A DNA stretch of 33,021 bases from Lachnospiraceae bacterium (GTDB lineage: Bacteria; Bacillota; Clostridia; Lachnospirales; Lachnospiraceae), in contig JAFXQR010000014.1 of NCBI GenBank assembly GCA_017526985.1, positions 1 to 33,021 on the forward strand, given 5' to 3'. The translations under genes and the position numbers were made by a program. The notes beneath the pieces are model-generated. The model had not been told where the DNA came from and did not search any database. It saw only the letters and a list, made by a program, of their open reading frames with translations. This document shows positions 1 through 33,021 of the stretch, piece by piece (position 1 is the first letter of the stretch; each line of letters begins with the position of its first letter).

Positions 1-141
1 GATATCGGGCATATTCGTTCCGGTCTCCCATCGGGATACTGTGCGATTGGACACACCCAACTTTTCTGCCAGCTGCTCTTGAGTCAAATTCTTTTCTTTC
101 CTGAGTGTTTTCAGAAAAGTACCAATCTTAATTTGATCCAC
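1..141 (-). CDS. XRE/Cro-CI family helix-turn-helix regulator, N-terminal part only
   Basis: The first 47 codons of a minus-strand gene run off the left edge. Translation starts at GTG (139-141), preceded by an AAAGGAGG ribosome binding site at good spacing; no ATG competes. The peptide holds a classical HTH_3 fold: an IGTFLKTLRKEKNLTQEQLA helix pair, then the recognition segment around KLGVSNRTVSRWETG, which is the signature of the XRE family. These are sequence-specific DNA-binding repressors, often autoregulatory. The C-terminal part that would show a sensor, peptidase or membrane domain is outside the window, so the regulated process is unknown. Repeats between this start and the promoter at 269-296 are possible autoregulatory sites. 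Its N-terminal half is clear; its specific role is not. Confidence 0.9.
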   Translation of the reverse strand, partial: MDQIKIGTFLKTLRKEKNLTQEQLAEKLGVSNRTVSRWETGTNMPDI

Positions 142-183
142 TGATTTTTCCTCCTTTCGCTGTCAGCTTAATACAAGTCAACG

Positions 184-242
184 TAATTGGACACGACATA
201 AAGCGAGAAAATGCCACATTTCATTAATTAGACACCTATGTC
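184..242. promoter_or_regulatory. Possible operator: paired TAATTRGACAC repeats
   Basis: TAATTGGACAC (184-194) recurs as TAATTAGACAC (225-235), 41 bases apart start to start, about four helical turns. The second copy runs into an inverted repeat, GACA-N4-TGTC (231-242). The site lies between the proposed promoter and start codon of the XRE gene, where an autorepressor would bind. The repeats are seen directly; the operator role is inferred. Confidence 0.35.
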
Positions 243-268
243 CAGTTCTCCAAATCCTGATTTGAATT

Positions 269-296
269 ATTCTATCATGAGCAACACAAATGTAAA
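269..296 (-). promoter_or_regulatory. Promoter for the XRE regulator
   Basis: On the minus strand, TTTACA (291-296) and TAGAAT (269-274) are separated by 16 bases. It would give a roughly 120-base leader for the GTG start at 141, carrying the repeats listed separately. Confidence 0.5.
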
Positions 297-301
297 AAGG
301 G

Positions 302-332
302 AAAAAAATAAAGCCCTTTACACAAGGGCTTT
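302..332 (-). terminator. Intrinsic terminator of the plsC-type gene
   Basis: Read on the minus strand, AAAGCCCTT and AAGGGCTTT form a perfect 9-bp stem around a 5-base loop, followed by ATTTTTTT. The stem overlaps the last codons and stop of the acyltransferase gene at 318, so the gene has almost no 3' untranslated region before the hairpin. Confidence 0.85.
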
Positions 333-1052
333 ATTCTTCTCGTAAGTAGCCGCCATCTGAGAGCGCACCAGCTCCGGCAGTCCCTTGCGGGCTTCGCGGT
401 CCATAGAGGCCACATCGATGGGCGGCAGATATTCGATGATGACATGCTGCTTGCATACTTTCGGCAGGTGGTCTTCAAAGATAGCGGAGGTGTTGTTCAG
501 CACCACCGGAATGATCTTGCAGTTGCTCTTTTCGGCAATCTTGAAACTTCCTTTATGAAATTCCAGTAACGGCTCTTCGGTCTTGTTGCGTGTTCCTTCC
601 GGGAAGATCGCGATGGAGATGCCTTTTTTGATGCGTTCCGCGCAGGTGTTCATGGACTGCATACCCTTGCGCAGATCATCGCGGTCCAGCAGTTCGCAAT
701 GCAGCAGCAGCATCCACCAGGTGAGGGTGAGATACTTGCCCAGTTCCTTCTTGGCTACATAGCCGGTGGGACGCGGCATTCTCGGATAGGTCAGCACCAC
801 ATCAAAGATACTGCGGTGATTCATCACATACATTACGGCTTCGTCCTTCGGAACATTTTCTTCGCCAAGAATGGTCTGCTTGGTCCCGGCGATGGCAATG
901 CACCATTTGAAAGCGTTGCCGACGATGGCGAGACAGAGTCTGTCTTTGGCTTTCTTGCTGAACAGGCCGATCAGCAACATAATGGGCTGCAGGATCAGCG
1001 AAAACAGCAGAAACAGAAAGACGACGATACCAATCAATATAATACGGATCAT
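318..1052 (-). CDS. plsC: 1-acyl-sn-glycerol-3-phosphate acyltransferase (PlsC family)
   Basis: A 244-residue membrane-associated acyltransferase that would acylate lysophosphatidic acid to phosphatidic acid in phospholipid synthesis. Residues 3-30 form a hydrophobic anchor. The catalytic HX4D motif is NHRSIFD (His79, Asp84). Motif II lies near DRDDLRKG (123-130), motif III is FPEGTR (150-155), and a motif IV-like IPVVL follows. The length is normal for the family. The ATG at 1050-1052 is preceded by AAGGAG. The gene diverges from thiN through overlapping promoters and ends in its own terminator, so it is probably monocistronic. Substrate choice (lysophosphatidate or another lyso-lipid) cannot be told from sequence. 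Confidence 0.9.
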   Translation of the reverse strand: MIRIILIGIVVFLFLLFSLILQPIMLLIGLFSKKAKDRLCLAIVGNAFKWCIAIAGTKQTILGEENVPKDEAVMYVMNHRSIFDVVLTYPRMPRPTGYVAKKELGKYLTLTWWMLLLHCELLDRDDLRKGMQSMNTCAERIKKGISIAIFPEGTRNKTEEPLLEFHKGSFKIAEKSNCKIIPVVLNNTSAIFEDHLPKVCKQHVIIEYLPPIDVASMDREARKGLPELVRSQMAATYEKNKALV

Positions 1053-1078
1053 ATTCCGGCTCCTTGTGCATAAAATAT

Positions 1079-1107
1079 TTGTTCGTTTGACATTTTTCTA
1101 TTATAAT
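1079..1107 (+). promoter_or_regulatory. Promoter for thiN
   Basis: TTGTTC (1079-1084) and a perfect TATAAT (1102-1107) are 17 bases apart, placing the transcript start near 1114 and giving thiN a leader of about 30 bases. That is too short for a TPP riboswitch. Confidence 0.7.
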
Positions 1108-1128
1108 GAGTTGCAGGAAAATGTGCAA
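1100..1128 (-). promoter_or_regulatory. Promoter for the plsC-type gene
   Basis: On the minus strand, TTGCAC (1123-1128) and TATAAT (1100-1105) are 17 bases apart. The -10 overlaps the -10 of the opposite promoter inside the palindrome ATTATAAT (1100-1107). Confidence 0.7.
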
Positions 1129-1145
1129 GTAAAGGAACTGTTGTT

Positions 1146-1772
1146 ATGAGACGATGTGTGATCACGGGAGGCGCAGCGATCGGGGACTATGAACGGGTGC
1201 GCCGGATGTTAAGAGAAGATGACTTTCTGGTTTGCTGTGACAGCGGTATCCGGCATCTTGCGGGGCTGCAGCGGGAGGCAGATCTGATCGTCGGGGATTT
1301 TGATTCGGCGGAAAATCCGCATCTGGATGTGGAAACCATCGTTCTGCCCTGCGAAAAAGACGATACGGATACGGTCTATGCGGTGAAGGAGGCCGTAAAA
1401 CGCGGCTATGAGGAGTTTTTGCTGATCGGCGTGTGCGGAAGAAGGCTGGATCATACTCTTGGGAATGTGTCCATCCTTTTGTATCTGGATGCCATCGGGA
1501 AACGGGGCGTGATCGTGGATGACTATTCCGAGATGGAAGTGGTCTCAACGCAAACGGCTACGATTGATGAGTGTTACCCTTTTTTCTCGCTGCTGAATAT
1601 CAGCGGGGTGGCAGAGGGCATCACGATCCGCAATGCAAAGTATCCGCTGGAAAACGGGACGATCACGACAGAGTACCAGTACGGGATCAGCAATGAAGTG
1701 TTGCCGGGGCAGAAAGCTGAGGTCAGCGTGGCGAAAGGAAAGCTGCTTTTGATCCGGGTGGAGCGTGGCTGA
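1146..1772 (+). CDS. thiN: Thiamine diphosphokinase (thiamine pyrophosphokinase)
   Basis: A 208-residue cytosolic enzyme that transfers pyrophosphate from ATP to thiamine, giving thiamine diphosphate. The family motifs are in order: the N-terminal catalytic domain has CDSGIRHL (31-38), VGDFDS (49-54) and EKDDTD (70-75), then GRRLDHTLGN (98-107). The acidic residues in these motifs bind Mg-ATP. The C-terminal third matches the small beta-rich thiamine-binding domain. An AAAGGA ribosome binding site lies 9 bases before the ATG. In Firmicutes thiN often follows rpe or rsgA; here it has its own promoter. Thiamine diphosphate is the cofactor of the IorA encoded later, but nothing links the two genes directly. 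Confidence 0.95.
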   Translation: MRRCVITGGAAIGDYERVRRMLREDDFLVCCDSGIRHLAGLQREADLIVGDFDSAENPHLDVETIVLPCEKDDTDTVYAVKEAVKRGYEEFLLIGVCGRRLDHTLGNVSILLYLDAIGKRGVIVDDYSEMEVVSTQTATIDECYPFFSLLNISGVAEGITIRNAKYPLENGTITTEYQYGISNEVLPGQKAEVSVAKGKLLLIRVERG

Positions 1773-1777
1773 ACACA

Positions 1778-1806
1778 TTGACAAAAAAAGGTGTTTGTTT
1801 TATCGT
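1778..1806 (+). promoter_or_regulatory. Possible promoter for the deacetylase-pyrCKD operon
   Basis: A consensus TTGACA (1778-1783) is followed 17 bases later by a weak -10, TATCGT (1801-1806). This is the only candidate upstream of 1847, and pyrC has just 18 bases of upstream space, so it may drive all four genes. No PyrR-binding hairpin or attenuator was seen. Confidence 0.4.
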
Positions 1807-1846
1807 TGAGAAAATAAGAAAGCAGTAAAAAGGGGGTTAGTACGAA

Positions 1847-2473
1847 ATGAAGAAAAAACAGATGGCATTGACCTTTGATGACGGGCCGGAGATCGGTATT
1901 ACGGATCAGGTATTGGATCTGTTGGAAAAAGAGGGCATACGGGCCAGCTTCTTTCTGATCGGGCAGCAGGTGACACCGGAGACGGAATATCTGGTAAAGC
2001 GTGAGGTGGCACTGGGGTGCACCATTGAAAATCATTCGTTTACACATCAGGATATGACGAAGTTCACGCCGGAAGTGATCAAAGAAGAGATCGCGAAGAC
2101 TTCCGCGGTGATCAAGGAGATCACGGGAGAGGATCCGCAGTTTTTCCGGCCACCCTATATCTGTGTGGATCAGAAGATGTATGACAACATTGAGCTGCCC
2201 TTTATCTGCGGTAGGGGCTGTCAGGACTGGGTGCCGGAGGTGTCTGCGGAGGAACGCTGCCGGATGATCCTGGAGGCGGCGGATGATGGCGTGATGATCC
2301 TGGTACACGATATGAAGAAAAACGAGAATACCATCGAAGCGCTGAAGGTGGCGATCCCGGAACTGAAAAAACGCGGTTTCGAACTGGTCAACATCCGTGG
2401 ACTGTATGAAAATGCCGGCGTAAAACCGGTGCGCTACAAGATGTATTCCTGTGTATATGATCCGGTAGAATAA
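1847..2473 (+). CDS. NodB-type polysaccharide deacetylase family protein, cytosolic
   Basis: A 208-residue NodB-homology (carbohydrate esterase 4) domain with no signal peptide: the first catalytic motif TFDDGP begins at residue 9. The metal site is NHSFTH (His63, His67) with Asp12, the RPPY motif is at 101-104, and the final LVHD places His154. The usual tryptophan-rich motif is GRGCQDW. The family removes N- or O-acetyl groups from chitin or peptidoglycan, but also includes cytosolic enzymes that hydrolyse amides such as allantoin. Lack of export makes a wall substrate unlikely unless secretion is non-classical. It has an AGGGGG ribosome binding site and lies 18 bases before pyrC, so it is probably co-transcribed with the pyrimidine genes. 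Family assignment is firm; substrate is unknown. Confidence 0.85.
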   Translation: MKKKQMALTFDDGPEIGITDQVLDLLEKEGIRASFFLIGQQVTPETEYLVKREVALGCTIENHSFTHQDMTKFTPEVIKEEIAKTSAVIKEITGEDPQFFRPPYICVDQKMYDNIELPFICGRGCQDWVPEVSAEERCRMILEAADDGVMILVHDMKKNENTIEALKVAIPELKKRGFELVNIRGLYENAGVKPVRYKMYSCVYDPVE

Positions 2474-2491
2474 ACTTAAGAGGGGAAAATT

Positions 2492-3826
2492 ATGGCAACA
2501 CTGATGATCAGAGGCGGGCAGGTAGTAAATCCTGCCGGAGATAACGGACATCTGGACATATTGATCGAGGACGGCGTGATCAAAAAAATGGAGCCGCTGT
2601 TGTTTGATGCGGCAGATGAGACGATCGATGTCGGCGGTTGTGTGGTGTCACCGGGGTTTGTGGATGTGCACTCGCATTTTCGTGATCCGGGACAGACGCA
2701 CAAGGAGGATATCCTGACCGGAGCGGCAGCAGCTAAGCGCGGCGGGTATACTTCCATCGTGATGATGGCAAATACGGTGCCTGCGATCGATAATGTAGAA
2801 ACGCTGCAGTATGTTTTGGAAAAGGGAAGGCAGACGGGCATTCATATCTATGCCTGCGCGACGGTGACCAGGGGGATGCAGGGAAAAGAACTGGTCAGTA
2901 TGGCGGAACTGAAGCAGGCCGGAGCCGTAGGTTTTACGGATGACGGTAAACCGCTTTCGGATCCGGAAGTAGCCAGAGAGGCTATGCGCCGGGTGGCCAT
3001 CCTTCACAATACGATCATCAGCTTCCATGAGGAGGATCCGGCGTATATTGAGACGCCGGGCTATAATAAAGGAAAAGCATCGGAACATTACGGTATCGGC
3101 GGTGCAGACCGGGAGGCCGAGATCGCAATGATCCGCAGGGATATCGAGATGGCATTGGAGAGCGGTGCGCAGATCGACATCCAGCATATCAGTACCAAAG
3201 AAGGTGTGGAACTGGTACGGGAGGGCAGGAGACGCCGTGAGGAAGCACTGGCAGCCATGCCACCGTCAAAGCTGCCGCAGCTATCGGGCAGCACTTCAAG
3301 AAAACAGAATATCCATGCGGAGGCTACGCCTCATCATTTTTCTCTGACGGAAGAGGCGGCCATCCATTACGGTACTCTTGCCAAGATGAATCCGCCACTG
3401 CGTACGGAAGAGGACCGGCAGGCGATCATTGACGGACTGGCAGACGGAACGATTGAGATGATCGCTACGGATCACGCACCGCACAGCAATGAAGAAAAAG
3501 CAAAGGGACTGACGGAAGCTCCCAGCGGTATCATCGGGCTGGAGACGGCACTGCCCCTGGGGATTATGAATCTGGTGGAGAACGGTGCCATGCCCCTGGA
3601 GGATCTGGTGGATCGTATGAGCACCGGACCGGCGCGGATCTATGGATTGGATGCCGGCGTACTGGCACCGGGAAAAGCTGCGGATATCGTGATCTTTGAT
3701 CCGGATGAGCGCTGGGTAGCGGGCAATTACGCATCCAAGTCCGAGAACACGCCCTTTACCGGGATGTCAATGACCGGAAAGGTGAAATACACCATCTGCG
3801 GCGGAAAAGTAGTATACAAAGATTGA
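2492..3826 (+). CDS. pyrC: Dihydroorotase
   Basis: A 444-residue amidohydrolase that cyclises carbamoyl-aspartate to dihydroorotate, the third step of UMP synthesis. The metal ligands are clear: DVHSHFRDPG (His60, His62), DDGKP (Asp151), FHEED (His179), IQHIS (His232) and ATDHAPH (Asp327). These match the type I layout of the Bacillus enzymes up to His232. Between His232 and ATPHH (279-282) there is about 22 extra residues, rich in Arg, Pro and Ser, where the family normally has a short helix and strand. The ATG has an AGAGGGG ribosome binding site. pyrK follows 16 bases later and pyrD after that, so dihydroorotate passes to the products of the next two genes. Confidence 0.95.
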   Translation: MATLMIRGGQVVNPAGDNGHLDILIEDGVIKKMEPLLFDAADETIDVGGCVVSPGFVDVHSHFRDPGQTHKEDILTGAAAAKRGGYTSIVMMANTVPAIDNVETLQYVLEKGRQTGIHIYACATVTRGMQGKELVSMAELKQAGAVGFTDDGKPLSDPEVAREAMRRVAILHNTIISFHEEDPAYIETPGYNKGKASEHYGIGGADREAEIAMIRRDIEMALESGAQIDIQHISTKEGVELVREGRRRREEALAAMPPSKLPQLSGSTSRKQNIHAEATPHHFSLTEEAAIHYGTLAKMNPPLRTEEDRQAIIDGLADGTIEMIATDHAPHSNEEKAKGLTEAPSGIIGLETALPLGIMNLVENGAMPLEDLVDRMSTGPARIYGLDAGVLAPGKAADIVIFDPDERWVAGNYASKSENTPFTGMSMTGKVKYTICGGKVVYKD

Positions 3827-3842
3827 AACGGAGTTTAGAAAT

Positions 3843-4622
3843 ATGAAAAGCAAACAAAAAGCAACTATAGCATCCCATGAACAGCTTGCACCGGGCATCT
3901 ATTCGCTGTGGGTCAGGACGGAGATGGCAGTGGATGCGCATCCCGGGCAGTTTGTGGGTGTCTATCCCAAGGACGGCAGCCGGCTGTTGATGCGTCCCAT
4001 CAGTATCTGTGATGTGAATGAGGACAGAACACAGCTGCGTCTGGTGTACCGCGCAGGCGGAAACGGGACCAGAGAGATCGCAACCTATGCAGCGGGCGAA
4101 GAGGTATATCTGCTGGGCGTACTGGGCAACGGCTATGATCTGACGAAGATGCAGGGCAAAAAAGTGATCCTGCTGGGCGGAGGTATCGGGATCCCGCCGA
4201 TGCTGAATCTGGCAAAGGAACTGAAAAAGCAGGGAACGCAGACCGTAACGGTATTGGGGTATGCAGATAACAAACTGTTTCTGAAAGAGGATTTTGATAA
4301 AGAATCGGAAGTGCTGATCGCTACAATGGATGGCAGTGCGGGAACAAAGGGTACCGTGATCGATGCGATGAATGCGGAAAATGTGACCGGAGATGTGGTC
4401 TGCGCCTGCGGACCGATGCCGATGCTGCGTGCTGTTAAGAAATATGCGGAAGAAAAGGGAATGACGGCATACATTTCCTTAGAAGAGCGTATGGCCTGCG
4501 GTGTGGGCGCATGTCTTGGCTGCGTGACCAAAACAAAAGAAAAGGACGAGCACACGCATGTGAACAATACCAGGATCTGTGTGGAAGGCCCGGTATTCGA
4601 AGCATCGGTAGTGGATATTTAA
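3843..4622 (+). CDS. pyrK: Dihydroorotate dehydrogenase B electron transfer subunit
   Basis: A 259-residue flavin/iron-sulfur reductase subunit that passes electrons from the PyrD flavin to NAD+. The FAD-binding barrel carries RPISIC (51-56) and the GNGTRE loop. The NAD-binding domain begins with LLGGGIGIPP (110-119) and has CACGPMPML (187-195). The C-terminal [2Fe-2S] ligands are Cys219, Cys224, Cys227 and Cys246, in the family pattern. Length is usual. It sits between pyrC and pyrD with gaps of 16 and 18 bases, which fits a heterotetramer with PyrD and an NAD-linked class 1B enzyme suited to an anaerobe. Confidence 0.96.
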   Translation: MKSKQKATIASHEQLAPGIYSLWVRTEMAVDAHPGQFVGVYPKDGSRLLMRPISICDVNEDRTQLRLVYRAGGNGTREIATYAAGEEVYLLGVLGNGYDLTKMQGKKVILLGGGIGIPPMLNLAKELKKQGTQTVTVLGYADNKLFLKEDFDKESEVLIATMDGSAGTKGTVIDAMNAENVTGDVVCACGPMPMLRAVKKYAEEKGMTAYISLEERMACGVGACLGCVTKTKEKDEHTHVNNTRICVEGPVFEASVVDI

Positions 4623-4640
4623 GAAGGAGTATAGGAATTT

Positions 4641-5540
4641 ATGAACACAAAAGTAACCATCGCAGGTATCGAACTGAAGAATCCCGTGATGACAGCATCC
4701 GGAACTTTTGGCTCCGGTATGGAATACAGCGAGATGACGGATTTGAACCTCTTAGGCGCCATTGTGACCAAGGGCGTGGCAGACAAGCCGTGGGAAGGCA
4801 ACCCGACACCCCGTGTGGCGGAAGTGTACGGCGGTATGCTCAATGCCATCGGTCTGCAGAATCCCGGTGTGGATGTTTTCATGGAGCGGGATCTGCCTTT
4901 TCTCGAGAAGTATGATGTGCCGGTGATCGTCAATGTCTGCGGCCATACGGTAGAGGAATACTGCAATGTGGTAGAAAAACTCAACAACAGCAAGGCGGCT
5001 ATGTATGAGATCAATGTATCCTGCCCGAATGTAAAGCAGGGAGCATTGGCATTCGGCCAGGACGCAAAGGTGCTGGAAGAGACCACGAAGGCGATCAAGG
5101 CGATCGCAAAGAAACCGGTGATCATGAAGCTGTCTCCGAATGTGACCAGCATCAAGGATATGGCGCTGGCAGCGGAAGCCGGCGGGGCAGATGCGGTATC
5201 GCTCATCAACACGCTGATCGGTATGAAGATCGACATTGAGCGAAAGTGTTTTGTACTGGCCAACAAGACCGGCGGTTTTTCCGGGCCTGCGGTCAAGCCG
5301 GTGGCAGTGCGTATGGTCTATGATGTGGCGCATGCGGTAAAGATCCCGGTGATCGGTATGGGTGGGATCGCTACCGGAGAAGATGCCATTGAATTTCTGA
5401 TGGCCGGTGCGACTGCGATATCCGTAGGGACTATGAATTTCATCGACCCGCAGACCACGGCAAAGGTGGCGGACGGTATCGAGGCCTATATGCAGCGCAA
5501 GGGAGTGGAAGATATTCACGAACTGATCGGCTGCGTATAG
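4641..5540 (+). CDS. pyrD: Dihydroorotate dehydrogenase B catalytic subunit
   Basis: A 299-residue FMN-dependent TIM barrel that oxidises dihydroorotate to orotate. The class 1B catalytic base is Cys128 in INVSCPNVKQG, where class 2 enzymes have serine. Other family marks are NAIGLQNPG (68-76), the NTLIGM segment, NKTGGFSGPAVKP, and the FMN phosphate site GMGGIATGEDA plus GATAISVGT near the end. It pairs with PyrK encoded just upstream. The ribosome binding site is AAGAAGGAG. pyrE and pyrF are not in the window, so the later steps are encoded elsewhere. No convincing terminator follows the stop. Confidence 0.97.
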   Translation: MNTKVTIAGIELKNPVMTASGTFGSGMEYSEMTDLNLLGAIVTKGVADKPWEGNPTPRVAEVYGGMLNAIGLQNPGVDVFMERDLPFLEKYDVPVIVNVCGHTVEEYCNVVEKLNNSKAAMYEINVSCPNVKQGALAFGQDAKVLEETTKAIKAIAKKPVIMKLSPNVTSIKDMALAAEAGGADAVSLINTLIGMKIDIERKCFVLANKTGGFSGPAVKPVAVRMVYDVAHAVKIPVIGMGGIATGEDAIEFLMAGATAISVGTMNFIDPQTTAKVADGIEAYMQRKGVEDIHELIGCV

Positions 5541-5599
5541 ATCCCTGGGCCCTCTTTTGAGATGCTCCTAAAAGTAGCAGAATAGCACCCCGGTGTTGC

Positions 5600-5628
5600 T
5601 TGTGCCGGTATAGGAGCTATGCTAGAAT
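5600..5628 (+). promoter_or_regulatory. Possible distal promoter for the 5743 membrane protein
   Basis: TTGTGC (5600-5605) is 17 bases from an extended -10, TGCTAGAAT (TAGAAT at 5623-5628). It lies in the 202-base gap after pyrD. Confidence 0.45.
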
Positions 5629-5671
5629 TTATGCTGTAAGGGAGACAGGCCATACAAGAGCAAAAGAGATG

Positions 5672-5700
5672 TTGCGCAGATAAGCAGTTTGGTATAAGAT
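5672..5700 (+). promoter_or_regulatory. Possible proximal promoter for the 5743 membrane protein
   Basis: TTGCGC (5672-5677) is 17 bases from TAAGAT (5695-5700), which would give a leader of about 35 bases. It is weaker than the candidate at 5600-5628; either or both may act. Confidence 0.35.
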
Positions 5701-5742
5701 ACTTTACGAATTAACAATCAAATTATTACGGAGGACAAAAGT

Positions 5743-6078
5743 ATGGATAAAAAAACAACAGGTATCGTTTCCTATCTGACCTGGGTGGGCTGGATCGTGG
5801 CTTTTGCAGCCGGTGACCGGGAAGGTGCAAAGTTCCACCTGAACCAGAGCCTGGCATTGTGGCTTGGTGTATTGGTGTGGGGCGCTTTTCTGGGAATGGT
5901 CGGCGCTGTACTCGGATGGATCCCTCTTTTGGGCAAATTGGCGGGCTTCCTGCTGGGGGCGGTCGGTGGTGTATCGGGTTTTGTTTTCGTTCTTCTGATC
6001 GTTCTGGGCGTGATCGCGGCAGCTCGTGATGAAGAGAGAGCACTTCCGGTATTCGGATCGATCCACATCCTGAAATAA
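5743..6078 (+). CDS. Small DUF4870/Tic20-like membrane protein
   Basis: A 111-residue protein with three or four hydrophobic segments, at about residues 8-24, 37-56, 60-80 and 80-95. The motif KFHLNQSLALWL (30-41) after a short charged DREGA loop is typical of the DUF4870/Tic20-like group, whose bacterial members have no established function. GGAGG precedes the ATG at good spacing. It appears monocistronic, with promoters in the gap behind pyrD and a strong terminator after it. Family placement rests on the loop motif and topology only. Confidence 0.75.
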   Translation: MDKKTTGIVSYLTWVGWIVAFAAGDREGAKFHLNQSLALWLGVLVWGAFLGMVGAVLGWIPLLGKLAGFLLGAVGGVSGFVFVLLIVLGVIAAARDEERALPVFGSIHILK

Positions 6079-6101
6079 TACGGATCTTACAAGGATTACT
6101 G

Positions 6102-6133
6102 ACGGCTTTGTGTTGACGGCACAAGGCCGTTTT
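6102..6133 (+). terminator. Intrinsic terminator of the 5743 gene
   Basis: ACGGCTTTGTG (6102-6112) pairs over all 11 positions (one G-U) with CACAAGGCCGT (6120-6130) around a 7-base loop, followed by TTT. The T tract is short. The loop contains the -35 of the next promoter. Confidence 0.75.
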
Positions 6134-6141
6134 GCTATAGT
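6113..6141 (+). promoter_or_regulatory. Promoter for the cytidylate-kinase-like gene, with its -35 in the terminator loop
   Basis: TTGACG (6113-6118) is 17 bases from TATAGT (6136-6141). The -35 occupies the loop and first 3' base region of the preceding terminator, and the -10 lies in a 17-base palindrome. Confidence 0.65.
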
Positions 6142-6151
6142 TAAACTATAG
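6135..6151. promoter_or_regulatory. Perfect 17-base palindrome over the -10
   Basis: CTATAGTT-A-AACTATAG is perfectly symmetrical and covers the -10 and the predicted transcript start near 6148. It could be an operator for a dimeric repressor, but AT-rich symmetry at a -10 can arise by chance. Confidence 0.45.
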
Positions 6152-6215
6152 AAAAAACGGGGGTTTTAGGGTATTTCTACATAAAAAAATGCGTGCTTGA
6201 AACGGGGGTGATCTT

Positions 6216-6866
6216 ATGGCAGAAAAAAGATTTGTTGTGACTTTGACGCGTACCTGCGGCAGCGGGGCGACTTACATCGGACAGATGCTGGCGGAAGAGT
6301 TCGGGGTGGACTTTTATGATAAAAAGATCCTGCGAATGGCCAGTGATGACAGCGGTATCAGCGAGGAACTGTTTGCCCAGGCAGATGAGACGATGAAGAA
6401 AAGTCTGCTGTACCGGGTGACGCAGAAGGTATACAATGGGGAAACGATCCCGCCGGAGAGCCCGGACTTTACAAAGAATGACAATTTGTTTGCTTTTCAG
6501 GCCAAAGTGCTCCGGGAACTGGCAGAGTGCGAATCCTTTGTCTGCATCGGTCGGGCGGCCGATTATGTACTGCGGGATTTTCCGAATGTGGTGAGCGTAT
6601 TTGTGTATGCGCCGCTGGAAAAATGCATCCAGACCGAGATGAAACGCCTGGAAATGCCGCGTAAGGAAGCGGAAAAACACATCGAAGAGATGGATAAGCA
6701 CCGTCGTTTTTACTACAAACACCATACCGGCAAGGAATGGGAGAGCCCGTATAACTACGATCTGTGTCTGAATACGGGAAAGCTCAGTTATGAGCAGTGT
6801 GTGGAGATCATTAAAGAGTATCTGCGTGTGAAATATGATATCCTGCCGCCGGCAAAAGAGGGATAA
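6216..6866 (+). CDS. Cytidylate kinase-like family protein
   Basis: A 216-residue protein of the cytidylate-kinase-like group (P-loop NTPase, AAA_33/Cytidylate_kin2 type), which is common in Clostridia and separate from the housekeeping Cmk. The P-loop is TRTCGSGATYIG (11-22); the family norm is GSGG, so one glycine is alanine here. Next come DKKILRMAS (35-43), the lid-like CIGRAADYVL region, and KHHTGKEW near residue 170, where the family has its substrate-binding segment. GGGGGTG precedes the ATG. It has its own promoter and is followed by a terminator. CMP kinase activity is not shown for this group, so the substrate is open. Confidence 0.8.
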   Translation: MAEKRFVVTLTRTCGSGATYIGQMLAEEFGVDFYDKKILRMASDDSGISEELFAQADETMKKSLLYRVTQKVYNGETIPPESPDFTKNDNLFAFQAKVLRELAECESFVCIGRAADYVLRDFPNVVSVFVYAPLEKCIQTEMKRLEMPRKEAEKHIEEMDKHRRFYYKHHTGKEWESPYNYDLCLNTGKLSYEQCVEIIKEYLRVKYDILPPAKEG

Positions 6867-6881
6867 AAGGGAAAATGAGAG

Positions 6882-6909
6882 ACACGCTCCTGCGGGGGCG
6901 TGTTTTTTT
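6882..6909 (+). terminator. Intrinsic terminator after the cytidylate-kinase-like gene
   Basis: ACACGC (6882-6887) pairs with GCGTGT (6898-6903), with possible extra G-C pairs inside, followed by a run of seven T. It separates this gene from the liv operon. Confidence 0.85.
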
Positions 6910-6933
6910 GTGCAATTTTCCTACAATAAAAAG

Positions 6934-6962
6934 TTGATTTTTGGACAAATTGGTGGTAGGAT
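6934..6962 (+). promoter_or_regulatory. Promoter for livK
   Basis: TTGATT (6934-6939) is 17 bases from an extended -10, TGGTAGGAT (TAGGAT at 6957-6962). It lies just after the terminator and gives a leader of about 37 bases. Confidence 0.6.
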
Positions 6963-6969
6963 AGCGAGA

Positions 6970-6987
6970 AGATGTGGAAAAACATCT
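6970..6987 (+). other. Small 5' leader hairpin of livK
   Basis: AGATGT (6970-6975) and ACATCT (6982-6987) form a perfect 6-bp stem near the predicted 5' end of the livK mRNA, directly before the AAGGAGG ribosome binding site (6991-6997). Such stems can stabilise mRNA, but the role is inferred. Confidence 0.45.
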
Positions 6988-7005
6988 GAAAAGGAGGAAA
7001 AAACT

Positions 7006-8328
7006 ATGAAAAAGAAAGCAGTGAGCGCTGTTCTCGCAGCGGTTCTGTCTCTGTCTATGATGGCAGGCTGTACCGATGCAACAGCAACAGGCAACACAGG
7101 AGCAACCGCAGGTAATGACGGAGCAGCCGCAGGTTCCACCGATGCAGGTGCCACGGATGCAGGTAGCACAGATGCAGGTAGCACAGATGCAGGTAGCGCA
7201 GATGCAGGTAGCGCAGATGCAACAGCAGAGGGCGGCAGCCTGACCGGCACCCTGAAGCTGGGTATGATCGGACCGCTGACCGGTGGCGCAGCGATCTATG
7301 GCAATGCCGTAAAGAATGGTGAGCAGATCGCAGTGGATGAGATCAATGCGATCAGCGCAGATTTCCAGATCGAGTACAATCCGCAGGATGATGAGCATGA
7401 CGCTGAGAAGTCTGTCAATGCATACAATAACCTGAAGGACTGGGGTGTACAGGTGATCGCAGGTACCGTTACCACGACTCCCTGCGTAGCAGTCAGCGCA
7501 GAAGCAAATGCAGACCGTGTATTTATGCTGACACCGTCCGCATCTTCTCCGTCCGTAACGGAGGGTAAGGACAATATGTTCCAGCTGTGCTTCTCTGATC
7601 CGAACCAGGGATCCGCATCCGCACAGTACATCGTAGATAATGCGATGGCTACCAAGGTGGCAGTGATCTACAACAACTCCGATGCATATTCCACCGGTAT
7701 CTATCAGACATTCAATGCCAAGGCTACCGAGCTGGGGCTGGAAATAGTTTCCACCACAACCTTTACGGATGATACCGCAAACGATTTCTCCATACAGTTG
7801 GCAGACGCAAAAGACAATGATGCAGAGCTGGTATTCTTACCGATCTATTATCAACCGGCATCCCTGATCCTGCAGCAGGCAAAGGGTATGGGTTATGAGC
7901 CTACCTTTTTCGGTGTAGATGGTATGGACGGTATCCTGACCATGGAAGGTTTTGATGCTTCCCTTGCAGAGGGCGTTATCCTGTTGACACCGTTCTCCGC
8001 AGATGCGACCGATGATCTGACCAAGAACTTTGTAGCAACTTACAATGCCAACTATGGTGAGACCCCGAACCAGTTTGCAGCAGATGGTTATGATTGCCCT
8101 TACGCAATCTATCGTGCACTGCAGTACTATGCAAAGAAGAATGGTGGTCTGGATGTGACCGGTATGGGCGCAGATGAGCTGTGCGAGATCCTGATCTCCG
8201 TATTTACTGATCCTGCATTCTCTTCTGACGGCGTGACCGGTTCCGGTATGGTATGGACCGCAAACGGTGAAGTCAACAAGGCACCGAAGGCGATGGTGAT
8301 CGAGAATGGTGTTTATGTAGGTCTGTAA
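7006..8328 (+). CDS. livK: Branched-chain amino acid ABC transporter substrate-binding lipoprotein
   Basis: A 440-residue lipoprotein that captures leucine, isoleucine or valine outside the membrane and delivers them to LivHM. The ATG at 7006 follows AAGGAGG at good spacing. Residues 1-21 form a signal peptide, and the lipobox MMAGC makes Cys22 the lipidated residue. Residues 23-77 are a Thr/Ala/Gly/Ser/Asp linker with five exact-length DAG-type pentapeptide repeats (46-70). The receptor domain starts near residue 80 with KLGMIGPLTGGAAIYG and spans two lobes of a type I periplasmic-binding fold. Codon use suggests high expression. The linker would hold the receptor off the membrane; ligand specificity is inferred from the operon. 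Confidence 0.95.
   Translation: MKKKAVSAVLAAVLSLSMMAGCTDATATGNTGATAGNDGAAAGSTDAGATDAGSTDAGSTDAGSADAGSADATAEGGSLTGTLKLGMIGPLTGGAAIYGNAVKNGEQIAVDEINAISADFQIEYNPQDDEHDAEKSVNAYNNLKDWGVQVIAGTVTTTPCVAVSAEANADRVFMLTPSASSPSVTEGKDNMFQLCFSDPNQGSASAQYIVDNAMATKVAVIYNNSDAYSTGIYQTFNAKATELGLEIVSTTTFTDDTANDFSIQLADAKDNDAELVFLPIYYQPASLILQQAKGMGYEPTFFGVDGMDGILTMEGFDASLAEGVILLTPFSADATDDLTKNFVATYNANYGETPNQFAADGYDCPYAIYRALQYYAKKNGGLDVTGMGADELCEILISVFTDPAFSSDGVTGSGMVWTANGEVNKAPKAMVIENGVYVGL
7141..7215 (+). repeat. Five tandem 15-bp repeats in the livK linker
   Basis: Five units of 15 bases start with GATGCAGGT; units 2 and 3 are identical, as are units 4 and 5. Because 15 is a multiple of three, gain or loss of units changes linker length without a frameshift. 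This is coding DNA, not a CRISPR array. Confidence 0.9.
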
Positions 8329-8355
8329 TTCAACGAAACAATAATGATACATAGG

Positions 8356-8400
8356 TACCCGGGTGGTGCGGATCAAATAAGATTTGCACTGCCACGGGTA
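8356..8400 (+). other. Intercistronic hairpin between livK and livH
   Basis: The 14-base arm at 8356-8369 (TACCCGGGTGGTGC) pairs with 8386-8400 along its full length, with one bulged A and two G-U pairs, around a 16-base loop. No T run follows, so it is not a standard terminator. It could protect the 3' end of livK mRNA and raise receptor over permease. Its 3' arm contains the -35 of the next promoter. Confidence 0.6.
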
Positions 8401-8412
8401 AATGTGTATAAT
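8384..8412 (+). promoter_or_regulatory. Internal promoter for livHMGF
   Basis: TTGCAC (8384-8389) is 17 bases from a perfect TATAAT (8407-8412). It gives livHMGF a start independent of livK, with a leader of about 28 bases. Confidence 0.75.
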
Positions 8413-8446
8413 AGGATAGATTTTAGTTTTACTTGAGGAGTGTTTT

Positions 8447-9319
8447 ATGCTGGCCAATTTGATCAACGGGATCAGTTTAGGAAGTGTATATGCGATCATT
8501 GCATTGGGCTATACCATGGTTTACGGTATTGCGAAGATGCTTAATTTTGCGCATGGCGATGTGATCATGGTGGGCGGATATATCGCATTTTATTCCATCA
8601 CTTTAATGGGATGGCCGCCTGCACTGGCAGTACTCGCAGCGATCGTTGTGTGTACGGCGTTGGGCATTGTGATCGAGCGTCTGGCGTATAAGCCGCTTCG
8701 GAGTGCTACAAGTCTTGCGGTACTGATCACCGCGATCGGTGTTTCCTATTTCTTACAGAATGCAGCATTACTGCTGTGGACTTCCAATACCAAAGTGTTT
8801 CCGAATATATTTGAAAAACTGCCGGGGCTTCGTCTGGGGGCTATGCAGATTGCTCCGGTGACCATTATTACCGTGCTGGCCAACATCGTGATCATGGTGA
8901 CGCTGACGTTGTTTACCACCAAGACGAAGATGGGTAAAGCGATGCGTGCGGTTTCGGAAGATAAGGGTGCGGCGACATTGATGGGCATCAATGTCAACCG
9001 TACCATTTCTTTGACCTTTGCCATCGGTTCCGGGCTGGCAGCCATCGCGGGCGTGCTGCTCTGCACGGCGTACCCGACTTTGCAACCCACCACCGGTTCC
9101 ATGCCTGGTATCAAGGCATTTACCGCAGCAGTATTCGGCGGTATCGGTTCCATTCCGGGTGCAATGCTGGGTGGTATTTTGCTGGGTGTGATCGAGATCT
9201 TCGGTAAAGCATATGTTTCTACGCAGCTTTCCGATGCGATTGTTTTTGCGGTATTGATCATTGTGCTTTTGGTAAAACCGACCGGGCTTCTGGGCCGTAA
9301 GGTCAATGAGAAAGTATAA
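8447..9319 (+). CDS. livH: Branched-chain amino acid ABC transporter permease LivH
   Basis: A 290-residue integral membrane protein with about eight hydrophobic segments. It starts with LANLINGISLGSVYAIIALGY, the family hallmark, followed by MLNFAHGDVIMVGGY. The cytoplasmic coupling loop that contacts the ATPases is visible near MRAVSEDKGAATLMGINVNR, and AAVFGGIGSIPGAMLGG lies near the C-terminus. It pairs with LivM to form the channel of the importer. Start codon ATG with a GAGGAG ribosome binding site. It is 12 bases upstream of livM in the same operon. Confidence 0.95.
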   Translation: MLANLINGISLGSVYAIIALGYTMVYGIAKMLNFAHGDVIMVGGYIAFYSITLMGWPPALAVLAAIVVCTALGIVIERLAYKPLRSATSLAVLITAIGVSYFLQNAALLLWTSNTKVFPNIFEKLPGLRLGAMQIAPVTIITVLANIVIMVTLTLFTTKTKMGKAMRAVSEDKGAATLMGINVNRTISLTFAIGSGLAAIAGVLLCTAYPTLQPTTGSMPGIKAFTAAVFGGIGSIPGAMLGGILLGVIEIFGKAYVSTQLSDAIVFAVLIIVLLVKPTGLLGRKVNEKV

Positions 9320-9331
9320 GGAGGGGGGAAG

Positions 9332-10405
9332 ATGGATAAGCTGAAAAATCTGAAGAAATCGACCAAGGTCTCCTTCCTGAATTATGGGATCGTTCTGGTT
9401 TTCTTTATCGTAGTGACGGCACTGGCAAATACCGGACATCTGACGAACAGTTTCAAGGGACAGTTGATCCCCATTGTTTCCTATATCATTATGGCGCTGG
9501 CACTGAATCTGGTGGTGGGCATTTCCGGAGAGTTGAGCTTAGGCCATGCCGGCTTTATGTCCGTAGGGGCGTTTTCCGGTGTGGTGGTATCTATGACAAC
9601 GGCAAACAGTATCGCGGAAGGTGGTGTGCGCCTGGTGCTGGCGATCGTGATCGGCGCGTTGCTGGCAGGGATTGTGGGTGTGATCATTGGCATCCCGGTA
9701 TTGCGCCTGAATGGTGACTATCTGGCCATTGTGACATTAGCTTTTGGCGAGATCATTAAAAATGTGATGAACTGTTTATATGTGGGTGTGGATGGTGCAG
9801 GTCTGCATATGTCCTTTAAGGATGCGGCATCCATGGGTATGGCGGCGGACGGCAAGATGCTGATCAACGGGCCAATGGGAGCGACCGGGATCACAAAACT
9901 GTCCACCTTTACCGGTGGTATCATCCTGCTTTTGATCGTACTGGTGGTGATCCAGAATCTGGTAAACAGTCGGACCGGTCGTGCGATCATGGCGATCCGT
10001 GATAACCGTATCGCAGCGGAGGCAAGCGGTGTACCGGTGACCAAGCATAAACTGATCGCATTTGTGACATCGGCGGCGATGGCAGGTGCGGCAGGCGCGC
10101 TGTATGCACTGAATTATTCCACCATTGCACCGAAGAAGTTTGACTTCAACACTTCGATCCTGATTCTGGTGTTTGTTGTACTGGGCGGTATCGGTAATCT
10201 GACCGGTTCTATCATCGCGGCAGCGCTTTTGACGATCCTGCCGGAAATGTTGCGTAAGTTTGCGGATTACCGTATGCTGATCTATGCCATCGTATTGATC
10301 GTAGTGATGCTGGCGACCAATAATGAGAAGATCCGTGCATTCCTTCGGGACCTGGGAAAGAAAGATAAGGATACCGGGGCAAAGGAGGAAACAGCCAATG
10401 AGTGA
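9332..10405 (+). CDS. livM: Branched-chain amino acid ABC transporter permease LivM
   Basis: A 357-residue permease with about ten hydrophobic segments. Family marks include LNLVVGISGELSLGHAGFMSVGAF, GDYLAIVTLAFGEI, the coupling loop GRAIMAIRDNRIAAEASGVP, and VFVVLGGIGNLTGSIIAAALL. The C-terminal tail from about residue 335 is highly charged (Lys, Asp, Glu). The ribosome binding site is GGAGGGGGG. The stop overlaps the livG start by 8 bases, so translation of the two is probably coupled. Confidence 0.95.
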   Translation: MDKLKNLKKSTKVSFLNYGIVLVFFIVVTALANTGHLTNSFKGQLIPIVSYIIMALALNLVVGISGELSLGHAGFMSVGAFSGVVVSMTTANSIAEGGVRLVLAIVIGALLAGIVGVIIGIPVLRLNGDYLAIVTLAFGEIIKNVMNCLYVGVDGAGLHMSFKDAASMGMAADGKMLINGPMGATGITKLSTFTGGIILLLIVLVVIQNLVNSRTGRAIMAIRDNRIAAEASGVPVTKHKLIAFVTSAAMAGAAGALYALNYSTIAPKKFDFNTSILILVFVVLGGIGNLTGSIIAAALLTILPEMLRKFADYRMLIYAIVLIVVMLATNNEKIRAFLRDLGKKDKDTGAKEETANE

Positions 10406-11186
10406 GAAACAGCTGCGCCCGGTATTGGAAACTTCGCATCTGGGCATCGATTTCGGCGGTCTGACGGCAGTAGATGAGTTCAATATCAAGATCGCACCGC
10501 AGGAGATCAAGGGACTGATCGGCCCCAATGGTGCGGGCAAGACAACGATCTTTAACCTGCTGACCAAGGTGTATCAGCCCAGCCGCGGTAACATTATGCT
10601 GGATGGCAAGGATACCCGTAATATGTCTCCGGTACAGGTGAACCACGCCGGCATTGCCAGAACCTTCCAGAACATCCGTCTGTTTGATAAGCTGACGGTG
10701 GAAGAGAATGTCAAGATCGGTCTGCACGAACACATTTCCTACGGGATGTTTTCCGGCATCTTCCGCCTGCCGCGTTACTGGAAAGAAGAGAAGCGTGCGC
10801 ATGAAAAGGCATTGGAACTGCTGGATATCTTCGGAATGGCAGATCAGGCAGACGTGCGTGCGGATAGCCTGCCGTATGGAGCGCAGCGTCGTCTGGAGAT
10901 CGTTCGTGCCCTGGCTACGGAGCCGAAACTGCTGCTTCTGGACGAGCCGGCGGCGGGAATGAATCCTTCCGAGACCGCAGAGCTTATGAACAACATCCGA
11001 AAGATCCGCGATGAATTTCAGATTGCGGTGATGCTGATCGAGCACGATATGAATCTTGTTATGGGCATCTGTGAAAATATCGTGGTGGTGAATTTCGGCA
11101 AGATCATTGCGGAAGGAACACCCAGGCAGATCCAGACAGATGAAAATGTGATCGAAGCATATCTCGGCAGCGGAAAGGAGTCGTAA
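10398..11186 (+). CDS. livG: Branched-chain amino acid ABC transporter ATP-binding protein LivG
   Basis: A 262-residue ATPase that powers the importer. Walker A is GPNGAGKT (42-49), the Q-loop is TFQNIRLF, and the ABC signature is the degenerate LPYGAQR (158-164) normal for LivG. Walker B is LLLLDEP (178-184), and the switch His lies in LIEHDMN. The insertion between Q-loop and signature (residues about 105-135) is also typical of LivG. I chose the ATG at 10398 because AAGGAGG lies at ideal distance; an in-frame extension upstream lies within livM and is unlikely. It should form a heterodimer with LivF. Confidence 0.95.
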   Translation: MSEKQLRPVLETSHLGIDFGGLTAVDEFNIKIAPQEIKGLIGPNGAGKTTIFNLLTKVYQPSRGNIMLDGKDTRNMSPVQVNHAGIARTFQNIRLFDKLTVEENVKIGLHEHISYGMFSGIFRLPRYWKEEKRAHEKALELLDIFGMADQADVRADSLPYGAQRRLEIVRALATEPKLLLLDEPAAGMNPSETAELMNNIRKIRDEFQIAVMLIEHDMNLVMGICENIVVVNFGKIIAEGTPRQIQTDENVIEAYLGSGKES

Positions 11187-11188
11187 CG

Positions 11189-11905
11189 ATGGCAGAGATG
11201 TTGAAGGTTGAAGATTTGCATGTCTACTATGGAAGCATCCATGCCGTCAAGGGGATCAGCTTTGAAGTGCACGAAGGAGAGATCGTCACACTGATCGGAG
11301 CAAACGGTGCAGGCAAATCCACCACGCTCAATACGGTCGGAGGATTGCTCAAAGCGCGCAGCGGACACATCTTATTTGAAGGCAAGGACCTGCATGGGGT
11401 ACCGGCCAACAAGGTGGTTGCGGAAGGTATGGCACTCTGTCCGGAAGGACGGCGGGTGTTTCAGCATATGACCGTGCTGGAAAATCTGGAGATGGGCGCG
11501 TATACAAGGAGCAGCGCGGAAGCAGAGGAGACCCTGGAAAAAGTCTACGGATTGTTTCCGAGATTAAAGGAGCGTTACCGGCAGGTGGCAGGTACATTAT
11601 CCGGTGGTGAGCAGCAGATGCTGGCCATGGGGCGTGCGCTGATGTCACGGCCCAAGCTGCTGATGCTGGATGAACCCTCCATGGGTCTGGCACCGATCCT
11701 GGTGCAGCAGATCTTTGATATCATCGTAGACATGAACAAACAGGGCACTACGATCCTTCTGGTGGAACAGAATGCGCAGATGGCGTTGTCCATTGCCAAT
11801 CGCGCGTACATTCTGGAAACGGGAAAGATCAATCACTCCATGGAAGGTGACGCAGCAGATCTTTTGAACAGCGAGGAAGTAAAGAAAGCATATTTAGGTG
11901 GCTAA
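11189..11905 (+). CDS. livF: Branched-chain amino acid ABC transporter ATP-binding protein LivF
   Basis: A 238-residue ATPase partner of LivG. Walker A is GANGAGKS (37-44), the signature is LSGGEQ (137-142), Walker B is LLMLDEPSMGLAP (157-169), and the switch His is replaced by Gln in LLVEQNAQ, as is usual in LivF. The start lies two bases after the livG stop with GGAAAGGAG upstream, so the pair is translationally coupled. carB follows after 31 bases with no terminator or clear promoter in between. Confidence 0.95.
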   Translation: MAEMLKVEDLHVYYGSIHAVKGISFEVHEGEIVTLIGANGAGKSTTLNTVGGLLKARSGHILFEGKDLHGVPANKVVAEGMALCPEGRRVFQHMTVLENLEMGAYTRSSAEAEETLEKVYGLFPRLKERYRQVAGTLSGGEQQMLAMGRALMSRPKLLMLDEPSMGLAPILVQQIFDIIVDMNKQGTTILLVEQNAQMALSIANRAYILETGKINHSMEGDAADLLNSEEVKKAYLGG

Positions 11906-11936
11906 TAAGTATTGTCAAATCAGAAAGGGGAGTAAA

Positions 11937-14900
11937 ATGGCAAAGAGAACAGACATCCACAAAGTATTGATCATCGGTTCCGGACCGATCATCATCGGAC
12001 AGGCGTGCGAATTCGATTATTCCGGTACGCAGGCATGTAAGGCACTGCGCAGCCTGGGCTACGAGATCGTGTTGGTAAACTCCAACCCGGCAACCATTAT
12101 GACGGATCCGGAGATGGCGGATGTGACATATATCGAGCCTCTGAACGCAGAGCGTCTGGAGCAGATCATCGCTCATGAGCGTCCGGATGCGTTGCTTCCG
12201 AACCTGGGCGGACAGTCCGGTCTGAACCTTTGTGCAGAACTGAACAAGCTGGGTGTTTTGGACAAATATAATGTGAAAGTTATCGGTGTGCAGGTAGATG
12301 CCATCGAGCGTGGTGAGGACCGTGTGGAATTTAAACAGACCATGGAGAGTCTGGGTATCGGTATGGCGCGCAGTGAAGTGTCCTACAGCGTAGATGAAGC
12401 GCTGAAGATCGCAGATGAGCTGGGATATCCGGTGGTACTGCGTCCGGCATACACCATGGGTGGTACCGGCGGCGGCCTGGTATACAATAAGGAAGAGCTG
12501 AAGACCGTATGTGCACGTGGCCTGCAGGCATCTCCGGTAGGACAGGTACTGGTAGAAGAGTGCGTGGCCGGCTGGGAAGAGCTGGAGCTGGAAGTCGTAC
12601 GTGATAAGGACGGCAAGATGATCACGGTCTGCTTCATCGAGAACGTAGATCCGATGGGCGTACATACCGGTGATTCCTTCTGTACCGCTCCGATGCTGAC
12701 CATTTCCGAAGATCTGCAGAAGCGTCTGCAGGAGCAGGCATACAAGATCGTGGATAAGATCCAGGTAATCGGCGGTACCAACGTGCAGTTTGCACACGAT
12801 CCCAAGACCGATCGTATCATCGTTATCGAGATCAACCCGCGTACCTCCCGTTCGTCCGCACTGGCTTCCAAGGCAACCGGTTTCCCGATCGCACTGGTAT
12901 CCGCTATGCTGGCTTCCGGACTGACCCTGTCCGAGATCCCCTGCGGTAAGTACGGTACACTGGATAAATACGTTCCGGGCGGCGACTATGTAGTAGTGAA
13001 GTTTGCGCGCTGGGCATTTGAAAAGTTCAAGGGCGTAGAAGACAAGCTGGGCACACAGATGCGTGCGGTCGGCGAAGTTATGAGCATCGGTAAGAATTAT
13101 AAAGAAGCCTTCCAGAAGGCAGTACGTTCCCTGGAGAAGGGCCGTTACGGTCTGGGACACGTGAAGGGCTTTGACAAGCTGTCCAAGGAGGAACTGCTGC
13201 AGAAGCTGATCACTCCGAACAGCGAGCGTCACTTCCAAATGTACGAAGCAATCCGCAAGGGCGCCACGGTGGATGAGATCCACGAGATCACCAAGGTAAA
13301 GAAGTATTTCATCGAGCAGATGAAGGAACTGGTAGATGAGGAAGAAGCACTGATCGCGAAGTATGCAGGCAAGGTTCCGGCAGGCGCAGATGCAGACTGG
13401 GATGCGGCATTGACGCAGGCAAAGAAAGACGGCTTTTCCGATCTGTACCTGGCACAGATCCTGGATACCACGGAGGATGTGATCCGCAACCGCCGTACCG
13501 CACTGAATGTGGTAGAGCACTGGGATAAGGTACACGTATCCGGTACCGAAGAGAGCTGCTATTACTACTCCAGCTACAACCTGGATACGGATATCGCAGA
13601 AGCAACCGACCGTCAAAAGATCATGATCCTGGGCGGCGGACCGAACCGTATCGGCCAGGGTATCGAGTTTGACTACTGCTGTGTACACGCAGCAATGTCT
13701 CTGAAGAAGCTGGGCTTTGAGACCATCATTGTCAACTGCAATCCGGAGACCGTATCGACCGATTACGATACCTCCGATAAGCTGTATTTTGAGCCGCTGA
13801 CCCTGGAAGATGTACTGAGCATCTATCACAAGGAAAAGCCGGTGGGCGTGATCGCACAGTTTGGCGGACAGACACCGCTGAATCTGGCGGCAGATCTGGA
13901 AAAGAACGGTGTGAAGATCCTGGGTACTTCTCCGGCAGTCATTGATCTGGCAGAAGACCGTGACCAGTTCCGTGCGATGATGGATAAGCTGGAAATCCCG
14001 ATGCCGGAATCCGGTATGGCTACTACCGTTGAGGAAGCAACCGCGATCGCAGCACGCATCGGTTATCCGGTTATGGTGCGTCCTTCTTATGTATTAGGCG
14101 GCCGTGGTATGGAAGTGGTATACGACGAGCAGAGCATCGCAGAATATATGAGAGCGGCGGTAGGTGTAACACCGGATCGTCCGATCCTGATCGACCGTTT
14201 CTTAAATCACGCGCTGGAGTGCGAGGCAGATGCCATCAGCGACGGTACCCACGCATATGTACCGGCAGTTATGGAGCACATCGAGCTGGCAGGTATCCAC
14301 TCCGGTGACTCCGCTTGTATGATCCCGTCCAAGCACATTCCGGACGAGCAGTTAAAGACGATCAAGGAATACACCAGAAAGATCGCGGAAGAGATGCATG
14401 TCGTAGGTCTTATGAATATGCAGTATGCGATCGAGAACGGTAAGGTATATGTGCTGGAAGCAAATCCCCGCGCATCCCGTACCGTGCCTCTGGTATCTAA
14501 GGTCTGCGGTATCCGTATGGTGCCGCTGGCAACCGATATCATCACTTCCGAACTGACCGGACGCAAGTCTCCGGTACCGGAACTGACCGAAAGAACGATC
14601 CCGTATTACGGTGTAAAGGAAGCGGTATTCCCGTTCAATATGTTCCAGGAAGTAGACCCGATCCTCGGGCCGGAAATGCGTTCTACCGGTGAAGTGCTGG
14701 GTATCTCCAAGTCTCTGGCAGGTGCATTCTACAAGGCAGAGGAAGGCGCAAACGCAAATCTTCCGTTGGAAGGTACTGTGCTGATCTCCGTAAACCGCAA
14801 GGATAAGCCGGAAGTGGTAGAAGTGGCAAAGGCATTTAAGGAAGCCGGCTTCAAGATCCTGGCAACCGGAACCACCTTTGAGCTGATCAAAGAAAACGGT

Positions 14901-15176
14901 ATCGAAGCAGAGAAGGTAAATAAGCTGTATGAAGGCCGTCCGAACATCCTGGACCTGATCACCAACGAGCAGATCCAGCTGATCGTGAACACACCGGTGG
15001 GCAAGGACAGCGTACATGACGACAGCTACCTGCGTAAGGCAGCGATCAAGGCACGCATTCCGTACATCACTACGATGGCAGCAGCAAAGGCGGCAGCAGA
15101 CGGTATCCGTCATGTAAAGAAACATGGCACCAGTGATGTGAAGAGCATCCAGGAGTGGCATAAGTCCATTTCATAA
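11937..15176 (+). CDS. carB: Carbamoyl-phosphate synthase large subunit
   Basis: A 1,079-residue enzyme that makes carbamoyl phosphate from bicarbonate, ATP and ammonia, the ammonia being supplied by the small subunit. Two ATP-grasp halves are present: the first near residues 130-335 (PAYTMGGTGGGL loop; INPRTSRSSALASKATG), the second near 680-870 (PSYVLGGRGMEVV loop; EANPRASRTVPLVSK). The oligomerisation domain lies between them, and an MGS-like allosteric domain (about 940-1060) has LATGTTFELIKENG. Length is normal. The start at 11937 follows AAAGGGGAG; an upstream in-frame ATG overlaps livF and has no ribosome binding site. carA is not adjacent. Codon use suggests high expression. Confidence 0.97.
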   Translation: MAKRTDIHKVLIIGSGPIIIGQACEFDYSGTQACKALRSLGYEIVLVNSNPATIMTDPEMADVTYIEPLNAERLEQIIAHERPDALLPNLGGQSGLNLCAELNKLGVLDKYNVKVIGVQVDAIERGEDRVEFKQTMESLGIGMARSEVSYSVDEALKIADELGYPVVLRPAYTMGGTGGGLVYNKEELKTVCARGLQASPVGQVLVEECVAGWEELELEVVRDKDGKMITVCFIENVDPMGVHTGDSFCTAPMLTISEDLQKRLQEQAYKIVDKIQVIGGTNVQFAHDPKTDRIIVIEINPRTSRSSALASKATGFPIALVSAMLASGLTLSEIPCGKYGTLDKYVPGGDYVVVKFARWAFEKFKGVEDKLGTQMRAVGEVMSIGKNYKEAFQKAVRSLEKGRYGLGHVKGFDKLSKEELLQKLITPNSERHFQMYEAIRKGATVDEIHEITKVKKYFIEQMKELVDEEEALIAKYAGKVPAGADADWDAALTQAKKDGFSDLYLAQILDTTEDVIRNRRTALNVVEHWDKVHVSGTEESCYYYSSYNLDTDIAEATDRQKIMILGGGPNRIGQGIEFDYCCVHAAMSLKKLGFETIIVNCNPETVSTDYDTSDKLYFEPLTLEDVLSIYHKEKPVGVIAQFGGQTPLNLAADLEKNGVKILGTSPAVIDLAEDRDQFRAMMDKLEIPMPESGMATTVEEATAIAARIGYPVMVRPSYVLGGRGMEVVYDEQSIAEYMRAAVGVTPDRPILIDRFLNHALECEADAISDGTHAYVPAVMEHIELAGIHSGDSACMIPSKHIPDEQLKTIKEYTRKIAEEMHVVGLMNMQYAIENGKVYVLEANPRASRTVPLVSKVCGIRMVPLATDIITSELTGRKSPVPELTERTIPYYGVKEAVFPFNMFQEVDPILGPEMRSTGEVLGISKSLAGAFYKAEEGANANLPLEGTVLISVNRKDKPEVVEVAKAFKEAGFKILATGTTFELIKENGIEAEKVNKLYEGRPNILDLITNEQIQLIVNTPVGKDSVHDDSYLRKAAIKARIPYITTMAAAKAAADGIRHVKKHGTSDVKSIQEWHKSIS

Positions 15177-15191
15177 TCGCAAGAAAGTGTT

Positions 15192-16463
15192 ATGATCAGT
15201 AGTACTTACAGGAAATTGATAAGTTATATGATCCCGAAAGGGCTGTTACGCGCATTTGACCGAAAGCCGGAGGCGAAAAGCGACCGGCTTCCGGTGATCG
15301 GGCGGATCCGGCAGCAGTATCAGAAAATGCTGCTGGTTCTGCTGGCGGCAGCCTTTTTTGTGTCGGTGTTGTTTCTGGCAGACCGCCTGCCGGCACCGAA
15401 GCTGAAAAAAGCAGCGGAGGAGCCGATAGCGGTCAACGAAGCACTGCCGGTAAAGAAAAAGAGTAACAAAAAGCAGATCCTCATGGGATGCGCGATTGCC
15501 CTGGTGATGTTGTTGGCGGTTGGCGGCGGTATCTGGGCCGTGGTGCAGAGCAGAGGCGGCAGGAGCGCAAAAGAAAGCATCGGACAGGAAGAGGCGGTGA
15601 TCGGTGAGGACAATATCGGAGACAACACCTCCGAGCTTTGGAAGATCACCTCTGATGCTACTTTTGAGCTGCCGGAGGAACCGGCCGAAGAGGAGACCAT
15701 CAGCGTATCGGAAGATGTGACAGAAGAGGAACCGGAGGAGGAGCCTGAGGAGGAAGAAGCGGTCATGCCCGGGCGGCTTGCCATTCCCGGAGATGTGATC
15801 TTTGTCGGGGATTCCCGTTTTGTGGGCATGTCGACAGCGGTGCGTTATGACGATCTGTATATCGCCCAGGTTGCGATCGGTTACGACTGGTTCCGTGATA
15901 CGGCGATTCCGGAGCTGGACACGGTAGCGGTACCCGGAGCAAAGGTTGTGATCAATATGGGTGTCAATGACCTGGAAAACGCCGGAAGATATGCCGCTTT
16001 GATCAATGAAAATATGGATCGCTGGACGGCAGCCGGACTTACCATATATTATATGTCGGTCAATCCGGTGATCGACGGCAAATCCTATGCGACCAATGCG
16101 ATGATCGAAAGCTTTAACGCGAAGCTGCAGGAGACACTGGATCCCAGAGTATACTGGATCGATACCTATACACCGCTGATGGAGAGTGGAGTACAGTCGC
16201 CGGACGGTGTGCATTACCGGGATGAGACCAGCCGTCTGATCTATGAATATTGCAGAAAAGCGCTGATGGAAAATGAGGTACCGACACCGATGATCCAGCA
16301 GCTGGAACTGACTCCGACGGAAGGGGAAGTACCGGAGGGAATCTTGCCGGAGACCGGCGAGATGCCGCAGCCGGTTCTTGTCCCACAAACGGATATACCG
16401 CCCGAGGCATTGCCTGCGGCAGATGTACAGCCGCCGGCGGAAACCGTCCCGGTACAGCCGTGA
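15192..16463 (+). CDS. Membrane-anchored SGNH/GDSL hydrolase family protein
   Basis: A 423-residue protein with two hydrophobic segments (about 46-63 and 95-118), an acidic Glu/Pro-rich spacer (161-190), an SGNH hydrolase domain (about 200-360) and a proline-rich tail. The catalytic motifs are VGDSRF (Ser208), GVNDL (Asn259) and DGVHY (Asp338, His341). The family removes or transfers acyl groups, often acetyl on cell-wall or secreted glycans, so an extracytoplasmic envelope role is likely. The ATG lies 15 bases after carB with a weak AAGAAAG site; an in-frame ATG at 15228 is an alternative with no better site. It is probably read through from carB. Basic residues flank both membrane segments, so topology is uncertain. 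Confidence 0.8.
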   Translation: MISSTYRKLISYMIPKGLLRAFDRKPEAKSDRLPVIGRIRQQYQKMLLVLLAAAFFVSVLFLADRLPAPKLKKAAEEPIAVNEALPVKKKSNKKQILMGCAIALVMLLAVGGGIWAVVQSRGGRSAKESIGQEEAVIGEDNIGDNTSELWKITSDATFELPEEPAEEETISVSEDVTEEEPEEEPEEEEAVMPGRLAIPGDVIFVGDSRFVGMSTAVRYDDLYIAQVAIGYDWFRDTAIPELDTVAVPGAKVVINMGVNDLENAGRYAALINENMDRWTAAGLTIYYMSVNPVIDGKSYATNAMIESFNAKLQETLDPRVYWIDTYTPLMESGVQSPDGVHYRDETSRLIYEYCRKALMENEVPTPMIQQLELTPTEGEVPEGILPETGEMPQPVLVPQTDIPPEALPAADVQPPAETVPVQP

Positions 16464-16497
16464 TCTTACGGATCGATCACAGTCTGCAAACCAATAT

Positions 16498-16576
16498 ATA
16501 CCTGTTATTGTGAAGAAAACGGTATCCGGCACAGATACTGCCACCGCTGAATTTCATAAAAACAGGTATTTTTCTT
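16498..16576 (+). terminator. Possible terminator after the SGNH gene
   Basis: ATACCTGTT (16498-16506) pairs perfectly with AACAGGTAT (16561-16569), followed by TTTTTCTT. The arms enclose 54 bases that contain a nested 7-bp hairpin (16520-16526 with 16534-16540). The wide loop makes it weaker than a usual intrinsic terminator. The T run passes straight into the next -35. Confidence 0.4.
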
Positions 16577-16603
16577 GACATAATACATTTGATGAAATAT
16601 AAT
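16575..16603 (+). promoter_or_regulatory. Consensus sigma-A promoter for the radical SAM gene
   Basis: TTGACA (16575-16580) and TATAAT (16598-16603) are both perfect and exactly 17 bases apart. This is the best consensus promoter in the window. Confidence 0.9.
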
Positions 16604-16660
16604 AGCGTAAAATATAAAAAGAGTGAAATTCTCTTTATGCAGTTTCCGGAGGAATGAGAC

Positions 16661-17764
16661 ATGAAAGAAAAAGGATTTGATCTGCAGGAATATATGACCA
16701 AAGGTGTGGAGAGGGTAGTTTCGGATGCGTTAAAAGCTACATTCAAAAATCCGAAGGAGAGTGCATTTATGCTCGGATTTGCCGGGGCGAGCAGAAACGC
16801 TTCCGAGAAGCGCCGGAGGGCGGAGAAGAACGGGGAACACATTCCGCCGTTTCTGATCGCCAGTATTACCAGCAAATGCAATCTGCATTGCGCGGGATGC
16901 TATTCCAGGTGCAACCATGCGACGGTGGATACAGAACCGGTGAAACAGCTGACGGATGAGGAGTGGTTCGGGATTTTTGAGGAAGCGGATGATCTGGGGA
17001 TCAGTTTTATCCTGCTGGCCGGTGGAGAACCGATGCTCCGGAGGGGTGTGATCGAGGCGGCAGGGAAGAAGAAAAATATCCTCTTTCCCATTTTTACCAA
17101 CGGCACATTTATGGATGAACGGTATTATGATCTGTTTGATAAAAGCCGGAATCTGATCCCCATTATGAGCATCGAGGGACGCAGGGAGGCCACGGATGCC
17201 AGAAGAGGTGACGGGATCTATGACCGTCTGATCCGGAATATGGATGAGCTGCAGAAGCGCGGTCTGATCTTTGGGGCTTCGGTCACGGTCACGACGGAAA
17301 ATATGAACGAAGTCACTTCCGAAGCGTTTCTTAACGAGCTTTCCGACAGAGGGTGCAAGGCAGTGATCTTTGTGGAATTTGTGCCCGTTACCGAAGAAAG
17401 CGCGGATCTGGCACCCGGGGATGCCCAGAGAGAGTATCTGAAAAACGAGATCGCACGGTTACGAAAAGACCGGCCGGAGATGGTATTTATCTCTTTTCCG
17501 GGGGATGAGAAAAGCTCCGGCGGCTGTGTGGCTGCCGGCAGAGGCTTCTTTCATATCAATTCTAATGGCGGTGCGGAGCCCTGTCCTTTCTCTCCGTACT
17601 CGGATGTGAATATACGCAATGCTTCCCTGCGGGAGGCGATGCACTCGCCGTTGTTTATGGCGCTGCGGAGTGGAGATATCCTGTCGGACGACCATCCGGG
17701 CGGCTGCGTACTGTATGAAAAACGCGAACTGGTAGAACAACTGATGAGGGACCGGATCGCATAA
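16661..17764 (+). CDS. Radical SAM protein with C-terminal cysteine-containing extension
   Basis: A 367-residue radical SAM enzyme of unknown substrate. The SAM-binding [4Fe-4S] site is CNLHCAGC (Cys73, Cys77, Cys80; CX3CX2C), followed by GGEP (121-124). An N-terminal basic helical region (1-60) precedes the barrel. The C-terminal part has Cys289, Cys308 (in GGAEPCPFSP) and Cys349, resembling a reduced SPASM-type auxiliary cluster domain; SPASM enzymes often modify peptides. GGAGG precedes the ATG and a consensus promoter lies upstream, so it may be strongly transcribed. A very short possible ORF (17829-17876) follows. I recognise the family, not the pathway. Confidence 0.85.
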   Translation: MKEKGFDLQEYMTKGVERVVSDALKATFKNPKESAFMLGFAGASRNASEKRRRAEKNGEHIPPFLIASITSKCNLHCAGCYSRCNHATVDTEPVKQLTDEEWFGIFEEADDLGISFILLAGGEPMLRRGVIEAAGKKKNILFPIFTNGTFMDERYYDLFDKSRNLIPIMSIEGRREATDARRGDGIYDRLIRNMDELQKRGLIFGASVTVTTENMNEVTSEAFLNELSDRGCKAVIFVEFVPVTEESADLAPGDAQREYLKNEIARLRKDRPEMVFISFPGDEKSSGGCVAAGRGFFHINSNGGAEPCPFSPYSDVNIRNASLREAMHSPLFMALRSGDILSDDHPGGCVLYEKRELVEQLMRDRIA

Positions 17765-17828
17765 CGACCGGATCCTTTCCGGGGATTTACACTAAATATA
17801 TCTATTATTTGATTGAGAGGTAATGGAA

Positions 17829-17876
17829 ATGGAACATCTGTATGCAGAATATATTGCCAGTATAACGATCTCCTGA
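17829..17876 (+). CDS. Possible very short ORF after the radical SAM gene
   Basis: A 15-codon frame beginning ATGGAACATCTG ends in TGA 18 bases before a strong terminator. AGAGG (17816-17820) lies 8 bases before this ATG; another in-frame ATG at 17823 is too close to it. The predicted peptide, MEHLYAEYIASITIS, has no Cys and no recognised precursor motif. Such a short frame can occur by chance. Confidence 0.2.
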   Translation: MEHLYAEYIASITIS

Positions 17877-17894
17877 AAGGGGATAAAAACAGGA

Positions 17895-17926
17895 AGAGGC
17901 TGCCTTGTAAAAGGCAGCCTCTTTTT
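17895..17926 (+). terminator. Strong intrinsic terminator, perhaps bidirectional
   Basis: AGAGGCTGCCTT (17895-17906) pairs perfectly over 12 bp with 17911-17922 around GTAA, followed by TTTT. It ends the radical SAM transcript. The convergent gene at 17953 may use the same stem, though its T tract on that strand is separated from the stem by a few bases. Confidence 0.9.
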
Positions 17927-17952
17927 GATCGTGTAACAACCGATGTATACCA

Positions 17953-18600
17953 CTATACTGTGGTGGTTTCCGCTTTCATCTGATTTGCGTAGTCATCGAA
18001 GAGACTCTGTACCGCGCCGTAGGTTTTCTGGCTGATGTCCGGAAGTTCATCGCCCCATGCGCTGGTGGCCTGCTTGAAGCCTTTTTCGAAAGCTTTGCGC
18101 ATCTCTTCCATTTTGTCGGGATCGCCGCCGGTCAGCGCCTTTGCAAAATCAAAGATCCGCTCGGAGGTTTGTTTGACACCCCAGTAACCGTCTTCCGCGA
18201 TGTCAGCCTGGGCTTGTGCCTTGGTGGCGGCATCCACTTCGATGCCCTCAAACATCTGCTTTAAGTTTGTACCATTCGCAATATCAAAGGTCATCCCCTG
18301 CTTGGTAAACAGCTGGTTTACGATGTTTTGCAGCTGTTGGGTACGCGCTTCGGCATCCGCCTTTAACTGCGCGATGATCTTCGGATCCTGCTTGTAGGTT
18401 TTTTTGCTCTCTGCGGCAGTTTTTTCGGCAGCCACATCAGCGCTCTTTTCATACTTCACGCCTTCGCTGGCCGCACTGCTTTTTGCAGAGACTTCTTCGG
18501 TGGTCTTTTGGTTCACCGTACCGGTCGGCTTGGAAGTGGTATAGTTATACGCACTCGCCGAACTGGTTGCTACACTTCCCGTAAGTCCGTTTACGCTCAT
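17953..18600 (-). CDS. Unrecognised protein, 215 residues, low-complexity N-terminus
   Basis: I do not recognise this gene. The first 65 residues are rich in Ser, Thr, Ala and Lys and look disordered. The rest (about 68-215) is charged and mostly helical, with aromatic motifs EDGYWGVKQTSERIFDFAKA and GDPDKMEEMRKAFEKGFK. There is no signal peptide or membrane segment. The start at 18600 (MSVNGL) is preferred over the ATG at 18609, because AAAGGA lies 9 bases before it and directly abuts the other. A strong extended -10 promoter lies upstream and a shared terminator downstream, so it is likely a well-expressed monocistron. The layout recalls small surface- or flagellum-associated proteins of motile Clostridia, but that is only an impression. 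Confidence 0.8.
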   Translation of the reverse strand: MSVNGLTGSVATSSASAYNYTTSKPTGTVNQKTTEEVSAKSSAASEGVKYEKSADVAAEKTAAESKKTYKQDPKIIAQLKADAEARTQQLQNIVNQLFTKQGMTFDIANGTNLKQMFEGIEVDAATKAQAQADIAEDGYWGVKQTSERIFDFAKALTGGDPDKMEEMRKAFEKGFKQATSAWGDELPDISQKTYGAVQSLFDDYANQMKAETTTV

Positions 18601-18650
18601 ATGCACCATTCCTTTCTGATTTTCAATGTAGCGCCTATAGTTACATTTTT

Positions 18651-18680
18651 ATTATATCACGTCGATCATGCAAGTGTAAA
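18651..18680 (-). promoter_or_regulatory. Promoter for the 18600 gene
   Basis: On the minus strand, TTTACA (18675-18680) is 18 bases from an extended -10, TGATATAAT (TATAAT at 18651-18656). The leader would be about 45 bases. Confidence 0.75.
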
Positions 18681-18766
18681 GCACAATTCGCTAAGATGTC
18701 GTACAATTTAATGGCTGTTTTTCGGGCAGTTTTCCTTTACATAAATCCCGGAATTTAGATAAAACC

Positions 18767-18795
18767 TTGACAAATCATGGGGAAACTCCTAAACT
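18767..18795 (+). promoter_or_regulatory. Promoter for proS
   Basis: A perfect TTGACA (18767-18772) is 17 bases from TAAACT (18790-18795). The leader would be about 54 bases, far too short for a T-box. Confidence 0.6.
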
Positions 18796-18855
18796 CATAT
18801 ACGAATGCTATAAACATAAGAAGTAATTGGGATTTACCCGGAATGGAGAAGTAAG

Positions 18856-20295
18856 ATGGCAGAACAGAAGAAACTGGTGGAAGAGATCACATCCATGGAT
18901 GTGGATTTTGCCCAGTGGTACACGGACATTGTTAAGAAGGCAGAGCTGATCGATTATGCCAGTGTAAAGGGCTGTATGGTGATCAAGCCGGCAGGCTACG
19001 CGCTGTGGGAGAATATCCAGAAAGCGCTGGATGCGAAGTTTAAAGAGACCGGCGTAGAGAATGTATATATGCCGATGTTTATCCCGGAGAGCCTGCTGCA
19101 GAAGGAAAAGGATCATGTGGAAGGCTTTGCACCGGAAGTGGCTTGGGTGACCCACGGTGGTCTGGAGCCGCTGCAGGAGAGACTTTGCGTACGTCCGACT
19201 TCGGAGACACTGTTCTGCGATTTCTATAAAGATGCGATCCAGTCGTATCGTGACCTGCCGAAGCTGTATAACCAGTGGTGCAGCGTGGTACGTTGGGAAA
19301 AAACGACCAGACCGTTCCTGCGCAGCCGTGAGTTCTTGTGGCAGGAAGGACACACAGCTCACGCAACCGCTGAGGAGGCGGAGGCACGCACCATTCAGAT
19401 GCTGAATGTATATGCGGATTTCTGTGAGCAGGTATTGGCAATCCCGGTGATCAAGGGACGCAAGACCGATAAGGAGAAGTTTGCCGGTGCGGAAGCAACC
19501 TATACGATCGAAGCGCTGATGCACGACGGTAAAGCACTGCAGTCCGGTACCAGCCATAACTTCGGTGACGGATTTGCCAGAGCATTCGGTATCCAGTATA
19601 CCGATAAGGAGAATAAGCTGCAGTATGTACACCAGACGTCCTGGGGTATGAGTACCCGTATCATCGGCGGTATCATCATGGTACACGGTGATGATTCCGG
19701 TCTGGTACTGCCGCCGAAGATCGCGCCGACCCAGGTGATGGTGATCCCCATCCAGCAGCGTAAGGAAGGTGTGCTGGGGAAGGCACAGGAACTGAAGTCT
19801 GAATTGATTGAGAAAGGCTTCCGTGTGAAGCTGGATGACAGTGATAAGAGTCCGGGATTTAAATTTGCCGATCAGGAAATGCGTGGTATCCCTCTGCGTG
19901 TGGAGATCGGACCGAAGGATATGGAAGCAGGCCGCTGCATCGTCGTACGCCGCGATACCAGAGAAAAGACGGAAGTAGCATTAACCGATCTGGCAGCAAA
20001 GGTAGGCGAACTGCTGGAACAGATGCAGAAGGATATGCTGGAGCGTGCAAGAAACCACGTGAAGAACCATACCTACGAAGCAAAGAACTACGAAGAGTTC
20101 TGCGATACGATCAACAACAAGCCGGGCTTTGTAAAGGCAATGTGGTGCGGAGATCTGGCTTGCGAGGAGAAGATCAAGGAAGATACCACAGCGACCAGCC
20201 GCTGCATGCCGTTTGAGCAGGAGCAGATCAGCGATGTCTGCGTATGCTGCGGTAAGCCGGCCAAGAAGATGGTTTACTGGGGCAAGGCATATTAA
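18856..20295 (+). CDS. proS: Prolyl-tRNA synthetase, archaeal/eukaryal type
   Basis: A 479-residue class II synthetase that charges tRNA-Pro. Motif 1 lies around [14 protein letters not shown] (67-80). Motif 2 is in RPTSE (113-117) through [24 protein letters not shown]. Motif 3 is [14 protein letters not shown] (278-291). An anticodon-binding domain covers about 290-400, and a C-terminal zinc-binding domain has Cys431, Cys436, Cys462, Cys464 and Cys465. It lacks the roughly 180-residue editing insertion of the bacterial ProS, so it belongs to the shorter type 3 form that many Clostridia carry. Start at ATG with GGAGAAG upstream. Codon use suggests high expression. Confidence 0.96.
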
Positions 20296-20333
20296 TCCTG
20301 GCGAAGAAATGAAACAAGGGGAATTATAGGAAT

Positions 20334-20370
20334 AAAAAACATCTCCAAAAAACGGGGATGTTTTTATTTT
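20334..20370. terminator. Bidirectional terminator between proS and mecA
   Basis: ACATCTCC (20339-20346) pairs with GGGGATGT (20354-20361), one G-U, with an A run before and TTTTATTTT after. Each strand has a T tract after the stem, so it can end both convergent transcripts. Confidence 0.85.
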
Positions 20371-20383
20371 ACTGATATACGAT

Positions 20384-21190
20384 TTATCCTGCCTGACACA
20401 ACTGCTGCAATGCCTGTTCTGCTATAATGATCTCGTAATGTTCCTCCATATAGGCTTCTAAAGCTCTCGCATTATAGGCCTTGCTGCAGAAGTCTGTTAA
20501 TACGGTACATAGTTTTTTGTATGCGATAGGAGTAAGGTAGTCTGCATAAAGAAGCAGATAATACATACCGTCTGCCGGATTCTTATACAGGATGCTTTCA
20601 CCCATCTCAAAGGATTTCACTGCCAGCGCGGCATCGATGGTCGATCCCAGATTTGAAAAACAGAAGATCCGGTTTTCCTGACGAACATTCTGCTGTGCTT
20701 TGGCATCCGGTTTGCCCATATTTGCGGCAACCGGTCTGGCAGCCGTAAACATCTCCGTAAACAGATCCCGCAGGGTCTTTCCGACGGAAGGAATATTACC
20801 GTTGTTATCCGCAGAGCCGCTGATGGAAATAGAGATACTGTTGCTGTTCTCGTTTTCCTCCCCCGGATCGTTATCTTCGTCAGTAGCAATATTTCCGCCC
20901 AGAGCGGTTGCAAACTGTGCCAACTTGGACTCCAGTTCGTCCGGAGCTTCCACTTTGGTGATGACAAATACGATCACACCGGACTGCATCGGCACCGCTT
21001 CGATCATCAGCGGAGACTCATCCGGTTCAAAGCCAAATTGAAAATGCGCCTCTTGCATCACATCACGGAAGAGGCGGTTCGCTTTCTCACTGCCGTAGGT
21101 CAGCTCGCTGAACTTGATCTTGCGTTCCTCGAGGTCCTCACGGGTCAGAATACACCGTATCTGGTTTTCATTCACCTGCTCGATCTTCAT
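20384..21190 (-). CDS. mecA: MecA-family adaptor protein
   Basis: A 268-residue adaptor that in Bacillus delivers proteins such as ComK to the ClpCP protease. The N-terminal domain (1-80) begins MKIEQVNENQIRCILTREDL, the family hallmark, and ends in VIVFVITKV. A low-complexity acidic Asn/Ser linker (about 100-135) follows; the C-terminal ClpC-binding domain (about 173-268) begins RIFCFSNLGSTIDAA. An in-frame TTG at 21241 would add 17 residues, but homology supports 21190. No ribosome binding site precedes this start, and a promoter -10 ends 7 bases before it, so the mRNA may be leaderless. It diverges from the acyltransferase at 21318. Competence genes are not in the window, and the local target is unknown. 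Confidence 0.92.
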   Translation of the reverse strand: MKIEQVNENQIRCILTREDLEERKIKFSELTYGSEKANRLFRDVMQEAHFQFGFEPDESPLMIEAVPMQSGVIVFVITKVEAPDELESKLAQFATALGGNIATDEDNDPGEENENSNSISISISGSADNNGNIPSVGKTLRDLFTEMFTAARPVAANMGKPDAKAQQNVRQENRIFCFSNLGSTIDAALAVKSFEMGESILYKNPADGMYYLLLYADYLTPIAYKKLCTVLTDFCSKAYNARALEAYMEEHYEIIIAEQALQQLCQAG

Positions 21191-21197
21191 ATTTATA

Positions 21198-21225
21198 AGT
21201 ATATTTATCCGGGGTGGAAAGTCAA
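21198..21225 (-). promoter_or_regulatory. Promoter for mecA, set for a leaderless mRNA
   Basis: On the minus strand, TTGACT (21220-21225) is 16 bases from TATACT (21198-21203). Seven bases separate the -10 from the ATG, so transcription should begin at or beside the start codon. Confidence 0.65.
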
Positions 21226-21278
21226 TATGAAAATTACACAATTCACAAAGAGTTCAGTGTCATCGTTGCCCAAATATC

Positions 21279-21307
21279 TTGCAAAATCACCTGTTTTCTT
21301 GTAAAAT
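21279..21307 (+). promoter_or_regulatory. Promoter for the acyltransferase-DUF6320-hydrolase operon
   Basis: TTGCAA (21279-21284) is 17 bases from TAAAAT (21302-21307). The ATG at 21318 is 10 bases after the -10, so the leader would be about four bases and there is no ribosome binding site. Confidence 0.6.
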
Positions 21308-21317
21308 ATAACCAATT

Positions 21318-22667
21318 ATGGCAAGCAGAAAGAAGCAACCCAGCTGGGCAAAACTGGATAATACGGCATTGCTTTTTCCGGTCATCTCCGGAGAAGACAT
21401 GAGCAGTACCTATCGCATCTGTGCGACGCTGAAGGAGCCGGTTCGGAGAGAACTGCTGCAGGAAGCGGAGGAAAAAGTCCTGTCGCAGTTTGAGACATTT
21501 CGTATGCGCCTGCGAATGGGCTTTTTTTGGTATTACTTTGAAGAGAATGATCGCAAAGCTCCGGAGGTACAGGAAGAAAGTGATTATCCGGGAGCGTATA
21601 TCAATAAGAGCCGGAACAACCAGTATATGTTCCGTGTGACCTATTATCGCAACCGCATCAATCTGGAGGTTTTTCATGCGCTGACGGATGGTTTCGGTGG
21701 CTTTGTATTTTTGAAGGAGCTGGTGTACCAATATCTGCGGCTGTCGCATCCGGAGGAACTGGCGGGGGAAAAAGACAAGCTGTCGACGGGGATCTTTCTG
21801 GATCCGGAGGATAGCTATCTGAAGAATTTCAAAAAGGGCGCGGATCATTCCAAGGCCTACGGTTCCCGCAAGGCAGTGGTTTTAAAAGGCGAGATGCTGC
21901 CGAAGGGTGAGGTTTCCGTCCTGCATGGATACTTTAAGATCGATGAACTGAAGGCGGCGGCCAAGGCACATGGTGCGACGATCAACCAGTATCTGGTAGG
22001 AAACTTCATCTATGCGATGTATAAGGAGTATCTGAAGGGAGCACCGTCCAAACTGCCCATCAGCTGCTGTGTACCGGTGGATCTGCGCAAAATGTATGAT
22101 TCCCATACGATGAAGAATTTCTTCGTGATCGTATCGGCAAAGTTTCAGCCGACGAAGGAAGACTATAGCCGCGATGAAGTGCTGGATTTTGTGATCGCGA
22201 CACTGAAGGAGCAGACAACGAAGGAGAATCTGGAAACGATCCTGTCCTACAATGTGTCCAATGAGCAGAACAAATTTCTGCGGCCGATCCCGATCTTTAT
22301 CAAAAATATCGCGATCCGTAAGGTATACAATTCCTCGGCGGACACGGCAACGGCGACGATGACCAATGTGGGAAATGTGGAATTGCGGGAACCGTATCAG
22401 AAGTATGTGGAGCATTTTTATGCGATGCTCGCGATGTCCAAGGGCCAGAATATGAAAGGTGCGATCTGTTCCTACAACGGGACGCTGATTGTTACCTTTA
22501 CCTCGTGTCTGGCGGAGAGGTCGATCCAGAAGCGTTTCTTCCAATCCATCACGGCAGATGGTGTGGAAGTTGCGGTAGAAACGAATGAATATACGGAAGA
22601 ACAACCGGCGGAACAGCCGGTGAAAGGTAAACGTAAAAAGAAACATGAACAAGTGTCCACAGTGTAA
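21318..22667 (+). CDS. Alcohol acetyltransferase/condensation-like acyltransferase
   Basis: A 449-residue protein with the HxxxDG active-site motif HALTDGFGG (His120, Asp124, Gly125) found in alcohol acetyltransferases, wax ester synthases and condensation domains, which are CoA- or carrier-dependent acyltransferases. The N-terminal WAKLDNTALLFP segment and RMRLRMGFFWYYFE (63-76) are conserved in this group. The tail (from about 425) is Glu/Pro- then Lys-rich. The start at 21318 keeps the conserved N-terminus, although an internal ATG (Met28) has a better ribosome binding site. The end overlaps the next gene by 23 bases. The operon with a zinc-ribbon membrane protein and a hydrolase suggests synthesis and turnover of an ester or acylated lipid. 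Substrate unknown. Confidence 0.8.
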   Translation: MASRKKQPSWAKLDNTALLFPVISGEDMSSTYRICATLKEPVRRELLQEAEEKVLSQFETFRMRLRMGFFWYYFEENDRKAPEVQEESDYPGAYINKSRNNQYMFRVTYYRNRINLEVFHALTDGFGGFVFLKELVYQYLRLSHPEELAGEKDKLSTGIFLDPEDSYLKNFKKGADHSKAYGSRKAVVLKGEMLPKGEVSVLHGYFKIDELKAAAKAHGATINQYLVGNFIYAMYKEYLKGAPSKLPISCCVPVDLRKMYDSHTMKNFFVIVSAKFQPTKEDYSRDEVLDFVIATLKEQTTKENLETILSYNVSNEQNKFLRPIPIFIKNIAIRKVYNSSADTATATMTNVGNVELREPYQKYVEHFYAMLAMSKGQNMKGAICSYNGTLIVTFTSCLAERSIQKRFFQSITADGVEVAVETNEYTEEQPAEQPVKGKRKKKHEQVSTV

Positions 22668-23340
22668 AGTGATCTTATATAACCATACGGATACCTGTCC
22701 TCTGTGCCACTGTGTCGTGGAGGAACTGGAGCCGGCAGAGGAAAAGCGAGCAAAGGTAAAATTCGGGGAGGGCGCTCCGTATCCCAATGCACAAAGACGG
22801 CATAAATGGCTGCGTTTTGCCCTTCGTCTGGTACTGTTTGTTTTTGTGATCGTCGAGGCGCTGCTGATCCTGATCAATCATCTGACCACACCGGGTTTCT
22901 GCTGGGCAGCGATCACCGGGGTGGCACTGGCCTACGGATATCTCTTCCTGCTGGTCTGGATCCGGAACGATTCCGGGTTTGCGCTTAAGGTGGGGCTACA
23001 GATCCTCTTTACCATGGTGGTATTGTATGAGATCGACAAATTTACCGGAAACTACGGATGGGCATTGCAGTGGGCGATCCCCGGTACCATACTGCTCGGG
23101 GACGGTATTGTTTTTATCCTGATGATGCTCAACCGCAGCCGCTGGTTCAGCTACAGCCTGCTGCTGATCCTGATGGGCGTCTGCAGCCTGGGGATTCTGG
23201 GATTGTACTTTATCAGGGTGATCAGCAATCTGGTCCTGCCGGTGATCTGCGTGGCAGTGACGGGCATCTATCTGCTGGCAACGGTCACCTTTGGGGAAAA
23301 AGCCATGAAGCGGGAACTGGGACGGAGGTTTCATATTTGA
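22645..23340 (+). CDS. DUF6320-like membrane protein with N-terminal zinc ribbon
   Basis: A 231-residue protein starting with a zinc ribbon, CPQC (4-7) and CPLC (18-21), then about six membrane segments between residues 53 and 220. The N-terminal motif and topology match proteins named DUF6320, whose function is not established; I place it there from memory of the pattern. The start overlaps the upstream gene by 23 bases and has no good ribosome binding site of its own, which suggests translational coupling. Its stop overlaps the next start (TTGA). It may tether or regulate the acyltransferase and hydrolase at the membrane; that is inference from the gene order. Confidence 0.75.
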   Translation: MNKCPQCKVILYNHTDTCPLCHCVVEELEPAEEKRAKVKFGEGAPYPNAQRRHKWLRFALRLVLFVFVIVEALLILINHLTTPGFCWAAITGVALAYGYLFLLVWIRNDSGFALKVGLQILFTMVVLYEIDKFTGNYGWALQWAIPGTILLGDGIVFILMMLNRSRWFSYSLLLILMGVCSLGILGLYFIRVISNLVLPVICVAVTGIYLLATVTFGEKAMKRELGRRFHI

Positions 23341-24542
23341 CACAGGATACGACGCTGACAGAGCCGAAGATCGAAGAAAAAACACTGCATCCGGAACAGG
23401 CACGGACCGAGTTTAAGGAACGCTTGAAAGCGACCATTGCGGCGCGGGCGGAAAAGTGGGAAAGTTTTCGGGCGGCTCAGGCAGAAAAGCTTTCGGCAGC
23501 CAGAACGGAACTGACGGAAAAGATCGAAACGGCCAAAGCGGAACGGGCAGAGAAAAAAGAGGCGGCCAAAGCGGATGCTGCGCAGGTAAGTATTCGGGGC
23601 AGAACAGCACGTAAAGTTGTGGAAGTGGCCAATCATCTGCCGGTGCTGGGACATATGTCGCAGAACGGTGAACTGCAGGCAAGACGCAATGAGCGGGAGA
23701 AAGAGTGGAAGTGTCCCGAAGGCTATACACTCATTCATGTCGATCCGGAATGCTTCACGATGGAACTGCTTCGTCCGGCGGAACATACGGAAGAAACCGG
23801 GGAGCGTTTTGTGATCCTGCAGCTTCATGGTGGTGGATATTATAACCGTATTCATAACACTTATCGGGATGCGGCAGTGTGGTATTCGGAATGTGGCGAT
23901 GGGATGGATGTACTGAGTATTGATTACCGTACCGCCCCGGAGGACCCGTATCCGGCGGCGCTGCAGGATGCGCTGGAAGCCTATCAATGGTTACTGGAGC
24001 AGGGGTATTCGCCGAAGCATATTGTTGTGGCGGGCGATTCCGCAGGTGGCGGATTATCCCTTGCATTGACGCTATATCTGAAGGATCATCAATTCCCCCT
24101 GCCGGGCGGGATCGTCACCATGTCGGCCTGGACGGACCTGACCAAGAGCGGCGATTCCTATCGGGAAAATTTTGATAAGGACCCGATCTTTGGCGGTTCC
24201 CGGGATACGCTGGTCTATAAGGAAGGCTATTATGCGGAGCATGATCCGGCAGATCCGTATATATCTCCGATCTATGGGGATTATAGCGGATTTCCCCCGA
24301 TGCTGATGCAGGTGGGCGAGCGGGAGATGTTGTTGGACGATACGCTGGAGGTGGCAGCAAAAGCAAAGGAAGCCGGCGTATTGGTCCGGAAGCATGTATA
24401 TCCCGGTATGTTTCATATCTTCCAGATGGGATTTCATCTGTTTCCGGAAGCGGAAGAAGCGTGGAGTGAAGTGGAACAGTTTTTGCATATCGTGAGGAAT
24501 CAGGGATCCGGGACCGCTGCAAATACAAAAAAAGAGGAATGA
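23337..24542 (+). CDS. Alpha/beta hydrolase, HSL family, with N-terminal coiled coil
   Basis: A 401-residue esterase or lipase. The catalytic domain (about 125-390) has the oxyanion motif HGGGY (164-168), the nucleophile in GDSAGG (Ser235), an acidic residue in GEREMLLDD (Glu330 or Asp334), and His360 in YPGMFHIF, the hormone-sensitive-lipase layout. Residues 20-82 are a charged Ala/Lys/Glu amphipathic helix, probably a coiled coil or a lipid-surface contact. I chose TTG at 23337 because GGAGG lies 7 bases upstream and it overlaps the previous stop by four bases; the first ATG would delete over 100 residues. There is no signal peptide, so it is probably cytosolic or membrane-associated. Confidence 0.87.
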   Translation: MTQDTTLTEPKIEEKTLHPEQARTEFKERLKATIAARAEKWESFRAAQAEKLSAARTELTEKIETAKAERAEKKEAAKADAAQVSIRGRTARKVVEVANHLPVLGHMSQNGELQARRNEREKEWKCPEGYTLIHVDPECFTMELLRPAEHTEETGERFVILQLHGGGYYNRIHNTYRDAAVWYSECGDGMDVLSIDYRTAPEDPYPAALQDALEAYQWLLEQGYSPKHIVVAGDSAGGGLSLALTLYLKDHQFPLPGGIVTMSAWTDLTKSGDSYRENFDKDPIFGGSRDTLVYKEGYYAEHDPADPYISPIYGDYSGFPPMLMQVGEREMLLDDTLEVAAKAKEAGVLVRKHVYPGMFHIFQMGFHLFPEAEEAWSEVEQFLHIVRNQGSGTAANTKKEE

Positions 24543-24561
24543 TCGGAAAGCTGTTTTAGCT

Positions 24562-25347
24562 ATGGAAACGAAATATATCGATATCGGATTGAATTTATTC
24601 AGCAAGCAGTTTGCGGGACAAGAGGATGCGATCGTCACCCGCGCGGCGGAACAGGGCGTGGGTATGATCATTACCGGTTCTTCGGAACGCAGTTCCGCGC
24701 AGGCGGCGAACTATGTAAAGAAACATCCCGGCATCTATGCAACGGCGGGAGTGCATCCTCACGATGCCAAGAGTGTGGATCAACTGACCATCGATCATCT
24801 GCGGAAACTGATGCAGAGCAGCGAACAGATGGTGGCAGTAGGGGAATGCGGTTTGGATTATGACCGTATGTATTCGCCAAAGGATGTGCAGCTGCGGGTT
24901 TTTGAGCAGCAGATCGAACTGGCGGAAGAACTGAAGAAACCGCTGTTTTTACACGAACGGGAAGCGGCAGCGGATTTTACGGAGATCTTGAAGAGACACA
25001 AAGAAATCTGCGCCCGCGCTGTAGTACACTGCTATACCGGCACTCGCGCGACTGCCGAACAATATCTGGATCTGGGCTGTATGATCGGCATCACCGGCTG
25101 GGTCTGCGATGACCGCCGCAATGGTGAACTGCTGGAAGCCCTGAAGGTGATCCCGGTAGAGCGTCTGATGGCAGAAACCGACGGGCCGTACTTGTTGCCA
25201 AGAGGTATTAAGGGGCTGAAGAACCCTAATGTGCCGGAAAATATTGTGTATGTTGTGAAGAAGATCGCCGAAGTGAAGGGCGTGGAGGAAGAGATACTGA
25301 GGGCACAGATAATAGAAAACACGAAAATATTTTTCAAATTATCGTAG
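24562..25347 (+). CDS. tatD: TatD family metal-dependent DNase
   Basis: A 261-residue TIM-barrel nuclease. It follows the pattern of E. coli TatD itself, not its paralogues YcfH and YjjV: the N-terminal metal-binding HxH is replaced (DIGLNL, residues 7-12), and a GITGWVCDDRR segment is present. Other ligand motifs are GVHPHDAK, GECGLDYDR with its catalytic Glu, LFLHERE, VVHCYTGT and ETDGPYLLPRG. TatD proteins are 3'-5' DNases or RNases linked to repair and quality control. The ATG is 19 bases after the hydrolase stop with only a weak, distant ribosome binding site, so it may depend on readthrough. It meets the minus-strand gene at 25352 with four bases between stops and no visible terminator. 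Confidence 0.92.
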   Translation: METKYIDIGLNLFSKQFAGQEDAIVTRAAEQGVGMIITGSSERSSAQAANYVKKHPGIYATAGVHPHDAKSVDQLTIDHLRKLMQSSEQMVAVGECGLDYDRMYSPKDVQLRVFEQQIELAEELKKPLFLHEREAAADFTEILKRHKEICARAVVHCYTGTRATAEQYLDLGCMIGITGWVCDDRRNGELLEALKVIPVERLMAETDGPYLLPRGIKGLKNPNVPENIVYVVKKIAEVKGVEEEILRAQIIENTKIFFKLS

Positions 25348-25351
25348 TTCT

Positions 25352-25645
25352 TTACTGTCCGGTTCCGTGAGTCACCTTCACCCGGCGCAGTGAGGTCCTG
25401 CCGTAGGCGTCGGTCTCGCGGACATATTCGTAGGTGACGCCGGAGGCATCGGCAGCCTCCTTCTCCGCCTGATAGGCCCGCAGTTCTTCTTCGATCTGCG
25501 AGACGGGCGTAGGAAAGTCCAGGCGGTTGTGGATCCCGGCAGCAGAATAGCCCAGATCGGCCAGGTGGCGGATGGCGCCGCGGCTGGCCATATCAAAAGT
25601 GAAATTCGATAATGCGTTTTGAAATGTTTTATCTTTCTTGTCCAT
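25352..25645 (-). CDS. Unrecognised 97-residue protein
   Basis: I do not recognise a named family. Residues 21-55 (SRGAIRHLADLGYSAAGIHN onward to PTPVSQIEEEL) look helical and could form a helix-turn-helix-like unit. The middle is Glu/Ala-rich, and the tail is basic (YGRTSLRRVKV). There is no signal peptide or membrane segment. The start at 25645 is supported by an extended -10 only 7 bases upstream, so the mRNA would be leaderless; no ribosome binding site is present. Longer frames upstream overlap the opposite gene's start and are unlikely. It diverges from the LacI/EAL gene at 25686 with 40 bases between the start codons, so the two may be regulated together. Confidence 0.7.
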   Translation of the reverse strand: MDKKDKTFQNALSNFTFDMASRGAIRHLADLGYSAAGIHNRLDFPTPVSQIEEELRAYQAEKEAADASGVTYEYVRETDAYGRTSLRRVKVTHGTGQ

Positions 25646-25652
25646 AGGTTGT

Positions 25653-25661
25653 ATTATATCA
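25653..25661 (-). promoter_or_regulatory. Extended -10 for the 25645 gene
   Basis: On the minus strand, TGATATAAT (TATAAT at 25653-25658) lies 7 bases before the ATG. No -35 is visible, so it would rely on the TG extension. Confidence 0.5.
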
Positions 25662-25685
25662 CATAAATCGCTCGGAGGTGGGGTT

Positions 25686-28600
25686 ATGCGCAAAAGGATA
25701 GCGGTTTTACTGGGACAACCGGAAGTAGATCACCAGAGTCACTTTGTGGAAGGTGTGATGCAGCAGGCGCTGCAGGCGAATTTAGATGTGTGCTTATTCT
25801 CGATGATCCGAATGTACCAGAGCTCTGCGACCAGAGAACAGAGTGATTCCAATATTTTCCGTTTGATCAATCCGAATATGTTTGACGGTGTGATCCTTTT
25901 GCTCGATACCATTCAGACACCTGGGGTGGCAGGCAAGATCGAGGAACATGTAAAAGAAGGGTTTCATGGACCGTCCCTCTGTATCGACATCGGAAGTAAG
26001 TATTTCCCGACGATGTGGACGGATGGTGCTACCGGGATCTATAAGATGGTGGAGCATCTGATCGAAGAGCATCACTATGAGGATATCGCGTTTCTGGCAG
26101 GAAAAGAATGGCATCCGCATTCGCAGGAGCGTTTGAGAGGTTATCGCGAGGCGATGGAGGCGCATGGACTGCCGGTACGGGAAGATTGGATTTATTACGG
26201 TGATTTCTGGTATACCAGCGGTAATGCGTGTGCGGAGCAGATGCTGAAGGACCGGGAACACATGCCGCAGGCACTGGTATGCGCCAATGACTGTATGGCG
26301 ATCGGTTTCTGCGAAGAAATGGAAAAGCATGGCATTCATGTGCCGGATGATATTGCCGTAGTGGGATTTGACGCTACGGAAGAAGGTAAGACCAGTCCGC
26401 AGCCGTTGTCTTCCGTAAAGATCCCATCGAAGGAGCTGGGAGAGCAGGCAGTGAAATATCTGGCAGAGATGCTGAAACGCGGAACGGCGGAAGTGCCTAA
26501 GGTGGTTCCGGATCTGTATATCGGCGGCAGCTGCGGCTGTGCATTTCATCAGGATGGCTATGCGGGACGCAGACATCACTGGCGCAGTGAACTGTCTACG
26601 GATGGTTTTATGTCCGCGACGAATGAAATGGCAGAAGATATGATGATGCAGCCGACTTTTGGGGATTTTCTGCATACGGTATATTCCTATATCTATCAGT
26701 TGCAGCCCATAGAGAGTTTTGACCTTTGCCTGAATGACCAGTGGCGGATGCCCGGTGGTATCACCGAGAGCCGTTTGTTCCAGGCGGGTTATACGCCGAC
26801 GATGCTGCATGCCATTCATTGCCACGGGGAAGGTGCGGACGGTCGTGTCAGTCTGCAGGAGACCTTTTCCACGAAGGATATGCTTCCGGAATTGCAGGAG
26901 GAATCCGACGATCCGAGAGCATGGATGTTTACGCCGCTGTATTTTGAGGCGGGCTGCTTTGGATATGCGGCGGTCCGATATGAAAAGGGAATGTTCGGAT
27001 ATGACCGGGCGTATCGTTGCTGGATCCGTTCGGTGGCACGGGGGCTGGAAGTGATCCGGCGTGTGGAGACGGCGCGGATGCAGCGGCAGAACGGTGGCGG
27101 AGACCGGCCGGAGGAAACGCCGGACCGCAGGCGCAAGGCAGAGATCGGGAGCCTGACGGAAGCAGAGCACGAAGATCTGAAAGAAGTGGAGCGGCTGCTG
27201 GATGAGAACTTGTTCAATTACTTCTTCCAGCCCATCGTATATGCGAAAGACGGCGAGATCTATGCCTATGAAGCGCTGATGCGTGCAAAGACGGAAAAGA
27301 AGATCTCTCCGTTACAGATCATTCGTTATGCCGGGCTGATGAATCGTCTGGATGATGTGGAGCGCCTGACATTTCTGAATGTGCTGAAATTCCTGAAAGA
27401 GCATGCGGAGCTGTTTGAAGGCAAGAGGCTTTTTATCAACAGTATTCCGGGCACGACGCTGGAGGATGCGGATAAACAAAAAGTGGATCAGGAGCTGAAG
27501 CTGCATTCCGAGACTGCCGTGGTGGAACTGACGGAAGAGGCGGAGCTGGACGATGCCGCGCTCGAAGCTATGAAGGTGCGCTATAAGGAGCTGGGGATCA
27601 ATACCGCAGTCGATGACTACGGTACGGGTTATTCCAATATCGCCAATCTTTTGCGCTATATGCCGCAGTATGTAAAGATTGACCGTTCGCTTTTATCCGG
27701 CATTCAGGACAATCCGCAGAAACAGCATTTTGTGCGTGAGATCGTTGAATTTTCCCACGAGAACGGGATCATGGCGCTGGCAGAGGGCGTAGAGACGACG
27801 GAGGAAATGCAGACCGTGATCCATCTGGGGGTGGATCTGATCCAGGGGTATTATACCGCAAAGCCCAATCCGGAGGTGCTGCAAAGTATTGATGAGCGAC
27901 CGAAATCGGAGATCCTGCGCTATCAGAGAGAACGGCAGGATGGGATCGAACACCGCGTATATACGGCAGGGCGTATTGGTCGTGTGCTCTTAAGCAATCT
28001 GACAAAAGACAGCTTCAATACGATCCTGGTAGAGGGCGGAGAGAAGATCTATCGTGACATTACGATCGTCGGTACGCCGGGAAAGAAGACGGATATACAC
28101 CTGGAGGTGCGCAGCGGATATCGTGGGCGCATCACTCTGGAAAATGTAAGTTTTACCAATATCAAAAACCGGCCATGTATCGATATCGGTACCGATTGCT
28201 CGGTGGTGCTGGCCTTGTCCGGTGAGAACTATCTGAAGGGTGGCGGTATTCGGGTGCCGGATGGAGCGGAACTGCGTCTGGAGGGAGACGGCAACCTGGA
28301 GATCCGGGTAGATGAGAATAATTATTTCGGCATCGGCTGCGGCTGGGAAGAGAAACATGGCAAACTGGAATTTTATCACGATGGCATGCTTCGTCTCGTT
28401 ATGAACGGTCAGCGGGGCATCGGAATCGGTTCCGGCTGCGGCGGAGAGATCTGCATCTACAGTGGTATGTATGAAATGGATCTCAATGGCAGTGAAACCG
28501 TGGGGATCGGTGCGGTTTCGGTTCCGGTGGATCTGTATATCCAAAATTGTGATATGAAGGGAGACATCAACTCGGCCAGAGCGGTCTTTGTGGGCAGTTT

Positions 28601-29030
28601 TGAACAAGAAGCAAAAGTGACGGTGGATCGCGCAACGGTGACATGTATGATGGGCGGAGATGTTCAGGTGGCGCTGGGGACGATATTCGGGCCGGCAGCG
28701 GAAGTTCTGATCCGTCATGCAAATTCCCGCCTGGATCTGCAGGCGGACAATGCAACAGTTGTGGGAGCGCGGAACGGAAAAACGGATTTTCGCGTGGATA
28801 CGGCTATGGTCCGGATCGAAGGAAGAGGAAAAGATGCTTATGCATTCGGCGGTGATAATGAGGATACCGATGCCGAGATCTTAAATGCAGATTTTCGTGT
28901 GCGGTTTCGTAATAACAGCGGGAAGGACAGCCTGGTGCAGGAAGACAGGATCCGGATTACCAACGGCAGGCAGGAGATCATCGTTAATGGAAAGACGATC
29001 GAGAGAAAGGTGGAGATCCTGGACTATTAA
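25686..29030 (+). CDS. LacI-type sensor, EAL phosphodiesterase and beta-helix-like repeat protein
   Basis: A 1,114-residue cytosolic protein. Residues 1-285 are a LacI/periplasmic-binding-like ligand domain without the LacI DNA-binding helices (GFDATEEGKTSPQPLSSVKI shows the family end). Residues about 305-465 are an unassigned, possibly GAF-like region. Residues about 508-735 are an EAL domain that would hydrolyse cyclic di-GMP, with the usual residues kept: Glu529 (EAL), Asn585, Glu614, Asp643/Asp644, Lys664, Glu700 and Gln720. Residues about 775-1085 are a repeat domain with units of about 26-28 residues, each carrying a GIG-like turn then a short beta strand, suggesting a right-handed beta-helix. 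The ATG at 25686 follows GGAGG. No clear promoter: a weak TTTATC-N18-TATTAT (25628-25657) is possible. Confidence 0.85.
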   Translation: MRKRIAVLLGQPEVDHQSHFVEGVMQQALQANLDVCLFSMIRMYQSSATREQSDSNIFRLINPNMFDGVILLLDTIQTPGVAGKIEEHVKEGFHGPSLCIDIGSKYFPTMWTDGATGIYKMVEHLIEEHHYEDIAFLAGKEWHPHSQERLRGYREAMEAHGLPVREDWIYYGDFWYTSGNACAEQMLKDREHMPQALVCANDCMAIGFCEEMEKHGIHVPDDIAVVGFDATEEGKTSPQPLSSVKIPSKELGEQAVKYLAEMLKRGTAEVPKVVPDLYIGGSCGCAFHQDGYAGRRHHWRSELSTDGFMSATNEMAEDMMMQPTFGDFLHTVYSYIYQLQPIESFDLCLNDQWRMPGGITESRLFQAGYTPTMLHAIHCHGEGADGRVSLQETFSTKDMLPELQEESDDPRAWMFTPLYFEAGCFGYAAVRYEKGMFGYDRAYRCWIRSVARGLEVIRRVETARMQRQNGGGDRPEETPDRRRKAEIGSLTEAEHEDLKEVERLLDENLFNYFFQPIVYAKDGEIYAYEALMRAKTEKKISPLQIIRYAGLMNRLDDVERLTFLNVLKFLKEHAELFEGKRLFINSIPGTTLEDADKQKVDQELKLHSETAVVELTEEAELDDAALEAMKVRYKELGINTAVDDYGTGYSNIANLLRYMPQYVKIDRSLLSGIQDNPQKQHFVREIVEFSHENGIMALAEGVETTEEMQTVIHLGVDLIQGYYTAKPNPEVLQSIDERPKSEILRYQRERQDGIEHRVYTAGRIGRVLLSNLTKDSFNTILVEGGEKIYRDITIVGTPGKKTDIHLEVRSGYRGRITLENVSFTNIKNRPCIDIGTDCSVVLALSGENYLKGGGIRVPDGAELRLEGDGNLEIRVDENNYFGIGCGWEEKHGKLEFYHDGMLRLVMNGQRGIGIGSGCGGEICIYSGMYEMDLNGSETVGIGAVSVPVDLYIQNCDMKGDINSARAVFVGSFEQEAKVTVDRATVTCMMGGDVQVALGTIFGPAAEVLIRHANSRLDLQADNATVVGARNGKTDFRVDTAMVRIEGRGKDAYAFGGDNEDTDAEILNADFRVRFRNNSGKDSLVQEDRIRITNGRQEIIVNGKTIERKVEILDY

Positions 29031-29039
29031 AATCGCATA

Positions 29040-29068
29040 TTTACCACAGAACAGAATTGTGATAAACT
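29040..29068 (+). promoter_or_regulatory. Promoter for iorA-iorB-paaK-ACT
   Basis: TTTACC (29040-29045) is 17 bases from an extended -10, TGATAAACT (TAAACT at 29063-29068). The leader would be about 70 bases and includes a possible short hairpin near GGATGC/GTATCC. Confidence 0.55.
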
Positions 29069-29144
29069 AAACCTTTAGGGTTTGAAACATATGGGGACGG
29101 ATGCTCCGTATCCCAGGAAAGAATGATAAAGGAGAGGCAGGAAG

Positions 29145-30887
29145 ATGAAGGAACTGATGTTGGGAAACAAGGCCTTTGCCCGTGGTCTGTACGAAGCAGG
29201 CTGCTGTTTTGTTTCCTCTTATCCCGGAACACCCAGTACCGAAGTGACCGAAGAAGCAGCGAAGTATGACGAGATCTACTGCGAATGGGCACCCAATGAG
29301 AAAGTAGCGATGGAGGCGGCGTTTGGCGCATCCTTATCCGGCAGAAGATCGTTTTGCGGTATGAAACATGTAGGTTTGAATGTGGCGGCAGACCCGCTCT
29401 ATACTATGTCTTATACGGGCGTGAACGGCGGCGTGGTGATCTGCGTGGCGGACGATGCAGGCATGCATTCTTCCCAGAACGAGCAGGATTCCCGTCATCA
29501 CGCCATCGCGGCAAAAGTGCCGATGCTGGAGCCGTCCGATTCCAAAGAAGCACTGGAATTTGCGAAGATCGCTTATCAGATCTCCGAGGATTTTGATACG
29601 CCGGTCATCATGAAGATGTGTACCCGTGTGGCACACAGCCAGTCGGTGGTAGAGACTTCCGAGCGTGTGGTACCGGAGCGTAAGGCGTATGAAAAAAACA
29701 TCCCGAAGTATGTAATGATGCCGGGCAATGCGATCCGTCGTCATCCCTTCGTGGAGGAGCGTACCCGCAAGCTGCGGGAGTGGTCCGAGACATCCGGGAT
29801 CAACCGTGTGGAGATGGGCGGTACCGCCATCGGTATCATCACACACTCCACTTCCTATCAGTATGTCAAAGAAGTGTTTGGTGACAGCGTATCCGTACTG
29901 AAGCTCGGTATGGTCAATCCGCTGCCGGAGAAGATGATCAAAGACTTCGCTTCCAAAGTAGAGAAGCTGGTGGTTGTGGAAGAACTGGATCCGATCATCG
30001 AGAACCACTGCAAAGCTCTGGGACTGACCGTATCCGGCAAGGATATCCTGCCGCTGGAGGGTGAGTTCTCCCAGAATATGCTGCGCGGAGCCTTTGGAAA
30101 AGAAGTTCCTTCCGGCAATGCCGTAGAAGATACCATTCCGATGCGCCCGCCTGTAATGTGTGCAGGCTGCCCGCACAGAGGTCTGTTCTATACTCTGAAT
30201 AAGAATAAGTGCACCGTTCTCGGAGATATCGGCTGTTACACGCTGGGGGCTGTGGCTCCGCTGTCTGCCATTGATATGACACTGTGCATGGGCGCTTCCG
30301 TAAGTGCGATCCACGGCTACAACATTGCCGGGGAAGGCGCAAACGAGGGCAAGACCGTTGCCGTGATCGGTGACTCTACCTTTATGCATTCCGGTATGAC
30401 CGGTCTGGCAAACATCGCGTATAACCAGTCTAATTCGACGGTGATCATTCTGGATAACTCCATCACCGGTATGACGGGCCATCAGCAGAACCCGACCACC
30501 GGCTACAACATCAAAGGGGATCCGGCAGGCAAGATCGATCTGGAAGCATTGTGCAGAGCTATGGGCTTCAACCGCGTGCGCGTGGTAGATCCGTACGATC
30601 TGAAGGCATGCGATGCGGCAGTCAAAGAAGAGCTGGCAGCAAACGAGCCTTCCGTGATCATCTCCAGAAGACCGTGTGCACTGCTGAAGTATGTGAAACA
30701 CAATGCACCGCTTACCGTAAATACCGATAAGTGCGTGGGCTGCAAGTCCTGTATGCGCATCGGCTGCCCGGCCATTTCCATCAAGGACGGCAAGGCGCGC
30801 GTGGATGCGACACTGTGCGTAGGCTGCGGTGTCTGCGAGCAGATGTGCGGCGTGAAAGCATTTGAAAGTACAAAGAAAGATAATTAA
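29145..30887 (+). CDS. iorA: Indolepyruvate ferredoxin oxidoreductase alpha subunit
   Basis: A 580-residue thiamine-diphosphate enzyme subunit that oxidatively decarboxylates aryl-pyruvates (from tryptophan, phenylalanine or tyrosine) to aryl-acetyl-CoA, reducing ferredoxin. The N-terminal domain has SSYPGTPSTEV (24-34). The cofactor-binding domain has CAGCPHRGLFY, GDIGCYTLG and GDSTFMHSGMTGLANIAYN through NSITGMTGHQQNP. Two [4Fe-4S] ferredoxin-like sites end the protein: Cys530, 533, 536, 541 and Cys558, 561, 564, 568. GGAGAGG precedes the ATG. iorB follows by 17 bases. The order iorA-iorB-paaK-ACT is a conserved anaerobic cassette. Confidence 0.96.
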   Translation: MKELMLGNKAFARGLYEAGCCFVSSYPGTPSTEVTEEAAKYDEIYCEWAPNEKVAMEAAFGASLSGRRSFCGMKHVGLNVAADPLYTMSYTGVNGGVVICVADDAGMHSSQNEQDSRHHAIAAKVPMLEPSDSKEALEFAKIAYQISEDFDTPVIMKMCTRVAHSQSVVETSERVVPERKAYEKNIPKYVMMPGNAIRRHPFVEERTRKLREWSETSGINRVEMGGTAIGIITHSTSYQYVKEVFGDSVSVLKLGMVNPLPEKMIKDFASKVEKLVVVEELDPIIENHCKALGLTVSGKDILPLEGEFSQNMLRGAFGKEVPSGNAVEDTIPMRPPVMCAGCPHRGLFYTLNKNKCTVLGDIGCYTLGAVAPLSAIDMTLCMGASVSAIHGYNIAGEGANEGKTVAVIGDSTFMHSGMTGLANIAYNQSNSTVIILDNSITGMTGHQQNPTTGYNIKGDPAGKIDLEALCRAMGFNRVRVVDPYDLKACDAAVKEELAANEPSVIISRRPCALLKYVKHNAPLTVNTDKCVGCKSCMRIGCPAISIKDGKARVDATLCVGCGVCEQMCGVKAFESTKKDN

Positions 30888-30904
30888 AGGGAGGCCATCT
30901 GAAA

Positions 30905-31480
30905 ATGAGTGAAACAAAGAATGTGATGATCGTAGGTGTCGGTGGCCAGGGCTCTTTGTTGGCAAGCAAGCTGCTTGGCAAACTGCTTTTGGATGCAGGC
31001 TATGATGTAAAGGTTTCCGAAGTGCATGGTATGAGCCAGCGCGGCGGAAGCGTGGTAACCTATGTGCGTTATGGTGAAAAAGTATATTCTCCCGTGATCG
31101 ATAAGGGCGAAGCAGATTATATCGTATCGTTTGAGCTGTTGGAGGCTGCAAGATGGCTGCCGTACTTAAAGAAGGACGGACAGATCGTGACCAATATCCA
31201 GCAGATCGATCCGATGCCCGTGATCACCGGAGCGCAGGAATATCCGACCGATCTGGTGGAAAAGATGAAAGCCACCGGCGCAAAAGTGGATGCACTGGAT
31301 TGTCTGGCCCTGGCAGAACAGGCCGGATCCTCCAAGGCAGTTAACATCGTTTTGATGGGCAGACTGTCACATTATTTCAATATGCCGGAAGAAGCATGGC
31401 AGAAAGCAATGGAAGCTATGGTTCCGGCCAAGTTCCTGGAGATGAACAAGAAAGCGTTCGAACTCGGGAAAAACGCGTAG
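30905..31480 (+). CDS. iorB: Indolepyruvate ferredoxin oxidoreductase beta subunit
   Basis: A 191-residue gamma-type domain subunit that completes the IorAB complex and carries the CoA-linked part of the reaction. Family marks are VGVGGQGSLLASKLLG (10-25) and EVHGMSQRGGSVVTYVRYG (39-57), typical of 2-oxoacid:ferredoxin oxidoreductase gamma domains. GGGAGG lies before the ATG. It is 17 bases after iorA and 14 before paaK, so the three are likely one transcript. Confidence 0.95.
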   Translation: MSETKNVMIVGVGGQGSLLASKLLGKLLLDAGYDVKVSEVHGMSQRGGSVVTYVRYGEKVYSPVIDKGEADYIVSFELLEAARWLPYLKKDGQIVTNIQQIDPMPVITGAQEYPTDLVEKMKATGAKVDALDCLALAEQAGSSKAVNIVLMGRLSHYFNMPEEAWQKAMEAMVPAKFLEMNKKAFELGKNA

Positions 31481-31494
31481 GAGGTTTTGTACCA

Positions 31495-32796
31495 ATGGAA
31501 AACTATTTCCAGAAAGAGATTGAATGTGCTTCGCGGGAAGAGATCGTAGCCATTCAGAACAAGAAACTGGTAGAGCAGGTACACCATGTATGGGAGAATG
31601 TACCCTACTACCGCAAAAAGATGGAAGAGAAGGGTGTCACACCGGATGACATCAAGAGCATCGATGACCTGCATAAACTGCCGTTCTTATCCAAGGATGA
31701 TCTGCGCAATGCATATCCTTACGGTTTGATGGGCGTTCCCAAGGAAGAAGTGGTGCGTATCCATTCCACTTCCGGTACCACCGGCAAACGCGTGATCGCA
31801 TTCTACACCCAGGCGGATGTGGATCTTTGGGAAGACTGCTGCGCAAGAGCGCTGATGGCAGCAGGCGCTACCAAAGAAGATGTCTGCCAGGTATCTTACG
31901 GCTACGGTTTATTCACCGGTGGCGCAGGCCTGCATGGCGGCAGCCATAAGGTAGGTTGTATGACCGTTCCCATGTCTTCGGGCAATACGGAGCGTCAGAT
32001 TATGTTCCTTCGTGATCTGGAAGCGACCATCATCTGCTGTACCCCCAGCTATGCGGCATATCTGGGCGAGAGCATGAAAGAGATGGGACTTACCCCGGAG
32101 GACATCCCTCTGAAGGCCGGTATCTTCGGCGCAGAGGCTTGGAGTGAGGAGATGCGTAAGGATATCGAAAAGACCCTGGGCATCAAGGCATTTGATATCT
32201 ATGGTCTGACCGAGCTTTCCGGACCGGGTGTGGCATTTGAGTGCAGCGCCCAGAACGGTATGCACATCAACGAAGACCACTTCATCGCGGAGATCATCGA
32301 TCCCAAGACTCACGAAGTGCTGCCGGACGGTGAGCAGGGTGAGCTGGTATTTACGGCCATCGACAAGAAGGGATTCCCGATGATCCGTTACCGTACCAAG
32401 GATATCTGCGTACTGCATCGTGAGAAATGCCCTTGCGGACGTACCCATGTAAAGATGGAGAAGCCGAAGGGACGCAGTGATGATATGCTCATCATCCGCG
32501 GTGTCAATGTATTCCCGTCCCAGATCGAAGCAGTGCTTCTGGAGAACGGCTATCAGGCAAACTACCAGATCATCGTGGACCGCGTGAACAACAACGATAC
32601 GCTGGATGTACATGTAGAGATGACACCGGAGATGTTTACCGATAACGTCAACGAGATCACCAAGCGCCAGAACGACCTGGTGGCAGGCATGAAGAGCATG
32701 CTGGGCATCAAGGCAAAGGTAACGCTGGTAGCTCCGAAGAGCATCACCCGCAGCGAAGGCAAGGCAGTACGTGTGATCGATAACCGCAGGATCTGA
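31495..32796 (+). CDS. paaK: Phenylacetate-CoA ligase
   Basis: A 433-residue adenylate-forming enzyme. The phosphate-binding loop is STSGTTGKR (91-99), the adenine motif is in DIYGLTELSGPG, and the C-terminal domain has RGVNVFPSQIE and TRSEGKAVRV. In catabolism PaaK activates phenylacetate to its CoA ester; next to IorAB it more likely turns aryl-acetyl-CoA into free aryl-acetate with ATP gain, or runs the reverse for aromatic amino acid synthesis. The ATG at 31495 follows AGGAGG; an in-frame start upstream lies inside iorB. The length matches the family. Confidence 0.95.
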   Translation: MENYFQKEIECASREEIVAIQNKKLVEQVHHVWENVPYYRKKMEEKGVTPDDIKSIDDLHKLPFLSKDDLRNAYPYGLMGVPKEEVVRIHSTSGTTGKRVIAFYTQADVDLWEDCCARALMAAGATKEDVCQVSYGYGLFTGGAGLHGGSHKVGCMTVPMSSGNTERQIMFLRDLEATIICCTPSYAAYLGESMKEMGLTPEDIPLKAGIFGAEAWSEEMRKDIEKTLGIKAFDIYGLTELSGPGVAFECSAQNGMHINEDHFIAEIIDPKTHEVLPDGEQGELVFTAIDKKGFPMIRYRTKDICVLHREKCPCGRTHVKMEKPKGRSDDMLIIRGVNVFPSQIEAVLLENGYQANYQIIVDRVNNNDTLDVHVEMTPEMFTDNVNEITKRQNDLVAGMKSMLGIKAKVTLVAPKSITRSEGKAVRVIDNRRI

Positions 32797-32839
32797 AACA
32801 TTTCTTGCTTATAAAATAAAAACAAAGGAGGGGTTACTT

Positions 32840-33021
32840 ATGGGAGTAAAACAGGTATCAATCTTTCTGGAAAACAAGCCGGGCAAGATGTGCGAGATGA
32901 CGGATGTGCTGGCAGCCAACAAGATCAATATGCGCGCACTCTCCCTGGCAGAGACTGACGGTTTCGGTATCGTTCGTATCATCGTGGATGATGTGTACGA
33001 GACCACCACGGTCTTAAAGGA
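32840..33021 (+). CDS. ACT domain-containing protein, N-terminal part
   Basis: The first 60 codons of an amino-acid-binding ACT domain run off the right edge. VKQVSIFLENKPGKMCEMTDVLA (from residue 3) shows the first strand and helix, and the glycine-containing ligand turn is ENKPGK. NINMRALSLAETDGFGIVRII-like spacing follows. AAAGGAGGGG precedes the ATG. It follows paaK by 43 bases. In iorAB-paaK cassettes this partner is common; it may sense aromatic amino acids, which is inferred. The rest, perhaps a second ACT repeat, is outside the window. Confidence 0.9.
   Translation, partial: MGVKQVSIFLENKPGKMCEMTDVLAANKINMRALSLAETDGFGIVRIIVDDVYETTTVLK

Follow-up and report, generated by a model that had tools for sequence, protein, structure and literature searches.

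A LacI-type sensor, an EAL domain and a C-terminal beta-helix joined in one chain of a Lachnospiraceae bacterium

Architecture of the gene and its product

The window, by which we mean the whole stretch of 33,021 nucleotides that was analysed (contig JAFXQR010000014.1), comes from a gut-dwelling relative of rumen species and encodes, in one uninterrupted frame, a protein in which a LacI-type domain, an intact EAL domain and a beta-helix follow one another in a single chain (Table 1), an arrangement that had been predicted from the letters of the DNA and that both sequence and structure model bear out. Pfam recognises Peripla_BP_3 (E 1e-31) and EAL (E 1e-51) and gives no match past residue 727, while no NCBIfam model exceeds its cut-off among the matches listed (25 of 32 models). 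The expected absence of an export signal or membrane segment likewise holds in sequence and model, the most hydrophobic 19-residue stretch averaging 1.23. The full-length structure model has a pTM of 0.52, so its domain contacts are unreliable. The search for this domain order among relatives covered the best 80 of 122 named loci and returned the uncut, full-length and co-linear set entered in Table 1, the other nine loci being left out as cut or as matching only from beyond residue 40.

Table 1. Features of the gene and its product in the window
Feature	Position	Strand	Residues	Remarks
Whole gene	25686..29030	+	1114 aa	ATG start and stop codon; uncut co-linear relatives at 71 of 80 named loci
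LacI-type periplasmic-binding-protein fold	25686..26540	+	1-285	without helix-turn-helix
Alpha/beta segment and long helix	26628..27086	+	315-440 and 441-467	GAF/PAS-like by secondary-structure order only
Low-confidence linker	27093..27128	+	470-481	pLDDT <50; site of the inserted GGDEF domain in other members
EAL c-di-GMP phosphodiesterase domain	27183..27866	+	500-727	eight named catalytic residues present
Helix at the EAL-to-beta-helix joint	27894..27938	+	737-751	five relatives without beta-helix stop 20-28 aa past EAL
Right-handed parallel beta-helix	27957..28985	+	758-1100	no Pfam family

The LacI-type sensor

By Pfam and by structure comparison, the N-terminal domain belongs to the LacI-type ligand-binding fold, which it shares with the effector domains of the LacI/GalR regulators CcpA, PurR and RbsR. 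Unlike these regulators, the window protein has no DNA-binding helices and its output is an enzyme: the N-terminal helix-turn-helix is absent, the fold begins at residue 1-2, and the open frame extends just 21 codons upstream of the start codon. The position of LacI D274 is not conserved either, since residue 229, which we take to be its equivalent, is Asp in 36 and Gly in 32 of 69 relatives, whereas R149 and N201, presumably the equivalents of LacI contact positions, are invariant in 69/69. Additionally, 15 of 23 inspected positions in the domain, selected with the relatives' alignment in view, are identical in all 69 relatives, which points to one common ligand. The original prediction of a cytosolic sugar sensor acting on c-di-GMP stands in part, agreeing with the lack of export, the LacI-type fold and the intact EAL domain, while the contact positions give a mixed answer on sugar as the ligand.

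Residues 293-468 gave no PDB sequence match, and the alpha/beta segment within them no Pfam match. Both this segment and the LacI-type domain recur elsewhere in the genome, in LacI-type GGDEF proteins (frames of 639-883 aa on contigs C10, C128, C204 and C205), with 24-28% identity over about residues 1-437. These proteins continue into a GGDEF domain and show no EAL match, whereas the window protein has EAL; GGDEF domains make c-di-GMP.

The EAL domain and the GGDEF insert

The EAL domain scores 175.9 bits against a Pfam cut-off of 31.3. All eight residues checked for catalysis and metal binding, which are those listed by the first reading of the sequence (Glu529, Asn585, Glu614, Asp643, Asp644, Lys664, Glu700 and Gln720) are present as described and invariant wherever aligned in 141 rows, made up of the window protein and 140 relatives from 60 loci of the genus and 80 named loci, which overlap in 14 pairs and comprise 126 distinct frames. 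The domain is common to the solved EAL c-di-GMP phosphodiesterases PA0575, MorA, PdeA and YahA, to which the window protein adds the LacI-type sensor before and the beta-helix after; no title among the 50 solved entries listed names a LacI-EAL-beta-helix combination. The EAL domains of LapD and FimX, which are non-catalytic receptors, occur among the structural matches and would suit a protein that receives c-di-GMP and does not act as an active enzyme, but the complete and invariant set of eight residues makes this role highly improbable.

Several relatives differ from the window protein just before the EAL domain, where the stretch equivalent to residues 460-495 measures 174-192 aa in insert-bearing members. 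Pfam confirms GGDEF in eight of nine scanned insert-bearing or short members, the exception being L092, and a GGDEF motif is legible by pattern in 23 of 37 insert frames, degenerate in 22 and intact in one (L088). GADEF, GSDEF and GTDEF motifs are found among those 22 of 23, in GGDEF-EAL-beta-helix members such as L042 and L048, and the degenerate inserts are possibly remnants. The N-terminal parts of L088 and L218 are hydrophobic.

Fold and conservation of the beta-helix

A repeat solenoid had been expected at residues 775-1085, and AlphaFold2 returned there a right-handed parallel beta-helix of slightly greater extent (pLDDT 94.7, pTM 0.92). No Pfam, NCBIfam or PDB-sequence family was found for it: in the PDB sequence search with the C-terminus, the single protein gave no match, and the profile reached only Putidacin L1 (E 0.5).

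Conservation along the helix is uneven. The beta-helix holds 18 columns that are at least 80% conserved and polar, charged, aromatic or Cys, with 15 at 749-898 and only Y929, C955 and N1101, none of them acidic, beyond residue 898; mean conservation is 0.54-0.70 over 747-942 versus 0.38-0.46 over 943-1110. Besides, three natural short forms retain only 119-155 aa from residue 756 onward, one of which, L100, comes from a single genome and may reflect a frameshift, and beta-helix length ranges from 119 to 359 aa among the listed members. The conserved positions at 749-898 and the short forms that keep the N-terminal part suggest that the N-terminal coils are tied to EAL and that the C-terminal portion is freer; our guess is that the N-terminal coils pack on the EAL domain. 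The conservation pattern also speaks, if tentatively, against a shared lyase-type active site in the beta-helix. A rather unlikely alternative is that the helix still binds polysaccharide inside the cell, either a storage glucan or a polymer in synthesis, so that a free small ligand and the polymer would both inform how the enzyme tunes c-di-GMP. The fold by itself proves no function, however, and with only the three residues named above non-hydrophobic and non-glycine at 80% past 898, no common catalytic or metal groove is visible.

Kinship with secreted and cytosolic beta-helices

Among the distant profile matches, many of those printed from other families have a leader-like N-terminus by eye. 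Six distant secreted relatives, picked by us from the weaker matches, all contain Beta_helix_3, one of them with Cthe_2159 as well and one with S-layer domains. An hhalign comparison with these secreted GIGGG helices, whose profile holds six glycine-rich sequences only, gave a probability of 98.1, with 32% of residues identical across 150 columns; an EAL-profile control reached a probability of 0.04. The window domain has the right-handed beta-helix fold of Cthe_2159 (PF14262) and detectable homology to both Cthe_2159 and Beta_helix_3 (PF18889) proteins. Both kinds differ in being secreted and in lacking, as far as seen, any fusion to EAL, and neither Pfam model recognises the window domain: PF14262 gave no match in the window and reached one of 46 members at E 0.18, and PF18889 gave none in the window or the 46 members up to E 1. 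The case for descent of the beta-helix from secreted GIGGG-repeat proteins of the Beta_helix_3 and Cthe_2159-like kind is good but not final. Since these distant relatives are secreted, an extracellular fold has apparently moved into the cytosol. Cysteine content was considered as a mark of cytosolic life and rejected, as 1.85 per 100 residues in these beta-helices and 1.52 in secreted ones do not separate the two. From such an origin one may picture, as an improbable outcome, that an extracellular glycan-binding helix has become a second, C-terminal sensor in the cytosol, so that metabolite (LacI-type domain) and polysaccharide (beta-helix) would be integrated into the c-di-GMP signalling of fibre-attached rumen bacteria.

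Bactofilins also have a cytosolic beta-helix, yet they form a separate family by sequence, the bactofilin model PF04519 matching one of 46 members at E 0.78; to our knowledge, they carry no EAL or sensor domain. Polymerisation of bactofilins through their beta-helical core is reported in PMC12364344, and a comparable self-assembly module could cluster the phosphodiesterase into filaments or foci. We consider this unlikely, given the scant bactofilin match, the position of the EAL domain before the first coil and the variable natural length of the helix.

Distribution and domain company

Three genes of the window genome encode the C-terminal domain: the one described here, a full-length paralogue of 47% identity, and a third in which the domain follows GGDEF-EAL and no LacI domain is present. 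A gene (L002:4838-6262, minus strand) upstream of the full-length paralogue shows HD-GYP-like and receiver domains by eye and is possibly a second kind of c-di-GMP phosphodiesterase. A single-protein search of 60 genomes found the beta-helix in 33: besides the window genome, it occurs in 32 of the 34 congeners and in none of the 25 others. A profile search across the order matched 29 of 392 genomes at E 1e-3, weak secreted matches counted in, and one across the phylum matched five of 398 genomes at E 1e-5, with the strong type in three (the window's own, G063 and G758). The genus search found 62 places, of which 60 were fetched, the window's own and its twin G018:C106 being left out; G018:C42 and G018:C106 give same-score beta-helix matches in one genome, whose assembly is listed with 8% contamination. 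L134, L138 and L183 were left out of alignment A3, and L134, L138 and L184 out of alignment A4.

Record titles of the best 80 of 122 named loci mention, by our reading, a ruminant stomach compartment in 26 of the 80; others are RUG-labelled or are cultured isolates, among them Ruminococcus albus KH2T6. The nearest named record in this set is an uncultured Lachnospiraceae bacterium with 89% identity in the beta-helix.

An EAL domain, at least partial, precedes the beta-helix at all 60 fetched genus loci, at 79 of the 80 named loci (the remaining one is cut by the contig end) and in 10 of 10 strong matches from other genera; L229 gave no match at E 1e-3. The N-termini vary more: among the 60 genus loci, a LacI-type domain occurs without the insert in 18 and together with it in 19, the insert occurs without a LacI-type domain in 16, and seven loci are cut or short, with inserts counted by their GGDEF-like length and LacI-type calls reaching down to 18.6 bits. 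This company suggests that the beta-helix is tied to EAL and not to the LacI domain, and that it coexists with several kinds of N-terminus.

Gain and loss on the EAL tree

Searches based on the beta-helix are blind to its absence, which a search with the EAL domain alone is able to show. Run over 200 genomes of the family, the latter gave 42 matches in 31 genomes. Thirty of these scored at least 297 bits, with the beta-helix present in 24 (one short, one cut), absent in five and cut off in one; the 12 lower-scoring matches all lack it. The five close relatives without beta-helix (909-961 aa) share the LacI-type domain with the window protein (5/5) and mostly carry GGDEF (4/5, E 1e-5), but they end 20-28 aa past EAL. 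Three of the 12 lower-scoring matches were scanned and proved to be GGDEF-EAL proteins without a LacI-type domain.

In a first tree, 58 EAL domains with beta-helix formed one clade (100/100) against 14 other EAL domains of the window genome. In a tree of 89 EAL domains, rooted by our choice of the 12 lower rows as outgroup, those 12 stood apart and the remaining 77 (72 with and five without beta-helix) formed one group (100/99). The beta-helix label takes a minimum of four changes on this tree, and well-supported branches make three of these unavoidable. The notion that the beta-helix was never lost was rejected on these grounds, with five close relatives lacking it and at least four label changes. 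The simplest account is a gain of the beta-helix at the base of one clade, followed here and there by loss or shortening. Losses would concern L256/L263 and a small clade (L224, L225, L258, L259 and L262) that may represent either a loss with a regain or three losses; a regain, if any, would perhaps lie in L224/L225, with four changes, whereas a single gain followed by losses only would require five. Based on the EAL tree and the domains of the five and the 12 relatives, the ancestral form was likely GGDEF-EAL, and the window type has likely lost the GGDEF domain that its relatives kept.

The lack of the beta-helix in five of 30 close EAL relatives, together with the 119-155 aa left in the three short forms, is what one would expect of a passenger that merely caps or stabilises EAL and has no partner. 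Full length is nevertheless retained at many loci and invariant residues are found in the N-terminal half, and we regard a passenger role as quite unlikely.

Gene neighbourhood and c-di-GMP context

No conserved partner gene was found across 81 loci, the commonest neighbour cluster occurring near 14 of them. In the sole example of that cluster that was scanned, the gene L136:7108-8148 (plus strand), immediately downstream of the L136 homologue, encodes a GGDEF protein (Pfam E 1e-35). Genes that by eye resemble polar amino-acid ABC transporters lie near the gene at nine loci (L143 and eight others). The scanned neighbours in the window belong to housekeeping or peripheral metabolism. Downstream, positions 29145-32796 appear, from Pfam domains named by eye, to encode a pair of indolepyruvate-type ferredoxin oxidoreductase proteins and an enzyme resembling phenylacetate-CoA ligase; relatives of the oxidoreductase adjoin the gene at six loci. 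No link of these genes to c-di-GMP is evident. In the window, no Rfam family reached its gathering score, promoter-like sites numbered three versus 3.9 expected by chance, and no terminator was found.

The genome as a whole contains 54 GGDEF matches over the cut-off, 21 EAL matches, two PilZ matches and two c-di-GMP-I riboswitches. The riboswitches precede, by 114 and 72 bases, genes that bear the Pfam N_methyl prepilin motif (L279:868-1449, minus strand, and L280:3122-3838, plus strand), and a flagellin gene (L280:5271-6455) is near one of the two. A c-di-GMP-II riboswitch search of the genome gave no match, its controls being silent too. In Clostridioides difficile, phase-variable c-di-GMP phosphodiesterases are known, according to PMC9286219.

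Proposed role and significance

With about even confidence, we propose that the protein is a soluble, cytosolic, ligand-gated c-di-GMP phosphodiesterase whose beta-helix serves as a non-catalytic docking or scaffold arm, and that it may help cells to pass from pilus-based attachment to a free state or back. The LacI-type domain would bind a small polar metabolite common to these bacteria, probably a sugar or sugar-like compound, and the signal would pass through the alpha/beta segment and the helix at 441-467 to the EAL domain, altering the hydrolysis of c-di-GMP to pGpG for which the residues are seen. The beta-helix, as a rigid non-enzyme arm descended from secreted GIGGG/Cthe_2159-type helices, would set its conserved N-terminal coils beside EAL and turn its variable C-terminal coils to a partner, docking or arranging the phosphodiesterase in the cell. 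Likely read-outs would be the two riboswitches before prepilin-type genes and the two PilZ proteins, through which the phosphodiesterase might help to move cells between the two states. Against an arm of this kind stands its dispensability, as the five close EAL relatives keep LacI-type domain and EAL without it.

EAL enzymes usually bear extra domains in front, as sensors. Here, a large domain outside Pfam sits behind EAL, stays there under several N-termini and is kin to secreted surface-type proteins. Joining a known enzyme and a known sensor fold to a C-terminal beta-helix that is unfamiliar and of traceable origin, the protein is an unusual yet interpretable member of the c-di-GMP machinery. 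Titles and abstract openings from searches of the open-licence literature mention no EAL-beta-helix protein, and within the same compass publications on c-di-GMP or GGDEF proteins in rumen Lachnospiraceae seem to be scarce. Should the beta-helix dock the enzyme or bind a polymer, the protein would offer a testable case of how c-di-GMP signalling in rumen Clostridia is localised in the cell or coupled to metabolism.
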